Assembly (NCBI GenBank): GCA_951828385.1
Contig: OX639973.1
Coordinates: 6,488,845-6,552,844, forward strand
Origin: an uncultured Poribacteria bacterium
GTDB taxonomy: Bacteria > Poribacteria > WGA-4E > WGA-3G
Direction of reading: 5' to 3'
Length of the DNA: 64,000 nucleotides
The notes below the pieces were generated by a model. The model saw nothing but the letters and a program-made list of their open reading frames with translations, searched no databases and was not told the DNA's origin. Made by a program: the position numbers and the translations under genes. Shown here one piece after another: positions 1 to 64,000 of this stretch; the stretch's first letter is position 1, and the number at the start of each line of letters is the position of its first letter.

Positions 1-480
1 TCGAGCGTAGAGATAGTGGTTTCAACGTCAAAGTAAACCGCCAACTGATCGTTGTCTTCTGAAATATCGGTAAGAAAAGAGGCGTAATCGGGATTTTGCG
101 TGATAGCCTGTATTGTGCCGTTATAGGTATCAATAACATTTTCACAAACTTCACGCTGTTTTGAGAAGACAAGGATATTCCCCAAGATAGCGAAACTTTC
201 GGCATCGTCACTGTCGTGCCAATAGGTTACGTCTTTATACGCTACGCGATCATCTTCTTTCCTCACTGCTTCAATCGTCCGTCTCATTGCTTCGGGATCT
301 GTTAGATGCACGAGTAGGGCGAATTGCAGCGGATTTAAACGGGTGAGGATGATTGCAAAATCCTGGTTCAAATCCAATCCGATTTCTTCAAAATCGACTA
401 AATGTACTGCCCCCCTAAATTCGGGCCACTCCCTAAACCAAGATTGTGGTATAATCTCCACGACTTGAAAGGAGGCCCCG

Positions 481-777
481 ATGGCGAAACGAAAACGAAG
501 AAACTTCACCCCTGAGTTTAAAGGCCAAGTTGTTCTTGAGGCACTTAGCGGTGAAAGTTCGCAAGCAGAAGTGTGTCGTCGACACAACCTGAGTGAAGAT
601 CAACTCTCTAAGTGGAAGCAGCAAGTCGTTGAAAACGTAGGCTCTCTGTTTGTGTCCACAGAGAAACAGTCCAGCGAGGCAGCGGAGCGGATCGCCCACC
701 TTGAACAGCTCGTCGGGCGGTTGACTGTGGCATTAGATATTCAAAAAAAAGCAGCGACGTGGTTAGACCAAAACTGA
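481..777 (+). CDS. IS3-family transposase OrfA
   Basis: A 98-residue protein with the IS3/IS911 OrfA layout: a basic N-terminal helix-turn-helix (FTPEFKGQVVLEAL, then SQAEVCRRHNLSEDQLSKWK) for binding the element ends, and a C-terminal heptad-like region (AAERIAHLEQLVGRL) for dimerisation. A strong ribosome site AAAGGAGG ends six bases before the ATG, and a TATAAT box lies at 450-455. The last 19 bases overlap orfB in the -1 frame. In this family OrfA alone often limits transposition, and the frameshifted OrfAB fusion is the active transposase. Confidence 0.9.
   Translation: MAKRKRRNFTPEFKGQVVLEALSGESSQAEVCRRHNLSEDQLSKWKQQVVENVGSLFVSTEKQSSEAAERIAHLEQLVGRLTVALDIQKKAATWLDQN
743..750 (+). other. 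Probable -1 ribosomal frameshift site (A8 run)
   Basis: Eight adenines sit where the orfA zero frame reads CAA AAA AAA. Slipping back one base continues without a stop through AGC AGC GAC GTG into orfB at 759. This is the usual arrangement for making the OrfAB transposase in IS3 elements. I did not model a downstream stimulatory structure. Confidence 0.7.
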
Positions 778-1607
778 CGGAGCAGCGAGAAATAGTTGAG
801 GCACTCCGGACCGATTATTCGGTTCGACAGATATGTGAGGTGCTGGGTTTCACCCGAAGCAACCTCTACTATCACCCCAAGCAGGACCCTTCTGAAGAAG
901 TCCTGCGGGATGAAATAGAGACGTTGGCACTGCGGTATCCGACATACGGATATAGGCGTATCAGACAGCTGCTACAGCGTATGGGATACACCGTTGGGTA
1001 TAAACGTGTCTCCCGCTTGATGAAAGCTTTGAACGTGTCGGTATCCGTGAAACGTGTCTGTCAAACGACGACCTCCGTTGACAGAACGCGTCCGTGGGTG
1101 AATCGCCTCAAAGACCTTCAGGTCTGTCGATGCGATCAGGTCTGGGTCGGCGATATTACCTACGTCCACCTGAAAAGACGTTTCATCTATGTCGCTCTGC
1201 TCATGGATGTCTTCACGCGTATGATCAGAGGATGGCATCTGAGTCAGGACTTGACAGAATCTCTGACCTTGAAACCCTTAGAGACGGCACTCTGTCAAAG
1301 CATCCCGGAGATCCATCATTCCGATCAAGGTGTGCAATATCTTTCAAAGGCTTACCTGTCAACCCTCAGGCATCATGGCATTGAGATTTCGGTCGCCCGG
1401 AGAGGCTGTCCTTGGGAGAACGGGTATGCTGAAAGACTCATCCGAACGCTCAAGGAGGAAGAAGTTCATCTCAACGATTACGAGGACATCCATGAGGCAA
1501 GAGATCGTATCGGTCATTTTATTACACAGGTGTATAATCAGAAACGCCCACATTCGGCGTTAGACTATTTGACACCTATGGAATTCGAGCAACAAAACTT
1601 GGATTAA
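759..1607 (+). CDS. IS3-family transposase OrfB, DDE integrase core
   Basis: A 282-residue protein with the retroviral-integrase-like core. An N-terminal HTH_21-type segment (YPTYGYRRIRQLLQRMGY) is followed by the DDE residues: Asp in VGDITYV, Asp in HHSDQGVQY, and Glu in GYAERLIRTLKEEE. The C-terminal NQKRPHSALDYLTPMEF block is typical of the family. The annotated start is GTG with no clear ribosome site, and orfB is in the -1 frame relative to orfA. It is therefore most likely translated as the C-terminal part of an OrfAB fusion. Length and motifs look intact, so the element may still be active. Confidence 0.93.
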   Translation: MVRPKLTEQREIVEALRTDYSVRQICEVLGFTRSNLYYHPKQDPSEEVLRDEIETLALRYPTYGYRRIRQLLQRMGYTVGYKRVSRLMKALNVSVSVKRVCQTTTSVDRTRPWVNRLKDLQVCRCDQVWVGDITYVHLKRRFIYVALLMDVFTRMIRGWHLSQDLTESLTLKPLETALCQSIPEIHHSDQGVQYLSKAYLSTLRHHGIEISVARRGCPWENGYAERLIRTLKEEEVHLNDYEDIHEARDRIGHFITQVYNQKRPHSALDYLTPMEFEQQNLD

Positions 1608-2061
1608 CTTTGCGAAATTGTGGTCTGAATAAACGGTGGCACTTCAAAATTCTCAAATTGAGCCTTGAAGGTATGTGACAAAGTTTTCGCGACTACATCC
1701 GGTACTTCTGTTTGAGGTGAGAGTTCTGCTACCAACGTATTAATGCTGTTATCCAATTCAAGCGAGTTAGGACAGTAAATAAGTCCTAAAGTCTGTTCTG
1801 GAATTAGATGTAGCACACTATCCGTTGAAACAGGGAGCGGTATGCTTTCTGATTTATGTGAAGGGGCATCCGTAGCGAGATCAGCCTCTGCGATACTCAG
1901 ACTGACGCATAGAAGCATTGCCGTAAGGGTCAACGCGGTGACGGATAAGTGCAAACATTTCTTAATCATGATGAGTTCTCCATAGATATATTCACTGCGG
2001 CCTTGTAACATAACCTTTCAGGTTGTGCCAGTCCCAACGCCAGCGAGGATATAAATCCAAT

Positions 2062-2922
2062 TTATTTCTCTAACTGCTCTTTTTTCTTTTCAGGTGCCTT
2101 TTCTGTTTTCAAGGGTGCCTGAATCCATTTTTCAAATGCTGCTGTGTCCTCAAAAAATGAACGCACGAGGGCAAATTCAGCAGGTGTCGTAATCGCACAC
2201 CGTAGCAACCCTTCCGAAGAACCGTGTTTTTTTAGCCATTCACGCCATACATCGTGAAAAACCTCAGTAGACATCTGTGCTTCAAGGTTGGTGACCATCC
2301 CCATCTGTGTCAGCTCTGACATGTGCGAAAACAGTTCTGCTGCTGGATAGATTGCCATCAACGGTTCCATCAAGTGTTTGGTTTGGAATGCGATAAGTGC
2401 ATTCAGGTCATCAAGAGTGTTCGGCTCCTTTACCAACAGCACTCGGAATTTGAAGTAGTAGTCCGTGCAAATTGACAGTGCCTCCGCTTTTGTTTTTGGT
2501 GGTAATGCTTCTTTAAAAGAAAACAGCATAGCGGTTTTCTGCTTCGGGGTCGGCATTGCCTTAACATAAGCCGGAAAATCCTTATATTCCTGTCCAACTT
2601 CCGCTTTCAAATAGGTTAAGTACGGCGCGTTGGATAATATTGCGTCCAGCGTATCGGTGTGTTGAAGGAGTTGGTGCAGTAATTTCTCCTGTGTCTCGGT
2701 CAACGGTTTTCTGACTAACTTCTCCAATGCTTTTTTGCGCTTTTCGTGCTGCGCCATTCCATCTTCTACGTTCTTCGTTATTTTATCTACCAATTCATTT
2801 CCTGTCTCCGCTGCAGGTTCATTTTCTGCTGCGCTCTCAAGGGCGTTATTGAAGCAGAGAAAGAAAAACAATAGGAGTAGCGTAATGAGCTTCATGGCAG
2901 TGATATTTGTCCGGTGCCTCAC
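2062..2922 (-). CDS. Exported protein of unknown function, partner in sigma-propeller operon 1
   Basis: A 286-residue protein with a hydrophobic signal segment (MKLITLLLLFFFLCF, residues 10-24) and a mostly helical, charged body ending in a lysine- and glutamate-rich tail. The likely start is GTG at 2922, because GGAGG lies seven bases upstream and the codon overlaps the stop of 2919-4076 (GTGA), which indicates translational coupling. An ATG at 2895 is possible but has no ribosome site. I recognise no domain. It lies third in the operon headed by the sigma-propeller gene 4111-7131, so it is probably made under the same conditions and acts outside the cytoplasm. Confidence 0.75.
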   Translation of the reverse strand: MRHRTNITAMKLITLLLLFFFLCFNNALESAAENEPAAETGNELVDKITKNVEDGMAQHEKRKKALEKLVRKPLTETQEKLLHQLLQHTDTLDAILSNAPYLTYLKAEVGQEYKDFPAYVKAMPTPKQKTAMLFSFKEALPPKTKAEALSICTDYYFKFRVLLVKEPNTLDDLNALIAFQTKHLMEPLMAIYPAAELFSHMSELTQMGMVTNLEAQMSTEVFHDVWREWLKKHGSSEGLLRCAITTPAEFALVRSFFEDTAAFEKWIQAPLKTEKAPEKKKEQLEK

Positions 2923-4076
2923 GGTTGTACCTCCGGTGGTAAAGGTTGCGGACGGGTTTCGCGTGGATTGGACTTTGATGGCGGTACTCCCGTCGGTTGT
3001 TTAGTAAGCCATTCTTCTATTTCAGTCGATGAGTTAAAACGTTCCAAAAGATAGTTTGCTGCTTCTTTATCCGTTTCAAGGAGCTGCAACAGACCCGCAT
3101 CCGTCCCGTCTTGAGATAAGAATTCTCTGATAGATTTTATCCGCTCTACCGACATCGATGAAGCCAGTTCCGTTTGGAGTTTCTCTGTCGCAACCACGCC
3201 GTTTTCGTTTGAACGGGTAGATGGCGGCTCAGTTGATTCCGTAGTCGATGTCGTGACTTGCGGTGTTGGTGTCGGCGTTACCGCGTCTTGCGTTTCAACC
3301 TCTATAAGCGTTGGGAAAAATGTAGACATATCTTCTGGAACAGTATACTCGATGTTCTCTAATTCGCCGCCTACCAGAATTTGTTCTGTCATCCATTTCA
3401 TCTGTTGACCTATCTCGCCTTTAAAATTGGCAAGTGCCCAGAATTGGAAATCTTGCTCTTTCGCGATGCCCATCGTAACAGCCATCATTACCTTTTGAAA
3501 GTCGCCCGGTGTGTCAGCAACGATTTCATGGATGCGTTCCGCCATTTCCGCTTCATAATCCGCAGGCTCGCCTTCGGGAAAATGTTCTCGGAAAGCCTTT
3601 TGTGAAATTTCCGCCAAATCAATTTTCGGACCGTTTTCACCCGCAAAAATGTTCATGAATTCTTGGAGATTGAAATCGGGAAATTCGCCTTCCTCTAAAC
3701 CTTCCATTTTTCCCTTCATATACTCCATGCCGGCATCGATTCGGGCTGCCATCTCTGGACCCATAGCCTCTTTAAGGCGTTCAGGGTCTTTTGAACGTAG
3801 GGCTTCTTTGAGTTTGTCCATATCTATGTCTGACCCAAATGTTTCGGAGAGCTCCGCTTCGAGTTTCTCTACATCTATGTCTGACCCAAATGTTTCGGAA
3901 AGTGCATCAGTTTCCATAAGCGGGTTCAGTTCCTTGTCTGGGGATATCTCGGTGGGTTTGACACTTTCCGTTTCGACCGGTGCTTCGGTTTTCGGATGTG
4001 GTGCGCGTAAAAACGCCACCCCAATCAGAGAGATAAAGCACAATCCTATAATAATAGGAAACAAACGATTTTTCAT
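2919..4076 (-). CDS. Membrane-anchored protein of unknown function, partner in sigma-propeller operon 1
   Basis: A 385-residue protein with an N-terminal transmembrane anchor (about residues 5-24). An acidic segment carries a duplicated 17-residue unit built on LSETFGSDID. It is followed by a helical acidic domain, a low-complexity Thr/Ser/Pro stretch (TPTPTPQVTTSTTESTEPP) and a proline-rich end. It starts 34 bases after the sigma-propeller gene and overlaps the next gene, so the three are cotranscribed. The anchored N-terminus and linker-like T/S/P stretch suggest an envelope protein with an extended extracytoplasmic part. No known family was recognised. Confidence 0.75.
   Translation of the reverse strand: MKNRLFPIIIGLCFISLIGVAFLRAPHPKTEAPVETESVKPTEISPDKELNPLMETDALSETFGSDIDVEKLEAELSETFGSDIDMDKLKEALRSKDPERLKEAMGPEMAARIDAGMEYMKGKMEGLEEGEFPDFNLQEFMNIFAGENGPKIDLAEISQKAFREHFPEGEPADYEAEMAERIHEIVADTPGDFQKVMMAVTMGIAKEQDFQFWALANFKGEIGQQMKWMTEQILVGGELENIEYTVPEDMSTFFPTLIEVETQDAVTPTPTPQVTTSTTESTEPPSTRSNENGVVATEKLQTELASSMSVERIKSIREFLSQDGTDAGLLQLLETDKEAANYLLERFNSSTEIEEWLTKQPTGVPPSKSNPRETRPQPLPPEVQP
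3822..3899 (-). repeat. Internal coding duplication, two 27-bp copies 51 bp apart
   Basis: Identical 27-base stretches occur at 3822-3848 and 3873-3899. Both are in frame and encode the LSETFGSDID part of a 17-residue duplicated unit in the 385-residue protein. The identity at DNA level points to a recent in-frame duplication. Confidence 0.8.
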
Positions 4077-4110
4077 CAGAGACCTCCTGTGTTTGCAGTG
4101 TTATAGCATA

Positions 4111-7100
4111 TCAATTATTTTTGGTTTCAAGCGAGACGTGAAACATCCCGCGTTGTTCAGTCGCGATATAAAGCCTGTTACCCTTGACAATGAGTGCGAT
4201 AACAGTATCAGGAACTTCCGGTGAAATCTGTTCCCATCTATTTCGGTTATCTAATTGATAGACCCCTTTATCACCGGCACCATAAACCGTTGTCCCTGAC
4301 ACAGCCATTCGGTCTATGACGGTGTGAGTGCCATCATTATTGGTTATTGCCTGCCAATGCTCACCGTCCACCGATGTCAAGACACCTGTGTCTGTCGCGA
4401 CATAGACTGCAGAACCACCAGAGACTATCTCGTTGAAACGCTCAAAGCGAAGTGGCAGATTAGATGTTAAGTCTTTCCATGTGTTTCCGGCATCAGGGGA
4501 TCGTAAGAGATGCCCATCACGTTTTCCGACGTAGACGGTTTCCTCTGAAACGGCTATTCGGAGCCCGCTGTCAAATGGATTTTCAACGGCGATTTGGAGC
4601 CCGCTGTCAGATGGATTGTCAGACGGTTGCGTGGTATCTATCAACCCAGTATCTGTCCATTCAGGATCTCCGCGTGTCCACCGGAAAAGCCGTTGCTTGT
4701 ATTCCACATAGAATGTATTGCCGCTGACTGCGAACCCATTCGGCGATAGTTCAAATTGGTTCTCAACATCTGTCTGCTGCTCTACATTTATAGAATCATG
4801 AGGTATGTCTTGCTTTGAGGCTATCGGCGATTCGGCATCTTGTGTCTGCGTCCGGATATCGTTCGCAAAAATCGGGATGCCTTGGATCGGCACAAGCATA
4901 TTATCATCTGCAGAAAAACGGAGAATACGCAATCGGTTTTCTTTAACTAAGTCTTTTGCGGCAACGTAGAGCACATCGCCAGAAACCGATAACTTCGGAA
5001 ACATTAACAGATTGGACTGATGTCCGTTCTCTGCGGGTTGCAGTGTGAATTCACTAGTATTGGGCCGAAGCGGTTCCCAAGAATCGCCACCATCAATGGA
5101 TTTGGAGACCCCTGTAGTGGTGCTCGTGTAAATCGCATTTTTGTCAGCGACTAAGTTAAATATCATTGTACCGACGATGCCTTTGGTAAATGGATGCCAC
5201 GATTTACCACCATCCGTTGAGCGTGTCAGTTCGAGAATCCCTGCTTTGATGAACGTGCTTTCATCTACTGTTACGGCAGGGGCCAGGCTTATCATCATTG
5301 AATTCATCATTGCTTTCATGTCGAATGTCTCTGCAAAAGTATCAAAACTGAGACCGAGGTCTGTCCATGTTTTTCCGGCATCCGTTGAGCGAAAATTGGT
5401 CATAAGGCCTAACGCTAAGAGCGTCTCTCCGGCTGCCAAAACTTTGACACCTGGTGAGATTTTCATCAAAGGCGAATCACTTGTAGGTGTTATCTCGGTC
5501 CATGAATCTCCTAAGTTGGTGGAGTGGAAAATTTCCCACGTGCTTGAATTGGCAGCTCCCATAATTTGCGCCGTATACGCCATCCTACCTTCAGGGGTCC
5601 TCAATTGCGTAAGGTCGGGACCTGTTCCTACATAGAGATGGTTTTTAGAGACAGCCAAGGAATGGATGGCATTAGTAGTTTGTATCGGTAATTTTTCCCA
5701 CATACCCGCCTGTATGCGGTAGAGTCCGTGATTTGTGCCGATGAACACTGTATTTTCAATAACAGCGATTGCAAAATTGAACATGTCTTCGACTTTATCT
5801 CCGAATGGAATCCATTGCTTACCAGCATCCGTAGATCGGAAAATCTGAGTTTCGAGGACAAGATAGAGTGCATCATCGGTTGCTACAAGTCCGGTAGCAT
5901 CTCCTTTTGGACGCTCACCGAGTACTTTCCAGTTCTCGCCTCTGTCTGTTGACGCAGACACTTCACGGGTAGAAGCCAGATAGAGCGTCCCATCTCGTTC
6001 AGCTATCTGGGTCCAACCACTCATCCTTATGGATGTATTGATGAGTGTCCATGCGGATGCATTAGGTGTCAATCTATAGATGCCAACTGGTGAAGCGGCG
6101 TATATGTCCCCTGTGCTGCTTGCATACAAGCTTGACACCATAGTACTCTCTGGACCGAGTGCTTGCGTCCACTGCTGCTGGGTTGACGGGCGCGTCTCTT
6201 TTTCTACCCGCGATGCACCAAGTGTAACAGGTTCCGAAAGTTGCGGGCCGGAGGCACTGCTCTTACCCGTGGTTTCAAAACGTCCCGCTTGGTTCCGTAA
6301 ATCCGGTTTCGCCTGTGTATCAAGCACTATCGGTGCGTCAATGATTTCAACGGTCGTTTCAGATACTGCGTCTATGTTGTACGGTCTCTGGAAGCGCGCG
6401 AGGTATTGAGAACCGACACCCATTATTAAGAAGATAAAGAGTGCTGTTGCGGCAGAAAGTGCCACCGGTACTAATGGCTTACTACCTGACGGGGCAACGG
6501 GTTTCAGACGCGAAACTTCGCGCATGATGTTCTCTGTCAGATGCGGCGTGATTTGAAAATGCTCCAAAGCCTCTCTGACTATCGGTTCCTCTTGCTTCAA
6601 ACGTTGCTGTGCCCGGCGGAGCCGACTCTTAATCGTATTCACGGAAACACCCAAAAACGCGCCAATCTCTGCAGCCGACATTTCACTGAAATAATGCAGT
6701 GTGATGACCGTCCGATCACTCTCTTGGAGGGTTGCGAGCAATTGTTTCACGACTTCACGTTTGGCTTCCCCAATTGTCCGCTCCTTCTCTTCAATGACAT
6801 ACTGAGAATACGTCGCTTTTTCTAACTGCGCGCTATCCGTTTCTTCAAGGGGTTGCGTCTGCAAACGCTTTTTACGTAGCCACATCTTACAGTTATTCGC
6901 GGCGATGACATAAAGCCAACCCGTGAAACGCTGAGGCTTCTTCAACGTTCCGAGTCTCTGGTACGCCTTCAGGAATGTATCCTGTGTAATCTCCTCAGCG
7001 ATATGGAAGTCCCCTATTTTCCGCCACACAAGCGCGTGAACCGGCTTTTGATATTTTTTCACGAGTTCACTGAAGGCACTATCATCGCCATCAAGGGTGC

Positions 7101-7131
7101 GGTGTATGAGTTCAACATCTACATTTTTCAT
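4111..7131 (-). CDS. Membrane-tethered ECF sigma factor fused to an extracytoplasmic beta-propeller (copy 1)
   Basis: 1006 residues. Residues about 8-85 are sigma region 2 (GDFHIAEEITQDTFLKAYQ, FTGWLYVIAAN). Residues about 126-180 are sigma region 4 with its helix-turn-helix (SAAEIGAFLGVSVNTIKSRL). One transmembrane helix covers about 221-240, followed by the linker IIDAPIVLDTQAKPDLRNQ (about 263-281). The rest is a propeller with at least seven Asp-box motifs, including STDRGENW, STDAGKQW, STNLGDSW, STDGGKSW and SPDAGNTW. ECF factors are usually about 200 residues and held by a separate anti-sigma factor. Here anchor and putative sensor are in the same chain, and no anti-sigma gene is nearby. 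The start has GGAGGTGATAGC in front. It heads an operon with 2919-4076, 2062-2922 and the IS-split gene. A likely role is self-contained envelope sensing and transcription control, which is inference. Confidence 0.85.
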   Translation of the reverse strand: MKNVDVELIHRTLDGDDSAFSELVKKYQKPVHALVWRKIGDFHIAEEITQDTFLKAYQRLGTLKKPQRFTGWLYVIAANNCKMWLRKKRLQTQPLEETDSAQLEKATYSQYVIEEKERTIGEAKREVVKQLLATLQESDRTVITLHYFSEMSAAEIGAFLGVSVNTIKSRLRRAQQRLKQEEPIVREALEHFQITPHLTENIMREVSRLKPVAPSGSKPLVPVALSAATALFIFLIMGVGSQYLARFQRPYNIDAVSETTVEIIDAPIVLDTQAKPDLRNQAGRFETTGKSSASGPQLSEPVTLGASRVEKETRPSTQQQWTQALGPESTMVSSLYASSTGDIYAASPVGIYRLTPNASAWTLINTSIRMSGWTQIAERDGTLYLASTREVSASTDRGENWKVLGERPKGDATGLVATDDALYLVLETQIFRSTDAGKQWIPFGDKVEDMFNFAIAVIENTVFIGTNHGLYRIQAGMWEKLPIQTTNAIHSLAVSKNHLYVGTGPDLTQLRTPEGRMAYTAQIMGAANSSTWEIFHSTNLGDSWTEITPTSDSPLMKISPGVKVLAAGETLLALGLMTNFRSTDAGKTWTDLGLSFDTFAETFDMKAMMNSMMISLAPAVTVDESTFIKAGILELTRSTDGGKSWHPFTKGIVGTMIFNLVADKNAIYTSTTTGVSKSIDGGDSWEPLRPNTSEFTLQPAENGHQSNLLMFPKLSVSGDVLYVAAKDLVKENRLRILRFSADDNMLVPIQGIPIFANDIRTQTQDAESPIASKQDIPHDSINVEQQTDVENQFELSPNGFAVSGNTFYVEYKQRLFRWTRGDPEWTDTGLIDTTQPSDNPSDSGLQIAVENPFDSGLRIAVSEETVYVGKRDGHLLRSPDAGNTWKDLTSNLPLRFERFNEIVSGGSAVYVATDTGVLTSVDGEHWQAITNNDGTHTVIDRMAVSGTTVYGAGDKGVYQLDNRNRWEQISPEVPDTVIALIVKGNRLYIATEQRGMFHVSLETKNN

Positions 7132-7157
7132 GCTATCACCTCCGATTGATTTATAAT

Positions 7158-7185
7158 GATGCGTATTAGGTGCAAAATGGGTGCA
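7158..7185 (-). promoter_or_regulatory. ECF-type promoter candidate C, upstream of sigma-propeller operon 1
   Basis: On the minus strand the sequence reads TATGCACCC, 17 bases, CATC, about 27 bases upstream of the ATG at 7131. The same layout (TATGCAACC-N17-TGTC or CGTC) precedes the other two sigma-propeller operons. ECF promoters typically have an AAC-containing -35 and a CGTC-like -10 at this spacing. This copy is the most degenerate of the three. Confidence 0.6.
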
Positions 7186-7283
7186 TAATTCTGATTATAA
7201 TCTGATACCATTTCTATTTCAATAGCCATGTGGATGGCGGGGGTGTAAATTTTTTGACGCGCGATGAATGGAAATGCGACCCT

Positions 7284-7380
7284 GTAGCATAGACTGTTAG
7301 TCTGTGGCAGGTATCCTCGTAGCATAGATTGTTAGTCTGTGGCAGGTATCCTCGTAGCATAGACTGTTAGTCTGTGTCCT
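7284..7380. repeat. Tandem 35-bp palindromic repeat, about 2.8 copies
   Basis: Units begin at 7284, 7319 and 7354, each starting GTAGCATAGA(C/T)TGTTAG and containing the hairpin AGACT-GTT-AGTCT. Related single copies occur at 25884 and 31497. The third unit is truncated. There are no spacers, so this is not CRISPR. It lies in the 653-bp gap between 7131 and 7785, which holds no gene I can support. Confidence 0.85.
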
Positions 7381-7424
7381 GTGAAGAACCCGTATTTCCC
7401 AATCCGCGAAATCCGTGAAAATCC

Positions 7425-7571
7425 GCCCCAGGCCGGTAGGTTCGGTTTGATGAAGTTTAAGAAAATATTTCGGTAATAAACGGGCAATAATGCACGTCGC
7501 ATTTGGGTGAGTACACCGTAAAATTGCCCTACTACAAACAGACGGGCTCGTAGTAGTGCGATTCATCGCAC
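7425..7571. repeat. Remnants of two dispersed intergenic repeat families
   Basis: The stretch from 7425 (CCAGGCCGGTAGGTTCGGTT, then TGATGAAG and, further on, AATAAACGGG) matches the element at 16401-16471. The stretch 7517-7571 (CCTACTACAAAC, then CGTAGTAGTGCGATTC and ATCGCAC) matches the core of the 123-bp element at 45821-45943. Both copies are incomplete here. They occupy the rest of the gap before 7785. Confidence 0.6.
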
Positions 7572-7784
7572 GTTCTGAAGCAATTTTAAGAAACAAATTT
7601 TAGGTTTTCACGAAGATTGGAAGAAGTGCTTGTGTTCGCTATCTTCCGCACTTCCACCCTTCCAACTTATCCGAAGATCAAAAACGTCCATTTAATATTG
7701 AAACTTGCTTAAGGGGGGATTAAGGGGAGTGTTTTTGCTTGGGTATTTCTGCGGGTTTCTTGTCGCTCGCGATCTTTTTATCCA

Positions 7785-8480
7785 TCAACGTAGTTCCTTC
7801 CATTCCGATGGAATCCTATAACCGTGTTCTGCCCAAGAGTCTACAAGCATATTCCACGTTTGGTCTGCTATATCTACCGGATCTGGCAGGAGGTGGCTTA
7901 ACTGTTCTGGGATATGGTCTTCGGATGCTTCTGAATAAATTGTTTTTCGGACATCGTTTAATAAAGCGCGCTGTTCTTCAAGCGGCATTTGATTCAACGT
8001 TGCTGCTATCATTTTTGAGGCCGCTTTCACTTGGGAGAGTGCGGCTTCTGATAACTGTATGGCACTGTCTATGGTTTCGTATGTTTCTTTTTCCATCATT
8101 TTAATTTTTTCGGACATGGAGATAGCTTCTTCGTGTGCGTGCTCGTGTTGTGTATCTCCAGGTTGAGTCCCTTTGACATCGTTTTGGTTTTCGATGCCAG
8201 TGTTGGACACATCAGAAACTGAGGCAGGGGAAGTGCCGTTGTCAATCTCAGTAACGGACGGTTCTATTGTTTCTTCAGGGGCTGAATGTACAGGATTGGT
8301 TCCTGCTGTCTGCTTCTTAGCGGCGGATGTATCCGTTGCTAATGGCGTTACACTGCGATATATCTTCTGTGGCTCAGCCCTCAGTATTTCTTGAGAAGGC
8401 CGATGATGTCCGAAATACCATAAAGCCGTTGCTACTATTAAGAAAAGTACGAGATAAGCGAGGACGGATAACTTTTTCAT
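7785..8480 (-). CDS. Membrane-anchored protein of unknown function, partner of sigma-propeller 2
   Basis: 231 residues with an N-terminal transmembrane anchor (LSVLAYLVLFLIVATALWYF, about 4-23). A long low-complexity Ser/Thr/Glu-rich stretch follows (to about 110), with a small histidine cluster (TQHEHAHEE). The C-terminal domain is helical (about 120-231). It starts 24 bases after the stop of the sigma-propeller gene 8505-11393 and is surely cotranscribed with it. The architecture (anchor, flexible stalk, small helical domain) resembles the other operon partners in form, not in sequence. Function unknown. Confidence 0.75.
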   Translation of the reverse strand: MKKLSVLAYLVLFLIVATALWYFGHHRPSQEILRAEPQKIYRSVTPLATDTSAAKKQTAGTNPVHSAPEETIEPSVTEIDNGTSPASVSDVSNTGIENQNDVKGTQPGDTQHEHAHEEAISMSEKIKMMEKETYETIDSAIQLSEAALSQVKAASKMIAATLNQMPLEEQRALLNDVRKTIYSEASEDHIPEQLSHLLPDPVDIADQTWNMLVDSWAEHGYRIPSEWKELR

Positions 8481-8504
8481 TTCAAATTTAGACTCCTTTT
8501 CCTA

Positions 8505-11393
8505 CTATTCTTTTTTAATCGAAATGCGGAACATCCCGCGCCGTTTCGTAACAATATAAGATTGATCACCATTAATCACAAGAGAAACAACACTATCTGG
8601 CACTTCTGGCAAGATTTTTTCCCATTCGGCGCGATGATTCAAGCGATAGCCCCCTTCATTGCTGGCACCATAAATTGTCTGGGTATCCACAGTGATTCGA
8701 TCAATGAGCGTGTGTATGCCTGCTTTATCGGTGATTGCGCGCCAATGCTCACCGTTTTCTGAAACCAAGACCCCCGCGTCCGTAGCAACATACACTGTTG
8801 AACCCGCAAAGGTTATATCATTGAAACGCTCAAAACGTAAGGGCAGACTTGAAGTCAAGTCTTTCCATGTGGTGCCACTATCGAACGATTGAAAAAGACT
8901 TCCACCGCGTTTCCCTGCGTAGACGGTTTCCTCAGAAACAGCAAGTCTCAGTTTTTTCATAAAGCCATTATTTTCGTCCTTGCTTTTGCCTTCATCTACC
9001 AGTCCGGTGTTAAACCATTCTGACTCACCGCGTTTCCATCTGAGAAGCTGCCGCCTATGTTCTATATAGAAGGTCTTGCCACTGACCGCAAAGGCACTGG
9101 GGGATATTTCATGCTCTATTAGATCCGCCCACGCCTTTGTATCTGTGATGGGAGGGGCTTCGCCAACAGCGGGTATCCCTTGGATAGGGACTAATACGTT
9201 TCCATTTTCAGAGAGACGACAGATGCGCGATTTATGCTCGGGAACTAAAGTCGCTCCGGCACCATAAAGTCCGCCGTTAGCAATTACTAATTTTGGGGAA
9301 ATCAGACGGTAGGCTTTTTCTACTGGTTTTAGCGTGAGTTCACCTGAATTCAACGGAAGATTTCTCCACGACGCACCGCCATCGATGGATTTCATAACAC
9401 CTTTGGCGTTGCTCGTGTAGATTGCATTTTTGAACCTTATTAAGTTGGATATTGAAACGTCTACTAACCCGTTCGTAAATGAGTGCCACGATTCACCACC
9501 ATCGGTTGAACGTGTCAATTCGATGGATCCGACCTTAAAGAAGGTATTTTCGTCTACTGCTGCAAGAGTCGATGCTGTTATATTGGTGTCAGATTCTGTC
9601 CATGTTGTGCCCCCGTCCGTTGAACGAAGGTTTATCACTCCAGATACCAGGACGGTATTTCCAGCTGCAAAGACTTCAGCGTTTGAAGGGATTTTCATCT
9701 TGATTGATTTGTTTCTCGGTGTTATATCAGTCCACGAATCTCCCAAATCCCTTGATCGGAAGACTTCCCATGTCCTTACATCGGAATCGAGGAGGTTACT
9801 CATAAGCGCATCCAGGTACGCCTGCCTGCCTTCCGGGGTTTCTAATTCGGAAGTGTCTTGCCCTGTTCCGACGTAAAGAGTATTTCCAGAGACAGACAAA
9901 GCGTGAATGGCTTTTGTGGTAAGCGGCAATTTTTCCCACGTTCCTGAAGACAAGCGGTAGAGTCCCCGGTTTGTCCCGATAAACACTGTATTTTCAACAG
10001 CAGCGATTGCCCTAATACCACTGTCTGCTATTTCGGAGTTCAGTAGCATCCACTGCTTACCGGCATTTGTAGACCGGAAAATACCTTCATCTCGAAGTGC
10101 GAGGTATAAGGCATCATCCATTACCACCAGACCAATCGCGCGCCCTTTTGGACGCTCGCCAAGTTTTATCCATGTCTCGCCTCTGTCTTTTGAAGCAAAC
10201 ACGCCATTGGAAAAAACAAGATAGAGTGTGTCGTTGCGTTCCACTATCAGTTTGCGGTAATTGTCTACTGAAGCATCTGGTGGAAGTGGGCTAATAAGCG
10301 TCCAGGCGGGTGCATCTGGTGCTAATCTGTAGATACCGATTTTTGAAACCGCATAGACATCCCCCCAGGAACTTGCTAATATGTTTGATACTGAACGCCC
10401 TTTTGCTGGACCGCTTACTTGTACCCACTGTTGGTTTGTTGAGAGGCGCGGTTCCTTTTCTACTTGCGCGGCGGCAAGCATAAGAGATTCTGAAACTTGC
10501 GGACCGACACTTTTACTTCTACCAATGCTATCGAAACGTCCGGCTTGGTTTCGTAAATCCGGTTTCGTTTGTGTATCAAAGACAATCGGAGCATCAATGA
10601 TTTCAACGGTGGCTTCTGATTGCGAGTCCAAGTTGTAGGGCTTCTGAAAATGGACAAGGTGTTCAGAACCGATACCGATTATCAGCAACATAAGGACCGC
10701 CGTTGCAGCGGAGACCGCCCACGGCACAATAGGGGGGCTGCTTGTCGGAGCAACCGGCTTAATATCAGCGACTTGCCGCATGATATTCTCTGCAAGGTTG
10801 GCAGGTAATTGGACGCTACCGAGCGTTTCGCGAATCATATTTTCTTCTCCCTTTAAACGGTTACGGGCGCGTTGGAGACGACTCTTAACGGTATTCGGGG
10901 ATACACCCAAGAATTCGCCAATCGCCTTGCATGACATTTCGCCGAGATAGTGAAGCGTCATAACCGTGCGTTCACTCTCCGGCAGTTTTTCAAGGAGGGC
11001 TTTGACAATTTCACGCTGATGTTCAGCAGTCTCGGCTTCACTGCGCTCAGATTCATAATTAGCATAAAACGATTTTTCGATTTCTTCTATTGGCGTGACT
11101 TCTATTGATTGGTGACGGATTGCCGGTTTGTTTCTTTGGATCCAATTAAGACAAAGGCGATTCGCAATCACATAAAGCCACCCATCAAAGAGTTTCGGGT
11201 TCTTTAGCGTTGAAAGCTTTTTATACACTTGGAGGAAAGCATCTTGCGTAATTTCTTCAGCAATGTGAAAATCCCCTATCTTCCGCCATATAAGCGCATG
11301 AACACGTCTTTGGTACTTTCGGACTAAGACGCTAAATGCCTCGTCTTCGCCTGACAAAATCCTGTGAATCAATTCGACATTATCTCTTACCAT
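8505..11393 (-). CDS. Membrane-tethered ECF sigma factor fused to an extracytoplasmic beta-propeller (copy 2)
   Basis: 962 residues with the same order as the copies at 4111 and 13484. Sigma region 2 is at about 8-88 and region 4 at about 128-182 (CKAIGEFLGVSPNTVKSRLQ). A transmembrane helix covers about 223-243, followed by the linker IIDAPIVFDTQTKPDLRNQ at about 265-283 and the propeller from about 325 to the end. The Asp boxes include SKDRGETW, STNAGKQW, SRDLGDSW, STDGGTTW, STDGGESW, SIDGGASW and SFDSGTTW. Region 4 and the following 30 residues are almost identical to copy 3, while the propellers differ more. This fits a shared promoter specificity with different sensing surfaces. GGAG precedes the ATG, and the ECF-type promoter lies about 70 bases upstream. 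The gene is followed at once by 7785-8480. Confidence 0.85.
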   Translation of the reverse strand: MVRDNVELIHRILSGEDEAFSVLVRKYQRRVHALIWRKIGDFHIAEEITQDAFLQVYKKLSTLKNPKLFDGWLYVIANRLCLNWIQRNKPAIRHQSIEVTPIEEIEKSFYANYESERSEAETAEHQREIVKALLEKLPESERTVMTLHYLGEMSCKAIGEFLGVSPNTVKSRLQRARNRLKGEENMIRETLGSVQLPANLAENIMRQVADIKPVAPTSSPPIVPWAVSAATAVLMLLIIGIGSEHLVHFQKPYNLDSQSEATVEIIDAPIVFDTQTKPDLRNQAGRFDSIGRSKSVGPQVSESLMLAAAQVEKEPRLSTNQQWVQVSGPAKGRSVSNILASSWGDVYAVSKIGIYRLAPDAPAWTLISPLPPDASVDNYRKLIVERNDTLYLVFSNGVFASKDRGETWIKLGERPKGRAIGLVVMDDALYLALRDEGIFRSTNAGKQWMLLNSEIADSGIRAIAAVENTVFIGTNRGLYRLSSGTWEKLPLTTKAIHALSVSGNTLYVGTGQDTSELETPEGRQAYLDALMSNLLDSDVRTWEVFRSRDLGDSWTDITPRNKSIKMKIPSNAEVFAAGNTVLVSGVINLRSTDGGTTWTESDTNITASTLAAVDENTFFKVGSIELTRSTDGGESWHSFTNGLVDVSISNLIRFKNAIYTSNAKGVMKSIDGGASWRNLPLNSGELTLKPVEKAYRLISPKLVIANGGLYGAGATLVPEHKSRICRLSENGNVLVPIQGIPAVGEAPPITDTKAWADLIEHEISPSAFAVSGKTFYIEHRRQLLRWKRGESEWFNTGLVDEGKSKDENNGFMKKLRLAVSEETVYAGKRGGSLFQSFDSGTTWKDLTSSLPLRFERFNDITFAGSTVYVATDAGVLVSENGEHWRAITDKAGIHTLIDRITVDTQTIYGASNEGGYRLNHRAEWEKILPEVPDSVVSLVINGDQSYIVTKRRGMFRISIKKE

Positions 11394-11464
11394 TGGAATT
11401 CTCCGTAGTTTCAGGACGATTGCGAATATGAAATTATAACATCGTTCTGTTCTTTAAAGTTAAA

Positions 11465-11492
11465 GACACAATTATATACCCGAACGGTTGCA
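11465..11492 (-). promoter_or_regulatory. ECF-type promoter candidate A, upstream of sigma-propeller operon 2
   Basis: On the minus strand: TTATGCAACC, 17 bases, TGTC, about 70 bases upstream of the ATG at 11393. A TTTTTTCGG tract precedes the -35-like block, as it does at 17553-17580. No TTGACA-type element is nearby, which supports use by an alternative sigma factor. Confidence 0.65.
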
Positions 11493-11604
11493 TAATGCCG
11501 AAAAAATTCAACTTTTAACGCTGTTTTTTGGGAGAACCGTCGTCGGAATCCTATTTTAACGATTGAGCAACTATTACCTAAATCAGTTTGCGGTGCAAAA
11601 TAAA

Positions 11605-11635
11605 AACGCATCCACAAAATGCTTGTGGATGCGTT
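11605..11635 (-). terminator. Rho-independent terminator after operon 3
   Basis: A perfect 13-bp stem (AACGCATCCACAA and its complement) with a 5-base loop is followed on the minus strand by TTTATTTT. It lies 23 bases past the stop of 11658-13454 and separates operon 3 from promoter A of operon 2. Confidence 0.88.
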
Positions 11636-11657
11636 AAAAAATGATCTACCGCATCGG

Positions 11658-13454
11658 CTACATGCCAAACATCATTCCGAACGCTTGAAAGAGCGGCTTG
11701 AAATCACCGAGAGTGAGAAGCAATTTTGCATCAATGCTGTCGTCCCGCGCTTTCGCAGAGAAGCCGATGCTATAGTTCTCTGGTAAGTTCATGAACGCAC
11801 CAGAAACCATTTGTATCATGGCTGCACCATTTGGATCCATCTGTTCTACCACTGGCAGGATACTTTTAAACGCCGTAATTGGAGAAATTGCCAGAAGAAC
11901 GTTATTGTCAGTCCCTAATCTATCGGTGAGTTTTTGATAACTCGGGTGTTCGGAAAATTTCTCACTATTTCCGGTGCTCCTATCAAGCGATGCTTGAATC
12001 AATTGCGGATGGGTCCCCGTTGCGAAAAGGAGCTGCCCTTCGCTAAACGCGTAATACCAGTGCCATTCCGGTGGCATCTGCTCAAACGGATCGGACGATG
12101 TTACGCCAAAAACCTCATTCGGATTAGGAAAAATGTAGCTTTTAATCTCAACCCCGTTGTGCATTGTAGATGGACCTGCGTGAGCATCTTTGTAATTGAG
12201 TTTTGCCAGAAACACTTCGTCCATATAGGTTTTTGCTTGCTGTTCATCTTTCAGGTCATAGATGAACAGAAAATTAGCTAAAGCACCATCCCCAAAGCCG
12301 GCAGAGACACTCCATCGGTCCGCCAGAGATTCATAAAAATCCTTCACCTGTTCGAGGAGTCGATCTCGCGTTTCTTGTGTATCTCGAATACGTTTTGGCG
12401 TAAAATCTAACCAAGATGTACTAATCTCGGTTTGCAATTTTGAACTCCCCTGAAAGGCAGCGTTCATAGTGGCACGATCTGGAAGGGCCCCGAGGTGCGT
12501 TAATTCGTCGGATACTTCCTGGACGGCATTCACGAACTCACTATCCGATTTGAATTCAAGTGAGGGTGTGATTTGCACATCGGTTCCTTCCACTTGAAGT
12601 TTGGCATTTATAGATTGCAGCTGCTTAATAAATTCTGTCCTTCCTGTCAGTAGGTCTTCAAAGAGACCTCCAATCACCAGAGACACCGAGCCTGAATTAT
12701 TTTTCAGATTGTCTGTCATTGATTGCCATTCTTCCTCAAGTGAACCATCAAGCGAAGCGATAACGCCTTCGATGTCAAAGCAGACACCTAACTGATCCCT
12801 GCCTTCAAGCATATCAGTAAAGAAAGATTGATAGCCTCGGTTCTCTGTGATAGCCTGTATCGTTCCATGACGCGTATCAATAACATTTTCACAGACCGTA
12901 CGCTGCTGTGAGAAGACGAGAATGTCGTCTAAGATAGCAAAACTGTTGCCATCGCCATTTTCGCTCCAATAGGCAGCGTCTTTATAGGCTGTTGGTGCGC
13001 TTCCACCGGTTTCCGTTTCAATCACCTGCTTAACCGTTTCGGTGTCCTTTAAATGGATAGCTACGGAAAGCTGCAGAGGTTTCAAACGGGTAAGGAAGAT
13101 TGCGAAATCTCGGTTCAAATCCAATCCGATGGCTTCAAAACCGGCTAAACTCTCAAAATTAGCACCGAGGGCACCCGCTAACATTTGGGCGATAATTTCT
13201 GGGGATCCTGATTGCGGTGAAAGGTCTCTGAACAGTGTGTTAATCTTATTATTCAATTCAATCGCGTTCGGACAATAGATAATGCCCAAGGTTTTTTCTG
13301 GAATTAGATGTAGCACACTGTCGCTCGAAAGAGCATCAGATGAAGGCGTTTCTACTGCCTGATCGGACGCTGCGTTACTAACGCACACGAATAGAAGTGT
13401 CGTCAGAAGTGCTAACATTGCGATGACGGGTGAGGCTAAAAATTTCTTTTTCAT
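11658..13454 (-). CDS. Exported protein of unknown function, partner of sigma-propeller 3
   Basis: 598 residues from the ATG at 13454, chosen because AGGAG sits five bases upstream (an upstream in-frame start at 13484 lacks one). A signal peptide (residues about 1-25, ending near SNAASD) is followed by a large domain with repeated Phe/Leu-rich strands and no recognised catalytic motif. The overall look (SVLHLIPEKTLGIIYCPN, then long stretches of 'DFAIFLTRL' type) is like DUF3352-style secreted proteins, but I am not sure of that. It starts 29 bases after the sigma-propeller stop, so the two are cotranscribed, and it ends at a strong terminator. Its paralogue at 1-1969 sits in operon 1 and is broken by an IS. 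Confidence 0.8.
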   Translation of the reverse strand: MKKKFLASPVIAMLALLTTLLFVCVSNAASDQAVETPSSDALSSDSVLHLIPEKTLGIIYCPNAIELNNKINTLFRDLSPQSGSPEIIAQMLAGALGANFESLAGFEAIGLDLNRDFAIFLTRLKPLQLSVAIHLKDTETVKQVIETETGGSAPTAYKDAAYWSENGDGNSFAILDDILVFSQQRTVCENVIDTRHGTIQAITENRGYQSFFTDMLEGRDQLGVCFDIEGVIASLDGSLEEEWQSMTDNLKNNSGSVSLVIGGLFEDLLTGRTEFIKQLQSINAKLQVEGTDVQITPSLEFKSDSEFVNAVQEVSDELTHLGALPDRATMNAAFQGSSKLQTEISTSWLDFTPKRIRDTQETRDRLLEQVKDFYESLADRWSVSAGFGDGALANFLFIYDLKDEQQAKTYMDEVFLAKLNYKDAHAGPSTMHNGVEIKSYIFPNPNEVFGVTSSDPFEQMPPEWHWYYAFSEGQLLFATGTHPQLIQASLDRSTGNSEKFSEHPSYQKLTDRLGTDNNVLLAISPITAFKSILPVVEQMDPNGAAMIQMVSGAFMNLPENYSIGFSAKARDDSIDAKLLLTLGDFKPLFQAFGMMFGM

Positions 13455-13483
13455 TTTTCTCCTAAAGATAATGCCGCGTAGCA

Positions 13484-16384
13484 TTAACCCTTTTCGTTTC
13501 CAAGCGAAACGTGAAACATTCCACGCTTGTTGGTAATAATGTAAAGCTTGTCATTGGCGAAGACGAGTTCTCGGATGCCATCAGGGACTTCTGGGGAGAC
13601 CTTCTTCCAGTTACCACGATTATCCAAACGATAGGCACCGGCATTACACACCCCGTAAACCGTAGTGTCATCAACAGCAAGACTCGCAACAATGAGACGC
13701 TCGCCTTCAGTGTCCGTGAGCACACGCCAGTGTTCCCCGTTTTGCGAAGTTAAGACCCCTTTATTCGTTGAAACGTAAACCACTGCACCTACAAAGAGTA
13801 TCTCTTTGAAACGTTTAAATTGAAGCGGCAGGTTTGGCGTAACGTCTTTCCAATTGGTTCCCTCATCAAACGATTGAAAGAGTTTACCGTCCCGCATACC
13901 GGCGTAAATAGTTTTCCCCGAAACAGCTAATCTGATTCCCTTACGACTGTTGTGAGGTTGTTTCCCTGAATCTATGAGGCCTGTACTGACCCATTTCCAT
14001 GTGCCGGGTTTACATTTGAACAGTTCCCGCCTATACTCAATATAGAACGTATTATCACTAACTGCAAGCTCGCCGAGTGTCACCTCACCTGCTAATAGAT
14101 CTTCCGAGTAGAGTTCGTCATCAAATTCGAGGGAGGGGAGACCTTTGACCGGAATTAGCGTATTGCCATCGGCGGACAACTGGAAAATGCGCAATTTGCT
14201 TTTTCTTGTAGGAGCACCGAAAATGTCTCTTTTGCTTTCTTCAAGGAAAACCCCGTAAGGGATATCGTCAGCGACAACTAACCTCTGATTCGGAAAATCA
14301 GGATCGCGAGGCGAATTCAAACCGACGCTAAAGTTAACAGGAGTCCATGACTCGCCACTATCCGTTGATTTAGCAATTTTGCTGTCGTTGTGGACGTAAA
14401 GACCGTTTTTGAACGCCACTAAATTCCGCATGCCGGTGCCTATCATTCCCCGCATAAACGGATGCCACGATTCACCGCCGTCGGTTGTCCGATGGAGACG
14501 ATATTTACCCGCATAAAAGGTATTGTCATTGACACCTACAGTTGGCATGTAAGATGGAATATAGAGTATTTCTCCGAGGTCTGTCCATGTTTGCCCGCTG
14601 TCTCTTGAGCGGATGCCATTACTGCTGCTCACTGCTAAAAGCGTCTCGCCAGTAACCATAAGTTTAATGTCTCGTGCTGGCTGCATAGCGAAAGAGACCT
14701 TTTTCGGTGTTATGTCAGTCCATGAATTCCCTAAATCTGTTGAATGGAGAATCGCCCAATGGATTTTCCCTTTCATGATTGAGTCACCGTACTGTTTCTG
14801 AGCTTCTGGCAATTTCATGCGTGAGTAGTCTGGACTCACTGCAACATAAAGGTCGCTTTCAGAGACTGCGAAGGAGTCAAAGGCGTTAAAGGGAGAACGT
14901 GTCTCTATCGGCAATTTTGCCCATTTACCTGAATTAAGTCGGTAGAGGCCTCGGTTTGTAAGGGCAAACACAGTGTTTCCAATAGATGAGACTCCTGAAA
15001 TTTTTTCGTCTGTTGATTCCGCATCAAAGTTAAAGCCGTCGTTAAAGGCTATCCACTGTTTACCAGCATCGGTAGAGCGGAAAACACCTTTTTTCTCAAT
15101 AGCAAGGTAAAAGACTTGGTCTGTTATTATCAATCCGACAGCCCTACCTTTTGGACGACTACCGAGCGCATGCCACGTCTTGCCACGATCTGTTGAAGAC
15201 AGCATTTCTTTAACAGAGACAATATAAAGTCTATCATCTCGTTCTGCCATCGGCATCGGATAGAGTTGCCCATTCGTTACACTTGCATTGACGAGTGTCC
15301 ATGTTTCCTTGTCTGGGGTCAGTTGGTAGAGACCGATCGGTGAGACGGCGTAGATATCTCCTGTGGCACTCGCAAGAAAGCCTAAGATAGAAACGCCTTC
15401 TGGACCACTCGCTTGTCTCCACTGCTGTTTTGTTGACGTGCTTTTTTTATTCACTACCTCCGTAGCCGCAGCCAGCACAAAAGGTTCCGAGACTTGCGGT
15501 CCAATGCCACTGCGCTTACCGTCGGTTTCAAAACGTCCTGCTTGGTTTCGTAAGTCAGGTTTTGCTTGTGTATCAAGCACAATCGGTGCGTCAATGATTT
15601 CAATAGTGGTTTCGGATTGGGCGTTTACATTGTAAGGGTTCTGAAAACGGGCAAGGTATTCGGAACCCACACCCATTATTAAAAAGATAAATATCGCTGT
15701 TGCAGCAGAGATTGCCCACGGCACTAATGGTTTGCTGCTTGTCGGGGCTATCGGTTTTATGTCTGCGATTTGCCGCATAATGTTCTCTGTGAAGTTGGCA
15801 GGGAGTTGCACGCTGCCAAGAGTTTCGCGAATCATGTTTTCCTGCTCCTTTAAACGGTTACGGGCGCGCTGAAGCCGACTCTTAACGGTATTTGGCGATA
15901 CACCTAAGAATTCGCCAATCGCCTTACACGTCATTTCGCCGAGATAGTGAAGTGTTACAACCGTACGTTCGCTTTCTGGTAGTTGTTCAAGGAGGTTTTT
16001 GATGAATCCACGACGATATTCAACAGAGGCATTCTCGCGTTGTTCATCTTCGTACGAACGGTAGGCTAATCCGTCGATTTCCTCTTCGCTTATGGTTTCT
16101 AACGATTCCATTTGTGGCTTCTGTTTTCGGTACCAAGCAGTACAGACCCGATCGGTGATAACATAGAGCCATCCCGCAAACTGATTCGGATTCTTCAATG
16201 TGCCGAGCTTTTGGTATACCTTGAGGAATGTGTCCTGTGTCAGTTCCTCTGCAGTGTGGAAATCGCCAACTTTCCGCCAAGCAAGCGCGTGGACCCGCTT
16301 CTGGTGTTTCTTTACCAATGTGGTGAAAGCATTCTCATCACCTGTCAAGAAGCGATTAATAAGTTGTGCATCTTCGTTTTTCAT
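13484..16384 (-). CDS. Membrane-tethered ECF sigma factor fused to an extracytoplasmic beta-propeller (copy 3)
   Basis: 966 residues from the ATG at 16384 (AGGAGA upstream). Sigma region 2 is at about 9-88 (GDFHTAEELTQDTFLKVYQ) and region 4 at about 127-181. A transmembrane helix covers about 221-241, with the linker IIDAPIVLDTQAKPDLRNQ just after and the propeller from about 325. The Asp boxes include SSTDRGKTW, STDAGKQW, STDLGNSW, SRDSGQTW, TTDGGESW, STDSGESW and SFDEGTNW. The C-terminal blade ends KRGMFHVSL, close to copies 1 and 2. The gene lies between the exported 311-residue protein (16509-17444) and the exported 598-residue protein, so this operon has a partner on each side. The 121-bp leader between it and the upstream gene contains a perfect 17-bp hairpin. 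Confidence 0.85.
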   Translation of the reverse strand: MKNEDAQLINRFLTGDENAFTTLVKKHQKRVHALAWRKVGDFHTAEELTQDTFLKVYQKLGTLKNPNQFAGWLYVITDRVCTAWYRKQKPQMESLETISEEEIDGLAYRSYEDEQRENASVEYRRGFIKNLLEQLPESERTVVTLHYLGEMTCKAIGEFLGVSPNTVKSRLQRARNRLKEQENMIRETLGSVQLPANFTENIMRQIADIKPIAPTSSKPLVPWAISAATAIFIFLIMGVGSEYLARFQNPYNVNAQSETTIEIIDAPIVLDTQAKPDLRNQAGRFETDGKRSGIGPQVSEPFVLAAATEVVNKKSTSTKQQWRQASGPEGVSILGFLASATGDIYAVSPIGLYQLTPDKETWTLVNASVTNGQLYPMPMAERDDRLYIVSVKEMLSSTDRGKTWHALGSRPKGRAVGLIITDQVFYLAIEKKGVFRSTDAGKQWIAFNDGFNFDAESTDEKISGVSSIGNTVFALTNRGLYRLNSGKWAKLPIETRSPFNAFDSFAVSESDLYVAVSPDYSRMKLPEAQKQYGDSIMKGKIHWAILHSTDLGNSWTDITPKKVSFAMQPARDIKLMVTGETLLAVSSSNGIRSRDSGQTWTDLGEILYIPSYMPTVGVNDNTFYAGKYRLHRTTDGGESWHPFMRGMIGTGMRNLVAFKNGLYVHNDSKIAKSTDSGESWTPVNFSVGLNSPRDPDFPNQRLVVADDIPYGVFLEESKRDIFGAPTRKSKLRIFQLSADGNTLIPVKGLPSLEFDDELYSEDLLAGEVTLGELAVSDNTFYIEYRRELFKCKPGTWKWVSTGLIDSGKQPHNSRKGIRLAVSGKTIYAGMRDGKLFQSFDEGTNWKDVTPNLPLQFKRFKEILFVGAVVYVSTNKGVLTSQNGEHWRVLTDTEGERLIVASLAVDDTTVYGVCNAGAYRLDNRGNWKKVSPEVPDGIRELVFANDKLYIITNKRGMFHVSLGNEKG

Positions 16385-16400
16385 CAAATCTCTCCTATTT

Positions 16401-16471
16401 CCCCCAGGTCGGTAGGTGCGGTTTGATGAAGATTAATTTTTTAATCTTCATCAAACCTCGCCAATAAACGG
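16401..16471. repeat. Dispersed repeat with a perfect 17-bp hairpin, inside operon 3
   Basis: GGTTTGATGAAGATTAA (16420-16436), a TTTT loop and its exact complement (16441-16457) form a very stable hairpin between 16509-17444 and 13484-16384. The start (CCAGGTCGGTAGGTGCGGTT) and end (CCAATAAACGGG) match the remnant at 7425. The head also matches the hairpin at 51641. No U-run follows on the minus strand, so it is a weak terminator at best. It could set the ratio of upstream to downstream gene, or simply be an inserted mobile palindrome. Confidence 0.75.
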
Positions 16472-16508
16472 GTTTGCGTAAGTCACTTTGATAACGCTGG
16501 TAGTCTTG

Positions 16509-17444
16509 TTACTCTGAAACCGAAGGTTTGATTTCATATCGCGTTAATTCAAGCGTTTTCTCTTCAGGCGGCTCCAACCCAAGTTCTTTCTCTTCCTCGG
16601 ACAACTGGTGATTGTGGACAAATTTCACAATACCAACATTAGGAGCTAACCAGAGTGTTGCCAAAGATACATCCGTCTGCTCTTGATGCACCGGCTCTGG
16701 GCTGACTTCAAGCCCAACTATCTCAGGTGGAACTATTTTTATTGACGCATCTGTTCGGTACTCGATCACCAAACAATCCTCAAAGGTACCGGCAGGAGTT
16801 TCGACAGTTTCTGTCCCAGAGACGTAGCCAGTCTCTACGAGAGTCGTATCGGTTTTGACGGTCTGCTTTGTGGGGACTCCCGGTATTTCAGGCATTCCCT
16901 TGAATTCAGTTGTCATGTTCACTACAATGTTTAGTTCAAGGGCAGTCCATTCTTCATTGAAGGGAGTAGATGTCGGTAAGAAGTAAAAGTAGTCTTGTGA
17001 TTCTACCGCAACATCGTAATCTATATCAATAGAGATGTTTAATCCCTGAGTAGCTGCATCCTGCTGTATTTCTTCACGTGCCTGTGAAATGATTTTATCC
17101 ATCTGTTGCGATTTAATTCCGTTGAACGCATTTTCTATTTCGGTGCCAGCGAAAAACGCTACCCATTCGTTACTGGTTTGGTAAAAATAGGGCTGAACAT
17201 AATACGCGAAATCTGCCCAATTGTCTATCGTAGGTTCGTAACTGAATGCCCGGTAAGTTTCGCCATCAACTTCTTCTGGTTCTATGGCGTAGCGCGTGAG
17301 TTCATTGCCGTCTTGGTCTTCGTAGGTCCAGGAACTGCCGACTGTATCCGGAAAGTAACGGTTCGCCCATTCATTTCCCATCAGGGTCGCGCTGAAGCCG
17401 AAGATGAATAAAGAGATTGAGACAAATCCAATTTTTTTCAACAT
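16509..17444 (-). CDS. Exported protein of unknown function, first gene of operon 3
   Basis: 311 residues with a signal peptide (MLKKIGFVSISLFIFGFSAT). The mature part begins EWANRYFPDTVGSSWTYED, a pattern seen in secreted proteins of unknown function that open with a G-x-x-W-x-Y strand. Near residues 215-280 are TPAGTFEDCLVIEYRT and TLWLAPNVGIVKF, blocks typical of beta-rich secreted proteins of the DUF3108 / lipoprotein-localisation-like type. That similarity is from memory and uncertain. The gene sits directly behind ECF-type promoter B and upstream of sigma-propeller 3, so it is probably the first target of that regulator. No catalytic residues were recognised. Confidence 0.75.
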   Translation of the reverse strand: MLKKIGFVSISLFIFGFSATLMGNEWANRYFPDTVGSSWTYEDQDGNELTRYAIEPEEVDGETYRAFSYEPTIDNWADFAYYVQPYFYQTSNEWVAFFAGTEIENAFNGIKSQQMDKIISQAREEIQQDAATQGLNISIDIDYDVAVESQDYFYFLPTSTPFNEEWTALELNIVVNMTTEFKGMPEIPGVPTKQTVKTDTTLVETGYVSGTETVETPAGTFEDCLVIEYRTDASIKIVPPEIVGLEVSPEPVHQEQTDVSLATLWLAPNVGIVKFVHNHQLSEEEKELGLEPPEEKTLELTRYEIKPSVSE

Positions 17445-17552
17445 GAGAGATTCCTTTCACAATTTTCGCCACGGTTTTGTTTTTCCGAAAGCGAGTATAA
17501 AATTAAAATATACGAAACTTTTTAATCCCACTCGACTGCTGTTACTATTAAT

Positions 17553-17580
17553 GACGCGATTTAAAATGCGAAAGGTTGCA
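17553..17580 (-). promoter_or_regulatory. ECF-type promoter candidate B, upstream of operon 3
   Basis: On the minus strand: CTATGCAACC, 17 bases, CGTC, about 109 bases before the ATG at 17444. This is the best match of the three to the usual ECF pattern (AAC-type -35, CGTC -10). It is preceded by a TTTTTTTCGG tract shared with promoter A. It lies just after the end of the HEAT-repeat gene. Confidence 0.65.
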
Positions 17581-17607
17581 TAGTCCGAAAAAAATCTGAA
17601 TTTTATT

Positions 17608-20073
17608 TTATTGAGCCTTGACCCTGAGAAGTGCTTCTCTTGCCTCCATACGGGTTTGAACATCATTGGCATGCAAATCCGGTGCGATCAAATGGATTCC
17701 TGATACGTCCCCAAGATATGTGAGTTCATAAGCGGCAGCACGTTGAATCATCGGGTGTGTGTGCGTCAGTAACGTCTTTAAACCCGTACGGGTCGCTGCT
17801 TCGGCCGCGATAGCCTCCCAATCTGACACGAGGTGCGGGGCATAATTGTTAGCGTAAAACCAAGGATCGGTCAAAACGTTCCGCCGCTGAATCTGCGTAT
17901 TTAAAGACCGTAGTCTACTCAGTGTTACCGCCCCTTTCTGGCGTTGCTTCCGATCCCAGTGTCGAAGTTCTCGCTGTGCAAGTGCTGTCAGCCATTCCAC
18001 CGCGCTGTCATCTCCGAGCTGTTGGAGGGCGAGCGCAGCTGTATCGGAGTTTTCTCGGAAAGCGATACGTCGCAGCCGCTCAAGTGCCCGAGCATCTCCG
18101 TTCGCACGCAATGCCTTCATCGCAAGTGGCTGTGATACATGCGATCTATCTAACATTTGAATCCAGAACGGGGTCAATTTGGGTGCCGTGAACTTTGCTA
18201 ACGCATTGAAAGCCCACTCACGGAGCACAGGGTTTCTCTCGGAATCCGATGCAAGTTTTTTGAGGAATGGGATCGTTTTTGACAGTCTTAATTCTCCAAG
18301 TTGCTGTAAGGTCCTGATTGCCTCGATGCGATGTTCTTCTGTCTCAAGTTCGCCACCTATACGAGCAAGCATCCTGTTCACCTCGTCTACCGTGGGAGGC
18401 TCGATATCAAAATGTACTTCGGGTGCTGTGAGTATTCCTGTCCACGCCATAAAATCATATCTAATCCCGTCTGACATGAGATGCAGACGTGGGCGAATAG
18501 TGTAACGCCCGGCCTGGTCTAACGAATAAAAAGAAGTAGAAAGAGGCGTAGTGTCAGTGAATGTACTACCGGGCTTTAGGGTATGGTAATCCGCCGCTTT
18601 TGGAGGCGCGCGGTGCCCTGGGAACCCTCTAAAACTCGCCAAAGTCCCATCCGGCTGCTGAATCTCCAACTGGTGCAAAAAAAGAATCTCTGGCACCGGC
18701 GAAATTTTAATTGGACGGGGCCCGATGTTCGTGATGCGATAGGTCAAAGCGATACGTTCACCGTAATCATAACGCGGTTGCTCGGTTTCAATTTCCAACT
18801 TTAGCGGGGCCGTCCCTGACAAGACAGCCAAAACAGTGTGGATAGCATCCCGGATATTTGGGGCAGCAGCGTGTGTGAGATCTGCCAAAGTCGGGTGCAT
18901 CTCAACAATTTTTAGCTGCTTGATGAGATTCAGCGTGTTAAGTTTTACCCTTGTATCCGAGTCAGCGAGCAACCGCGGTAGATATATAGCTATCTGCGCT
19001 TTCCATAATTGTCCAAACCTTCCGAGAGTTTCGATCGCTATCACGCGTATCGGATATGATTCATCTAATGCAAGCGTTGCGACTGCATCAACAGCCGTCT
19101 TGCTATTAAAAGTTGCTAAAGCACGCAACGCTCTATGATCCGCCTGCTGCTTTGTAATCTTCAAAAGCGATTTGAGCCCTTCCTCTCCCATATTTTGCAA
19201 TGCGTATGAGATTGCATCTTGAAGTTCGTATGCATCGGTTTCAAGATAAATCTGTCCGTAGAGCGGGGCGAGTTCAGGCGCGCGAATGTTCCCTAAGATG
19301 CTTGCAATTCTGTCACGAATTTCGGGCGATTCATGCCGCGCAAACTTCTCTAATAATGGCGGTACAACCGAGGCACCAAACTGTGGAAGTTCCATGACCA
19401 CGTTATCTGCAAACCTTGAGTCAATCAGATTCACTAAGGTCGGAAGCGTCTGTGGATCGCCAATTCGAGCGAGTGTTTCTGCCGCTCGCTCCTGAAAAGA
19501 GCTGTCAAGTGTTTTCTCATCTAAAATGTTGAGGAGAACCGGTACAGCCCGTTTATCTCTGAAGGTGCCTAACGCGAACGCAGCATCCATTCGGGTTTCT
19601 GGATCCGTCAAGCGACTGACCAACATCGGAATAACGCGCGCATCCTGAAACCGACTCAGCACTTCAACAGCAATGTTCTGTGTCGCCCGATTCTCGTCGG
19701 CATCTAAGTGCTGAATCATTAAGGTTCGCGCGTACGCGGTATCAATCTCGGCGATTGCGGCCGCTGCTGTGCTGCGAACGTATTCATCGGTATCCTGTAG
19801 AAATACTTCTGTGAGTGTAGGTAACGCACGGGAGTCAGGGTAGGAATTTCTCAAGAAATAGCAGGCGTGCCAGCGCACCTCCCGGCTTTCGTTTGTAAGC
19901 GTTTGGATCAGAAAAGGAACCGCGTTATCGCCCATCAAGGCAAGATCGTACCCCGCTTCACGCCAAATGTCCCAATCAGCAGTTCGTAACTTTTCGAGCG
20001 TCTCCACCGCGTCGGGCCGGGTCTCACATCCTACGACGATAACTAAACACAGGATCCATATTCCATATTTCAT
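17608..20073 (-). CDS. HEAT-repeat lipoprotein
   Basis: 821 residues. A lipoprotein signal ends at Cys16 (CLVIVVGCETRP), so it is probably lipid-anchored in the envelope. Residues about 20-400 are tandem HEAT repeats of the PBS-lyase type (for example VPFLIQTLTNESREVRWHACY, shortened: ESREVRWHA; DPETRMDAAFALG; DEKTLDSSF). About 430-555 is an insert with LEIETEQPRYDYGERIALTY, like the Ig-fold BsuPI or protease-inhibitor type domain. More HEAT repeats follow to the C-terminus. Such proteins are scaffolds; the partner is unknown. AGAGG precedes the ATG. It has its own TTGACA-N17-TATACT promoter and is not part of the sigma-propeller operon, whose promoter begins just past its stop. Confidence 0.85.
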   Translation of the reverse strand: MKYGIWILCLVIVVGCETRPDAVETLEKLRTADWDIWREAGYDLALMGDNAVPFLIQTLTNESREVRWHACYFLRNSYPDSRALPTLTEVFLQDTDEYVRSTAAAAIAEIDTAYARTLMIQHLDADENRATQNIAVEVLSRFQDARVIPMLVSRLTDPETRMDAAFALGTFRDKRAVPVLLNILDEKTLDSSFQERAAETLARIGDPQTLPTLVNLIDSRFADNVVMELPQFGASVVPPLLEKFARHESPEIRDRIASILGNIRAPELAPLYGQIYLETDAYELQDAISYALQNMGEEGLKSLLKITKQQADHRALRALATFNSKTAVDAVATLALDESYPIRVIAIETLGRFGQLWKAQIAIYLPRLLADSDTRVKLNTLNLIKQLKIVEMHPTLADLTHAAAPNIRDAIHTVLAVLSGTAPLKLEIETEQPRYDYGERIALTYRITNIGPRPIKISPVPEILFLHQLEIQQPDGTLASFRGFPGHRAPPKAADYHTLKPGSTFTDTTPLSTSFYSLDQAGRYTIRPRLHLMSDGIRYDFMAWTGILTAPEVHFDIEPPTVDEVNRMLARIGGELETEEHRIEAIRTLQQLGELRLSKTIPFLKKLASDSERNPVLREWAFNALAKFTAPKLTPFWIQMLDRSHVSQPLAMKALRANGDARALERLRRIAFRENSDTAALALQQLGDDSAVEWLTALAQRELRHWDRKQRQKGAVTLSRLRSLNTQIQRRNVLTDPWFYANNYAPHLVSDWEAIAAEAATRTGLKTLLTHTHPMIQRAAAYELTYLGDVSGIHLIAPDLHANDVQTRMEAREALLRVKAQ

Positions 20074-20098
20074 AGATCAAACCTCTCTATTGCGTTTT

Positions 20099-20127
20099 AG
20101 TATACTCTCTTACAGTGCTGGTGTCAA
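20099..20127 (-). promoter_or_regulatory. Housekeeping-type promoter for the HEAT lipoprotein
   Basis: Minus strand TTGACA (20127-20122), 17-base spacer, TATACT (20104-20099). The start codon is 26 bases beyond the -10. The promoter is divergent from the one for yiiM. Confidence 0.8.
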
Positions 20128-20140
20128 GATAAAGCTTCCC

Positions 20141-20169
20141 TTGACAGAAAATTAAAAAATAGGTATACT
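20141..20169 (+). promoter_or_regulatory. Housekeeping-type promoter for yiiM-nagB, probably leaderless transcript
   Basis: TTGACA (20141-20146), 17-base spacer, TATACT (20164-20169). The ATG at 20180 is only 11 bases after the -10 and has no Shine-Dalgarno sequence, so the mRNA probably begins at or within a few bases of the start codon. Confidence 0.8.
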
Positions 20170-20179
20170 GACAGACATC

Positions 20180-20821
20180 ATGAAACTCTTATCTGTAAAC
20201 GTTTCAAAACCGAAGCCTATTCAATACGGCGGAAAGACTATCCGAACCGGCATCTTCAAAGAACCGGTATCCGGCACTGTCATGCTTCGAGAAAAGAACA
20301 TCGACGGTGACGGGCAAGGCGATCTGCGGGTACATGGCGGCACCTATAAAGCCATCTACGGGTATCCGTTTGAGCATTATGCCTATTGGCAGCAAGAATT
20401 GCATAGAGATGATTTAGCCTACGGGCAGTTCGGCGAAAATCTCACCGTTGAAGGACTGCTGGAAGAGGCAGTTCACATTGGCGATGTCTTCCAGATAGGC
20501 ACGACAGTGAAATTACAGATTACCCAACCGCGCGTACCTTGCTTCAAATTGGCATACAAAATGGGGCTGCCGGAATTTCCGAAACAGTTCTTAGAGAGTC
20601 GGCGCGTCGGGTTCTATTTCCGAGTACTTGAAGAAGGCGAAATCACTGCTGGCGATGCAATCACACGCAGTGAGGCCGCACCTGAACCGATGAGTGTCAC
20701 GGAGATCGTTAACCTCCGTTATTTTGATAGGGACAATCATGAGAAGATCGCACAAGCCAGAAAGCAACCTGCGCTCTCACCAAGTTGGAAACGGGATTTC
20801 ACGAAAATATTAAACAAATGA
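20180..20821 (+). CDS. yiiM: MOSC-domain protein, YiiM family
   Basis: 213 residues with the MOSC fold of molybdenum-cofactor sulfurase C-terminal domains. A beta-rich core ([55 protein letters not shown]) contains the conserved Cys in QPRVPCFKL that is expected to contact the cofactor. A C-terminal helical tail ([15 protein letters not shown]) follows, as in E. coli YiiM. YiiM-type proteins are Moco-dependent reductases of N-hydroxylated compounds; the substrate here is unknown. The stop codon overlaps the nagB start (ATGA), so the two genes are translationally coupled, though no metabolic link is obvious. Confidence 0.88.
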
Positions 20822-21549
20822 ATATTTTTAAAGCAACAACCAAACAGGAAACAAGTGAAGCAGCTGCACATATCGCCAGTAGAAAACTGCGAGAGGCAAT
20901 TGATGCCAACGAACAAGCGAGTTTCATCGTTGCGACGGGTGCGTCACAATTTGATTTCCTCGCAGCACTGACCGCAGATGAGACGATTGACTGGGACAAC
21001 ACGACGATGTTCCATCTCGATGAGTACATCGGCATTCCTGAGACGCATCCTGCCAGTTTTCGCAAGTATCTACGGGAACGCCTTGTGGACATCGTTCACC
21101 CCGGAACAGTGCATTTTTTGGATGGCGAGGCGGGTGAACCGCAAACCGAATGTGATCGACTCAATCGGATCATCTCGCAACATCAGATTGACGTGGCGTT
21201 TGTCGGTATCGGTGAAAATGGACACCTCGCCTTCAACGATCCGCCAGCAGATTTTGAGACAGAGGATCCCTATATCCTTGTGGAATTAGATGAGGCGTGT
21301 CGTCTTCAACAGGTAGGTGAAGGCTGGTTCACAGGACTTGATGAAGTGCCGAGCCAAGCGATCTCGATGTCTATCCGGCAGATTATGAAAGCACAGACAA
21401 TCATCTGTACAGTGCCAGATGAACGAAAGGCAGAGGCGGTACGGAACTGCTTACACGGCGAAATAACGCCGATGCACCCTGCCTCTATCCTGCAAACGCA
21501 CCCGGACTGCACAGTGTTTCTCGACACAGGATCCGCTTCTCTGTTATGA
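20818..21549 (+). CDS. nagB: Glucosamine-6-phosphate deaminase
   Basis: 243 residues from the ATG at 20818. The enzyme converts glucosamine-6-phosphate to fructose-6-phosphate and ammonia in amino-sugar catabolism. Family hallmarks are visible: the phosphate-binding [10 protein letters not shown] near the N-terminus, [20 protein letters not shown] (lid and catalytic Asp/Glu), and the signature [15 protein letters not shown] with the catalytic His. The length is close to the usual 240-265. An in-frame upstream start at 20785 would lie inside yiiM. The ATGA overlap argues for 20818. Confidence 0.92.
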
Positions 21550-21705
21550 TAACCCAAATTGCTACTAACGGATTTTAAGCGTTTCAACACAGTTTTTCAG
21601 ACACTTTCCCTACCCCAGAGGGGTGATATGTCTATAGAAGAAGGTATATCAATGTCTTGCACTCCAGCGGAGTGCTATGTAAGTAAATAAGTGGCAACTT
21701 GGGTA
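21550..21705. repeat. MITE-like element with AACCCAA(A/G)TTGC(T/C)ACT ends
   Basis: The left end TAACCCAAATTGCTACT (21550-21566) is nearly the inverse of the right end AGTGGCAACTTGGGTA (21690-21705). The interior has two small hairpins, ACCCC-AGA-GGGGT and GCACTCC-AGC-GGAGTGC. A second element of similar length with the same ends lies at 25864-26029. It fills the gap between nagB and the next gene and contains no credible ORF. Confidence 0.6.
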
Positions 21706-21747
21706 TGATGACGGATATTTGCTGATTTCTGGAAATGGAGCGTATTG

Positions 21748-22806
21748 ATGAAAGATAAAGTCAAGGTCGGGATCATTGGTGTCGGCGGGACAATCAGCAG
21801 CACAACTGTGATTCTCAATGGCGAATCGAATGTCCAACTTGTCGCTTTGGCAGACTTAGACCCAGCTCGCAGGAAAAGAGTCTTGGGCGATATTAAAGGT
21901 GTCCGCCTTTTCGACGATTATCGACAAATGTTCGACGCGTGTGATTTAGACGCTGTCTGCATTGGACTGCCGACGTGGATGCATGCACCCGTTTCACTGG
22001 AAGCAGTCGAGCGCGGAATGCATGTACTCTGCGAAAAACCACCCTCGAACGATGCAGCAGAGTTGATACCCGTCACACAGCTTGCCGAAAGCAAGGGTTT
22101 GGTCTATATGTTTGTTCGGCAATCTCGGTTCACAGCGCAGTTGATGGAAGGACGTAGACTCGTACAAGCCGGTGAACTCGGTGACGTATACTACGCCGAA
22201 ACTCGGTGGATACGGACCCGGTGGTGTTCCGCACGTGGATGGCGACACGATAAAGCAAAAGGTGGTGGTGTGCTGCTCGATCTCGGTATCCATGCCATTG
22301 ACAATGTCTGGTTTATGATGGGGTGTCCGCGTCCCACAGAGGCGATGGCTGGGTTGTATTGCAACTTCGCCCATCTCGCACCACCTGAGCAAACCTATAC
22401 CGCAGACGATGCAGCATGCGGATTTGTACGGTTTGAGAACGGGTGCACCCTACACTTCGCAGTCGCCTTTTCGCTGAATACCACAAACCGACACGCGCCG
22501 GCAAAAGGGAGCGATCTGGTCAAAAGTGAGGTTCAGGAATTCCATCTTTACGGCACAAAAGCAGGACTTGAAAACGGAAAAATACTCGTTGGAACACCGG
22601 ACGGTGTTAAGGTTAAGCCCATGAAACCAGCACCCCAAAAGGCAGATGATATAACGCTTCAGGCACAAGAATTCATCCGAGCGATTCGGGAGGAAGACGA
22701 ACCCCTCAATCCCGGTTCGCAAGCGGTAATGCTAATGCAAATGCTTGATGCTGCAATGAAATCCAGTGAGATTGGCAGTGCTGTCGCGATTCAACCTGTT
22801 TCATAA
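21748..22806 (+). CDS. Gfo/Idh/MocA-family oxidoreductase
   Basis: 352 residues from the ATG at 21748 (GGAG upstream; the TTG just before it is a poorer start). The N-terminal Rossmann fold begins VGIIGVGGTISS with the acidic residue in LVALADLDPARR, indicating NAD(P) binding. HVLCEKPPSND supplies the family's EKP motif. The C-terminal alpha/beta domain has GGGVLLDLGIHAIDNVWFM, whose His is the usual catalytic position. The family oxidises sugars, polyols or their derivatives; the substrate cannot be told. It is followed 20 bases later by a PhyH dioxygenase, so the two probably act on the same compound or at least are coexpressed. Confidence 0.88.
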   Translation: MKDKVKVGIIGVGGTISSTTVILNGESNVQLVALADLDPARRKRVLGDIKGVRLFDDYRQMFDACDLDAVCIGLPTWMHAPVSLEAVERGMHVLCEKPPSNDAAELIPVTQLAESKGLVYMFVRQSRFTAQLMEGRRLVQAGELGDVYYAETRWIRTRWCSARGWRHDKAKGGGVLLDLGIHAIDNVWFMMGCPRPTEAMAGLYCNFAHLAPPEQTYTADDAACGFVRFENGCTLHFAVAFSLNTTNRHAPAKGSDLVKSEVQEFHLYGTKAGLENGKILVGTPDGVKVKPMKPAPQKADDITLQAQEFIRAIREEDEPLNPGSQAVMLMQMLDAAMKSSEIGSAVAIQPVS

Positions 22807-22826
22807 CTTCAAAACGGAGAACGGCA

Positions 22827-23714
22827 ATGTCTATACAACACAATCAAGGCGGACTCACTGCACAACAGAAGCAGCAATTCCACGAAGACGGCTTTCTGTT
22901 TGTCCGGAACGTCCTGCCAAATGCGGCACTTCAACCGTTGATTGATGAACTGGCACAACGCGTTGATGATGGCGTTCAGGCAGCAGTTAAACATGGAATC
23001 CTTGACCCGTCAGATACCTATGACGACGCACCTTTTGAAACGAGACTGGGCATGGTATCAAGTGCATGTTCCAATCCGAACTGGATTTGGAGCAACTTTT
23101 TCCGCGACCAGAAGATTCGGACTGCTGGGATGTTCACACTCCGAACTGCCCCCACGCTCCTTGATGTGGTCGCATCCCTCATCGGTGAGGAAGTCTTAGC
23201 GCATCCACAGTTTAATTACCGCGCCAAATTGCCGAACCAGGACATTACGGTTATCCCGTGGCATCAGGATTTGGCGTATCTCATACCGGAAGAAGCCGGT
23301 GAAACGTTGGTTGTGAACGTCTGGCTCCCACTCGTTCAAGCAAATGAAGAAAATGGGTGCATGCAGGTCATCCGAGGTTCACACCGCTTCGATCTGATTG
23401 GACACAACTACCAAGATCCGACTCCCGGACATACTGGCGGCAAGGGCATCAGCGATACGGAATTGCCGCCAGGCGACATCGTCACTGCTGAATTGGATGC
23501 AGGGGATGTCTTACTAACAAGTGAGCGGGTTGTCCACCGCGGTCTTCCAAATCGTTCTAACACTGTCCGTTGGAGTGTGGATACGCGCTACAGTCAAATC
23601 GGTTTACCAACAGGTCGCGCATCCGTTCCCGGTTTCGTCGCTCGAAGTCAGGTAAATCCCGGTAGCGTCGCCAAGTCTCATCACGACTGGAATCGCCTAT
23701 TTGGGTCCAGTTGA
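22827..23714 (+). CDS. Phytanoyl-CoA dioxygenase (PhyH) family protein
   Basis: 295 residues, a non-haem Fe(II)/2-oxoglutarate dioxygenase. The facial triad is His146 and Asp148 (PWHQDLAYL) with distal His237 (SERVVHRGLPN). The Arg in NTVRWSVDTRY, downstream, should bind 2-oxoglutarate. The N-terminus (FHEDGFLFVRNVL) is typical of PhyH. Homologues hydroxylate very varied small molecules, so phytanoyl-CoA should not be assumed. CGGAG precedes the ATG, and the gene follows an oxidoreductase by 20 bases as part of the same operon. Confidence 0.9.
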   Translation: MSIQHNQGGLTAQQKQQFHEDGFLFVRNVLPNAALQPLIDELAQRVDDGVQAAVKHGILDPSDTYDDAPFETRLGMVSSACSNPNWIWSNFFRDQKIRTAGMFTLRTAPTLLDVVASLIGEEVLAHPQFNYRAKLPNQDITVIPWHQDLAYLIPEEAGETLVVNVWLPLVQANEENGCMQVIRGSHRFDLIGHNYQDPTPGHTGGKGISDTELPPGDIVTAELDAGDVLLTSERVVHRGLPNRSNTVRWSVDTRYSQIGLPTGRASVPGFVARSQVNPGSVAKSHHDWNRLFGSS

Positions 23715-23810
23715 TGCCCCGAAGGATTATTACCAATTTTTGGACGGAAACGCTTTACATATTTCCGACCGAAACTTGCTATTGCCACAATTTGAATATG
23801 GATAATGCTA

Positions 23811-24668
23811 TCATTTTGTCTTCAATGTCGCCCAGACGGTTGACAATTTACCTTTAGGCGCAACATTGTAAGGTTCGATGGATTGAAAATTCTGGAGGAC
23901 TTCATCTGCTGTGAGAGGTCGATCGTAAAAACGGACTTCATCAATCATACCTATGAAGTGACCATGTGCTTTCCCCGGAAACTTTCTTGCACCAAGATGG
24001 ACAGGTGCTGTAAATGGCGAAAGTGCTCTGTTCCCCCCGAATCCATGGTTGCTTATAGAACCGGGCACACCGTCTATATAGATAACTCTTTTACCACTTC
24101 CGCCTACGCCTTCATTTATTATATAGTCAATTGTATAAACAATGTGATGCCATTCGCCATCAAAAATACCCACACCCATTGTGCTACCAGCACCGCCACA
24201 TTCTCTCGGCCCTTCAAAGTTAAAGTAGTAATGAAGAGTTCCCTCATTAATCTCAAATTTATTTCTTATATTAATGCCATTGAGTTCTATTCCCCAATTA
24301 GGGCATTCATCATCATGCGTATTAATGAGCGTCATCCAATCCTTCTTGTTAGTGGTTTTGATCCATGCTTCAAACGAAGATGTACCAAACCATCTACCAG
24401 AATCCCCAAGCGCGGTTAGGTTAACAAGGGCACTGACACCATCGAACTCAAGTGCCTCTCCTATCTTACCTGGAACAATTTTAGGATTTCCTCTGATTGC
24501 GCCGTTGTTGTCACCCCAAACATCTTTTGCTGTTTTGTTAATAATGTGAACTTTATCAAAGGTCCAATAGCTGACAAGCCCATCTGTTACAATAGAGGCA
24601 GGTGCCGTATTGAGAGAGAAAATACCGATGATTATCGCAAATGTCATAAAATGGATTCCGTTTTTCAT
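23811..24668 (-). CDS. Exported LamG-domain (concanavalin-A-like) protein
   Basis: 285 residues from the ATG at 24668, chosen because AAGGAG lies seven bases upstream and the next residues form a signal peptide (GIHFMTFAIIIGIFSLNTAPA). The body is a LamG / concanavalin-type sandwich: GLVSYWTFD, GKIGEALEFDG, SSFEAWIKT, GEWHHIVYTID, KRVIYIDGV, HLGARKF and MIDEVRFYDRPLTADEV are the usual strand motifs. Proteins like this bind carbohydrates or act as adhesins. The C-terminus reads GKLSTVWATLKTK, which closely matches the ends of the LamG protein at 25059 and the protease at 37946. It is divergent from 25059. Confidence 0.88.
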   Translation of the reverse strand: MKNGIHFMTFAIIIGIFSLNTAPASIVTDGLVSYWTFDKVHIINKTAKDVWGDNNGAIRGNPKIVPGKIGEALEFDGVSALVNLTALGDSGRWFGTSSFEAWIKTTNKKDWMTLINTHDDECPNWGIELNGINIRNKFEINEGTLHYYFNFEGPRECGGAGSTMGVGIFDGEWHHIVYTIDYIINEGVGGSGKRVIYIDGVPGSISNHGFGGNRALSPFTAPVHLGARKFPGKAHGHFIGMIDEVRFYDRPLTADEVLQNFQSIEPYNVAPKGKLSTVWATLKTK

Positions 24669-24966
24669 TGGAGTTGCTCCTTTTGAAAGAGTGTTAACAT
24701 CATCCAACTTGCCACCTATACATAACTTTTGGGATGGCAGCAAACCGCACATTGGCACTGAACCTACGTTATTTAGGATGATTAGCAAGTTCCGTGCCAA
24801 TCCGAGCAATACTATACTGGCGGCGTTTTCTACAAAGCGCAGAGGAGACATTGCACAAAACAGGGCATTCTTTAGACGCGACTGCCCGAAATGGGGCGTA
24901 CTTAATGACTCAGGCTGCCTATAACCTTTTAGTTAACAACTTGGGTTACATAATAATAAAAAAATC

Positions 24967-24995
24967 TTGACATTTGCAAATTTTTGTGTTATGCT
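24967..24995 (+). promoter_or_regulatory. Housekeeping-type promoter for the LamG gene at 25059
   Basis: TTGACA (24967-24972), 17-base spacer, TATGCT (24990-24995), in the roughly 390-bp gap between two divergent LamG genes. The rest of the gap holds a solo CAACTTGGGTTA repeat end (near 24940) and nothing else I can support. Confidence 0.75.
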
Positions 24996-25058
24996 GAAAC
25001 GGTATGAAATTGATTAGAGAAACTTCACTTACACTTATTTAAAAGGAGATAACTTCTT

Positions 25059-25826
25059 ATGCTGTATCGAATATTACTTTCCGCATTGATCCTTGCAGGG
25101 TTGATATTGATGCCTTACCATGCGGAAGCATTAGACCTGAAGGATAAGGAACTACTGCTCTACCTGCCATTCAATGAAGGCAAGGGAGCTGCGATGGAAG
25201 ATCTGTCCCCACACGGAAACGATGGAGAACTCGTCGGAAAAGCGGATTGGGTTGATGGTAAATTCGGAAAAGCCTTGGGGTTCGAGCAAGCGGGCGAGGT
25301 CAAGGCACCTTATATTGAACTCAACGAAAAGAGCTTTACTGTGACGATGTGGGTCAAACCGGCGTTAAGCGGCGGAGACCAACAGTGTGTTTTCACACAG
25401 ACACAGGTTAATGCCGTAAATACGAGTCTTCACTACCGTATCTACAACAATGGCACTGTCCGTATGGGGTTTTATGGCAATGACCTTGACGCTCCAGCTG
25501 CGGTTAAAGCCGACAAGTGGGCGCATATCACTTTCTGGCTGGATGTGGATGGCAAGTCCCGACAAATTCACATTGACGGTAAGTCAGTCGTAGAAGATGC
25601 CGGCAAAGCGGGGATTGAGTACCTCGGAACGGCAGGCGATACCATGATCGGCTCATGGGGCGCGACCGGACAAAAATTCAACGGGGTCATTGATGAGGTT
25701 ACGGTCTGGGATCGGGCTTTGTCGGAAGACGATATTGCGCGGAGCATGGAAGACCTAACGGCTTTACCTGTAGACCCCGCAGATAAACTCGCAACCACTT
25801 GGGCAAGTGTCAAGGCATCGCATTAG
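25059..25826 (+). CDS. Exported LamG-domain protein
   Basis: 255 residues with a signal peptide (LLSALILAGLILMPYHAEA). One LamG domain fills the rest: LLLYLPFNEGKG, GKFGKALGFE, KSFTVTMWVKP, DKWAHITFWLD, QIHIDGKSV, and GVIDEVTVWDRALSEDDI. AAGGAGATAAC precedes the ATG. The last residues, DKLATTWASVKASH, repeat the short C-terminal signature seen in the divergent LamG gene and in 37946-38902. It probably binds glycans at or beyond the cell surface. No catalytic motif is visible. Confidence 0.9.
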   Translation: MLYRILLSALILAGLILMPYHAEALDLKDKELLLYLPFNEGKGAAMEDLSPHGNDGELVGKADWVDGKFGKALGFEQAGEVKAPYIELNEKSFTVTMWVKPALSGGDQQCVFTQTQVNAVNTSLHYRIYNNGTVRMGFYGNDLDAPAAVKADKWAHITFWLDVDGKSRQIHIDGKSVVEDAGKAGIEYLGTAGDTMIGSWGATGQKFNGVIDEVTVWDRALSEDDIARSMEDLTALPVDPADKLATTWASVKASH

Positions 25827-25863
25827 ATCCCGTTTGCACTGACACATCTCTCATGTTTCTATT

Positions 25864-26029
25864 ACAACCCAAGTTGCCACTTTGTAGCATAGGCTGTTAG
25901 TTTCCTGTGCCTCTTCGGGTTCTCCGAAAATGGCAGGAAACACGCCAAGTTTTTCGCAAAAATGACCGCTTTTCACTGAAAAATGGTGTTCGTGCGTCTA
26001 AAATCGTATAGGTAGCAGGTTGGGTTATT
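25864..26029. repeat. MITE-like element, second copy, containing a GTAGCATAG palindrome
   Basis: The left end AACCCAAGTTGCCAC (from 25866) is imperfectly inverted at GTAGCAGGTTGGGTTATT (26012-26029). The length is similar to 21550-21705. Inside, at 25884-25910, is a degraded copy of the palindromic unit found in tandem at 7284. Confidence 0.5.
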
Positions 26030-26033
26030 ATAA

Positions 26034-26062
26034 TGTAGTGGTGCATCAACTGCACCACTACA
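26034..26062. terminator. Hairpin between convergent genes, likely bidirectional terminator
   Basis: TGTAGTGGTGCA, five-base loop, exact complement: a 12-bp perfect stem between the convergent LamG gene (ends 25826) and oxidoreductase (ends 26069). The plus strand continues CAACTTTT and the minus strand TTATAATAA, so the U-runs are short. It may alternatively be another mobile palindrome. Confidence 0.5.
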
Positions 26063-26068
26063 CAACTT

Positions 26069-27097
26069 TTAAGCGTCCCCAAACTGTTTCCGAAACAGCG
26101 AGACCGTATCGTGATCCGGATGATTCGGCAATTCAGCCGGTGCCGTCCACGCTTCGGCAACATCTGTTAATTTCACAGGCTTGCCATCGTTCTCCAAGAC
26201 CGATTTCCAACCCGCAAGGAAAACGTTCGTCTTGTGCAGAATCTGATCGAACGTCTGCGGCATCTCGTTATGGAGTGCCATGTTCTGGAACGCCCAAATC
26301 GTCGGCAACCAGATTTCCGTCTTGTCATACGGATAGCCAGTACCCGTGTGGATTCTAAAATTCTCGCCGCCGTAAGCCTCCTGTGTATGGACCTGGACAG
26401 TGCCCCAAGAACCGCTGACTTGATGGAGTGTGCCGTAAAATTGTCGTCCGTTGTCATCAACATGCTCCAAAGTAATGACTCCGGGCGGGCTATGCCAACT
26501 ATCGGCTCGGTACGCCACGGACACAACTGAGTTCCCGGCTTCTGCAATCGCTTTACAGACCATATAGACACCGTGAATCCCGTGTGTCGGATAGTCGTCA
26601 AACGAGTTGGTCGCCGTGTAGCAGACGACCTGTTTATCGCTTGCCCATGCTTTCGCGCGTGAGATCGCATCGTTGTGTTCATGGCTTGACGGTGCAAGGA
26701 TCGTCGCACCGCTTTTTTCTGCGAGTTCAATCATTTGCTTCGCCTTGACAAGCGAGTTAGCAAACGGACGGTTGATCAAATTGGGCAACCCCGCTTCGAG
26801 ATACGGTTCGTGGAGGATATGGTTCCACGGATGATTATAATAACCACCGGAGATCACGCCATCTACTTTTCCCAACATATCATCAAAATTTTTGACGGCT
26901 GTGCATCCGTAAGTCGCAGCGATTGCTTGTGCCTTCTCATATTCAATATCCCAACAGTGCGTAATTCGCATGCCTGTAAACGGCGTGTCTTTTTGACCTG
27001 CGCGAGGGTTAATGTGCGGTGCCCATAGTGGCATGTGCGAATACGAGTCAACGTTCAGAAATCCGACGCGGAAAGGTTCAGTGTTAGGTGCTTGCAT
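26069..27097 (-). CDS. Gfo/Idh/MocA-type oxidoreductase, divergent
   Basis: 342 residues. The fold pattern fits the family (N-terminal VGFLNVDSYSHM strand-turn, THCWDIEYEKAQAIAATYG, VDGVISGGYYNHPWNHI). The canonical glycine motif is poor and EKP is replaced by NRPFANS, so NAD(P) binding may be altered or lost. The His of SFDDYPTHGIHGVYMV could occupy the catalytic site. It is the last gene of a three-gene minus-strand cluster with another oxidoreductase and a TIM-barrel isomerase, an arrangement usual for sugar or inositol-like catabolism. The 131-bp gap before it contains AACTGGC repeats, so it may have its own control. Confidence 0.75.
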   Translation of the reverse strand: MQAPNTEPFRVGFLNVDSYSHMPLWAPHINPRAGQKDTPFTGMRITHCWDIEYEKAQAIAATYGCTAVKNFDDMLGKVDGVISGGYYNHPWNHILHEPYLEAGLPNLINRPFANSLVKAKQMIELAEKSGATILAPSSHEHNDAISRAKAWASDKQVVCYTATNSFDDYPTHGIHGVYMVCKAIAEAGNSVVSVAYRADSWHSPPGVITLEHVDDNGRQFYGTLHQVSGSWGTVQVHTQEAYGGENFRIHTGTGYPYDKTEIWLPTIWAFQNMALHNEMPQTFDQILHKTNVFLAGWKSVLENDGKPVKLTDVAEAWTAPAELPNHPDHDTVSLFRKQFGDA

Positions 27098-27228
27098 GCC
27101 TGTCTCCTTTTATAGGTGTCAGCTTTCAGTCCTCGGTTTGCCTCACAGTGAGAGTTGAAAGAAGTGTCTGATGTACGCCAAAATCCTCTTGCACTGGTAA
27201 CTGGCAACTGGCAACTGATAACTTTCTC

Positions 27229-28389
27229 TTACATTGTGACCCAGGTCGAGCCGTTCTCACAGGACTCAACCGCTTTATAAATGAACTGCATACCCCGCAA
27301 TCCATCATGGACTGTCGGGAAATCATAAGCCTCGGTTGCCATCGGGTCGCCATCAATATATTGCCGAATGGCTTCAACGACACCGACATAAATCGTCGCG
27401 AATGCCTCCAAGTACCCTTCAGGATGTCCAGTCGGGATACGTGCGCTTGCCGCTGCTGCATCGGAAAGGTAACCCTGACCGCGCGTAAGCGTCTGCCTCG
27501 GTTCACCATAACGATAGAGTTCAAGATAGTTCGGATTCTCTTGCGCCCATTTCACCGCGCCTTGTTCGGCATAGACACGGAGCGTAAGTCCATTTTCCTC
27601 TCCGGTAGCGATCTGACTTATACTTAAAACGCCTTTCCCACCACCTTTGAAACGGAGTAAGGCATTGACATCCTCATCCAGTACTCTATCGGGAAGGAAG
27701 GTGCTTTTGTCCGCACAGAGTTCGGTAATCGGGTCACCGGTGACGTATTCGAGCAGGTTAACGCAGTGCGTACCAACATCGCCCATCGTACCGCCGATCC
27801 CTGACTGCGCCGGATCCACGCGCCATGCAGCCTGCTTCTGACCGAGTTTCTCATGTGGCACCATTAGGAAGTCCTGAAGGTATTCCACGATAACCTTACG
27901 GATTTGTCCCATTGAACCTTCCGCGAACAACGCACGCGCATGCCGCACGAGTGGATGCCCCGTATAATTGTGTGTCAACGCAAAGACAAGCCCCGAATCT
28001 GCGACGAGTTGGACGAGAGCCTCTGCCTCGGCAAGACTGTAAGTCATCGGTTTATCGCAAACCACATGGAAACCGGCATCCAAAAAGGTTTTTGCGATCT
28101 CAAAGTGGGAGATGTTTGGCGTAACAATACTCACAAAATCGATGCGTTCATTTTCGGGGAGTGCTGCTTCCGCTGCTGCCATCTCCGCATAACTGTTATA
28201 GCAGCGGTTTGGGGCGAGATATAACTCTGCACCAGTGATCCGTGTGTTTTCTGGGTCCCGCGAGAAACACCCCGCGACAACTTCGATTTGCTGATCGAGC
28301 GTGGCAGCGATACGATGAACGCCACCAATAAACGCGCCCTGCCCACCACCTATCATCCCCATTCGTAATTTCCGTTTCCAAGATTCCAT
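27229..28389 (-). CDS. Gfo/Idh/MocA-family oxidoreductase
   Basis: 386 residues. The Rossmann start is MGMIGGGQGAFIGGVHRIA, followed by VVAGCFSRDPEN and HVVCDKPMTYSLAEA (DKP in place of EKP), with NYTGHPLVRHAR and GGTMGDVGTHCVNLLEYVTG supplying the catalytic Lys/Asp/His region. This subgroup resembles inositol 2-dehydrogenase and 3-keto-sugar enzymes. The substrate cannot be fixed from sequence. The gene lies 43 bases after the TIM-barrel isomerase gene and probably forms a pathway with it. Confidence 0.88.
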   Translation of the reverse strand: MESWKRKLRMGMIGGGQGAFIGGVHRIAATLDQQIEVVAGCFSRDPENTRITGAELYLAPNRCYNSYAEMAAAEAALPENERIDFVSIVTPNISHFEIAKTFLDAGFHVVCDKPMTYSLAEAEALVQLVADSGLVFALTHNYTGHPLVRHARALFAEGSMGQIRKVIVEYLQDFLMVPHEKLGQKQAAWRVDPAQSGIGGTMGDVGTHCVNLLEYVTGDPITELCADKSTFLPDRVLDEDVNALLRFKGGGKGVLSISQIATGEENGLTLRVYAEQGAVKWAQENPNYLELYRYGEPRQTLTRGQGYLSDAAAASARIPTGHPEGYLEAFATIYVGVVEAIRQYIDGDPMATEAYDFPTVHDGLRGMQFIYKAVESCENGSTWVTM

Positions 28390-28432
28390 AATCCATCACT
28401 CCAATTTAGTTGTCAGTGTTCAATAACTATCT

Positions 28433-29482
28433 TCAACGCAAGCCGAGAATGTCTCGGTTCCGTGCTACGTCCGTCTCGCCGCCAGCGAAGTCATCGAAGG
28501 CGACATCGGTTGTTTCAATGATGTGTTTGGCAATAAAGGGGGCACCCTCTGCCGCCCCCTGTTCTGGACTCTTGACACAGCATTCCCATTCCAGCACTGC
28601 CCAACTGTCGTAGCCTGCCTCGGTGAGCAGTGTAAACACCTGTGTGAAATCCACTTGTCCATCGCCGAGCGATCGGAATCTCGCTGCACGTCCAGCCCAA
28701 GACTGATAGCCACCGTAAACCCCAACCCGACCTGTCGGACGGAATTCAGCGTCTTTAACGTGAAATCCTTTGATGCGTTCCCCATAAAGTCGGATGAAGT
28801 CGATATAATCGAGTTGTTGAAGCAGAAAATGGCTTGGATCGTAGTTGAGACAGGCAGCGGGATGATCGTTTGTATAATCCAAGAACATTTCGTATGTCGC
28901 ACCGTCATAAATGTCCGAACCGGGGTGGAGTTCGTAGGCGAAGACCTGGCCGTTATCGTGTGCCAGATCCAACAGTGGAGACCACCGTGCCGCGAGTTCC
29001 TTGAACGCCTCTTCAATAATCCCGTCCGGACGTTGGGGCCACGGATAAACAGTGTGCCACGCAAAACCGCCTGAAAGTACCGGGATAACATCAAGTCCCA
29101 TGTTCACCGAAGCATGGATACATTTCGTCAATTCACCTGTTGCCCATGCTGTTCTTTCATCTCCACGCAAGCCGGGTGGATGGAACGCCTCAAACATAAC
29201 TTCGTAGGCGGGATGCACAGCCAAGACTTGCCCAGCGAGGTAGCCTGCCACCTCCGTCGCTTCAAGCCCCATCTCGTTAAGCGTCCCTTTAAATTCATCG
29301 CAATAGGTTTTGGATTCAGCGGCTTTTCCAAGATCAAGCACACGCTCGTCCCAACCGGGAAGTTGAACGCCTTTGTACCCTAAGTTTGAGACCCATTTCC
29401 CGATATTTTCCATAGTGTTATAGGGTGCCTCGTCCCGCATAAATTGGGCGAGGAAGATAGCAGGCCCTTTGATTTTCGGCAT
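28433..29482 (-). CDS. Sugar phosphate isomerase/epimerase-type TIM barrel protein
   Basis: 349 residues of the xylose-isomerase-like / AP-endonuclease-2 superfamily. Metal ligands are suggested by Glu in FAYELHPGSD, Asp and His in CLNYDPSHFLLQ, His/Asp in KGFHVKDAEF and Glu in AVLEWECC. GGAGGAAC precedes the ATG. First gene of a cluster with two oxidoreductases: homologous sets oxidise, isomerise or epimerise sugars and inositols through keto intermediates. The exact substrate is unknown. Confidence 0.85.
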   Translation of the reverse strand: MPKIKGPAIFLAQFMRDEAPYNTMENIGKWVSNLGYKGVQLPGWDERVLDLGKAAESKTYCDEFKGTLNEMGLEATEVAGYLAGQVLAVHPAYEVMFEAFHPPGLRGDERTAWATGELTKCIHASVNMGLDVIPVLSGGFAWHTVYPWPQRPDGIIEEAFKELAARWSPLLDLAHDNGQVFAYELHPGSDIYDGATYEMFLDYTNDHPAACLNYDPSHFLLQQLDYIDFIRLYGERIKGFHVKDAEFRPTGRVGVYGGYQSWAGRAARFRSLGDGQVDFTQVFTLLTEAGYDSWAVLEWECCVKSPEQGAAEGAPFIAKHIIETTDVAFDDFAGGETDVARNRDILGLR

Positions 29483-29606
29483 TGTTCCTCCGCTTTTCTA
29501 TTTCTGTAAGTTCTAAAAATATAAGCAGTGTCGGTGTTGTTGTTAAATACACCGCTCCGTTTTGAATAAACAAAAAATAAATTACCAAATCTTCACGGAC
29601 TTTGGG

Positions 29607-29612
29607 TATAAT
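29607..29612 (+). promoter_or_regulatory. Possible -10 element for the ABC transporter genes
   Basis: A TATAAT box with a weak TTACCA about 18 bases upstream. It implies transcription starting near 29619, which would allow either translation start discussed for the ATPase gene. Confidence 0.45.
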
Positions 29613-29680
29613 ATATAGAAGTCCCTATGAAATGTCAAGGGTTTTGGATTGTTCAGAGTTTACTGAAAGGAATCAAAGAG

Positions 29681-30526
29681 TTGGAAAACCCCATCCACGG
29701 CTTGGCTGTCCGCGGGATAACGAAACATTTTCAGCGAACCAAGCGGACAAAGAAAAAACTACGTTTTCATCAAAAGATTCTCAACCTTTTCAAGCGAGAG
29801 AGAGAAGTCATCCGGGCGGTTGACGATATTTCTCTGGAGGTTAACATCGGCGAAATCTACGGGATTCTCGGTGCAAACGGTTCCGGGAAATCGACCCTCA
29901 TTCGCCTTATTTCGACGTTACTTTTGCCCGATGCTGGAAGTATTCACGTCTTCGGAGATGATGTTGTAACACATAGTCTGAAGGTGAGACAGGTAATGAA
30001 CCGAGTTTCTGTTGAAGCCTCCTTCTTTAAACGGCTCTCTTCAGCAGAAAACCTGATTTACGCTGCCCGTCTCTACGGTATTTCCGCAACGGAAGCCGAG
30101 CGGAAAGCAAAACGGATTTTGGAAAGACTCGGCTTTGATCCGGATCGGATGGACGAGGAGATGGAGTCGCTATCGCGCGGCATGCAGCAAAAAGTCGCTA
30201 TCGCACGTGCGCTGCTGACAACCCCAATGCTCCTTTTACTTGATGAACCCACAACCGGGCTTGATCCGAAATCTAAGCGCGATGTTCAAGCCTTTATTGA
30301 AGAAATACGTCGAGAACGGAACGCTGTTATCGTCTTGACGACGCACGATATGGTGGAAGCCGAGAAGTTGTGTGATAGAATTGCGATTATTGATAACGGA
30401 CGGTTTATCGCGGAGGGAACTGTTGAGGAACTCATCGCCAGCACGTCATCAGAGAACGGTGCGCCCGGGACATTGGAAGATGTCTTTATTGCATTGACCG
30501 GTAAGCAGATAGAGGAGGAAGCGTAA
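29681..30526 (+). CDS. ABC transporter ATP-binding protein
   Basis: 281 residues from TTG at 29681, preferred because GAAAGGA lies upstream. An ATG at 29627 is in frame and gives 299 residues but has no ribosome site. The ATPase motifs are complete: Walker A GANGSGKST, Q-loop region before SVEASFFKRLSSAENL, signature LSRGMQQKVAIARALL (LSRGM instead of LSGGQ), Walker B MLLLLDEP and H-loop LTTHD. The shortened C-terminus (PGTLEDVFIALTG) is of the drug/nodulation exporter (DrrA/NodI-like) type. It is followed 2 bases later by the membrane subunit, so the pair forms an exporter of unknown substrate. Confidence 0.9.
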   Translation: MENPIHGLAVRGITKHFQRTKRTKKKLRFHQKILNLFKREREVIRAVDDISLEVNIGEIYGILGANGSGKSTLIRLISTLLLPDAGSIHVFGDDVVTHSLKVRQVMNRVSVEASFFKRLSSAENLIYAARLYGISATEAERKAKRILERLGFDPDRMDEEMESLSRGMQQKVAIARALLTTPMLLLLDEPTTGLDPKSKRDVQAFIEEIRRERNAVIVLTTHDMVEAEKLCDRIAIIDNGRFIAEGTVEELIASTSSENGAPGTLEDVFIALTGKQIEEEA

Positions 30527-30528
30527 CA

Positions 30529-31335
30529 GTGCTGAGTCTTCTACGCGAAACTATTGTTTCCTACGCGTTCATTGAACGCAACTTTAATCTGCTGAAACGG
30601 TATCTGAGTTGGGAAATACTCTTTTTCAGTTATTCCATTGTTAATGCGCTAACAATCGGCTTGATTATGGTAGGGCGTGGCAGCAGTAAAGATGTGCTTT
30701 ATCTCGTGATTGGCGCATTAATCTGGGGGTTTCTCTCAATTATGATGCGCGAGGTCAGCGATGCGATTACGTGGGAACGCTGGGAAGGCACGATCGAATA
30801 TACTTTCATGGCACCCATCCACCGCATCACACACCTTGTTGGCTCTTGCCTCTTTGCAATCCTATACGGACTGTTACGAACGGGTCTGGTATTGGCGATA
30901 ATGCCCCTCTTTTTCGGCGAACATATCGACTTAGGAAACGCAAATTGGCTGACAATGATAGTCACTGTTGCTATCTCAAGTCTCTCGTTCATCGGTATCG
31001 GACTGATGGCAGCAATTTTCCCTTTACTCTCTCCAGAGAAGGGACAAGCCGCAACCGGTATCATCCAATCAATGCTATTGTTGGTTTCCGGTATCTACTA
31101 CGAAATTGAGGTGTTACCGGTATGGCTTCAGCCGATTTCCAAAATTTCGCCTGCGACCTATACCCTCAAATCCATTCGTGCAGCGATGCTTGATAATGCA
31201 TCAATTGAGAGCCAATTAGGAAATCTGCTTCTATTACTCATCATCGGTGTGCTGCTCATCCCACTCGGATTTTGGGTCTTCCATCTCGGTGAAAAGTACG
31301 CAAAACGCGTCGGTAGACTAAAGAGAAGTGGATAA
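30529..31335 (+). CDS. ABC-2 type transporter permease
   Basis: 268 residues from GTG at 30529 with GAGGAGGA eight bases before it. About six transmembrane helices are visible, including SWEILFFSYSIVNALTIGLI, VLYLVIGALIWGFLSIMM, LVGSCLFAILYGLLRTGLVL and LLLLLIIGVLLIPLGFWVF. The pattern matches the ABC-2 permeases that pair with DrrA-like ATPases, and the gene adjoins 29681-30526. The substrate is unknown; lipids, glycans and drugs are all possible. Confidence 0.85.
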   Translation: MLSLLRETIVSYAFIERNFNLLKRYLSWEILFFSYSIVNALTIGLIMVGRGSSKDVLYLVIGALIWGFLSIMMREVSDAITWERWEGTIEYTFMAPIHRITHLVGSCLFAILYGLLRTGLVLAIMPLFFGEHIDLGNANWLTMIVTVAISSLSFIGIGLMAAIFPLLSPEKGQAATGIIQSMLLLVSGIYYEIEVLPVWLQPISKISPATYTLKSIRAAMLDNASIESQLGNLLLLLIIGVLLIPLGFWVFHLGEKYAKRVGRLKRSG

Positions 31336-31496
31336 ATTGTTATATCCGATTTGGGTTTAAATCTAATGGGTGCGGTTTCTAATCTCACCTTAGTTCGCTC
31401 GTCAATCCGTCTAACCTGCTACTCGGAAGATACCGGTACCAAATTAAGGCGCAATCTACACACTATAGTGAATCCAAAAAATAAATAAACGTATTC

Positions 31497-31553
31497 GTAG
31501 CATAAACTTTTAGTTTGTGCCAGTCTGAATGCCTGTTATAGGTATTCAGACTG
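31497..31553. repeat. Palindromic repeats in a 373-bp gap
   Basis: GTAGCATAAACTTTTAGTTT (31497-31516) is a single copy of the family tandemly repeated at 7284, with stem AAACT/AGTTT replacing AGACT/AGTCT. It is followed by a 13-bp hairpin CAGTCTGAATGCC (31521-31533) against GGTATTCAGACTG (31541-31553) with one G-T pair. The rest of 31336-31708 holds nothing I can support. Confidence 0.6.
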
Positions 31554-31708
31554 TTTGAGAGTACAATTATAGGTTTTTACTATAAATTGACACGTATGGT
31601 GCGGTTTTACGGCGTACACGCCTGCCCCTTGATAAGGGCGGATAAAGGGCGGTGTGAGCTGCACTCAAACCCCACCCGTAAATATAACTATCTAACACGG
31701 AGGCGTGA

Positions 31709-34700
31709 ATGTCAGGATATTATAGATCCCCAACAATTTGTCAGGATACCATTGTTTTTGTATGTGAAGATGATTTATGGACAGTTCCGGTTGAAGGCGG
31801 TGTCGCTCGGCGGCTGACATCGAATCTCGGTCTTACAGGGTCCCCGCGTTTATCACCAGATTGTGAGTTACTCGCTTTTTCAGGACGTGAAGAGGGACCG
31901 TCAGAGGTGTATATCATGCCTGCCCTCGGCGGCGAAGCCAAACGGCTCACCTATCAAGGAAGTAATGTAGCTATTATTGGCTGGGATACGGAGGGTGAGC
32001 ATATTCTCTATTCAAGCGGCGCAGGGTTAGCGTTTGATCCCTGGATATGGAAAGTTCATTCACAAGGCGGAGAACTCCAACGTCTACCCTACGGGCCCGC
32101 AAACCACATCGATTTTAGCGATACTGGCGGTGTTGTCATCGGCAGGTTGACGCGGGAACCCGCACGCTGGAAACGCTACCGCGGTGGCACCGCTGGACAA
32201 CTCTGGATAGACATTGAAGGCGACGGGCAATTTCAACCGCTCAAACCTGTGGATAGCAATTTCACGACCCCAATGTGGATCGCGGAACGGATCTATTTTA
32301 TTTCTGACCACGAAGGCGTTGGGAATATATATTCCTGCCTGCCTACCGGTGAAGACATTCAACGCCACACGCACCAAGATACCTATTACTGCCGTTTAGC
32401 GCAAACGGACGGAACCCGTATTGTCTACCACGCTGGCGCGGACCTGTTTGTTTATGATCTTGAGAGTGACGCTGAAAACCGCGTTGATGTTGACTTCAGG
32501 AGTCCACGCATCCAAAGACACCGCAAATTCGTCAATGCGTCGGGCTACCTACAAGAGTTTACCCCAACACCAGATGGCCACGCGTTAGGATTAACTGTAC
32601 GTGGTAAACTCTTTACAATGGCGAATTGGGAAGGCGCAGTCCTTCAGCACGGTGAACGTGATGGGATACGCTATCGCTTAACGCAGTGGCTCAATGACGG
32701 TAAACGGCTCGTTACGCTCTCGGATGCTGACGGTGAGGAGGCACTTGAAATTCACACCCGCGATGGCTCTGCTGACATTATCCGCCTTGACGCACTTGAC
32801 ATTGGGCATGCTCGGGAACTTGCGGTCTCTCCACAAACTGAGAACGATGAAAATGATAGTGTGCTTCTTGTCAACCACCGTTTTGAGCTGCTGCACATTG
32901 ATTTGGAAACGCACGAACTCCGGACACTCGACAAAGGGCATTATCACAGCATCCGAGGCGCAGCTTGGTCCCCTGATGGAAAGTGGTGTGCATATAGTTT
33001 CGCACCAACAGAGACCACCCGCTCAATAAAACTCTGCAAGATTGAAACAGCGGAGACATGGCTCGCCACTGAACCTGAATTCAGCGATTTCGCACCCGCG
33101 TGGGACCCAGAAGGGAAATATCTCTATTTTCTCTCCTATCGAGAATTCAATCCTGTCTACGATGCACTCCACTTTGATCTCGGTTTCCCTACAGCGATGC
33201 GTCCCTTGTTGATAACCTTGCAGAAGGAATTAGGCAACCCATTCGTGCCGGAACCGCGTCCGCTTGAAGAGGAGAAGGAAGATAAAGACAAAGAGGATGA
33301 CGAAGAAAAGCAGGACGATGGGGATAAGGCATCTGACGAAAAATCTGAAAAGAAGAAAGATAAACTTGAACCGATCACCATAGATGTGGAAGGCATTTCA
33401 CAACGCGTCGTCGCCTTCCCTTATCCACGTGGACGTTACGGACAAATTGCCGGTCTTGAAGGTAAAGTGATTTTCACCGCGTTTCCGGGAGAAGATACGC
33501 CGTCCAGTGGTGATGGCAGTGGTGGACCCAGAGGCACCCTCCACGTCTACGACTTCAAGGAACAGAAAAAGGATACGCTTGTTTCAGGTATCGATGGCTT
33601 TCGGCTCTCCCGTGACGGGAAGACGCTCGTTTATGTAGCCGGAAACCGTTTGCGGGTTATCAGGGCTGGCAAGAAAGTAGAGGCGGGGAAACCCGAAAGT
33701 AGAGGTGGACCGAGCCGACAAACGGGTTGGATCGATCTCAATCGTATCAAAGCCTCTGTTGTGCCTACAGCCGAATGGCACCAGATGTATCGCGAGGCGT
33801 GGCGACTGCAGCGCGATTTCTTCTGGACAGAGGATATGTCCGGTGTGGATTGGGAGCATGTGTATCAACGGTATCTGCCGCTCCTCAACCGGATCGCGAC
33901 GCGCCGTGAATTTTCGGACCTGATGTGGGAGATGCAAGGTGAGCTTGGCACTTCACATGCGTATGAAATGGGCGGCGATTACCGAAGTTCGCCGAACTAT
34001 GCACAAGGGTTTCTCGGCGCAGATTATGCCTACGATGCAGAAAGCAACGGCTATCGTATTACCCATATTCCCCAGGGAGATGCTTGGGAAGCGACAAAAG
34101 ATTCGCCGCTCAACACACCCGGGGTTAACGTCCGCGAGGGAGATGTTCTGCTCGCTATTGCCGGGCAGCGTGTCAGCAAAACCGTCTCACCGGGTGAACT
34201 GCTCGTGAATCTCGCAAATCAGGAGGTTCAAGCGACATTCCAAAATGCGAACGATGGCGAAAAACGTGTTGTTACGCTCAAAGTGTTGGGCGGTGAAAGC
34301 GAGTTACGATATCGCGAATGGGTGTCACAAAATCGACGATACGTCCACGAAAAGACGGACGGTAAAGTCGGATACGTCCATATTCCTGACATGGGACGGC
34401 GAGGGTATGCAGAATTTCACCGCGGTTTTCTCGCTGAGGTGAGTTATCCGGGACTGTTGATTGATGTACGCTACAATGGCGGTGGACATGTTTCGCAGCT
34501 GCTTTTAGAAAAGTTGGCGCGCCGTCGTATTGGATATGACGTACCACGCTGGGGTACACCCCATCCCTATCCAGATGCTTCCGTCTTGGGGCCGATGGTT
34601 GCTGTCACCAATGAAAACGCCGGTTCTGATGGCGATATTTTCTCGCACTGTTTCAAGCTGATGGAGTTGGGACTACTTATCGGCAAGCGCACGTGGGGCG

Positions 34701-34984
34701 GTGTTATCGGTATCTCACCGCATCAGTCGTTTGTAGATGGCGGCGGAACGACGCAACCGGAGTATTCTTTCTGGTTTGTTGATGTCGGTTGGAACGTTGA
34801 GAACTACGGCACAGACCCAGATATCGAAGTAGATTACCGTCCACAGGATTATATCACTGATGCCGATCCGCAGCTGGACCGCGGGATTGAAGAGCTCCTC
34901 CGACAGATGGAAGAGAACCCACCGCAACTCCCCGATTTCGGTGAACGCCCGCGTTTAACATTGCCTACACTGCCAAAAGTGTGA
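31709..34984 (+). CDS. Tricorn protease homologue
   Basis: 1091 residues, close to the length of Thermoplasma tricorn. The N-terminal half is a beta-propeller (GSPRLSPDCELLAFSG, AAWSPDGKWCAYSF and similar TolB-like blades). A highly acidic and basic low-complexity insert lies at about 520-550. A C1 helical domain, a PDZ-like domain (about 790-860) and the C2 protease domain follow. The catalytic residues are present by motif: Ser749-His750 (GTSHAYEMGG), nucleophile Ser973 (NAGSDGD) and Glu1031 (NVENYGTDPD), offset by only 4-8 from tricorn's S745, H746, S965 and E1023. There is no signal peptide, so it should be a cytoplasmic peptidase degrading peptides downstream of proteasome- or Lon-like proteases. 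GGAGG precedes the ATG. A strong terminator follows at 35011. Confidence 0.93.
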   Translation: MSGYYRSPTICQDTIVFVCEDDLWTVPVEGGVARRLTSNLGLTGSPRLSPDCELLAFSGREEGPSEVYIMPALGGEAKRLTYQGSNVAIIGWDTEGEHILYSSGAGLAFDPWIWKVHSQGGELQRLPYGPANHIDFSDTGGVVIGRLTREPARWKRYRGGTAGQLWIDIEGDGQFQPLKPVDSNFTTPMWIAERIYFISDHEGVGNIYSCLPTGEDIQRHTHQDTYYCRLAQTDGTRIVYHAGADLFVYDLESDAENRVDVDFRSPRIQRHRKFVNASGYLQEFTPTPDGHALGLTVRGKLFTMANWEGAVLQHGERDGIRYRLTQWLNDGKRLVTLSDADGEEALEIHTRDGSADIIRLDALDIGHARELAVSPQTENDENDSVLLVNHRFELLHIDLETHELRTLDKGHYHSIRGAAWSPDGKWCAYSFAPTETTRSIKLCKIETAETWLATEPEFSDFAPAWDPEGKYLYFLSYREFNPVYDALHFDLGFPTAMRPLLITLQKELGNPFVPEPRPLEEEKEDKDKEDDEEKQDDGDKASDEKSEKKKDKLEPITIDVEGISQRVVAFPYPRGRYGQIAGLEGKVIFTAFPGEDTPSSGDGSGGPRGTLHVYDFKEQKKDTLVSGIDGFRLSRDGKTLVYVAGNRLRVIRAGKKVEAGKPESRGGPSRQTGWIDLNRIKASVVPTAEWHQMYREAWRLQRDFFWTEDMSGVDWEHVYQRYLPLLNRIATRREFSDLMWEMQGELGTSHAYEMGGDYRSSPNYAQGFLGADYAYDAESNGYRITHIPQGDAWEATKDSPLNTPGVNVREGDVLLAIAGQRVSKTVSPGELLVNLANQEVQATFQNANDGEKRVVTLKVLGGESELRYREWVSQNRRYVHEKTDGKVGYVHIPDMGRRGYAEFHRGFLAEVSYPGLLIDVRYNGGGHVSQLLLEKLARRRIGYDVPRWGTPHPYPDASVLGPMVAVTNENAGSDGDIFSHCFKLMELGLLIGKRTWGGVIGISPHQSFVDGGGTTQPEYSFWFVDVGWNVENYGTDPDIEVDYRPQDYITDADPQLDRGIEELLRQMEENPPQLPDFGERPRLTLPTLPKV

Positions 34985-35010
34985 TATGATATGCATAACG
35001 TCGCAATTGA

Positions 35011-35043
35011 AAAGGAATGTGTCTGTTGCAGGCACATTCCTTT
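35011..35043 (+). terminator. Rho-independent terminator after the tricorn gene
   Basis: AAAGGAATGTG pairs with CACATTCCTTT and an inner CTG-TTG-CAG extends the stem to about 15 pairs with one T-G wobble. TTTATTGTGTTTT follows. It starts 26 bases after the stop codon. Confidence 0.88.
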
Positions 35044-35210
35044 ATTGTGTTTTGGAAACTGGTATAAGTGCTAAGAAGTGCCCTTGTTATAGAATGGATT
35101 TGAGTCGACTGTCGTGCATTAGGTTATAATATTTTTCAGAAAAACTTGAAAACTGATTAAAAATATGTTATTATATATGTATAAATTTTAATTTGATAAG
35201 AGAGGCAGTC

Positions 35211-36380
35211 ATGCAAGATAATTCTTTTTTTGATGAATCTAAGGAACGGTCACAAGTCAAGACAAGAATTGTTGAAAAATACTTCTGGGCTTGGGCGAAA
35301 GTTATAATTTCAGCGGTTAAAAAAAGGAAAAAGAACAAAATCGGTTATGTAGATCTTTTTGCAGGTCGAGGTAGGTACGAAGACGGCACAGACTCCACCC
35401 CACTTCTTGTCCTGAAGAAAGCATCTGAAGATGACGACATACGTAATATGCTCGTTAGTGTCTTTAACGATATGAATCCTGAGCATGTTCAAGACCTTCG
35501 AGATGCGATTGACTCAAGTCCAGAGGTAAGTATGCTCAAGTGGAAACCCCGCGTTATAAACAGGGAAGTTAATGAAGAACTTGCTAAAGATTTCGAGTCT
35601 ATGAAAACAATACCAACTCTATTTTTCGTAGATCCGTTTGGGTACAAAGGATTGTCACGCCAATTGATTAGTTCTTTAATTAAAAACTGGGGATGTGATT
35701 GTATATTCTTTTTTAATTACAATCGCATCAGTATGGGCATTAATAATAAAGCTGTTGAGGGGCATATGGTTGCACTTTTTGGAAAAGAGCGAGTAGATGA
35801 GCTCCAAAATCTGCCGCCTATGAGATCATCCGACCGCGAGTTATTCATAATTGATTCAATATCCCAATCGCTGAAAGAAAAAGCAGGGCAATATGTTTTA
35901 CCATTTCGCTTCAAAGACGATCGTGGTACGCGTTCAAGCCACCATTTGATCTTCGTTTCTAAGCATAGAAAAGGCTATGAAATTATGAAAGAGATCATGG
36001 CGAAAGAAAGCACTAACTTAGATGAGGGTGTTCCTTCGTTTGAATATAATCCCGCGACCCACCATCAATCTTTTTTATTTCAGTACTCACGTCCACTTGA
36101 GGATTTGGCTGATATGTTAATGGAATATTTTGCCGGAAAAACAGTGACGGTGAAACAGATATTAGATCAGCACTATAATCGTTTCAGCGTTGGCACGCGA
36201 TATATTGAGAAGAGCTACAAAGAATGTCTTACCAAACTTGAAGTTGACGGAAAAATCCAAGCCGAACCACCAGCAAGTAAACGCCAAAAAAGAAAAGGAA
36301 ATGTTACATTTGGGCCAAGTGTCAAAGTAACATTCCCACCAAGGGAGGGCCCTCAAAATGGCGACCAAATCCAAAATTGA
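35211..36380 (+). CDS. tcmP: Three-Cys-motif partner protein TcmP
   Basis: 389 residues from the ATG at 35211 (AGAGG upstream). It matches the TcmP family, recognised from the N-terminal block and its constant neighbour. Two motifs look like a Rossmann methyltransferase: YVDLFAGRGRYEDG (SAM-binding motif I, D-x-F-A-G-x-G) and FFVDPFGYKGLS (position and form of a DPPY-like motif IV). The C-terminal 90 residues suggest a winged helix followed by a basic tail (PASKRQKRKG). The stop overlaps the start of the three-Cys protein by 23 bases. The function of the pair has not been established to my knowledge. Codon use and base composition look AT-richer than the flanking genes, consistent with acquisition. 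Confidence 0.85.
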   Translation: MQDNSFFDESKERSQVKTRIVEKYFWAWAKVIISAVKKRKKNKIGYVDLFAGRGRYEDGTDSTPLLVLKKASEDDDIRNMLVSVFNDMNPEHVQDLRDAIDSSPEVSMLKWKPRVINREVNEELAKDFESMKTIPTLFFVDPFGYKGLSRQLISSLIKNWGCDCIFFFNYNRISMGINNKAVEGHMVALFGKERVDELQNLPPMRSSDRELFIIDSISQSLKEKAGQYVLPFRFKDDRGTRSSHHLIFVSKHRKGYEIMKEIMAKESTNLDEGVPSFEYNPATHHQSFLFQYSRPLEDLADMLMEYFAGKTVTVKQILDQHYNRFSVGTRYIEKSYKECLTKLEVDGKIQAEPPASKRQKRKGNVTFGPSVKVTFPPREGPQNGDQIQN

Positions 36381-37116
36381 ATGGACACAATCAACTTGGA
36401 ATCCAGTTAGAGGCTGCACCCGCGTTTCTGAAGGATGTCGGTTCTGTTACGCCGAACGAATCGCAGCGAGGTTTTCAAAAAAGGGGTTGGCTTATGAAGG
36501 TCTTGCGAAAATGACTAAGGCGGGACCAAAATGGTCAAATGAGGTGAGGCTTGTTCGAGAACTGCTTGATGCACCGTTGAAATGGAAAAAACCTCAGTTG
36601 ATCTTTGTTAATTCCATGAGTGATTTATTCCATGAAGATGTTCCGTTAGATTTTATTCTGGATGTTTTTGACACGATGAGCAGAGCGGAACAGCATTATT
36701 TTCAAGTGCTTACGAAGCGATCAGAACATTTGGTTAAACTTAGCAGTGAAATACAATGGCCCGAAAATGTGTGGATGGGAGTCAGTGTTGAAAATCAAGA
36801 TTACACATTCCGCATTGACCATTTGCGAGAAACGGATGCTCATGTCAAATTTCTCTCTCTTGAACCATTGATCGGCGCACTTCCAAACCTTGATTTAACT
36901 CACATAGATTGGGTTATTGTTGGTGGAGAATCCGGTCCTCATGCGCGTCCTATGCAAGAGGAATGGGTAATTGACATTCGGGATCAATGCCAGCAAGCTG
37001 ATGTTCCCTTCTTCTTCAAACAGTGGGGCGGTCGTAATAAAAAGCGAAAGGGTAGAACTTTGCAGGGCCGGAAATGGAATGATTTCCCAATTTCCTATGT
37101 CGGTAATGGTGTATAA
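36358..37116 (+). CDS. Three-Cys-motif protein (phage Gp37/Gp68, DUF5131 family)
   Basis: 252 residues. The three cysteines Cys20, Cys27 and Cys30 (GCTRVSEGCRFCYAE) form C-x6-C-x2-C, similar to a radical-SAM or Fe-S cluster site. Further family blocks are WNPVRGC, FVNSMSDLFHEDVP, FQVLTKRSEHL, WMGVSVENQDY, FLSLEPLIG, VIVGGESGPHARPM and FFFKQWGG. GGGAGGG lies just upstream of the ATG, inside the end of tcmP, so translation is coupled. Members occur in phages and bacteria, commonly beside TcmP. A radical-SAM-like enzyme modifying a nucleic acid or protein with its methyltransferase-like partner is a plausible but unproven role. Confidence 0.88.
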   Translation: MATKSKIEWTQSTWNPVRGCTRVSEGCRFCYAERIAARFSKKGLAYEGLAKMTKAGPKWSNEVRLVRELLDAPLKWKKPQLIFVNSMSDLFHEDVPLDFILDVFDTMSRAEQHYFQVLTKRSEHLVKLSSEIQWPENVWMGVSVENQDYTFRIDHLRETDAHVKFLSLEPLIGALPNLDLTHIDWVIVGGESGPHARPMQEEWVIDIRDQCQQADVPFFFKQWGGRNKKRKGRTLQGRKWNDFPISYVGNGV

Positions 37117-37344
37117 CTTTTTTGTACCTGTTCGTTCTATTTCCTTTAAGCACGTAGATTGGGTTGAACGGTACTATTCATGTTGTAGTTTTCAGAGGAG
37201 CAAACCGTAACAGAAGAAGAGGATTCCACAATACTTGGGTATTTTATCATAAGGTTTTGAGTAGAGTGCGTAAGTAAAAGTCTTCAAAGTAATAAGAACA
37301 AATTTCCATATTTGCCTGCCTAATAAACGGAAGGAGTAAGTGTT

Positions 37345-37672
37345 ATGATAGCCACTCTAACGGAACTAATTAAAAGTTGATCAGCTTGAATGGGATTTAG
37401 CAGAGATAAAAAAAGAGTTAATCAAACTTCAAGCCCCACTCATGAAATCGCTCACACCCGAGGAGCGCAAAGCAATAAGAGTAGCTCGCTCCCAAGCACA
37501 AAGGGAAAGATTGCGTCCATCAATTGAAAATACACTCGGAAAACCCGATTCTGATGTTGAAATCCCTACGGCAGAAGAGCTTCAACAACTTCTATTAGAG
37601 GAAGGCGTAAGACCCGAGGATAATCTGGGGAGTCGTGCGATCATCGAAGAACGGGAGAGGCGGAGCTCGTGA
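37345..37672 (+). pseudogene. Antitoxin-like gene, frameshifted
   Basis: An ATG at 37345 with GGAAGGAG upstream reads MIATLTELIKS and stops at 37380. One base of shift near 37366-37372 joins it to a frame that reads LKVDQLEWDLAEIKKELIKL and runs through KSLTPEERKAIRVARSQ and GSRAIIEERERRSS to 37672. The restored protein (about 108 residues) is small and helical with the form of antitoxins that precede PIN toxins. The stop overlaps a GTG start for a PIN-like N-terminus (GTGA). The shorter ORF from 37442 alone could still be made. The family is not certain. Confidence 0.55.
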
Positions 37673-37749
37673 ATTTTTTCTGGTTAGATGCAAGCGCATG
37701 CCTCGAAATCAAAAGGCGTAGAGCAAGTAATTGAACCGCATCTGTCTTG
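37669..37749 (+). pseudogene. Remnant of a VapC-like PIN-domain toxin
   Basis: From GTG at 37669 the frame reads NFFWLDASAC, matching the start of PIN toxins (the first catalytic Asp in F-x-L-D-A-S-A), and stops at 37734. The other frame continues similarity briefly (ASKSKGVEQVIEPHL) to 37749, and nothing PIN-like follows. Only about 25 of the usual 130-odd residues remain. With the shifted upstream gene, this is the decayed end of a toxin-antitoxin locus. Confidence 0.5.
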
Positions 37750-37789
37750 ATTTATAGTAAAACCTACAATTAATGACACATCTATAGAA

Positions 37790-37855
37790 GGCGAGGTTCC
37801 AAACCCCGCTTGCAGTGCTTATTATGTAAGGACTCATGCAAAAATGCGTAAGTCC
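37790..37855. repeat. Palindromic repeat remnants
   Basis: AGGACTCATGCA (37828-37839) and TGCGTAAGTCCT (37844-37855) are the two ends of the 123-bp element at 45821 brought almost together. GGCGAGGTT at 37790 faces AACCCCGC a few bases on. The surrounding 270-bp gap carries no gene beyond the PIN remnant. Confidence 0.5.
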
Positions 37856-37945
37856 TATCTTTATGCTCATTGTTTTTAATTTTACCACATTAACGAGCGT
37901 TTGTCAAACATTTAACGTGAACAATGTTAAACGGAGGTACAAAAC

Positions 37946-38902
37946 ATGAATTGTCTTAAACGAAGAACCTGTTTGAATTTAAGAGTTTTTAGCGTTTTTT
38001 TAGCGTTTTTTGTGTTGGTGTGTTCAGTATCTGCACAACCTGTTATAGAATTAATATATTTCGTACCAAAAGATGTTGACGATTTAGACCAGCAGGTGGA
38101 TTTAAAGAAAATAGTGGATTATGTTGCTGAAGGACAAAAATTCTTCGCCACTGAAATGGATAGATTAGGGTTTGATCCTAAAACATTTGAATTTAATAAA
38201 GATATTGTTGTTGTGCATGGAAAGAAAGGATATGCCGCCTATAAAGAGCTTAACGATCTGCGAGCCGAAATTCCGAATCGGAGTGCTTGGCATAAAGATA
38301 ATATCCAAGTTATATTTCTTGCGGGTAGATATGATTGGCTAGGGCTTCCAGGTGTTATGGAACAGAAATGTTTTGCAAAAGTAAACGATCCTAGTGATGT
38401 TCGGTGCAAAGATTACGTTATTATGCCGTGGGGTTTAGGAGATAAGCTCAATATAGAAACTATTACCGCTCATGAAATTGGACATGCGTTGGATCTAGAT
38501 CATATCACAGGAAAATCTAATTACCTTATGAATCGAGTAAGAGAAGTTGTCCCAGGTGTTGAAGGTAAACTCCGTGACTTAGAACTGAGTATAGAAAGTG
38601 CGGAAATTCTTAACGCTTCAAATGAAGTTTCATCACGTCCTGACCTTATAATGGTAAATACAAAAACTGATATAGATGCAGATGTAAACGATGACGGTTA
38701 TATTGACCTGTATGATGTTTTAATTGTGCGTAGTGGTATGCAAAACTCCGTGAAGTATGACACAGATCTGAATAATGACGGTATAACAGACGAGGTGGAT
38801 TTACTTATAGTGAAAGCAAAAGCAATGGAAGCTATTGTTGCAGCATCGCCACGAAAACGAAAGGTGAACATCACCACTTGGGGCGCTGTCAAACAAAAAT
38901 AA
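37946..38902 (+). CDS. Exported metzincin-like zinc protease with dockerin-type repeats
   Basis: 318 residues. Signal peptide (residues about 12-30, VFLAFFVLVCSVSAQP). The zinc site is His176-Glu177-x2-His180-x5-His186 (HEIGHALDLDH) with a possible Met-turn at Met195 (NYLMNRV). The usual metzincin Gly is Asp here. Residues about 245-300 hold two EF-hand/dockerin-like calcium repeats (DVNDDGYIDLYDVLIV and DLNNDGITDEVDLLIV). The C-terminus is KVNITTWGAVKQK, the same short tail as the two LamG proteins. GGAGG precedes the ATG. Probably a secreted protease or adhesin-type protein; a cellulosome is not implied by a dockerin pair alone. Confidence 0.82.
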   Translation: MNCLKRRTCLNLRVFSVFLAFFVLVCSVSAQPVIELIYFVPKDVDDLDQQVDLKKIVDYVAEGQKFFATEMDRLGFDPKTFEFNKDIVVVHGKKGYAAYKELNDLRAEIPNRSAWHKDNIQVIFLAGRYDWLGLPGVMEQKCFAKVNDPSDVRCKDYVIMPWGLGDKLNIETITAHEIGHALDLDHITGKSNYLMNRVREVVPGVEGKLRDLELSIESAEILNASNEVSSRPDLIMVNTKTDIDADVNDDGYIDLYDVLIVRSGMQNSVKYDTDLNNDGITDEVDLLIVKAKAMEAIVAASPRKRKVNITTWGAVKQK

Positions 38903-39074
38903 AACATTAGGTGGTTCCCTTAAAAGTGGGCATCAAAAAAGTTTTTGGCTCATGTCAAAAGTAAGTGCGATTATTTTTGCGAAAGCAGTCACCACATGGG
39001 TTTTAAATCTTCGTTAGCACATAGTCTTTACATGAGCGAAGTTTTTTCAAAAATTTTTGAAGAGGACATCTAAA

Positions 39075-39407
39075 ATGAAAAAACTAATTTATCGATATTT
39101 TATCAACGATAGATATTCATGTATAGAAGAAGCTTGTTCCGAATATGATTATGTAGGTTGTTTCCTTGATAGTTTTGGCACTTCAAAAGCACTTCGTGCA
39201 AAAGTGCATAAACCCAAAGATGAGGAAGAAGCTCAAAAACTGGATGAGATGTATGAATTCGCTGTTGAATATCATAATAAGAGTGTTAACGAACCAGAAA
39301 CTTTTATGTCGTTTATTGATGATATGAGACATTATATAGTGGCAGTGGCTGGTTATTATGAATTCAAATGGTATTTAAAAGGGTTTAAAGAAATAATATT
39401 TAGATAA
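39075..39407 (+). CDS. Hypothetical protein, 110 residues
   Basis: From the ATG at 39075 (GAGGA upstream; a TTG at 39057 is a poorer start). It is rich in Tyr, Phe and acidic residues (YRYFINDRYSCIEEACSEYDYVG, shortened: YSCIEEACSEYDY; MSFIDDMRHYIV) with no signal peptide, membrane helix or motif I know. The base composition is AT-rich, like its upstream neighbours, so it probably belongs to the same acquired stretch. It looks like a real gene from its ribosome site and amino-acid composition, but the function is unknown. Confidence 0.6.
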   Translation: MKKLIYRYFINDRYSCIEEACSEYDYVGCFLDSFGTSKALRAKVHKPKDEEEAQKLDEMYEFAVEYHNKSVNEPETFMSFIDDMRHYIVAVAGYYEFKWYLKGFKEIIFR

Positions 39408-39477
39408 GGATAACTATTATGAGTTTATCTATAATTAGAGCAACTGTCCACTCAGTTATAAGAGAGACAAAAAACAC

Positions 39478-40680
39478 ATGCATATACTCTGTGCCAACGT
39501 AGGAAGCACCTCGTTCAAATACCAAATTATTGATATGGAGACCACGACTTCTTTAGTCAAGGGAGGCGTGGAGCGCATCGGTAATTCACCGTCTGCCTTT
39601 ACGCATGCCGTGCCGGGGAAGCCTACCCGCGAAGGCGAAATTGATGCACCGACACATACGGCAGCAATCGCACACGCAATGGAGCTAATTACCGATGCCG
39701 AAGTCGGTTGCTTTGAGGACTTAGGACAATTGGACGGGGTTGGATTCAAAACGATTCTCGCTAAAGGCTATTGGCGTTCGGCACGGATTACCGAGGATGT
39801 GATCGCAGCACTGGAGGCATCCACGCCGCTCGCGCCGATGCATAATCCCGCTTACATCGCCTCTATCCGCGCCTTTCAAGAACTGCTACCGGCGACACCA
39901 CTCGTCGCAGTCTTTGAGACATGGTTCCACCAAACAATTCCAGATTACGCCGCCGAATTCGGGGTGCCTCGCTTCTGGGTAGAGCAACACGACATCCGTC
40001 GTTACGGCTATCACGGCGCGTCCCACCGCTATATCTCTGAACGCGTGCCGCAGCTGCTTGGACGGGAATCAGGAGAAGGGCTGCGCATTATCTCGTGTCA
40101 CCTCGGTGGCAGCTCATCCCTCTGTGCCATCAAAGACGGTGAATCTGTTGATACCTCAATGGGAACCTCTACGCAATACGGGATGATTCAGTCTACCCGT
40201 TGTGGTGAGTTAGATGCGTTTGCGGTGCTCTATATGCTCGACAAAGAAGGGGTCTCTACCGATGAGATTCGTCGTCAATTGATTGAGGATTCAGGATTAA
40301 AAGGTATCTCCGGCACGAGTGGCGATATGCGCGATGTAGAGGCAGCAATCGCAGCAGGCGATGATAATGCCCGTTTAGCACTCGATACTTACGTTTACGG
40401 TGTGAAGAAGTATATCGGCGCGTATATCGCCGCACTGGGTGGCGTGGATGTAATCGCTTTTGCTGGCGGCATCGGTGAAAAAAGTGCTACAACCCGCGCG
40501 AAGATTTGCGGTGGACTTGAGTGGTGCGGCATTCACTTGGATGCCGCGAAAAATGAGCAAGTGACCGGCGAGGCTGACCTCTCAGCACATAACAGCCGTG
40601 CTAAGATTTTGGTTGTCGCTACGAATGAGGAATTAATTGTGTCGCGTGAAACTGCCAGAGTTCTCAAAGCGGGTAGTTGA
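39478..40680 (+). CDS. Acetate/butyrate kinase-family protein with altered active site
   Basis: 400 residues of the acetokinase fold: Asn7 in NVGSTSFK, MHNP with His122, ETWFHQTIPDY, YGYHGASHRYIS with His179, CHLGGSSSLCAIKDG, DTSMG, TRCGELD with Arg241, ISGTSGDMR, FAGGIGEKS and ATNEELIV with Glu384. Numbering matches the Methanosarcina enzyme almost residue for residue. However, the GHRVVHGG block is GFKTILAKG, so Arg91 is Lys, and the catalytic Asp148 of FDTAFHQ is Glu147. Both residues are essential in studied acetate kinases. A different carboxylic substrate or a weakened enzyme is likely. No phosphotransacetylase lies nearby. Confidence 0.85.
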   Translation: MHILCANVGSTSFKYQIIDMETTTSLVKGGVERIGNSPSAFTHAVPGKPTREGEIDAPTHTAAIAHAMELITDAEVGCFEDLGQLDGVGFKTILAKGYWRSARITEDVIAALEASTPLAPMHNPAYIASIRAFQELLPATPLVAVFETWFHQTIPDYAAEFGVPRFWVEQHDIRRYGYHGASHRYISERVPQLLGRESGEGLRIISCHLGGSSSLCAIKDGESVDTSMGTSTQYGMIQSTRCGELDAFAVLYMLDKEGVSTDEIRRQLIEDSGLKGISGTSGDMRDVEAAIAAGDDNARLALDTYVYGVKKYIGAYIAALGGVDVIAFAGGIGEKSATTRAKICGGLEWCGIHLDAAKNEQVTGEADLSAHNSRAKILVVATNEELIVSRETARVLKAGS

Positions 40681-40704
40681 TGGAAGTCACGAGCACAGCT
40701 CATT

Positions 40705-41499
40705 TTACATCAAGTATTCCCGTTCTCGGAAAATTCGGATAGCGAGCCACAGCAATCCTACCGTTAGAAGCAAAATTACGAGGAGTGCTACCCACGCTGG
40801 CGGCGGGGATGCTCCTAAAAAGTCATCTAATAAGCCCCGAGACAGCTTATAACGCGGAAATACACTCAAAAGGTAGTGTGATATAGAGAGCCTCTTGATT
40901 CCCATCTGCATGAATGGTGCTGCAGTAATACGTTCCCACCCCATCACAAACAACAATCCCCAGAGGACAGGGTGCTTGAACTTCGCTGCTAATGCGGCAG
41001 CAAGTGCCCCATACGCTAACAATGACAATGCCATTGATCCAGTATAGCGCAGACTCATGCCTATGTGATATAATATATTCTTATCGAGTTTTGAGTGTGT
41101 CGCGACAATACAGGTTAAAATCAGGTGGGATCCGCCTATAATAGCAAGCGTGCCGACAAGGTACGCTGCGAATTTACTCAGCAGAATTGTCGATTTGTGG
41201 AGCGGGCGCATCTGAAGATAGGTTAAGCCTTTACCCTCAATTTCATCGGAGATGATTGCGGTCCCGTAAAAAATCGCGCAAAGGTTCACCAAAAGTCCAT
41301 ACAGAATTAGCGTTATCTGTGGTATGAATCCGTTGACCGTTACCCTACCGCCCACCGTAAACCGGAATATGAGAGCGATAACAAGCGATAAAGCGCAGCC
41401 GATCAGAATCAGTACAGTTCGCCGGGTCCAGAACATTTGCCGCAATGTCACTTTGGAGAGGGCGAGATAGGAAGGAAATACATTCGCGTTGGTAAACAT
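40705..41499 (-). CDS. ABC-2 family transporter permease
   Basis: 264 residues with six hydrophobic segments (TVLILIGCALSLVIALIF, QITLILYGLLVNLCAIFYG, FAAYLVGTLAIIGGSHLI, MALSLLAYGALAAALA, VLWGLLFVMG, WVALLVILLLTVGLLWLAI). The cytoplasmic ISDEIEGKGLTYLQMRPLHKS after the second helix resembles NosY and the ABC-2 permeases that work with a separate ATPase. No ATPase gene adjoins it: it converges with the acetokinase and diverges from the PAP2 gene. The partner ATPase must be elsewhere. Confidence 0.8.
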   Translation of the reverse strand: MFTNANVFPSYLALSKVTLRQMFWTRRTVLILIGCALSLVIALIFRFTVGGRVTVNGFIPQITLILYGLLVNLCAIFYGTAIISDEIEGKGLTYLQMRPLHKSTILLSKFAAYLVGTLAIIGGSHLILTCIVATHSKLDKNILYHIGMSLRYTGSMALSLLAYGALAAALAAKFKHPVLWGLLFVMGWERITAAPFMQMGIKRLSISHYLLSVFPRYKLSRGLLDDFLGASPPPAWVALLVILLLTVGLLWLAIRIFREREYLM

Positions 41500-41618
41500 T
41501 AATAACCTTTCAGAGTCTGAGAGTCTAAAATAATATTAACATTAATTCCTGAATTTAGCAAATTTTTTTAGGATTATATAGTAAAATCCGAAAATAAATT
41601 CACACGAAAGATCCTACC

Positions 41619-42449
41619 ATGAATTTTCTCCCTTACGATTGGGTTGCGATCGGCTACTTAGCATTCACAGGTGTACTCGTCCTGATTTTCCGCAAAAATG
41701 TTGCACGTTGGTATCTCTATTTGCTGGCACGCCTGCTCTGTATTATTGGCATTGTATCACTGACATTCACTAATGAATATACACCCTTAATTTTCCAATT
41801 CCTACGGGATTGGTACCCACTCTCCACGATCGCGCTTTTCTATATCGAGATAAAAAAATTGACGCAGATGGTGTTTCAACGTTATTTCGATGAAACGCTG
41901 ATCTATTGGGAAAAACGGGTCTTTAAAGGGATGCCATGTCTTGAATGGAGTGATCGATTTCCTTCCATGATCCTATCAGAAATTTTACACCTCTGCTATT
42001 TTAGTTACTACGTCATGGCTGTGTTTTTAGCGGCATGGCTCTATTTCAGCGGGCGGATAGGTCCGTTCCAAGAAACAGTCTTTGCAGAGACATTGGCGTT
42101 TAATCTGAGTCTACTCTGTTATCCGTTTCTACCTACCACCGGGCCCCGATACCTGTTTGAAAAGATTCAAGGTAAACTGTCCGAAGGTTTTTTCTTTCGA
42201 TTGGCACATTTAGCCGTCTCAAGAGGTTCCTCGAAAGGCACGGCGTTCCCAAGTTCGCACGTTTCGTTATCCGTAACTGTACTGCTCTGTGCCCTGCGTT
42301 ATGATAGCACAGCATTTCTGATTCTACTGCCGATGTGTGTAGGGCTGACGCTCGGCACTGTTTACGGTAGATTCCACTATGTGATTGACGCTATCGCAGG
42401 GGCAATTTTGGCAGGCATCGTCTTTGGTATCACGACTATACTCCTTTAG
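41619..42449 (+). CDS. PAP2-family membrane phosphatase
   Basis: 276 residues with about six transmembrane helices. The acid-phosphatase motifs appear in the C-terminal third: SSKGTAFPSSHVS (motif 2 with the proton-donor His) and GTVYGRFHYVIDAIAG (motif 3 with Arg, nucleophilic His and Asp). Motif 1 is probably in RYLFEKIQ (weak). Such enzymes remove phosphate from lipid pyrophosphates, phosphatidate or similar, facing the periplasm. No RBS stands out before the ATG. It is not obviously linked to its neighbours. Confidence 0.8.
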   Translation: MNFLPYDWVAIGYLAFTGVLVLIFRKNVARWYLYLLARLLCIIGIVSLTFTNEYTPLIFQFLRDWYPLSTIALFYIEIKKLTQMVFQRYFDETLIYWEKRVFKGMPCLEWSDRFPSMILSEILHLCYFSYYVMAVFLAAWLYFSGRIGPFQETVFAETLAFNLSLLCYPFLPTTGPRYLFEKIQGKLSEGFFFRLAHLAVSRGSSKGTAFPSSHVSLSVTVLLCALRYDSTAFLILLPMCVGLTLGTVYGRFHYVIDAIAGAILAGIVFGITTILL

Positions 42450-42635
42450 TTCTCAATTACTCCCTGTCTTTTATCTGAACACTGCTTTTCCCTTGACAGC
42501 GTTTTGGATAGCATAGTACACTTAACAGCGTAATTGAATGTGAGTGACCCTCACAGAAGAATTTCCTTTAACCACGAGAAACAAAACTTTGTTTTCATGC
42601 CCCTCAAGGAACGCCAAAAAACGTCAAATACATTT

Positions 42636-42652
42636 CGGTAACGACGTTACCG
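42636..42652. promoter_or_regulatory. Operator-like dyad before the DegT aminotransferase gene
   Basis: CGGTAACG, one central A, CGTTACCG: a 17-base near-perfect palindrome ending 32 bases before the ATG at 42685. Its size and position suit a repressor site. It could also be a small hairpin in the leader. The 235-bp gap holds nothing else I can support. Confidence 0.45.
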
Positions 42653-42684
42653 TTGTTCATTGATAGAGAAAATCGGAGATCCGT

Positions 42685-43914
42685 ATGTCCAACCCATTAG
42701 CGATTTCAGGCGGCACACCTGTCCGCAACATAGAAAGCGAACCGTGGTCCTCATGGCCCCTCGCGACAACCGAGGAGTGGGAATCGAAAATCGAACCGCT
42801 GCTCCGAGAGGTCTATTTGAGCGGGAGCGAAGGCTCCGGTGGCACGATGATTGAGCGTTTCGGTGACCAGTACGCGCAGTATACTCGAACAAACTACGCA
42901 CTCTTCATGCCACACGGCACCGATTCAATTAGTGCCGCCTTAGCCGGTGCGCTGGATCTCGATGGCTTCAGCGATGGTGGTGAGGTTATCGTGCCGAACT
43001 ATACGTTTGTAGCAACGGCAAGTGCTGTCTTGGAACGCCGATGCACCGTAGTGTTCGTAGACATCTCGCCAGAGACATTTACGATTGATCCAGCCGGCGT
43101 TGAAGCGGCTATCGGTCCAGAAACGCGTGCAATCTTGCCCGTCCATCTCGGCGGCCATCCCGCAGATATGGGGACATTACAAGAGATTGCCCAACGTCAC
43201 CAACTCGCAATCATTGAGGACTGTGCACAGGCACACGGTGCCGAATACCAAACAAAGAAGGTCGGATCTCTCAGCGATGTCGGCGCGTTTAGTTTCCAAG
43301 CATCGAAAAATCTAACCTCCGGTGAAGGTGGCATGGTCACAACAAACGACAAAGACATTCACGACCGGGTCTGTGCTTTTATGAACGTAGGACGTGCCCC
43401 CGGTGGTGCAAGATGGGAATACCCACGACTCGGCTGGAACTACCGACCCTCAGAATACCTCGCAGCAATCCTGCTCGTGCGGTTGGAACGCTTAGCGGCG
43501 CAAACCGACCGCCGTAATCGGAATGCCGCCTATCTCTCCGACGCTTTAGACGCAATCAACGGTATTACACCCCCACAACTGGCACCCTGGGTTACGAAGC
43601 ACGGTTATCACCTCTACTGCCTGAAGTATAATCCTGAAGGTTTCGGTGGCAAGTCCCGGCAGGAGTTTGTCAATGCACTTTCTGCTGAAGGCATTCCCTG
43701 TTCCATCGGCTACCGTTCCCCACTTTCGGAGGAACCCGGAATGGCACACGTCGCAGCGAAATATCCGCACCTCATCCGGTCATTGCCTTGTCCAAACGCT
43801 GCCTTAGTTTGTGAACAGAGCGTATGGCTTTTCCAAAATCTCTTTCTCGGCTCAGAAAAGGATATGGACCAGATTGTGGAAGCGATCGCCAAAATTCAAA
43901 AGGCATGGAATTGA
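42685..43914 (+). CDS. DegT/DnrJ/EryC1-family aminotransferase
   Basis: 409 residues of the PLP-dependent sugar aminotransferase type (fold type I). Lys208 in SFQASKNLTSGEGG should bind PLP, with Asp in IIEDCAQAHGAEY stacking on the cofactor. GTDSISAALAGA is the N-terminal PLP-phosphate region, and ILPVHLGGHPADM, MNVGRAPGG and LGWNYRPSEYLAAILL are family blocks. Homologues aminate keto sugars for lipopolysaccharide or antibiotics, or scyllo-inosose. The related cluster at 26069-29482 uses keto sugars, but any link is speculation. CGGAG precedes the ATG. Confidence 0.9.
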   Translation: MSNPLAISGGTPVRNIESEPWSSWPLATTEEWESKIEPLLREVYLSGSEGSGGTMIERFGDQYAQYTRTNYALFMPHGTDSISAALAGALDLDGFSDGGEVIVPNYTFVATASAVLERRCTVVFVDISPETFTIDPAGVEAAIGPETRAILPVHLGGHPADMGTLQEIAQRHQLAIIEDCAQAHGAEYQTKKVGSLSDVGAFSFQASKNLTSGEGGMVTTNDKDIHDRVCAFMNVGRAPGGARWEYPRLGWNYRPSEYLAAILLVRLERLAAQTDRRNRNAAYLSDALDAINGITPPQLAPWVTKHGYHLYCLKYNPEGFGGKSRQEFVNALSAEGIPCSIGYRSPLSEEPGMAHVAAKYPHLIRSLPCPNAALVCEQSVWLFQNLFLGSEKDMDQIVEAIAKIQKAWN

Positions 43915-43969
43915 CCATTAATGCTAAGTATAAAGTTATAGGCGTTGGCGCACCTCCTGAAAATTTCTG

Positions 43970-45781
43970 ATGCATCCACAAAGCAGCAAACCGCTCCTTG
44001 TTTACGATAATGACTGCGATTTTTGCCGATACTGGGTTGCCCAATGGCAACACATCACCGGCGATCGAATCGACTACGCGCCGTTCCAAGAAGTCGCTGC
44101 AGAATTCCCCGAAATACCACTTTCAGCGTTTGAGAACGCAGTCCAGTTAATCCTACAGAACAGCACAGTTTTGAGCGGTGCAGAGGCTGTTTTTCGTGCT
44201 TTGAATAACGGCTTACTTCTCTGGTGCTACTATCATCTGTTTGGGTTCAAGAGTGTGTCAGAGGGAGTCTACCGCTTTATTGCACTGCACCGTCCATTCT
44301 TCTCTACATTGACGCGCTGGTTCTGGGGAACACATACCGAGCGAACAACGTTCTATCTCTCGCGCTGGCTGTTTCTACGCGGACTCGGCTGTATCTATCT
44401 CATCGCCTTTCTATCTTTATGGGTACAGATTCACGGATTGATTGGGAGCAACGGAATTTTACCGGCAGAACAGTATTTAGCCGCTGTTCGTCAACAAATC
44501 GGAACCGAAGGCTACTACCTTCTGCCAACACTGTTTTGGTTGAACCCCTCAGATGCTTGCCTCCATTTCCTATGTGCTGGCGGTGTTGTGCTGTCTTTAA
44601 TCTTAATCGCAGGTTTCTTGCCGACGGCTACGCTCATCGGTTTATGGATGTTCTATCTGTCGCTTGTGGCAGTCGGTCAAGCCTTTCTTAGTTTCCAATG
44701 GGATGTACTGCTCTTAGAGGTGGGTCTTTTAGCAATATTTTTTGCACCGCTGCGAATCCGTGATGCGTTCACACGTGTGTCTGAAACTTCCGGTGCGTTC
44801 CTATGGCTCCTACGGTGGCTCTTATTCCGGTTAATGTTCGCCTCCGGATTCGTCAAACTTGTGAGTGATGCGGTGTGGCGAGACCTCACTGCGCTCAATT
44901 TCCACTATGAAACGCAGCCGTTACCGACATGGATCGGATGGTATGCGCATCAATTACCGGAGTGGCTGCACAAAATCTCGGTTATCGGTATGTTCGCCGT
45001 TGAACTCGTCATCCCGTTTCTCATTTTCGCACCACGACGGTTACGGACTATTGGATGTATCGGATTGATTGGACTACAAGTCCTGATCTTATTGACAGGA
45101 AACTACTGCTTTTTTAATTTACTGACAGTCGCGCTGTGCCTCCTGCTCATTGACGATGTAACGTGGAAAGGTCTACTATCCAAAAGATTCATGCCGAGGT
45201 TCCAACCCGCCGAAAACTCGCCTCACCGATACAGGCGTGTCTGTATCGCAGTCGTGGCAATGCTTCTCTTTGTGTTGAGTGGTGTCCGATTCGGCGGGCA
45301 ACTCTTTAGAGATGTACGATTTCCTGATGTCGCTTGGATTAGACCTTTTCGGAGTGTGAATACCTATGGACTCTTCGCAGATATGACCGAATCGCGTCCA
45401 GAAATTATTGTTGAAGGTAGCAACGACCGCATAACATGGGAAACCTACCGTTTCCGATGGAAACCCGGCGAACTCACAACTGCACCCAAATGGGTTGCAC
45501 CGCATCAACCGAGACTGGATTGGCAGATGTGGTTTGCAGCGCTTCGCGGGAGTTATCGAAATACGCCTTGGTTCCCCCATTTTATAGGGGCACTGCTACA
45601 AGGTAAACCTGAAGTCTTGCAGCTGCTGGCGGAAAATCCGTTTCCTGACACGCCGCCTCGATATGTTCGCGCAACGCTTTACGATTATCATTTTACCGAC
45701 ATCGCCACAAAACGCTCGGAAGGGACGTGGTGGTACCGAGAACGGAAAGGACTTTATTGCCCAGCAGTTTCACTCCGGTAG
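43970..45781 (+). CDS. DCC1 thiol-oxidoreductase domain fused to a lipase-maturation-factor-like membrane domain
   Basis: 603 residues. Residues about 8-110 are a DCC1 (DUF393) domain with the redox pair Cys16-x2-Cys19 in YDNDCDFCRYWV. Residues about 125-600 match lipase maturation factor (LMF1-like) proteins: six or more transmembrane helices, with LGCIYLIAFLSLWVQIHGLIG, SFQWDVLLLEVGLLAIFFAP, FRLMFASGFVKLVSDAVWRD and a soluble tail with ITWETYRFRWKPGE and HQPRLDWQMWF. LMF1 helps lipases fold in the animal ER. Bacterial versions are little studied. The fusion suggests disulfide handling coupled to folding of a secreted protein. Confidence 0.85.
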   Translation: MHPQSSKPLLVYDNDCDFCRYWVAQWQHITGDRIDYAPFQEVAAEFPEIPLSAFENAVQLILQNSTVLSGAEAVFRALNNGLLLWCYYHLFGFKSVSEGVYRFIALHRPFFSTLTRWFWGTHTERTTFYLSRWLFLRGLGCIYLIAFLSLWVQIHGLIGSNGILPAEQYLAAVRQQIGTEGYYLLPTLFWLNPSDACLHFLCAGGVVLSLILIAGFLPTATLIGLWMFYLSLVAVGQAFLSFQWDVLLLEVGLLAIFFAPLRIRDAFTRVSETSGAFLWLLRWLLFRLMFASGFVKLVSDAVWRDLTALNFHYETQPLPTWIGWYAHQLPEWLHKISVIGMFAVELVIPFLIFAPRRLRTIGCIGLIGLQVLILLTGNYCFFNLLTVALCLLLIDDVTWKGLLSKRFMPRFQPAENSPHRYRRVCIAVVAMLLFVLSGVRFGGQLFRDVRFPDVAWIRPFRSVNTYGLFADMTESRPEIIVEGSNDRITWETYRFRWKPGELTTAPKWVAPHQPRLDWQMWFAALRGSYRNTPWFPHFIGALLQGKPEVLQLLAENPFPDTPPRYVRATLYDYHFTDIATKRSEGTWWYRERKGLYCPAVSLR

Positions 45782-45820
45782 AACGTAGTTGGCACCTTCT
45801 ATTGTGCCTTTCAATTTCAT

Positions 45821-45943
45821 AGGACTTACGCAGACAGGCGATAAATCGCCTTACTACAAACAAATATACGTTGGAAGGACGTGTGTTTCTCAAAAGCAGT
45901 CCGGTTCGTAGTAGCGCAATTCATTGCGCTTTGCGTAAGTCCT
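45821..45943. repeat. MITE-like 123-bp element with perfect 12-bp terminal inverted repeats
   Basis: AGGACTTACGCA (45821-45832) is exactly inverted at TGCGTAAGTCCT (45932-45943). TTTCA flanks both sides (45815-45819 and 45945-45949), one base out, suggesting a 5-bp target duplication. Inside are hairpins GGCGAT-AA-ATCGCC and GCGCAAT-TC-ATTGCGC and a TACTACAAAC / GTTCGTAGTA pair. There is no transposase. It ends just before the ribosome site of 45970. A core relative is at 7517 and collapsed ends are at 37828. Confidence 0.75.
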
Positions 45944-45969
45944 GTTTCACATACCAGATAGGAGCATTT

Positions 45970-46755
45970 ATGCCCAGCCAATTCTTAAAGGTTGCATTGG
46001 AAGCAGCCAAAAATGCTGAAGAGATTATTACCGCCTACTATACTGGCGATACCATGAAGGTTGAAATGAAAGCCGATGAAACGCCGGTCACCCTCGCTGA
46101 TAGAGGCGCGGAAAAAGCCATCCGCGAAACTATCAAGCAAGCATTTCCCGACCACGGGTTTTTGGGTGAAGAGTATGGCATCGAAGAAGGAGATTCACCA
46201 TACGTCTGGATTATTGACCCGATTGATGCCACAAAAAATTACATCCGTAAAATCCCGATCTTTGGCACGCAGATCGCGCTGATGAAAGGTGAGGAACTCA
46301 TCCTCGGCGTTTCCAATGCACCACTTTTGAACGAACGCCTCTATGCAGAGGCAGGAAGTGGTGCTTTCCTGAACGGCGAACCGATCCAGGTGTCCGATGT
46401 AGCGCAACCTAAGGACGCAATGGTATGCCACGGGGGCCTGAAGTGGTTTGTAGAAAAAGGCACCTTTCCCGGCGTTTATAATCTCATCAATGACGCTGCA
46501 CGCACAAGAGGATTTGGCGATTTTTACATGTACCACCTTGTGGCTTCTGCAAGAGTGGATGCTGTCGTTGAAGCAGCGATTAGCATCTGGGACATCGCCG
46601 CTATTACCGTTATCGTGCGGGAAGCCGGTGGGAAGGTAACAGATATACAAGGACAAGCCATCACTAAAGATACCGCTTCATTAGTCGCGACAAATGGTGT
46701 CTTGCATAACACCCTATTGAATTATTTTAATGATACGCAATCACAGAATCAGTAG
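45970..46755 (+). CDS. Inositol monophosphatase-family phosphatase
   Basis: 261 residues from the ATG at 45970 (AGGAGC upstream; an in-frame start at 45871 lies inside the MITE). Li-sensitive phosphatase motifs: GFLGEEYG (metal Glu), WIIDPIDATKNYI (metal Asp residues; the common DGT is DAT), and SIWDIAAITVIVREAGG. The length is typical of HisN/SuhB-like enzymes. Substrate could be myo-inositol phosphate, histidinol phosphate or a nucleoside phosphate. Confidence 0.9.
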   Translation: MPSQFLKVALEAAKNAEEIITAYYTGDTMKVEMKADETPVTLADRGAEKAIRETIKQAFPDHGFLGEEYGIEEGDSPYVWIIDPIDATKNYIRKIPIFGTQIALMKGEELILGVSNAPLLNERLYAEAGSGAFLNGEPIQVSDVAQPKDAMVCHGGLKWFVEKGTFPGVYNLINDAARTRGFGDFYMYHLVASARVDAVVEAAISIWDIAAITVIVREAGGKVTDIQGQAITKDTASLVATNGVLHNTLLNYFNDTQSQNQ

Positions 46756-46769
46756 CGTTTAGCAATCAA

Positions 46770-47663
46770 CTACCAAAAAGGTCGCGTCCGTGTAAGTCCA
46801 CTCCAATCAATTTCAGTACCAAAGGACAATAACATCTCTACTTTTTCTGTCGGTCGGAGCATGCAACCGAGGGAACGGAGCGGATTTTCATATCTACTTC
46901 CGTCGGCTGTTTTCCAAGCACGTGGTGCAGGAATCGCTGCTTGCACCGATGCAATAACCGCCATCGGGTCTTCATCTGGCACCATCGGGTCGCGCACCAA
47001 GCCTTGCGGATGGTGTTTTGAAGACTCATCCCATTTTGCATAACCGACGATGCTTCCTTCGCGACGTAAAACGCGATATTGCTTCATATTGAACTGATGC
47101 ACCTCTGGATATTCAGGATTCCAGTACACAGGAAAATTCTGGTCTGCCCATCTCTTTTTAATATCATGCAAAACATCAAAATCTTCAGGATTTACCTCCG
47201 TCCATCTGAGTTCGGAAGCATCGGAACGTGGCGAGAGTTGCGTGCGTACCTCCCTTGTAACCTCTTGACATCCGATCTTCCGATATAATTGATACGCTTC
47301 TCTTGTGTCCGTATCAAGAATACATCCTCGATAACCTTTCCGCTCAAGATACGGATTCAGTTCCTGCATCAATCGGGTGGCGATACCTTGACGACGCATA
47401 TCAGGGGCAACATACATAACTGTTACCATCCCAAAATCTTGGGGTTTACCCTCAAGATACATATAAGTTTCTGAACCGAATACATGTCCAACAACTCTTT
47501 CATTGACAGATGCTAAACGAACGCCTTCTGGTTCGAGATATCCGTCGTTAAACTTCTTTCGGTAGTAATCTCTGCTGATATTGAAGGGCCCTGTTGACAA
47601 CAACTCCCAAACTGCGTTATCGTCACCGGGTTGCCAATGTCTGTAAGTAATTGTATTACGCAT
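46770..47663 (-). CDS. GNAT-family N-acetyltransferase (first of a pair)
   Basis: 297 residues with an N-terminal GNAT domain (about 3-150). MYVAPDMRRQGIATRLMQEL is the beta4-helix3 acetyl-CoA site (R-x-x-G-I-A), preceded by ERVVGHVFGS and followed by GCILDTDTREAYQLYRKIG. The C-terminal half repeats a weaker fold (YRVLRREGSIVGYAKWDE), like GNATs with two domains where only the first binds acetyl-CoA. It is about 50% alike by eye to the protein at 47702-48592, upstream of it. Substrate unknown. Confidence 0.88.
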   Translation of the reverse strand: MRNTITYRHWQPGDDNAVWELLSTGPFNISRDYYRKKFNDGYLEPEGVRLASVNERVVGHVFGSETYMYLEGKPQDFGMVTVMYVAPDMRRQGIATRLMQELNPYLERKGYRGCILDTDTREAYQLYRKIGCQEVTREVRTQLSPRSDASELRWTEVNPEDFDVLHDIKKRWADQNFPVYWNPEYPEVHQFNMKQYRVLRREGSIVGYAKWDESSKHHPQGLVRDPMVPDEDPMAVIASVQAAIPAPRAWKTADGSRYENPLRSLGCMLRPTEKVEMLLSFGTEIDWSGLTRTRPFW

Positions 47664-47701
47664 TATGTCTCCTCTAATTTTTTCTTAACTACCTATCAAT
47701 T

Positions 47702-48592
47702 TTACCACCAAGCGGTTCGGTGGTATCCCGTCAAATCAATTTCCTGACCGAAGGATGAGAGCATTATAACGGTTGTTGTGGGTTCAAATGTATAACCGCA
47801 TGATCGAAGTGGTGCCTCATACCTTCCGCCTTCCGCTGTTTGCCAAGTGCGGATTGTCGGTATTGCCGATTGGAGCGATGCAATAACTTCCATCGGATCC
47901 ATCTCTGGCACGATAGGATCACGGATTAATCCGTATGGATAATATTCTGAAGGTTCATCCCACCTTGCATAACCAATAATGTTTTGACCACGACGTAAAA
48001 TACGGTACCCACCCATATTATACTGATGCACTTTTATGCTTTGTCGATCGCAGCTAACCGGAAAATTCTGTTTTGCCCACTTCTCATCCAACTGAGGTAA
48101 AGCACTTAAATCGCTTAGGTTCACTTCCTCCCATTTGAGTTGTGATGCTTTCTGATTTGGTGGAAGTTGCGTTTGCAAATCTTGTGTAAATTGCTGATAA
48201 CCAACTTTCTGATACAATCGAATAGCTGCTTCTTCATCTGTATCAAGAATGCTCCCGCGATACCCCTTTTTCCGGAAGTATGCATGTAACTGGTGCATCA
48301 AGTGGGTCGCAATACCTTGCCGACGCGTATTTGGATCAACATATACAAGGCCTACACAACCAAATTTCTGAATCTTTTTCTCAACGAGGAATGAATCGGA
48401 CATGCCTAATACGTGTCCAACAGCTTTTCCACCAACAAAAGCCAAACAAATCCCTTCCGCTTCAACGGACCAATTCCTAAACTTATTTCGATAACTGTCT
48501 TCACTGCTAAGTTGTCCTGACGGCACTAACAGCTCCAAAATTACGTCATCATCACCGGGCTGCCAATGTCTGTAAATGATCTTATCCCGCAT
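47702..48592 (-). CDS. GNAT-family N-acetyltransferase (second of a pair)
   Basis: 296 residues from the ATG at 48592, chosen because GGAAGGAAG lies upstream; an earlier ATG at 48622 has none. Same two-part build as its neighbour: YVDPNTRRQGIATHLMHQL is the acetyl-CoA site, GYRGSILDTDEEAAIRLYQKVG follows, and the second half contains YRILRRGQNIIGYARWDE. Both begin I-x-YRHWQPGDD. The genes are 38 bases apart and are a tandem duplication that has diverged, probably in substrate. Confidence 0.88.
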   Translation of the reverse strand: MRDKIIYRHWQPGDDDVILELLVPSGQLSSEDSYRNKFRNWSVEAEGICLAFVGGKAVGHVLGMSDSFLVEKKIQKFGCVGLVYVDPNTRRQGIATHLMHQLHAYFRKKGYRGSILDTDEEAAIRLYQKVGYQQFTQDLQTQLPPNQKASQLKWEEVNLSDLSALPQLDEKWAKQNFPVSCDRQSIKVHQYNMGGYRILRRGQNIIGYARWDEPSEYYPYGLIRDPIVPEMDPMEVIASLQSAIPTIRTWQTAEGGRYEAPLRSCGYTFEPTTTVIMLSSFGQEIDLTGYHRTAWW

Positions 48593-48673
48593 AGTCTTCC
48601 TTCCGGGCAAAATAGTTTTCATTTATACATCAAAACGGATGCACTTTTCTGGCGGACGCGAGATATGATTTCC

Positions 48674-48702
48674 TTGAATATTTCAAGTGGATGTGTTATA
48701 CT
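48674..48702 (+). promoter_or_regulatory. Housekeeping-type promoter for the cyclase gene
   Basis: TTGAAT (48674-48679), 17-base spacer, TATACT (48697-48702), about 50 bases before the ATG at 48754. AAGGAG follows as the ribosome site. Confidence 0.7.
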
Positions 48703-48753
48703 ACATATCATAGCCTTATAAGGGCGACAGGTTTGTTAGAAGGAGAACACTAA

Positions 48754-49434
48754 ATGCACCTTGACTTTCAGGACGTGCTGGATCTGTCTTATGTGGTCGA
48801 TGAAAAGAGTCCATGCGAGCTGCCAATTGATCCTGCCAAAATTTATGACCAAGCGACGTTGGAAAAAGATGGCTACTTTGAAAGCCGGATTGACACGTCT
48901 GGACACTACTCTACGCACATGGATGCCCCCTGCTTAATGTACCCCGGCGGCGCAACTATCGCCGAGATTCCAAAGGAGAAACTGACCGGAAATGCCGTCC
49001 TGATGGACTTTTCAGCGATTAAGAAACCTAACGACGCTGTGACCGCCGAAGACGTTAAGGCGTGGATAGCCGAAAACGGTGAAATCCCACAAGATAGCAT
49101 CGTCTTTATGCGAACCGGGATGGACAGATTCGTCTACCAAGATAACTTCAACCGAGAGTGGATAGGTTTCAGCGAAGATGCCGCCGAACTCCTCGTTGAA
49201 AAAGGCATAAAAGTCATTGGGACAGACGCATGTAGTATTGACTCGGTAGCAGGGCACCCACCGTTACATGACGGTTTACCGCCCGCACATCTCGTTTTCC
49301 TCGGAGCCGGGATCCCGCACGTTGAAGATCTGTGCAATTTGAGTCAACTCCCAACGCATTTCTATGTCGTCATCGCGCCCCTAAAGTTAGCACGGAGTTC
49401 CGGGGCACCGACGCGTGTGTTCGCGTTCGTGTAA
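48754..49434 (+). CDS. Cyclase-family (kynurenine-formamidase-like) metal hydrolase
   Basis: 226 residues. The metal-binding motif reads SGHYSTHMDAPCL, that is H-x-S-T-H-x-D-A-P where the family usually has H-x-G-T-H-x-D-x-P. VFMRTGMDRF and GTDACSIDSV and PPAHLVFLGAGIPHVEDLCNL are further family blocks. Members hydrolyse amides or lactones (for example N-formylkynurenine) with Zn or Mn. No kynurenine genes are nearby, so the substrate is open. It lies 67 bases upstream of the CCA-adding gene start and may share its transcript. Confidence 0.88.
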   Translation: MHLDFQDVLDLSYVVDEKSPCELPIDPAKIYDQATLEKDGYFESRIDTSGHYSTHMDAPCLMYPGGATIAEIPKEKLTGNAVLMDFSAIKKPNDAVTAEDVKAWIAENGEIPQDSIVFMRTGMDRFVYQDNFNREWIGFSEDAAELLVEKGIKVIGTDACSIDSVAGHPPLHDGLPPAHLVFLGAGIPHVEDLCNLSQLPTHFYVVIAPLKLARSSGAPTRVFAFV

Positions 49435-49501
49435 GTATCCTAAAGATGTAACTCTCCTTCAGATAGGATGCGGTTCTGCAACCTCGTTCGACAAGAGAAA
49501 A

Positions 49502-50950
49502 ATGATACCTAATATCCCCGAACCGATCTTAAATCTGTTATATGAAATCGGTGAAGTTGCAGGAAAAAACGTCTACCTCGTCGGCGGATTTGTCCGGGAC
49601 CTCTTGCTCAAACGACCGAGTCTTGACATCGACATCGTTGTAGAAGGAGACGCAATCCGAGTTGCAGAAACGATCTGTGAGCGGTGGAACGGGACATTGG
49701 AAGTGCATCCACAATTCGGCACTGCAACCGTCACACCTGAAAATATCGACCTGCCCAAAGTAGACTTTGTCACCGCACGTAGTGAAACTTATCAAGGTGC
49801 AGGCACGTTACCTATAGTGCAAAGCGGGACAATCACCGACGATTTGCATCGACGAGATTTTTCAATCAACGCCCTGGCAATGCGCTTAGATATAAATGCT
49901 TTCGGCACTATCGTTGATAAAACAGGTGGTCAGGAAGACCTTGAAACAGGCATCATTCGGGTACGCCACAATCGGAGTTTCATAGACGATCCGACGCGTA
50001 TCTTTCGCGCTGCGCGGTATGCTGGACGTTACGACTTCCGTATCGCTGAAACCGATGAAATTCTGATTCGGGAAGCTCTCCCGATATTACCACAACTCAG
50101 CGGTGAACGGATACGCAACGAAATTGATAGGGTACTTCTTGAGAAGCACGCAGCCAAAATTGTAGAACACCTCACACAACTCGGTGTATGGGAAATTATC
50201 GCTACTGACTCGAATATATCGGCTACGTTCACATACAATCCTAAGAAGGCAGAACAGGCAGTCTCTTGGGCATCAACGCACCTCGGAGATGAAACGTTTC
50301 AGCCAGAACGCGTCCGATGGATGACTCTCTTCGGCACTGATAGACCGATATACCAAATTGAAGCCATCAGTTTTAGACTGATATTAGAGCATCAACTTCA
50401 GCGATTGGTAAGCCGTTCTCAGGCAATGAAACACAACGTTTCGCTTGAAAAGGTGACAGGTTCTGCCTTTGAAAAACTCGGATTCCCGTTGTCGAAGAAC
50501 ACATCTATCGAACACCAAAACGGAATGTGGTGCATCGTTGATAATGATAACATGAGAACCTACGTATGTGGAGAAGGGAATCTCTATCGCGTGCAAACAC
50601 CGCTCACTGCTTATAGACAGTTGGAACAGACGTTTACGCCGTTAACGGAAACAGTAAAGCCGAGCGAGATTTACCAGTTGTTAAAACCGTATCCAATCGA
50701 AGCATTAGTACTCGGTTATGTAGATGCAACCGTGCCGGAATGGAAACGCGAAAAAATAAAAGAATACCTTCTCGTGCTTCGCAAGGTTCAACCCTTTATC
50801 ACTGGGAAAGATTTGATCGCGTTTGGTCAAAAACCCGGAGAGACGTTTAAAACGCAACTCTGGAAACTATTCGCTGCACAGTTAGATGGAGAGATAATAA
50901 AAAAAGAAGAAGGATATTCTCACTTACAGAAAATAAATAATAATGGCTAA
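49502..50950 (+). CDS. CCA tRNA nucleotidyltransferase family protein
   Basis: 482 residues from the ATG at 49502 (an in-frame start at 49415 lies within the previous gene's end). Class II nucleotidyltransferase head: YLVGGFVRDLLLKRPSLDID (shortened: VGGFVRDLL, LDIDIVVEGDA) with the two metal Asp residues, then the RRDFSINALAM block and RVRHNRSFIDDPTRIFRAARYAGRY (shortened: SFIDDPTRIFRAAR) for tRNA/nucleotide choice. It adds CCA, or A or CC, to tRNA 3' ends; which one cannot be decided here. The C-terminal extension is long and not recognised. The stop overlaps the next gene by 8 bases. Confidence 0.9.
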   Translation: MIPNIPEPILNLLYEIGEVAGKNVYLVGGFVRDLLLKRPSLDIDIVVEGDAIRVAETICERWNGTLEVHPQFGTATVTPENIDLPKVDFVTARSETYQGAGTLPIVQSGTITDDLHRRDFSINALAMRLDINAFGTIVDKTGGQEDLETGIIRVRHNRSFIDDPTRIFRAARYAGRYDFRIAETDEILIREALPILPQLSGERIRNEIDRVLLEKHAAKIVEHLTQLGVWEIIATDSNISATFTYNPKKAEQAVSWASTHLGDETFQPERVRWMTLFGTDRPIYQIEAISFRLILEHQLQRLVSRSQAMKHNVSLEKVTGSAFEKLGFPLSKNTSIEHQNGMWCIVDNDNMRTYVCGEGNLYRVQTPLTAYRQLEQTFTPLTETVKPSEIYQLLKPYPIEALVLGYVDATVPEWKREKIKEYLLVLRKVQPFITGKDLIAFGQKPGETFKTQLWKLFAAQLDGEIIKKEEGYSHLQKINNNG

Positions 50951-51626
50951 TTTTGATCCTTTTGCAGCAATACTTTTGGTTACACAGTTTATTGTCCTGT
51001 TAACCTTCCATGAGTGGGGACACGCCAAATCCGCAAACATGTTAGGTGATCCAACCGCCCGCGATCAAGGACGCATGACACTCAATCCAGGTGTACATAT
51101 TGATATGATCGGGACAATTATACTACCGTTAATCGCTTCGTTTTTCGGAGGCGCCTTTTTTGGGTGGGCAAAACCAGTACCGGTGAATCCTTACAATCTG
51201 AAGAATCCGAGGCGAGACCTGATGCTGATCGCCGCAGCTGGGCCGTTCATGAATATTGTGCTTACTTTCGTGATCTTAGGCGCGGTTAAACTACTTATAG
51301 CATTTACCTCATTTGATCCATCCGAATCCGAGCTGCATTTTGAGATTAACAGGCAATTAATTAGGATGGGATTTATTAGTATTTTTCTCGCCGCGTTTAA
51401 TATGCTCCCACTCTTTCCATTAGACGGCTTCAGTGTGGTGAGAGGTCTACTACCGGAACACTTAGCACGCGGATTTGAAAAATTGATGCCATACGGAATG
51501 CCGATTCTGATGTGCCTCATTTTTCTGCCAAGTCTCTTGGGCATACCGAACTATATATTCGGGTTCTTGACCGATATTAGCTACGCAGTATTCAATCTAA
51601 TAGCCGAAATCGTCGGCTTACGATGA
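50943..51626 (+). CDS. Site-2 protease family (M50) membrane metalloprotease
   Basis: 227 residues with about five transmembrane segments. The zinc site His23-Glu24-x2-His27 (FHEWGHAKSAN) lies in the first helix, and NMLPLFPLDGFSVVRG supplies the third ligand Asp. No PDZ domain, so this is the short, PDZ-free S2P type (like Poribacterial and actinobacterial housekeeping copies) and is probably not an RseP. It overlaps the CCA-adding gene by 8 bases and is the third member of an operon running on towards scpA. Intramembrane cleavage of a tethered regulator is the typical job; its client is unknown. Confidence 0.85.
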   Translation: MANFDPFAAILLVTQFIVLLTFHEWGHAKSANMLGDPTARDQGRMTLNPGVHIDMIGTIILPLIASFFGGAFFGWAKPVPVNPYNLKNPRRDLMLIAAAGPFMNIVLTFVILGAVKLLIAFTSFDPSESELHFEINRQLIRMGFISIFLAAFNMLPLFPLDGFSVVRGLLPEHLARGFEKLMPYGMPILMCLIFLPSLLGIPNYIFGFLTDISYAVFNLIAEIVGLR

Positions 51627-51640
51627 AAATTTTGGACACC

Positions 51641-51672
51641 CCGGCCCGGTAGGTGCGGTTTGGAACCGCACC
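51641..51672. repeat. Dispersed repeat with a 9-bp hairpin between S2P and scpA
   Basis: GGTGCGGTT (51652-51660), TGG, AACCGCACC (51664-51672) form a perfect stem. The head CCCGGTAGGTGCGGTTTG is the same as at 16406-16425 and near 7428. No U-run follows, so it is not a standard terminator. Confidence 0.6.
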
Positions 51673-51720
51673 GGGCATCTTCAGAAGATTACCGAATCTA
51701 CAACGCTGAAAGCGTCAAAT

Positions 51721-52575
51721 ATGCTAACCGAAACAACTGAAACCCTTGGAAATCAACATTTGGAAACCACATCTACTGCCACAGCACCGATCTACTCGGT
51801 CAAGTTAGAGGGCTTTGAGGGTCCCCTTGATCTGCTCCTCCATCTGATTCAGAAAGAGGAGATGGATATCTACGATATCCAAATCGCGCAAATCACGGAT
51901 CGCTACCTCGAATATGTCAATTTAATGGAGCAACTCGATTTAGACGTGGCATCCGAATTTTTGGTGATGGCAGCGACGCTCCTGCATATTAAATCGCAGA
52001 GCATCCTTCCACAACTCACCGCAAACGCTGAACACCCGATCCGCGACCAAGAGCAACTCGTTAAACAACTCTTGGAATACAAACGCTTTAAAGAGGCTTC
52101 TAAGGTCCTTGATGTTTACGCCGAGCGACAGACATGGGTCTATAATAGAAGTCCCAAGCTGCACGCAGATTTAGATGGGACACGCGCATTCGAGATTAGA
52201 GCTACCTTGTTTGATCTACTGACCGCTTTCAAGACAGTGAATGACCGGATTGCGGAGGTAGATGCCGAAGAATTATACGAGACAGTCGAAGAAGAAACGA
52301 TCACTGTCGAAGATAAAATCGCCTTTATTGAGAGACAGTTGGAGATTGCAGACCAACTGCTATTCGATGAGTTGTTCCCGTTATCTTCAAGCAAGACGGA
52401 TCGGATTGTCACATTCCTTGCCATTTTAGAACTTATTCGGATAGGAACAATCGTTACGGTTCAAACCGACCATTTCGAGAGTATCTATATCGTTAAACAG
52501 GAGCACCCGCCAGATCGCGAGATCGCGCCACCGCCAACCGTAGAAACCCCGCGTTCAGAAGAACGCCGCTATTAG
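51721..52575 (+). CDS. scpA: Segregation and condensation protein A
   Basis: 284 residues. The N-terminal kleisin signature is VKLEGFEGPLDLLLHLIQKEEMDIYDI (shortened: FEGPLDLLLHLIQKEE), followed by ITDRYLEYVNLM and the typical ASEFLVMAATLLHIKSQSILP (shortened: SEFLVMAATLLHIKS). The C-terminal winged helix is TFLAILELIRIGTIVTVQ, which contacts SMC. With ScpB and SMC it makes the condensin complex that compacts and separates chromosomes. The ribosome site is weak. scpB follows after 5 bases, and thrC overlaps that. Confidence 0.93.
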   Translation: MLTETTETLGNQHLETTSTATAPIYSVKLEGFEGPLDLLLHLIQKEEMDIYDIQIAQITDRYLEYVNLMEQLDLDVASEFLVMAATLLHIKSQSILPQLTANAEHPIRDQEQLVKQLLEYKRFKEASKVLDVYAERQTWVYNRSPKLHADLDGTRAFEIRATLFDLLTAFKTVNDRIAEVDAEELYETVEEETITVEDKIAFIERQLEIADQLLFDELFPLSSSKTDRIVTFLAILELIRIGTIVTVQTDHFESIYIVKQEHPPDREIAPPPTVETPRSEERRY

Positions 52576-52580
52576 GAACT

Positions 52581-53228
52581 ATGTTTATGGATTCTGATAA
52601 TCTTACTACTGTTGTTTCGATAGAAGAAGTAGATCTCATGTCGGAACAAAAACTTAAGTCAATCTTGGAAGCGATTCTATTTGCAGCGAGCGAACCCATC
52701 TCCATAGAACAGTTCCAAGACGCGCTGCCAGACATCGGCAAACGTGCTATCCGAAAAGCACTCACCGCACTCCAGGACGAGTACCAAGAAATAGATCGAA
52801 GTTTTCACCTCGTTGAAATAGCGAATGGCTACCAAGTGTCCACGCGCCCGGAATATTCAGAATGGATACAGAAATTTTATACCCGACAAGTTCGCGTTAC
52901 GCTGTCGCCATCCGCGCTTGAAACGCTCGCAATCGTCGCATACAAACAACCTATCACGCGTGCCGATGTCGCAGCAATTCGCGGCGTAAACAGCGACAGC
53001 GTCCTCAACTCGCTCGTAGAGAAAAGATTGATTCGCATCACTGGCAGAAAAGAGGGGCGCGCCCTACTTTTTTCTACAACCGACGAGTTCCTGCAACAAT
53101 TCGGATTGAAGGATGCCTCTGATTTGCCCTCACTTGATGAAATCGACGAACTTCTTACCACACCAAACGGGAGTGATCCCGCCGAAAACCTACTTCCACA
53201 AATAATGGAGGAGAGTGCTGAGCAATGA
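52581..53228 (+). CDS. scpB: Segregation and condensation protein B
   Basis: 215 residues, an N-terminal extension plus two winged-helix domains. KLKSILEAILFAASEPIS opens the first; LETLAIVAYKQPITRADVAAI and RITGRKEGRALLFSTTDEFLQQFGL (shortened: GRALLFSTTDEFLQQFG) are the ScpB hallmarks. It binds ScpA as a dimer in condensin. The start at 52581 (TAGGAAC upstream) is the first of several possible; an inner ATG at 52638 would also preserve both domains. The stop overlaps the thrC start by 4 bases. Confidence 0.92.
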   Translation: MFMDSDNLTTVVSIEEVDLMSEQKLKSILEAILFAASEPISIEQFQDALPDIGKRAIRKALTALQDEYQEIDRSFHLVEIANGYQVSTRPEYSEWIQKFYTRQVRVTLSPSALETLAIVAYKQPITRADVAAIRGVNSDSVLNSLVEKRLIRITGRKEGRALLFSTTDEFLQQFGLKDASDLPSLDEIDELLTTPNGSDPAENLLPQIMEESAEQ

Positions 53229-54553
53229 ATTACGATGCATGGTTCCAGTGCAGTGAAGGCTGTGATGAGACCTATCCACTCACTGAAATTATCTATCGGT
53301 GCAGAAATTGTGATGGATTGTTAGAAGTCCAACACAACATGGACGGACTGAAGCAGCGCAGTGCGGCTGATTGGAAATCCCTCTTTGAGCAGCGCTATAG
53401 ACGCACACAATACCCTTACGGGAGCGGGGTCTGGGGGAAAAAGGAACTCGTCTGCCCAAACATTGATGATGATAACATCATCTCTATGTATGAGGGCGGC
53501 ACCAATCTCTTCTGGGCAGAACGATTCGGCGAGCAACTCGGCTTACACGACCTGTGGATCAAGCAGTGCGGCAATAGCCACACCGGTTCCTTTAAAGACC
53601 TCGGAATGACAGTCCTTGTCTCAATGGTTAATCAGATCATCGCCGAATCTGGAAACATCCGTGCCGTTATGTGTGCCTCGACCGGCGACACCTCCGCGGC
53701 TCTGGCTGCTTATGCCTCTGCAGCAGGTATACCCGCAATTATCCTCTTGCCGAAAGCGAAAGTTACGCGTGAACAACTCATTCAACCTATCGCGAACGGC
53801 GCGCTGACGCTTTCGCTGGAGACAGATTTTGACGGATGCATGGAGATCGTCCAAAAACTCGCCGGACGGAAAGATTTTTATCTCGCCAACTCCATTAATT
53901 CCCTCCGCATTGAGGGACAGAAAACAATAAGCATTGAGATCGTACAGCAATTTAACTGGGAAATCCCAGACTGGATAATTATCCCAGGGGGCAACCTCGG
54001 CAACGTCTCCGCACTCGGACTCGGTTTTTTGATGATGTACGATCTCGGTATCATTGACAAACTGCCGCGCATCGCTTGTGCTCAAGCTGAACGCGCGAAT
54101 CCGCTCTACCGAAGTTATCAAACAGGGTTCACTGAGTTCAGCGCGATTACGGCGCAATCAACACAAGCGACAGCAATTCAGATCGGAAACCCCGTTTCGG
54201 TGCATCGCGCCATCCGTACCTTAAGACGATTTGACGGTATTGTCGACCAAGCCACAGAACCTGAACTTGCAGACGCTGCAGCAAGAGCAGATAGGACAGG
54301 GTTGTTCAATTGCCCACACACCGGTGTCGCATTGGCAGTACTCATAAAAATGGTGGCGCGTAAACAGATTCTTCCAGATCATAGGGTCATTGTTATCTCC
54401 ACAGCAACCGGTCTCAAATTCCCAGACTTTAAGGTGGCATATCACAACGTCGCTCCCGGCGAACCTGCCCCGCGCTACCTAAATGCCCCAATTGAATTGG
54501 AAGCAGATTATGAAGGTGTCTTGAAACAGATTGGCGCACATCTCGATGCATAA
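53225..54553 (+). CDS. thrC: Threonine synthase
   Basis: 442 residues. It makes threonine from O-phosphohomoserine with PLP. Lys124 in SHTGSFKDLGM binds PLP. CASTGDTSAALAAYAS and PGGNLGNVSALG are phosphate-binding loops. Near the N-terminus CSEGCDETY and CRNCDG form a Cys-rich zinc-ribbon-like knuckle, as in many threonine synthases. The GAGGAGAG ribosome site and ATGA overlap place the start in scpB. The grouping with condensin genes is not obviously functional. Confidence 0.9.
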   Translation: MNYDAWFQCSEGCDETYPLTEIIYRCRNCDGLLEVQHNMDGLKQRSAADWKSLFEQRYRRTQYPYGSGVWGKKELVCPNIDDDNIISMYEGGTNLFWAERFGEQLGLHDLWIKQCGNSHTGSFKDLGMTVLVSMVNQIIAESGNIRAVMCASTGDTSAALAAYASAAGIPAIILLPKAKVTREQLIQPIANGALTLSLETDFDGCMEIVQKLAGRKDFYLANSINSLRIEGQKTISIEIVQQFNWEIPDWIIIPGGNLGNVSALGLGFLMMYDLGIIDKLPRIACAQAERANPLYRSYQTGFTEFSAITAQSTQATAIQIGNPVSVHRAIRTLRRFDGIVDQATEPELADAAARADRTGLFNCPHTGVALAVLIKMVARKQILPDHRVIVISTATGLKFPDFKVAYHNVAPGEPAPRYLNAPIELEADYEGVLKQIGAHLDA

Positions 54554-54598
54554 CACTTGCCTATAAGACTGCAAACGGAATTGTACAACGATAAAGAT

Positions 54599-54628
54599 TT
54601 GCAACAAATCCACAAAATATGGTATAAT
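54599..54628 (+). promoter_or_regulatory. Probable promoter for xylA
   Basis: TTGCAA (54599-54604), 18-base spacer, TATAAT (54623-54628), about 55 bases before the ATG at 54683, where TAGGAG serves as ribosome site. Confidence 0.6.
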
Positions 54629-54682
54629 CTAAGCGTTAACTTATAAACTTCATCAAAATTAATAAGCAATAGGAGTGAATGA

Positions 54683-55852
54683 ATGTCAGAACAGTATCAG
54701 CCTAAGCCTGAGCACAAGTTTACCTTTGGATTGTGGACCGTCGGTAATCCAGGACGCGACCCATTTGGTGATGTTGTCAGGCCGCCCCTGAAACCTACTT
54801 ACACTGTCGAAAAATTAAGTGAATTGGGCGCGTATGGAGTCAATTTACACGATAACGACCTCGTGCCATTTGATGCTTCAGCCGCTGAACGCGATAATAT
54901 CGTTAGCGAATTTAAAAAGGTTCTTTCAGATCACGGCATGAAGGTCCCGATGGCGACAACCAATCTATTTTACCATCCGATCTTTAAAGACGGTGCTTTT
55001 ACTGCCAACGATCCGAAGGTACGCGCATTCGCCATTCAGAAAACATTAAATGCTATTGATCTCGGTGTAGAACTCGGGGCAACAATTTATGTCTTTTGGG
55101 GTGGCCGCGAAGGTGCAGAAGTGGATGCTGCTAAGAACGGGCCGGATACCGTCAAGTGGAACCGTGAAGCGATGAACTACTTCACGCACTACGTCCAAGA
55201 CCAAGGATATGACCTCCGATTCGCGCTTGAGGCAAAGCCGAATGAACCGCGCGGCGACATCTACCTCCCGACAACCGGCCACATGCTTCACTTTATTGAA
55301 ACGCTGGATCACCCGGAAATGGTCGGCGTCAACCCCGAATTCGCCCATGAAACGATGGCAGGGTTAAACTTCATCCACGGCGTCGCACAAGCTTATGAAG
55401 CCGGTAAACTCTTCCACATTGACCTCAATGACCAGAAGATGAGCCGTTTCGACCAAGACTTGCGCTTCGGTTCCGAAAATATCAAAAGCGCGTTTTTCCT
55501 CGTCAAATTCCTTGAGGATGTGAACTGGGACGGCAACCGCCACTTTGACGCACACGCCTACCGAACTGAAGATGAACAAGGGGTCTGGGACTTCGCTGCA
55601 GGATGCATGCGCAGCTACCTGATTTTGAAGGACAAAGCACGCCGTTTCAACGAAGACGCAGAAATTCAAGGGATGCTCGCGGAACTGCAAGCACGGGACC
55701 CTGAACTTGAAGCACTCATGGCAAACTATAACGCCGAGACCATCGGAAAACTGAGAAAGATAGACTTTGAACCGGATACCCTCGCACAAAAAGGACTCGG
55801 ATACGAGAAATTGGATCAGCTCACATTTGAAGTTTTAACCGGAGTTAGGTAA
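54683..55852 (+). CDS. xylA: Xylose isomerase
   Basis: 389 residues, the short class I (actinobacterial-size) type. It interconverts xylose and xylulose, and often glucose and fructose. Metal and catalytic residues show in [13 protein letters not shown] (His of the His-Asp pair), [19 protein letters not shown] (metal Glu and Lys), [11 protein letters not shown] (Glu/His), HIDLNDQK (metal Asp residues) and [17 protein letters not shown] gives the start, with TAGGAG upstream. There is no xylulokinase or transporter beside it. cstA follows 34 bases later. Confidence 0.93.
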
Positions 55853-55886
55853 CCTCTCGCTCCGTTGAGAAAGCTGGAGCCTGCCC

Positions 55887-57782
55887 ATGAACACGCTTAT
55901 TATTGCGGTTTTGAGCTTTATCGGTTTCATCGTCGCCTATCACACCTACGGTAAATGGTTAGCGAGAAAGATTTTTGGATTAGATGCCCAAGCGACGGTT
56001 CCGAGCCAAGAACTAAAAGATGATGTCGATTATGTGCCGACCAAGAAGGAGATCATTTTTGGACATCACTTCACAAGCATTGCTGGCACTGGTCCCATCG
56101 TAGGCCCCGCAATCGCCGTCTTTTGGGGATGGTTACCGGCGTTGCTGTGGGTCGTTCTCGGTTCGGTCTTTATCGGTGCCGTCCATGATTTCGGCGCGCT
56201 TGTTGTCTCACTCCGCAACCGCGGGCAAAGCGTCGGTGAAGTCGCCGGCAGAATGATAGGGCCCCGCGCAAAATTTCTCTTCCTTTTCGTCCTCTTTATG
56301 GGATTGACGATTGTCCTCGCAATCTTCGGTTTAGTCATCGCCCTGATTTTCTCCTACTATCCCGAATCCGTTTTATCCGTTTGGGTGGAAATCCCGCTCG
56401 CTGTAGCCATCGGGCTCTGGATCTACCGCAGAGGTGGGAACATCCTCATTCCATCCATTGTCGCACTCGGTATTATGTACATAGCGATGGGGGTCGGGGC
56501 GTACCTCCTGCCAATTGATTTAAGTCAAATATTCGGTATCCCGTTACTCGGACAAACTTACCTGAACGTCGTAGTAATTTGGACGCTCGTGCTTTTTGTC
56601 TACTGCTTTATCGCCTCAGTACTACCCGTATGGACACTCCTGCAACCCCGTGATTTCATCAACAGCCATGAACTCGTATTGGCACTGCTCCTATTGCTAC
56701 TCGGACTCGCCGTAGCAGGTTTCACAGGCAAAGCAGACTTAGTAGCATCCGCACCCGCTATTGCGTCAGACATCCCCCCGGACGCTCCACCGATCTGGCC
56801 CTTCCTCTTTATCACCATTGCATGTGGTGCCGTTAGTGGCTTCCACTGTATGGTGAGTTCCGGGACTTCCAGCAAACAGGTCGAATCCGAAGGTGATGCG
56901 CAATACGTAGGCTACGGCGCAATGTTGCTTGAGGGTGGACTCGCCGTGATCGTTATTCTTGCCTGCTGCGCTGGTATCGGTATGGGGATTTTCAATCGTG
57001 TTGGCACAGGCGCGAACTACACGTTTGAACCTATTGTCGCAGCAGAAAGTACTGCTCCGGTTACCAATCACGATGCATGGAAAACCCGTTACGCGACCAC
57101 CACAACTGCGATAAACGCTGATGGCACGACACGTGTTGTCGGCGGTTGGGCAAGCCACAATCTCAAAGCGAAGGTAAGCGCGTTTGTTGATGGCGGTGGA
57201 AATTTCCTCGCATCCCTCGGCATTCCACTCAAGATGGGTATTGCGATTATGGCGGTGCTCGTCGCCAGTTTCGCTGCCACAACGCTGGATACAGCAACAC
57301 GGCTTCAACGGTATGTCATCTTTGAACTCGCGCAGACGGCTAACATCAAGCCACTAACAAACCGGTACATCGCGACAGCGTTTGCCTTGGTCCTCGCTGC
57401 AGCTGTCGCCTTACTGCAGGGACCGAGTGGACCCGGTAGTGGTGGTTTGACACTCTGGCCCCTCTTCGGCGCAACGAACCAACTTTTGGCTGGATTAGCC
57501 TTTATGGTGATCGTCTTCTATCTCCTGCGCCGTAACAAACCGATCTGGTTCGCGTTCCTCCCAATGATCGTCATGCTCATCATGCCCGCGTGGGCAATGC
57601 TGCATCAAATGTTCGACCCGCAGACCGGATGGCTCTTTACCGGCAAATATCTCCTCTTCGGATTCGGTGTTGTTGTAGAGGCGTTGCAGATATGGATGAT
57701 CGCTGAAGGGGTCATCGCGTGGCAAAATGCCCGTGGAAATTACCCAGAACTCCCACCCTTAGAAAGTGTCGCTGCCGATTAG
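55887..57782 (+). CDS. cstA: Carbon starvation protein A, peptide/pyruvate transporter
   Basis: 631 residues and about 15 transmembrane helices. The family's N-terminal blocks are complete: FIVAYHTYGKWLARKIFGLD (shortened: YHTYGKWLARKIFGLD), DYVPTKKEIIFGHHFTSIAG (shortened: FGHHFTSIAGTGPIVGPA) and GAVHDFGALVVSLRNRGQS. GATNQLLAGLA near the C-terminus is also typical. CstA takes up peptides or pyruvate when carbon is scarce. The gene is 34 bases behind xylA, so both may answer to carbon supply. The ATG lacks a strong ribosome site. Confidence 0.93.
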   Translation: MNTLIIAVLSFIGFIVAYHTYGKWLARKIFGLDAQATVPSQELKDDVDYVPTKKEIIFGHHFTSIAGTGPIVGPAIAVFWGWLPALLWVVLGSVFIGAVHDFGALVVSLRNRGQSVGEVAGRMIGPRAKFLFLFVLFMGLTIVLAIFGLVIALIFSYYPESVLSVWVEIPLAVAIGLWIYRRGGNILIPSIVALGIMYIAMGVGAYLLPIDLSQIFGIPLLGQTYLNVVVIWTLVLFVYCFIASVLPVWTLLQPRDFINSHELVLALLLLLLGLAVAGFTGKADLVASAPAIASDIPPDAPPIWPFLFITIACGAVSGFHCMVSSGTSSKQVESEGDAQYVGYGAMLLEGGLAVIVILACCAGIGMGIFNRVGTGANYTFEPIVAAESTAPVTNHDAWKTRYATTTTAINADGTTRVVGGWASHNLKAKVSAFVDGGGNFLASLGIPLKMGIAIMAVLVASFAATTLDTATRLQRYVIFELAQTANIKPLTNRYIATAFALVLAAAVALLQGPSGPGSGGLTLWPLFGATNQLLAGLAFMVIVFYLLRRNKPIWFAFLPMIVMLIMPAWAMLHQMFDPQTGWLFTGKYLLFGFGVVVEALQIWMIAEGVIAWQNARGNYPELPPLESVAAD

Positions 57783-57825
57783 AACGCACAGACATAGATG
57801 TTGAAACCTAACGGAGGACGCAATA

Positions 57826-58164
57826 ATGAAACATACAAACAGGCAACACAGATTAGAACAACTGAGGCTCCGCGAGACGAAAGGGACTTTGACAAAACAA
57901 GAGCATGCAGAACTCCTATCCATCTTCGCTGAGTTAGATGCTGAGGAAGCAGAAGCATTGAAGCCAGCAAAGGAAAAGAGTCAACAGTTACAAGAAGAGA
58001 AAACCACGCTTGAAGAAACTGCTTTGCAATTACAAGATATTGTTACTGAACATAAGCAATTGCTAACCGATGCTCGCGCATATCTGATGCGGCTCCAATC
58101 AAAACGCGCCCTACTTGCCGATAAGTATTATCGCCTCACCGGTCAAAACCTCTCACAAGGATAA
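57826..58164 (+). CDS. Small coiled-coil protein of unknown function
   Basis: 112 residues with GGAGGAC upstream of the ATG. Almost wholly helical and charged (QHRLEQLRLRETKGTLTKQE, LQEEKTTLEETALQLQDIV), so a long coiled coil is likely. It ends KRALLADKYYRLTGQNLSQG. There is no signal or membrane segment. It is followed after 18 bases by the HNH protein, and the pair probably works together: a coiled-coil partner for a nuclease. Family not recognised. Confidence 0.7.
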   Translation: MKHTNRQHRLEQLRLRETKGTLTKQEHAELLSIFAELDAEEAEALKPAKEKSQQLQEEKTTLEETALQLQDIVTEHKQLLTDARAYLMRLQSKRALLADKYYRLTGQNLSQG

Positions 58165-58182
58165 TCAAAACAAAGTGACAAA

Positions 58183-58683
58183 ATGGATGCATCACAACGA
58201 GAGAGGGGCCGCCAGCGTTATGCATACAGTTGTGGATATTGTGGTGTTCACGAATCAGATGTCGGTGCAACATTAACGGTAGATCACCACCACCCGACAG
58301 CCCACGGAGGCACAAACGATGATGAGAACCTCGTTTATTGTTGCCACCGATGTAATCAACATAAAGGAGCATATTGGCACAAAGTCCAAATTCCACACAT
58401 TCGCTTGTTGCATCCACTTGCAGACAACCTAACCTTACATCTTCGTGAACAACAGAATAGTGAACTTATTGGCGAAACTACCGAAGGGACATTTTACATT
58501 CAACGCTTACGTTTGAATCGCCCTCAACTAATTGAACACCGTCGTCGTAAACACGCAGATCAAAAAACGCATAATGAAGTTAAGGCACTGCGTCAACAGA
58601 TACATGATTTACAACAAGAGTTAGATCAGTTAAATTTATCTATCCAAGAAACGCTAACTGAAATTGATCAAGAAACCACATAA
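58183..58683 (+). CDS. HNH endonuclease
   Basis: 166 residues. The HNH/zinc-finger core is CGYCG...VDHHHPTAHGGTNDDENLVYCCHRCNQHKG, here in parts: SCGYCGVHESD (first zinc Cys pair), LTVDHHHPTAHGG (catalytic His) and NLVYCCHRCNQHKG (Asn, second Cys pair and last His). The C-terminal 60 residues are a coiled coil (VKALRQQIHDLQQELDQLNL). Comparable in size to phage- and defence-linked HNH proteins, and it sits beside the coiled-coil protein 57826-58164. Confidence 0.88.
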   Translation: MDASQRERGRQRYAYSCGYCGVHESDVGATLTVDHHHPTAHGGTNDDENLVYCCHRCNQHKGAYWHKVQIPHIRLLHPLADNLTLHLREQQNSELIGETTEGTFYIQRLRLNRPQLIEHRRRKHADQKTHNEVKALRQQIHDLQQELDQLNLSIQETLTEIDQETT

Positions 58684-58724
58684 ACACTGTTATCATTTCA
58701 GTAGAGGGCCCAGAGGTGCCAGCG

Positions 58725-59399
58725 ATGTCAAAAAAACAAGCAAAAACCGAAGACCTCCACAACTATCCTGTCGATGCAGACATCTTCCGAAGGACATTCA
58801 ACGGATACGTTCAGAGATTCAATACTATTTTTTTTACTGTAGTCTTCTTGATTTGCACGCCTTTCATAGCATACGCGATTGCATGGTACTTAGGGGAGGC
58901 AAAAGTTGATGTTACAGGCTTCTTAAACCTTTGGCATGCAAGCGAATCTCTACTGTTAGACGCCGGATTTCCACATATAGTATTCGGAATGTTTGCTTCC
59001 GGAATTATTTCAGTAGGTCACTTCGCTTTTGGGCTTATCTCAGTCGGTGGTTTCGCTTTTGGCGTGATTTCAATCGGGATGTTCTGCTCTTGCGGCATTA
59101 TATCTATAGGTGTTATGTTCTCTGTTGGTGTGATCGCAATTGGGTATTCGCGCGCTTATGGGGTCATCGCTATTGCTATAGGGAACCAAAAACCTTTTGA
59201 AAAAGGCGTATACATGAACGGAAAGGCTTTCGGGGTCTTTGCGATCGGGCGGGAGGCACGAGGCGTTTATTCGCTGTCTTATGGAGAGGAAGGTGAAGGC
59301 ACTTATCAGTTTTCACCGAAACGTCAGGACCCAGAAGCCATCGCACTCTTTACGCGGTGGTACAAGAAATTCAAAAACGCATTCGTTTTGCCTTCTTAA
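58725..59399 (+). CDS. Membrane protein with tandem (F/A)xG-x-I-S-x-G repeats
   Basis: 224 residues from the ATG at 58725 (AGAGG upstream; a GTG at 58716 is possible). Residues about 28-57 are hydrophobic (IFFTVVFLICTPFIAYAIAW). Then FGMFASGIISVGHFAFGLISVGGF... runs as short repeats of about 10 residues, e.g. FAFGLISVGG, FAFGVISIGM, FCSCGIISIG, with Phe and Gly at fixed places. Such repeats occur in bacterial proteins of unknown function and may form a beta-solenoid or a membrane-lying stack. The C-terminal 60 residues look soluble. Confidence 0.75.
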   Translation: MSKKQAKTEDLHNYPVDADIFRRTFNGYVQRFNTIFFTVVFLICTPFIAYAIAWYLGEAKVDVTGFLNLWHASESLLLDAGFPHIVFGMFASGIISVGHFAFGLISVGGFAFGVISIGMFCSCGIISIGVMFSVGVIAIGYSRAYGVIAIAIGNQKPFEKGVYMNGKAFGVFAIGREARGVYSLSYGEEGEGTYQFSPKRQDPEAIALFTRWYKKFKNAFVLPS

Positions 59400-60115
59400 A
59401 GCGACTCACACTTTTGCAAAACGCACCTTACCTTATCATCGTCCTTTATATTTACAGATGAATCGAGCAGCTGAAACGGTGATGCCTCGAACTCTGTCTT
59501 GAGGTCCTTGAAAAAGAAGTGATGCACATAGGTTGACGCTCCCCAATAAAAATTATCGCCTTTTTCCAACGTCTCATAGTCCGTTGCAAATTGATGATAG
59601 TTGTCATCGTAAATCGGTTCGTAATTGTCAAAAACGGCATCAAGGATGGGTTGAGAGATAAAAAGTTGACCGTCCGAATAGAGCACCCGCGCAACCTCCT
59701 CCAAGAACGCAATCCGAGCGGCGCGATGGGGTATATAACAGTAGACGTTCTCCAAAAAAGCCGCCGCGAACGACGCATCAGGAAACGGTAATGTCGGCGG
59801 TTCATAATGCAGAAACGTCGCGTCAATACCCTTTTCCTCGGCAATTTGTTTTGCTTGTGCAATCTGTTTTTCGGCGATATCAATGCCGGTCGCAGTGTAT
59901 CCGTGCTGTGCGAGGGCAAAGCACAATCGACCTGACGCACAACCGATATCCAACAGACAACTGCCTAAAGGGAATTCCTCGACAAACGCCTGCTCGTGCT
60001 GGCTCAATCCCTGCTCCGCTTCCTCCCGACGGCTATCCAACTCATTAGATAGGTTGAATTGTTCCCTCACGGAGTTTAGTAATTTTTGGAATTCTTGTGA
60101 TTTTTTGGTTTGCAT
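59396..60115 (-). CDS. Class I SAM-dependent methyltransferase
   Basis: 239 residues. Motif I is CLLDIGCASGRLC, the acidic residue of motif II is in ATGIDIAEKQ, PPTLPFPDASFAAAFLENVYC covers the post-I motif, and ARVLYSDGQLFISQP is the family's late strand. It resembles ubiquinone/menaquinone-type small-molecule methylases. No precise substrate can be given. The C-terminus overlaps the 3' end of the membrane protein gene 58725-59399 by 4 bases (convergent). Confidence 0.85.
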   Translation of the reverse strand: MQTKKSQEFQKLLNSVREQFNLSNELDSRREEAEQGLSQHEQAFVEEFPLGSCLLDIGCASGRLCFALAQHGYTATGIDIAEKQIAQAKQIAEEKGIDATFLHYEPPTLPFPDASFAAAFLENVYCYIPHRAARIAFLEEVARVLYSDGQLFISQPILDAVFDNYEPIYDDNYHQFATDYETLEKGDNFYWGASTYVHHFFFKDLKTEFEASPFQLLDSSVNIKDDDKVRCVLQKCESL

Positions 60116-60130
60116 ATAGAAATTTCACTC

Positions 60131-62401
60131 TCATTGCTGCTCCATTTGCAACTCAGGATCGCCTTCTGGAGATTCCGACAAATGCTCACCAAACCAAGTA
60201 AGTACTCGCTGCCAATAGTCAACCACATTCGGATAACGTCCTTGTTGCGGTGTATGCCCTTCATCCTCATATCGTGCTAAAACTGCCTTTTTTCCGAGTC
60301 TACGTAAACCGGAGAACATTTCCCCTGCCTGCGGAACAGCATTGTCGTCTAATGCACCAACAATCAATAATAAGGGGGTTTCCACCTTGTCAAGGAAAAA
60401 GATGGGGGAGTTTTCAATATATCGTTCTCGGAATTCCCAAAGGGAACCTCCCATTTTGCCCTGACTCCTCTCCGTCCAAGTGATCCAAGGGCTATCTCCG
60501 CCTTCTGTTAAATATCCATAGAAACTAATCAAATCGCTAATCGGTGCACTACTGACAGCAGCCGCAAACCGAGACGTTTGCGTAATCAATGCATTGACAC
60601 AGTACCCTCCGTAACTGTGCCCCATCACTCCTAAACGTTTGGCATCCGCAATTCCCCTGTCAACTACTGCATCTATACCAGAGAGAACACACTCGGTTAA
60701 TTCTTGAATCGGTGCGTTGGTTTCCATAGGCATATCTGGAAGAAAGACAACGTAACCTTGCTTCGTGAACAGAAAATTATGTCCCGTACCATCTGTTCCG
60801 AAATCGTTGCCCCTGTGTGATAAAAAAGAACCACCATAAACCTGTGTGATTAACGGGTACCTCTGTCCTTCAACATAGTCTGCGGGGAACAACAATGCGC
60901 CCTTTAGCTGTTTTCCAACGGGAGTCTGCCAAGTAATACTCTGAGAAGTACCGAGAGGTGCCTTTTCAATGCCGGAATTTAGGCGGGTAAGTTGCCTTGG
61001 GTTTTGAAAGTCAGCATCCGCTATCCACATCTCGGACGGATGGTTTATATCTTCAACACTATAGAAAATATCACCCGTCTGAGGTGCAACATCCATATTT
61101 TCCTTCCTATTATACACCCGCGTCTCTTCAACCAACCTCGTGATTTTTCGAGTTTCCAAGTTGATGCTATGAAACCCATGTTCTGTCCGCCTCAACGTCT
61201 GAACAGACACCGACTCAGCATTGTCTGGTGACCAGATGGTATCTGCTTCAGCTTGTTGAACAAGCCGAACAACACGTCGGTCAAATCCATCTGTTAATTT
61301 TTCAATGGCTCGACTGGCGACCTCAACGCGCCAAAGATGCCCTTGGGCTACACAGAACAGGTGTTGGCTATCTTTGCTCCATAAAGGCGGGTGTGAACTG
61401 TTTGCCAGTTCAATATCGCTACTCTGCGTGAGGTTTACTTGGCTACCGTCAGTTGTCGAAATGAGAAAAAGCTCCGATTTTGACGCTTCGGTTGAGAGCG
61501 GATACCCCTCTGTTGTATAAGCAATATAGCGACCATCTGGAGACCAACTAAACAAAAGTCCATGGAACTTAAGTGAATCCGCAATCAACCTTGGCGGAGT
61601 GCCATCAAGCGGAAAAAGATAAAACTCGTTCACGCCTTGAGCGTTTTCTAACTTCTCAAATCCTCGAAAGTTCACAACCCCCACAGTTGTACCATCAGGT
61701 GAAAGACGAAGACCAAATGGGTGGAATCCTTGCGCTAACGTCTGGACTTCACCCGTTGCGACTGTTATCACCCCTACATCTGAGCGAAACCAATGTCCCC
61801 ACGAGGGCCACCATAGTTCAGATTCACCTTCGGAGTTTTCTTTGTTTATAGGTGTTTCCCCAGGAGCACAACTTGCAAAGACTGTAACAGATACCGCTTC
61901 TTTGTCTGGCAGTGTTTCTTCGATGACCTCTGTTTCCGGTTGCAGCTTGACAACGATACGCGTTCCATCAGGTGTCCAGAGCGGCGGTGGACCGCTCTGC
62001 GAAAACGGTCGAATTGCAACCTCACTCGCGAGTCGCGGCTCATTTTCGCCCCTTTCCCATATCCATAACTGTGCTTTCCCATGCCTATCCGAATAAAAAG
62101 CCAGTTTCTCTCCATCCGGTGACCATGCTGGTCTATAACTTGTCCCCCAATTCGGTGTGAGATTTCGTGATTCTCTGTTCTTAACAGTAGCAAGCCAAAT
62201 TTCACTTCCTTCAAACCCAATGTTCAAACCTGATGGTAGGAAACGTTCAGATATCCTCCTTGCTTGATGTCTACGATAATTCTGAACAGCAACAGCAAGC
62301 TGATTGCCATCGGGTGAAGCAGCAATTGAATGAGAACGAGAGAGAAGTTCTAGGCAAAGAATATCATTAATACTCGCCCGCATATCGGCATACTTCATCA
62401 T
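60131..62401 (-). CDS. S9-family serine peptidase (dipeptidyl/acylaminoacyl peptidase-like)
   Basis: 756 residues from the ATG at 62401 (AAGGATG upstream; the longer frame to 62530 lacks a ribosome site). WD40-like / TolB-like propeller at the N-terminus (SIAASPDGNQLAVAVQ, PAWSPDGEKLAFYSD, FSWSPDGRYIAYTT), then an alpha/beta-hydrolase domain: Ser596 in GVMGHSYGGYC, Asp in VGALDDNAVP and His716 in EDEGHTPQQ make the catalytic triad. It has no signal peptide, so it likely works in the cytoplasm on oligopeptides. It complements the tricorn protease at 31709 in type, though far away. Confidence 0.9.
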   Translation of the reverse strand: MMKYADMRASINDILCLELLSRSHSIAASPDGNQLAVAVQNYRRHQARRISERFLPSGLNIGFEGSEIWLATVKNRESRNLTPNWGTSYRPAWSPDGEKLAFYSDRHGKAQLWIWERGENEPRLASEVAIRPFSQSGPPPLWTPDGTRIVVKLQPETEVIEETLPDKEAVSVTVFASCAPGETPINKENSEGESELWWPSWGHWFRSDVGVITVATGEVQTLAQGFHPFGLRLSPDGTTVGVVNFRGFEKLENAQGVNEFYLFPLDGTPPRLIADSLKFHGLLFSWSPDGRYIAYTTEGYPLSTEASKSELFLISTTDGSQVNLTQSSDIELANSSHPPLWSKDSQHLFCVAQGHLWRVEVASRAIEKLTDGFDRRVVRLVQQAEADTIWSPDNAESVSVQTLRRTEHGFHSINLETRKITRLVEETRVYNRKENMDVAPQTGDIFYSVEDINHPSEMWIADADFQNPRQLTRLNSGIEKAPLGTSQSITWQTPVGKQLKGALLFPADYVEGQRYPLITQVYGGSFLSHRGNDFGTDGTGHNFLFTKQGYVVFLPDMPMETNAPIQELTECVLSGIDAVVDRGIADAKRLGVMGHSYGGYCVNALITQTSRFAAAVSSAPISDLISFYGYLTEGGDSPWITWTERSQGKMGGSLWEFRERYIENSPIFFLDKVETPLLLIVGALDDNAVPQAGEMFSGLRRLGKKAVLARYEDEGHTPQQGRYPNVVDYWQRVLTWFGEHLSESPEGDPELQMEQQ

Positions 62402-62633
62402 TCCATCCTTGATTTTGTGTCCTATGCGCTTGGGTTCTGTTGTTCCTACAAACGAGCCCTTCAAAAGTCGTATGTTTTTTGTTTTTTTCAGAATGTTGGA
62501 AATATAAAACTTTGGACAACAATTGTCCAAAGTTTAGTAAGATGTGGTATTGATAATTTATCATTACCGAGATGAAAGCAACACCTTAGTTGCAAGGAAC
62601 TGTGAGAGAACTTTGTCGATCAAAGCAAATTCT

Positions 62634-62963
62634 CTAATCCGGTGAGAAATCTGTAATATCTGTTAATTCTGATTCTGCTATCAAGAGCGGCATACCTCGC
62701 AGTACACCACGGTTCGGCGTACATATAAGATAGGTCATCGACTCGAGTATCGCAACCACAAGTTCTTTGTTACGCGGATCCGGTTTCCCCACCTCCACAT
62801 AATAGTCTTTGCCTCGTTTCTGATAGGCAATACTGAAAATACGTCTATCTGAGACCTCCCAGTCCAGCGTTTCTTCCGCAAATTTCTTAACAGATTCCCA
62901 GACTTCCTCTGCTTGGGCATCATCTTTCGCTTTAGGAATAAAAAATTTTGTTTCTGTAGTCAT
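62634..62963 (-). CDS. Hypothetical protein, 109 residues
   Basis: From the ATG at 62963 (GAGAGGAATCAAG upstream). Mixed alpha/beta pattern (TETKFFIPKAKDDAQAEEVW, IFSIAYQKRGKDYYVEVGKP, VVAILESMTYLICTPNRGVL) with no signal or membrane segment and no motif I know. Probably soluble and real, because the ribosome site is good and codon use is ordinary. It is followed on the same strand by nothing within 200 bases. Function unknown. Confidence 0.65.
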   Translation of the reverse strand: MTTETKFFIPKAKDDAQAEEVWESVKKFAEETLDWEVSDRRIFSIAYQKRGKDYYVEVGKPDPRNKELVVAILESMTYLICTPNRGVLRGMPLLIAESELTDITDFSPD

Positions 62964-63042
62964 CTTGATTCCTCTCAAAAATCATCTGGTACAGGGAACA
63001 CTGTGATTTAGAAATTCTGAAGTGATAACATTTATCCATCAG

Positions 63043-63390
63043 CTAGGCAGCTACTTTTTCGGAAAAATAGCGATCTAACAATTCTTCCAAATCAAACAGA
63101 GAACCATTTAAATGGACAGGATCGATTGTTAATTCTGTTGCCTCAAGGGCAAAATCATCTAACAACTCTGATGTAATAACCGTATTGTCCAGATCAAACA
63201 GATAATGATTTAATTGGACAAAATCTGCGTTTATTTTCTCTGCAAATGTGGTGCCTCTTCGGTTCACTGCGTTAATGCGATCCTCAATTTGCGATGCAAG
63301 CAACCGCTTTCGCGTAGATTCCACTACTTCCTCAAGGATACCCTCCTCTTTGAGGAAATCATCAAAGTTACCACCAATATACTTATTCAT
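63043..63390 (-). CDS. Small protein with antitoxin-like N-terminus and unusual repeated C-terminus
   Basis: 115 residues from the ATG at 63390 (AGAGG six bases upstream). MNKYIGGNFDDFLKEEGIL and RKRLLASQI resemble the N-terminus of HTH antitoxin-type regulators (N-I-G-S-x-F-D-D-F-L-x-E-E-G-I-L). The DNA-binding HTH that should follow is absent. In its place is a segment with two like units, INADFVQLNHYLFDLDN and IDPVHLNGSLFDLEE. No toxin gene is adjacent. It may be a chimera or a protein that has lost DNA binding. Confidence 0.6.
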   Translation of the reverse strand: MNKYIGGNFDDFLKEEGILEEVVESTRKRLLASQIEDRINAVNRRGTTFAEKINADFVQLNHYLFDLDNTVITSELLDDFALEATELTIDPVHLNGSLFDLEELLDRYFSEKVAA

Positions 63391-63423
63391 AATCAACCTC
63401 TTACTTTGCCGTAGGACGCAAAG

Positions 63424-63447
63424 AGGCGAGGCATGGAGACCTCGCCT
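63424..63447. repeat. 8-bp hairpin in the gap downstream of the truncated hydrolase gene
   Basis: AGGCGAGG (63424-63431) pairs with CCTCGCCT (63440-63447) around an 8-base loop. A's follow on the plus strand and TCTTTGCG on the minus strand, so it is a poor terminator for the minus-strand gene. GGCGAGG / CCTCGCC also occur near 37790 and 16454, suggesting one more mobile palindrome. Confidence 0.5.
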
Positions 63448-63480
63448 AAAAATAAAAAATGAGACTCTATTAGCACAACC

Positions 63481-64000
63481 TTATGCCGGAAGCCCGTCAA
63501 CAGCCGTAAAGAAATCAGCGTTTGATGCGCTAAACCCATACTGCTGCTCCACTTCCCGAATAGCGATCTCTGTTGTGAACAGATTATCGTAGGTATCCGG
63601 GAACTCCACACCCGTTGTGGCATCACGGAGTAGCACCATGTTATAACCATACCTTGACATAGATCGGATACCGTAATCCCTGCCCAATACACACCAATTC
63701 GTTGCGAAACCAGCAAAGATCAGATGCAAAATACGCCGCTCCTCCATGAGTTCATGCAACTGCTGCCCCGTTGCAATCACAAAGTCATCATCTTGTACAT
63801 CAATTGCGGGAGAGACAGCGAGTTGTGAAGCGAGTTTATCCCAATGGATACCGATCCCCGGCGGTTGGCTGCGCGGACCGCGATAAACGGCATAGTCCCC
63901 CTGGCGACCACGGAAATCGGAGGGCGGCCATGTCGAAGGTGTTGAAGGCTCAGGCGGTTTGTGGCGTTTAAGTTGCGGATACTGCTCCGCCACCGGTGGC
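63481..64000 (-). CDS. Isochorismatase-family cysteine hydrolase (5' end outside the window)
   Basis: At least 173 residues; the frame is open to the window edge, so the true start is unseen (a GTG at 63993 is merely the first in-frame start). FAGFATNWCVLGRDYG holds the nucleophilic Cys; DDDFVIATGQQLHELMEE, ILHLIFAGF and MVLLRDATTGVEFPDTYD are family blocks. The N-terminal catalytic Asp should lie upstream. Members hydrolyse small amides such as nicotinamide or biuret, or isochorismate. No neighbour indicates which. Confidence 0.8.
   Translation of the reverse strand, partial: PPVAEQYPQLKRHKPPEPSTPSTWPPSDFRGRQGDYAVYRGPRSQPPGIGIHWDKLASQLAVSPAIDVQDDDFVIATGQQLHELMEERRILHLIFAGFATNWCVLGRDYGIRSMSRYGYNMVLLRDATTGVEFPDTYDNLFTTEIAIREVEQQYGFSASNADFFTAVDGLPA

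Follow-up and report, generated by a model that had tools for sequence, protein, structure and literature searches.

Predicted autologous promoters, individually tuned to their own sigma domains, in a large family of ECF sigma fusions of Candidatus Poribacteria

INTRODUCTION

Autoregulated ECF sigma factors, and a code relating their residues to promoter bases, are already known. In Escherichia coli sigmaE and Bacillus subtilis SigW, sigma2 and sigma4 domains recognize a CGT-type -10 and an AAC-type -35 element through defined base-reading residues, and the operon activates itself. Residue-to-base rules for ECF promoter specificity were derived from autoregulated ECFs (Todor et al. 2020, PNAS, as presented in the review PMC8103513). 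Some ECF groups also carry additional domains: ECF57 members have WD40 C-terminal extensions and two conserved cysteines that reportedly connect sigma2 with sigma4, and ECF48, ECF52, ECF53, and IutY have a C-terminal transmembrane (TM) region or a fused anti-sigma domain and are activated by proteolysis.

The proteins described here, from a 6.66-Mb Candidatus Poribacteria genome, resemble sigmaE and SigW in their domains, promoter elements, and base-reading residues, with self-activation of the operon predicted. Unlike those factors, they carry the sigma domain on the same chain as a TM segment and a large C-terminal domain, have no detectable anti-sigma partner, and number 74 close paralogs in one genome. 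Position-specific rules of the Todor type apply, but here they vary among close paralogs within one genome and genus. ECF57 also joins an ECF sigma to a C-terminal propeller, whereas most of the propellers here are of the BNR/Ycf48/Sortilin type, arranged in tandem after a TM segment; compared with the ECF57 description, the members we began with match BNR, Sortilin, and Ycf48 models rather than WD40, and the cysteine pair is not invariant among the sigma fusions, in which C81 is the only invariant cysteine. As in ECF48/52/53 and IutY, sigma and membrane regulator lie in one chain, but the C-terminal domain is much larger, and the TM segment is present without a match to a zinc-finger family in Pfam, where ECF48/52/53 have a zinc finger and then TM helices. 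The propeller-rich periplasmic sensors of the Bacteroides HTCS proteins BT4663 and BT4673 are alike by fold, at low TM-scores (~0.23), but the output here is a sigma domain rather than a histidine kinase/response regulator, and the proteins are not HTCS members. New here are the architecture of the fusions, their multiplication to dozens per genome within a single genus, and promoters tuned one by one; in the openly accessible literature searched, we found no description of these features and no paper on ECF expansion in Poribacteria.

RESULTS

Three sigma-propeller operons. The window, meaning the whole 64,000-nucleotide stretch of DNA that was analyzed, contains three operons with the following parts.

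7187-7158, minus strand: pattern site of operon 1, TATGCACCC-N17-CATC
7154..7187, minus strand: predicted autologous promoter of P0001, -35 TATGCACCCATT, N13, -10 GCATCATTA
4111..7131, minus strand: P0001, sigma-propeller of 1006 aa with sigma2, sigma4, and a C-terminal BNR/Sortilin-type propeller
11494-11465, minus strand: pattern site of operon 2, TATGCAACC-N17-TGTC
11461..11494, minus strand: predicted autologous promoter of P0002, -35 TATGCAACCGTT, N13, -10 GTGTCTTTA
8505..11393, minus strand: P0002, sigma-propeller of 962 aa
7785..8480, minus strand: P0002 follower gene, 231 aa, hydrophobic N-terminal segment
17582-17553, minus strand: pattern site of operon 3, TATGCAACC-N17-CGTC
17549..17582, minus strand: predicted promoter of operon 3, preceding the 311-aa gene, -35 TATGCAACCTTT, N13, -10 GCGTCATTA
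16509..17444, minus strand: exported 311-aa gene, weak DUF3108-like match, putative optional cargo of operon 3
13484..16387, minus strand: P0003, sigma-propeller of 966 aa, counted from the ATG adjoining a TTG at 16387
11658..13484, minus strand: P0003 follower, DUF3352, 608 aa, overlapping the P0003 stop codon

A first-pass annotation had reported the three sites on the coding strand; their presence and strand hold, and the upper coordinates it gave are 2 nt too small, because its motif starts with TATGCA, not TGCA. The tract TTTTTTCGG that it described ahead of two of the three sites is there, as is TTGACA-N17-TATACT, which occurs twice in divergent orientation, at 20141 (+) and 20127 (-).

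By Pfam and NCBIfam, all three proteins consist of an ECF sigma factor (sigma2 and sigma4) followed by a BNR/Sortilin/Ycf48-like region. With sigma2 and sigma4 as the only promoter-binding domains, and PDB matches to SigW, sigmaE, and sigmaH, they belong to the ECF (group IV) factors, and their sites have the AAC-type -35 and CGT-type -10 of ECF promoters, with a TGCAAC/CGTC core in most sites of the class. The P0001 promoter lies ~22 nt upstream of the ATG, with the ribosome-binding site GGAGGTGA in between, and the protein has a single TM segment near residue 221. The P0002 ATG is 67 nt downstream of its promoter, and the protein is laid out as sigma2 (2-88), sigma4 (139-190), a helix (200-208), a TM segment (~222-240), a disordered stretch (240-320), and a beta-propeller region (~325-960). 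An AlphaFold model of P0002 (mean pLDDT, 76.5) has the same order, with a large propeller at its end; the nearest solved folds are GH74 tandem-propeller xyloglucanases, followed by HTCS sensor propellers. The 231-aa follower of P0002 had no match in the family search, none of the neighbor genes in the window operons matched an anti-sigma family, and no zinc-finger anti-sigma domain or gene was detected in the sequences scanned. The DUF3352 follower adjoins P0003 orthologues in several species.

The window also holds similar dispersed repeat stretches at 16406-16460 and ~7430-7490. The former lies in the gap from the 311-aa gene to P0003 and includes an almost perfect hairpin, GGTTTGATGAAGATTAA...TTAATCTTCATCAAACC, and read-through from the operon 3 promoter may therefore be attenuated. 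Short direct repeats, GTAGCATAGA(C/T)TGTTAGTCTGTG, lie at 7280-7380 in the gap downstream of the P0002 follower, and a short M50 (site-2 protease-like) gene is present at ~50985-51464 (+).

The 311-residue gene had been seen as tied to the system by its place behind the operon 3 promoter, a view that fits some species and not others. It sits between promoter and sigma gene in three Poribacteria contigs (L046, L049, and L060), but the orthologous operons of L048, L059, L062, and L064 have no such leader gene, and the same promoter type abuts the sigma gene directly at a distance of ~100 nt. Judged by gene order, the 311-aa gene is a variable, optional operon cargo.

A genus-wide family of sigma fusions. 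All 74 close paralogs of the ECF sigma module in this genome are fusions; the sigma domain has a further ~20 ECF matches that are more distant. Every same-genus genome searched had strong matches to the module, from 8 to at least 39 per genome, compared with 0 to 2 in genomes of other families of the order. In 56/74 paralogs, a conserved TM segment of the LPW type lies near residue 221 (54 above the hydropathy threshold, plus S39 and S41 slightly below it); it is absent from 18/74. Partners include tandem propellers, Kelch, LRR, peptidases, thioredoxin-like domains, and the DNA sliding clamp; the soluble, TM-less fusions include DnaN clamp, AhpC-TSA, methyltransferase, and peptidase proteins.

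L108:6283-8007 and L104:6643-8007, both minus strand: fusions of ECF sigma to the DNA polymerase III beta sliding clamp
L105:11529-13658 (-), L106:3992-5854 (+), L110:3995-6802 (+), L096:5044-8007 (-), and L107:160-1554 (-): TM-less sigma fusions with AhpC/TSA-thioredoxin with TPR, prolyl oligopeptidase, M61 peptidase, or methyltransferase partners

One clamp fusion (S71) has all three clamp domains and the other (S70) the first two, and each has its own promoter of the window-site class. Elsewhere in the genome, at 1,524-1,573 kb (L075-L077), ~12 sigma-propellers form a tandem array, all in the same orientation; in several of them the -35 is altered (TGTGAGAC/TGTGTGAC) and pairs with N171 or T171.

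Sites at the heads of the fusion genes. The first-pass annotation had named a random genome-wide frequency of the motif as an outcome that would speak against its reading. The frequency is not random: the pattern fixed from the three window sites has 20 exact matches in the genome, compared with 2 for a reversed-pattern control, and when the spacer was freed to 13-22, N17 predominated. All 17 same-genus genomes sampled carry the motif, at 4 to 22 matches each against 0 to 3 for controls; in 12 genomes from other families of the order it is at control level.

We seeded a two-block model, TATGCAMCYTTT-N12/13-GCGTCAYTA, with this motif. It assigned a site to the gene or operon head of 68/74 paralogs, counting operon heads up to 2.6 kb upstream, in a first test on the same upstream regions used for training; 59/74 had a site of >15 bits within 300 nt upstream, and six had no assigned site. 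On the reverse strand of the upstream regions 0/74 exceeded 9 bits, and none of the shuffled upstream regions exceeded 12 bits. The 0.92 Mb of fetched sequence held 70 sites of >24 bits, compared with 0 in the reversed sequence, and a sequence-only model scoring the best 150 of 3378 first-look candidates found ~110 sites genome-wide at E<0.03. Sites lie mostly 20-120 nt before start codons, are strand consistent, have a fixed N12/13 spacing, and share a -35 framework, TATG-C-A-M-C-Y, in which G at -35 is invariant.

Promoter letters covary with the encoded sigma. In partial Mantel tests, which can be anti-conservative, -35 distances correlated with sigma4 once sigma2 was controlled for (r=0.257, p=0.001) but not with sigma2 once sigma4 was (-0.19), and -10 distances correlated with sigma2 under control for sigma4 (r=0.305, p=0.001) but not with sigma4 under control for sigma2 (-0.02); correlations were weaker when limited to divergent pairs. 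The top pairs by corrected mutual information were 170/-31, 170/-30, 174/-32, 171/-34, and residues 83 and 86 with the -10. By direct alignment, residues 170, 171, and 174 correspond to SigW K170, T171, and H174 and to sigmaE R171, S172, and F175, for which crystal structures show contacts to -31, -34, and -32/-33, and residues 82/83 correspond to sigmaH I91/N92, which read -11 in a crystal structure.

Among 115 promoters from three species, the base at -31 was C in 71/71 cases with K170, G in 8/8 with T170, and T in 3/3 with V170; at -34 it was C in 91/95 with S171 and T in 7/7 with T171. The -10 read GCATC in 6/6 cases with M83, compared with 1/109 without it, and GTGTC in 10/12 with N83, and D83 went with a non-G base before CGTC in 22/23. 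G at -35 was present in 115/115 sites and R175 in all 114 readable rows. The window sites follow these rules: TGTC (GTGTC) goes with N83 of P0002, CGTC (GCGTC) with A83 of P0003, and CATC (GCATC) with M83 of P0001, whose R174 goes with C rather than A at -32. Since the variants match residues 83 and 174, the small differences among the three sites are probably the specificity signal. What had been called the same promoter before all three operons is shared in its -35 and private to each sigma in its -10.

Sites beyond the fusion genes. Of the 40 sites away from sigma-fusion heads, 19 are no more than 10 kb from such a head, where 15% would be expected (p=1.7e-6). The predicted enrichment before exported proteins was seen at these non-sigma sites, where the first downstream gene looked exported in 19/33 cases compared with 16/67 in the background (p=0.001) by a heuristic export predictor; one, at genome position 5730263, has exactly the -35 and -10 of operon 3 and precedes an exported 661-aa protein. 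Sequence paired non-self sites with a neighboring sigma clearly for S03, S12, S16, S24, S26, and S07, and unclearly for the others. At 1305459-1307100 (L126), a site of the class stands ahead of at least three tandem STAS-type genes that, read by eye, resemble anti-anti-sigma proteins.

DISCUSSION

Each window site is very probably the promoter of its own sigma-propeller operon, read by the ECF sigma which that operon encodes. Positive autoregulation had been put forward as the simplest explanation of the shared motif, and it gains support from a -35 that tracks sigma4 and a -10 that tracks sigma2, at positions structurally known to read bases. Because promoter letters match the DNA-reading residues of the same protein, each fusion probably switches on its own gene, and sequence comparison strongly supports individually tuned autoregulation across the sigma fusions. 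It likewise strongly supports paralogs that differ in specificity, each promoter fitting its own sigma best, since the diversified bases are those read by 170/171/174 (-35) and 82/83/86 (-10).

The same pattern could arise by inheritance only, if promoters were copied in gene duplication and the covariation is a phylogenetic echo. The paralogs do come from duplication, several clusters are tandem, and the nearest homologue predicts promoter letters well. In two other species, the frozen model found a site of >18 bits within 500 nt for 47/83 sigma-fusion genes, compared with 0 sites on the reverse strand of the same genes, and the residue rules outperformed permutation, yet copying the nearest homologue from our first genome did equally well; because most test genes have close homologues there, this comparison cannot separate code from inheritance. 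Ancestry was controlled with 55 path-disjoint sister pairs on a tree from which the contact residues had been left out, used in place of independent pairs from supported branches alone, which were too few to decide. In the disjoint pairs, residue 170 ranked 1 of 181 for -31, accompanying 7/8 base changes (p=1.2e-4); residues 168 and 171 were first and second for changes at -33; 173, 167, and 171 were the top three for -34; residue 83 was second for -10 index 2; and 82 and 83 were second and third for -11. The association of 174 with -32 was weak (rank 24, p=0.086), and noncontact residues also ranked high at some promoter positions. Given that contact residues took top or near-top ranks at most positions, that the -35 and -10 dissociate between sigma4 and sigma2, and that genus-wide conservation implies selection on the sites, we consider inheritance by itself very unlikely.

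Alternatively, one other sigma or a master member could read all of the promoters, the fusions not reading their own. The common -35 framework would suit such a reader, and candidates exist in the more distant ECF matches and in other sigma-like genes, two of which have a site ahead of them. However, promoter bases follow the contact residues of the cognate sigma, and with a single reader the choice among C, G, and T at -31 would not depend on which residue the gene behind the promoter encodes at 170, which makes this arrangement very unlikely. That the sites are DNA-binding or mobile-element sequences rather than promoters is highly improbable: a few non-sigma sites precede transposase-like genes, but distance and strand relative to start codons are constrained, the AAC/CGT cores are ECF-like with a fixed N12/13, and the -35 and -10 each follow a different sigma domain. 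Constrained placement and covariation also led us to reject a shared transposon origin for the motif.

If autoregulation is accepted, RNA polymerase carrying the cognate sigma would start at that sigma's own promoter. For the 56 TM members, the likeliest scheme would keep the sigma domain bound to the inner membrane and the propeller exposed outside it; a ligand, perhaps a glycan, could then free or activate sigma through proteolysis or a change in conformation, and self-amplification of the loop would follow. A glycan is suggested by the similarity of the fold to the tandem propellers of GH74 and HTCS proteins, and the genome encodes an M50 site-2 protease of ~570 aa. A periplasmic sensor cannot be general, because 18/74 fusions have no TM helix and some are joined to enzymes or a sliding clamp. 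One broader idea, which we regard as possible but rather doubtful, is that the sigma domain is a portable self-transcription module fused before diverse proteins, its private promoter giving a self-sustaining, possibly bistable on-state, so that cells would display different surface and effector combinations.

A single genome here supplies dozens of sigma-promoter pairs as a natural library, all closely related and diverged in specificity by a few residues. The recognition code, the insulation of paralogs, and the evolution of orthogonal regulators become directly testable, with orthogonal parts on offer. For the uncultured, sponge-associated Poribacteria, the family suggests how many surface sensors may be linked to transcription via single proteins.

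Follow-up and report, generated by a model that had tools for sequence, protein, structure and literature searches.

An acetokinase subfamily with an apparently rebuilt active site in Poribacteria and in microcompartment loci of other phyla

In metabolosomes, the acyl phosphate exits the shell and a kinase outside converts it to the acid with formation of ATP (PMC6620236). In fucose/rhamnose compartments, lactaldehyde is converted through lactyl-CoA to lactate, a route preferred over that from propionaldehyde (PMC6620236), and a published scheme proceeds by way of lactyl-CoA, lactyl-phosphate, and L-lactate (PMC8857213). The signature enzyme of PVM loci is a class II aldolase, and their ancillary genes include those for DeoR and acetate kinase (PMC4207490). 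A kinase of these loci is already known, called acetate kinase (PMC4207490) or PvmG (PMC6620236); in the literature we found no characterized enzyme for the step from lactyl-phosphate to ATP in the fucose/rhamnose schemes. In the acetate kinase of Methanosarcina thermophila, Val93, Leu122, and Pro232 are acetate-binding determinants (PMC4390882).

Microcompartment (BMC) genes are also on record for Poribacteria. Satellite-like loci have been noted in this phylum (PMC4207490), and its BMCs have been described as having no similarity to those known before (PMC3909097). BMC shell and PduL genes are transcribed in Poribacteria, and degradation of 1,2-propanediol, with further Pdu homologues, has been proposed from single-cell genomes (PMC5087111).

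Gene and active site

The window analyzed here is a stretch of 64,000 nt (positions 6,488,845–6,552,844) of a poribacterial genome that consists of a single contig of 6,656,312 bases. The gene under study, a reading frame open from its ATG start (Table 1), encodes a protein that matches profile PF00871 over its entire length (357 bits, cut-off 22) and scores 352 bits against TIGR00016 (cut-off 293.4), placing it in the acetokinase family. The solved proteins nearest to it by sequence, the acetate kinases of Thermotoga maritima and M. thermophila, align with it end to end. An AlphaFold model (22 relatives as input, mean pLDDT 89.5) matches M. thermophila acetate kinase 1g99 with a TM score of 0.94 at 40% identity and thus has the acetate-kinase fold; pLDDT falls below 50 in the LOOP3 stretch 235–237. 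The best named matches come from sponge-associated Candidatus Poribacteria, at up to 97% identity. In a plasmid collection, 386 records match, all below 60% identity and at 42% for the best among the matches listed; four of these records were taken as references.

Table 1. Features of the variant kinase gene; motif coordinates were computed as ORF start + 3 x (residue - 1)
Feature	Position in window	Strand	Remarks
Variant acetokinase, PF00871, 400 aa	39478..40680	+	Predicted acyl-phosphate:ADP phosphotransferase of a putatively microcompartment-associated subfamily
GFKTILAKG codons, residues 89-97	39742..39768	+	In place of GHRVVHGG; K91 for Arg91
FETWFHQ motif, residues 146-152	39913..39933	+	E147 for Asp148
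CHLGGSSS motif, residues 207-214	40096..40119	+	PHOSPHATE2 loop; G211 S212 for Asn211 Gly212; subfamily-diagnostic
MGTSTQYGMIQSTRC, residues 228-242	40159..40203	+	Acetate-pocket P232T, LOOP3 G239S, R241 kept
GGIGEKS, residues 330-336	40465..40485	+	ADENOSINE loop; G331 kept, N335K

An earlier note on this DNA, made from the letters alone, had matched N7, H122, H179, R241, and E384 to Methanosarcina acetate kinase and had seen Lys and Glu in place of Arg91 and Asp148, and every one of these residues is where it was said to be. In M. thermophila numbering, in which H122, H179, E147, and A181 of the window kinase occupy positions H123, H180, D148, and T182, the protein retains S10, S12, K14, H208, D283, R285, and G331 together with N7, H123, H180, R241, and E384 of classical AckA. 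At three further positions characteristic of AckA, Arg91, Asp148, and Asn211, it has K, E, and G. The two replacements described as striking essential residues are therefore real, and they are a small part of a wider active-site set common to a multi-phylum subfamily. The set in the window kinase comprises H90F, R91K, V93I, L122M, D148E, F179Y, T182A, N211G, G212S, P232T, L233Q, M238Q, G239S, and N335K, and the HRVVHGG loop is shortened, with G95 gone. Beyond R91K and D148E, the changes H90F, T182A, N211G, G212S, L233Q, M238Q, G239S, and N335K, the missing G95, and the acetate-pocket changes V93I, L122M, and P232T fall at positions that vary little or not at all among the other acetokinases. 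The acetate-pocket residues Val93, Leu122, and Pro232, here I, M, and T, are variable across the variant group. Judged by alignment, then, the whole active site appears to be rebuilt, beyond two residues. R91K and D148E both preserve charge and, as a guess, may form a co-adapted set with G211 and S212 of the PHOSPHATE2 loop.

Charge conservation at positions 91 and 148 would also suit a functional acetate kinase, one that forms ATP with acetyl-phosphate coming from PduL or from some other source. The retained N7, H122, H179, R241, G331, and E384 agree with this alternative, as does the gene inventory: a search for an intact ackA elsewhere in the genome, advised in the earlier note, found none, the kinase being the single PF00871 gene. 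PduL-type enzymes, moreover, are able to use acetyl-CoA. Against an acetate kinase stands the loss of all three acetate-pocket determinants of PMC4390882. Changes at Asn211 or Gly239 in the M. thermophila enzyme, N211G not being among those made, reduce activity by a factor of 6 to 200 and give a higher Km for acetate (PMC4390882), and an Ala mutant of Arg91, as distinct from R91K, keeps 0.3% of activity in M. thermophila and 0.6% in P. gingivalis (PMC6461089). We regard an acetate kinase as unlikely, also in view of the genomes with two acetokinases described below.

The variant subfamily

We aligned 116 rows, 80 variant and 36 other, with identical sequences counted once and the others including six added references and two typed ones. 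F90, K91, E148, A182, G211, S212, and Q233 are present in 80/80 unique variant rows, most of which come from one phylum, so that these counts are of non-independent events. Among the 36 other rows, R91 is found in 34, D148 in all, and N211 in 30. Since every row of the group carries the signature while the others keep R91, D148, and N211 at these frequencies, a chance origin of the substitutions is excluded. The window kinase has the complete signature (FK / FE / HGA / HLGGSSS / Q233). Rows were matches aligned over at least 350 residues in one set or at least 330 in the other; split or partial copies (L047, L048, L110, L111) and partial Nitrosospira matches (L050–L052) were left out. One variant row is truncated before position 384, and the divergent member L107 is counted among the 80.

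The earlier note had proposed a tree to see if the Lys/Glu pair defines a clade, and it does. The variant group, including the window kinase, forms one side of a branch with support of 100/100 in a 55-row tree. Support is 100/99 in a 45-row tree computed without the signature columns, to which E. coli AckA, E. coli TdcD, and Klebsiella PduW had been added (50 rows were requested and five names merged with identical sequences). Rooting was by midpoint alone, and in the 45-row tree some long branches come together, E. coli AckA lying with TdcD.

The gene is under purifying selection: dN/dS is 0.041–0.050 in three pairs with the window kinase, a further pair with L041 being saturated, and 0.076–0.114 in three other variant pairs. 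No row of the variant group departs from H180, R241, N7, or G331, and E384 is present in every untruncated row. A fixed core in 80/80 rows, a dN/dS of ~0.05, and a single tree group argue that the signature is not decay. The replacement of several positions important in acetate kinase catalysis might point to a catalytically dead or regulatory pseudo-kinase; the invariant residues and the selection make this very improbable, and true degeneration takes another form, exemplified by L068 and L086, which lost both R91 and R241. A pseudogene is likewise ruled out by dN/dS and the invariant catalytic residues, an assembly or frameshift error by identical motifs in many separate genomes, and a lineage-private oddity by the extension of the group to other phyla.

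Two observations concern divergent copies. L068 and L086 (G026:C363 and G025:C57) have Cys at both R91 and R241 in frames open over ~400 residues, and are, by sequence, likely to be nonfunctional copies of the other acetokinase. L107 (positions 2708–3970; G017:C876) is far more divergent, at 38% identity, and has HLGGSSS, with the D283/R285 adenosine motif absent (GGNLPKI); genome G017 holds two other acetokinase places besides.

A PF00871 gene is present in 81/84 Poribacteria genomes and the variant kinase, identified by a DNA pattern for HLGGSSS, in 80/84. The variant is the only acetokinase in 63 of these and accompanies another in 17; one genome (G002) has only the other acetokinase and three (G032, G063, G064) have none. 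Genomes with both argue for separate roles of the two proteins, which counts against the variant being an ordinary acetate kinase. Beyond the phylum, 8 of 302 sampled genomes, from six families, carry the variant. Nine had matched the pattern, and G222, a genome with no acetokinase match, was removed. A reversed-pattern control gave one match in 386 genomes, and a second pattern match in G051 (C710) does not lie at a kinase place. The signature was read directly in 16 chosen places outside the phylum, among the best-scoring; the pattern covers the rest and misses departing members.

Full-text literature searches found no paper describing this active-site divergence. Two points appear to be novel: the active site of a clade that spans several phyla and has members in PVM loci is both different and fixed, and this clade is carried throughout the Poribacteria, most of which have no other acetokinase.

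Microcompartment genes

In five of the eight genomes outside Poribacteria, the variant kinase lies among BMC genes of the fucose/rhamnose (PVM) kind. Locus L143 (G355, minus strand) encodes, in order, DeoR, PduL (PF06130), BMC-H (PF00936), the variant kinase, a 172-residue protein, aldehyde dehydrogenase (PF00171), EutN, a 246-residue protein, EutN, and class II aldolase (PF00596), which is the content given for PVM loci in PMC4207490. L135 (G218) repeats this layout by homology. BMC-H, aldehyde dehydrogenase, and L-fucose isomerase stand beside the kinase in L134 (G127); L136 (G227) has EutN by Pfam and homologues of PduL, shell proteins, and aldehyde dehydrogenase; and in L129 (G364), class II aldolase adjoins the kinase and EutN homologues are present. 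The other three loci, L128, L130, and L131, have no BMC gene among the neighbors compared, which counts against a microcompartment role. In L128, a gene for an AMP-binding acyl-CoA synthetase (6589–8046) lies upstream of the kinase on the same strand, and in L130 a phosphoribosyl pyrophosphate synthetase gene (8436–9398) lies downstream.

PduL occurs in all eight of these genomes, versus 42/294 of the other genomes outside the phylum. The association has a naive p of 3.4e-7, or 2.7e-5 when the comparison is restricted to the 165 genomes in which an acetokinase matched, kinship being ignored in both. Within Poribacteria, PduL is present in 80/84 genomes and Pta in 8/84; families f1 and f2 combined have the variant in 57/60, PduL in 60/60, and Pta in 0/60. 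The variant occurs without PduL in G003, G015, and G017, and PduL without the variant in G032, G063, and G064. These exceptions, all draft assemblies, count against a PduL partnership.

The window genome contains PduL, a CoA-acylating aldehyde dehydrogenase, and shell genes. Its one PduL gene, at 4,572,278, adjoins a BMC-H gene. The aldehyde dehydrogenase at 6,220,990, beside another BMC-H gene, shares 39% identity with its counterpart in L143 and scores 570 bits against NF011927 (cut-off 403). Three EutN genes lie at 1,257,284, 1,257,601, and 2,262,387. With PduL, dehydrogenase, EutN, and kinase at separate loci, the metabolosome parts are present but dispersed. A profile search found no PF01515 Pta anywhere in the genome, which bears out the earlier remark that none is adjacent to the kinase; that absence is uninformative because the partner is probably PduL, encoded ~2 Mb away. 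Two of the EutN genes (L161:5103–8886, at 1.254–1.258 Mb) come directly after genes for a GAF histidine kinase and for a response regulator of the sigma-54 type, which suggests that shell expression is regulated.

Unlike in the PVM-type loci, the kinase of the window has an ABC-2 permease, PAP2, DegT, and others as neighbors, with no BMC locus around it. None of the variant loci examined in Poribacteria has a BMC query gene beside the kinase, which counts against the explanation we favor below. The one BMC match near a poribacterial acetokinase, in L065, is at the locus of the other acetokinase. Across 125 loci compared, no gene qualified as a conserved partner of the kinase in a poribacterial operon, and the genes next to it in distant members show no relationship. 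The commonest neighbor, in 48/125 loci, has the position and orientation of the convergent gene for an ABC-2 membrane protein that follows the kinase (window 40705–41499), and a functional link is not evident. Elsewhere in the window, genes for a three-Cys-motif partner TcmP and a DUF5131 protein (radical SAM mobile pair type; 35193–37116) are likely a mobile gene pair, and 43970–45781 encodes a homologue of bacterial lipase maturation factors that has LMF1 and LMF1_C domains and, at its N-terminus, a DCC1-like thiol-disulfide domain.

The class II aldolase that makes lactaldehyde in PVM loci is nearly absent from the window genome, where PF00596 gives one partial match of 39 bits against strong matches in L143 and L129; this may count against the explanation we favor below. 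The PduL and shell genes of the window genome would also suit a propionyl-phosphate kinase of a 1,2-propanediol pathway. That pathway has been proposed, and a PduW homologue named, from poribacterial single-cell genomes (PMC5087111; cf. Jahn et al. 2016 on a BMC-A region with PduP, PduW, and PduQ homologues). Diol dehydratase PF02286 is found in 0/84 Poribacteria genomes, a weak objection because control genomes gave no match either. The window kinase does not group with Klebsiella PduW or E. coli TdcD in the 45-row tree, and it scores 273 bits against a cut-off of 580 for the propionate kinase model NF009045. A propionate kinase of this 1,2-propanediol pathway seems unlikely to us. The PduW homologue named for the single-cell genomes may, we presume, be the variant kinase gene itself.

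One further neighbor, encoded ~37 bases downstream of a variant kinase (L096:3056–4744; G017:C721), depends on thiamine diphosphate and is of the acetolactate synthase / 2-hydroxyacyl-CoA lyase type. Chemistry on 2-hydroxyacyl-CoA would fit a link to lactyl-CoA. Sulfoacetaldehyde acetyltransferase (Xsc), considered as a source of acetyl-phosphate, was dropped, the L096 enzyme scoring 212 bits against a cut-off of 676.

Proposed function and comparison with known systems

We propose that the window kinase is probably an active enzyme of acetokinase fold that performs the last, ATP-forming step of a BMC aldehyde pathway. In such a pathway, CoA-acylating aldehyde dehydrogenase would convert the aldehyde to acyl-CoA, PduL would exchange CoA for phosphate, and the kinase would transfer the phosphoryl group of the acyl phosphate to ADP, running toward ATP. 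Lactyl-phosphate (2-hydroxypropionyl-phosphate, from L-lactaldehyde) would be the most likely substrate and propionyl-phosphate the next. A kinase for lactyl- or a similar acyl phosphate is suggested by the presence of the clade in fucose/rhamnose loci, the changed pocket, and the conserved phosphoryl-transfer residues. We are less sure of this for Poribacteria. The earlier suggestion of an enzyme for another carboxylate or a sugar acid holds up in its first part, another acid being the best reading; the neighbors of relatives favor a BMC acyl phosphate, lactyl or propionyl, over a sugar acid. Tentatively, and with somewhat less confidence than in the pathway step, the whole clade may be a lactate kinase with a rebuilt acyl pocket and PHOSPHATE2 and LOOP3 loops, which in Poribacteria would serve a scattered microcompartment and would mostly have replaced acetate kinase.

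Automatic annotation groups the variant genes with acetate/propionate kinases, and so suggests that acetate is formed by sponge symbionts and wherever a genome encodes fucose/rhamnose compartments. Should the clade use lactyl- or propionyl-phosphate instead, such annotations mislead, and there is a candidate enzyme for ATP formation in the PVM compartment. The variant is also a natural test of the joint replacement of R91, D148, and N211 in one selected enzyme.

Among the known systems, butyrate kinase (Buk) is a distant fold relative of the window kinase (TM 0.64–0.67), with 17–19% identity in the structural match and profile scores of 90 bits (cut-off 222) and 72 bits (cut-off 289). TdcD and PduW belong to the same family, and PduW likewise serves a BMC pathway, adjoining pdu genes; unlike the variant, both retain Arg91 and Asp148, and the tree places them outside the variant clade. 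The PvmG kinase of fucose/rhamnose loci (PMC6620236), compared through locus content rather than a published sequence, has its counterpart in the variant signature of the PVM-content loci L143 and L135 and of the related BMC loci L134, L136, and L129, whereas in Poribacteria the variant gene is unlinked from BMC genes and class II aldolase is nearly missing. With AckA (M. thermophila 1g99/1tuy and E. coli AckA), the variant shares the fold, a full-length alignment, and N7, H123, H180, H208, R241, G331, and E384; it differs in R91K, D148E, N211G, G212S, T182A, and L233Q, in its acetate pocket and shorter HRVVHGG loop, and in forming a clade of its own.
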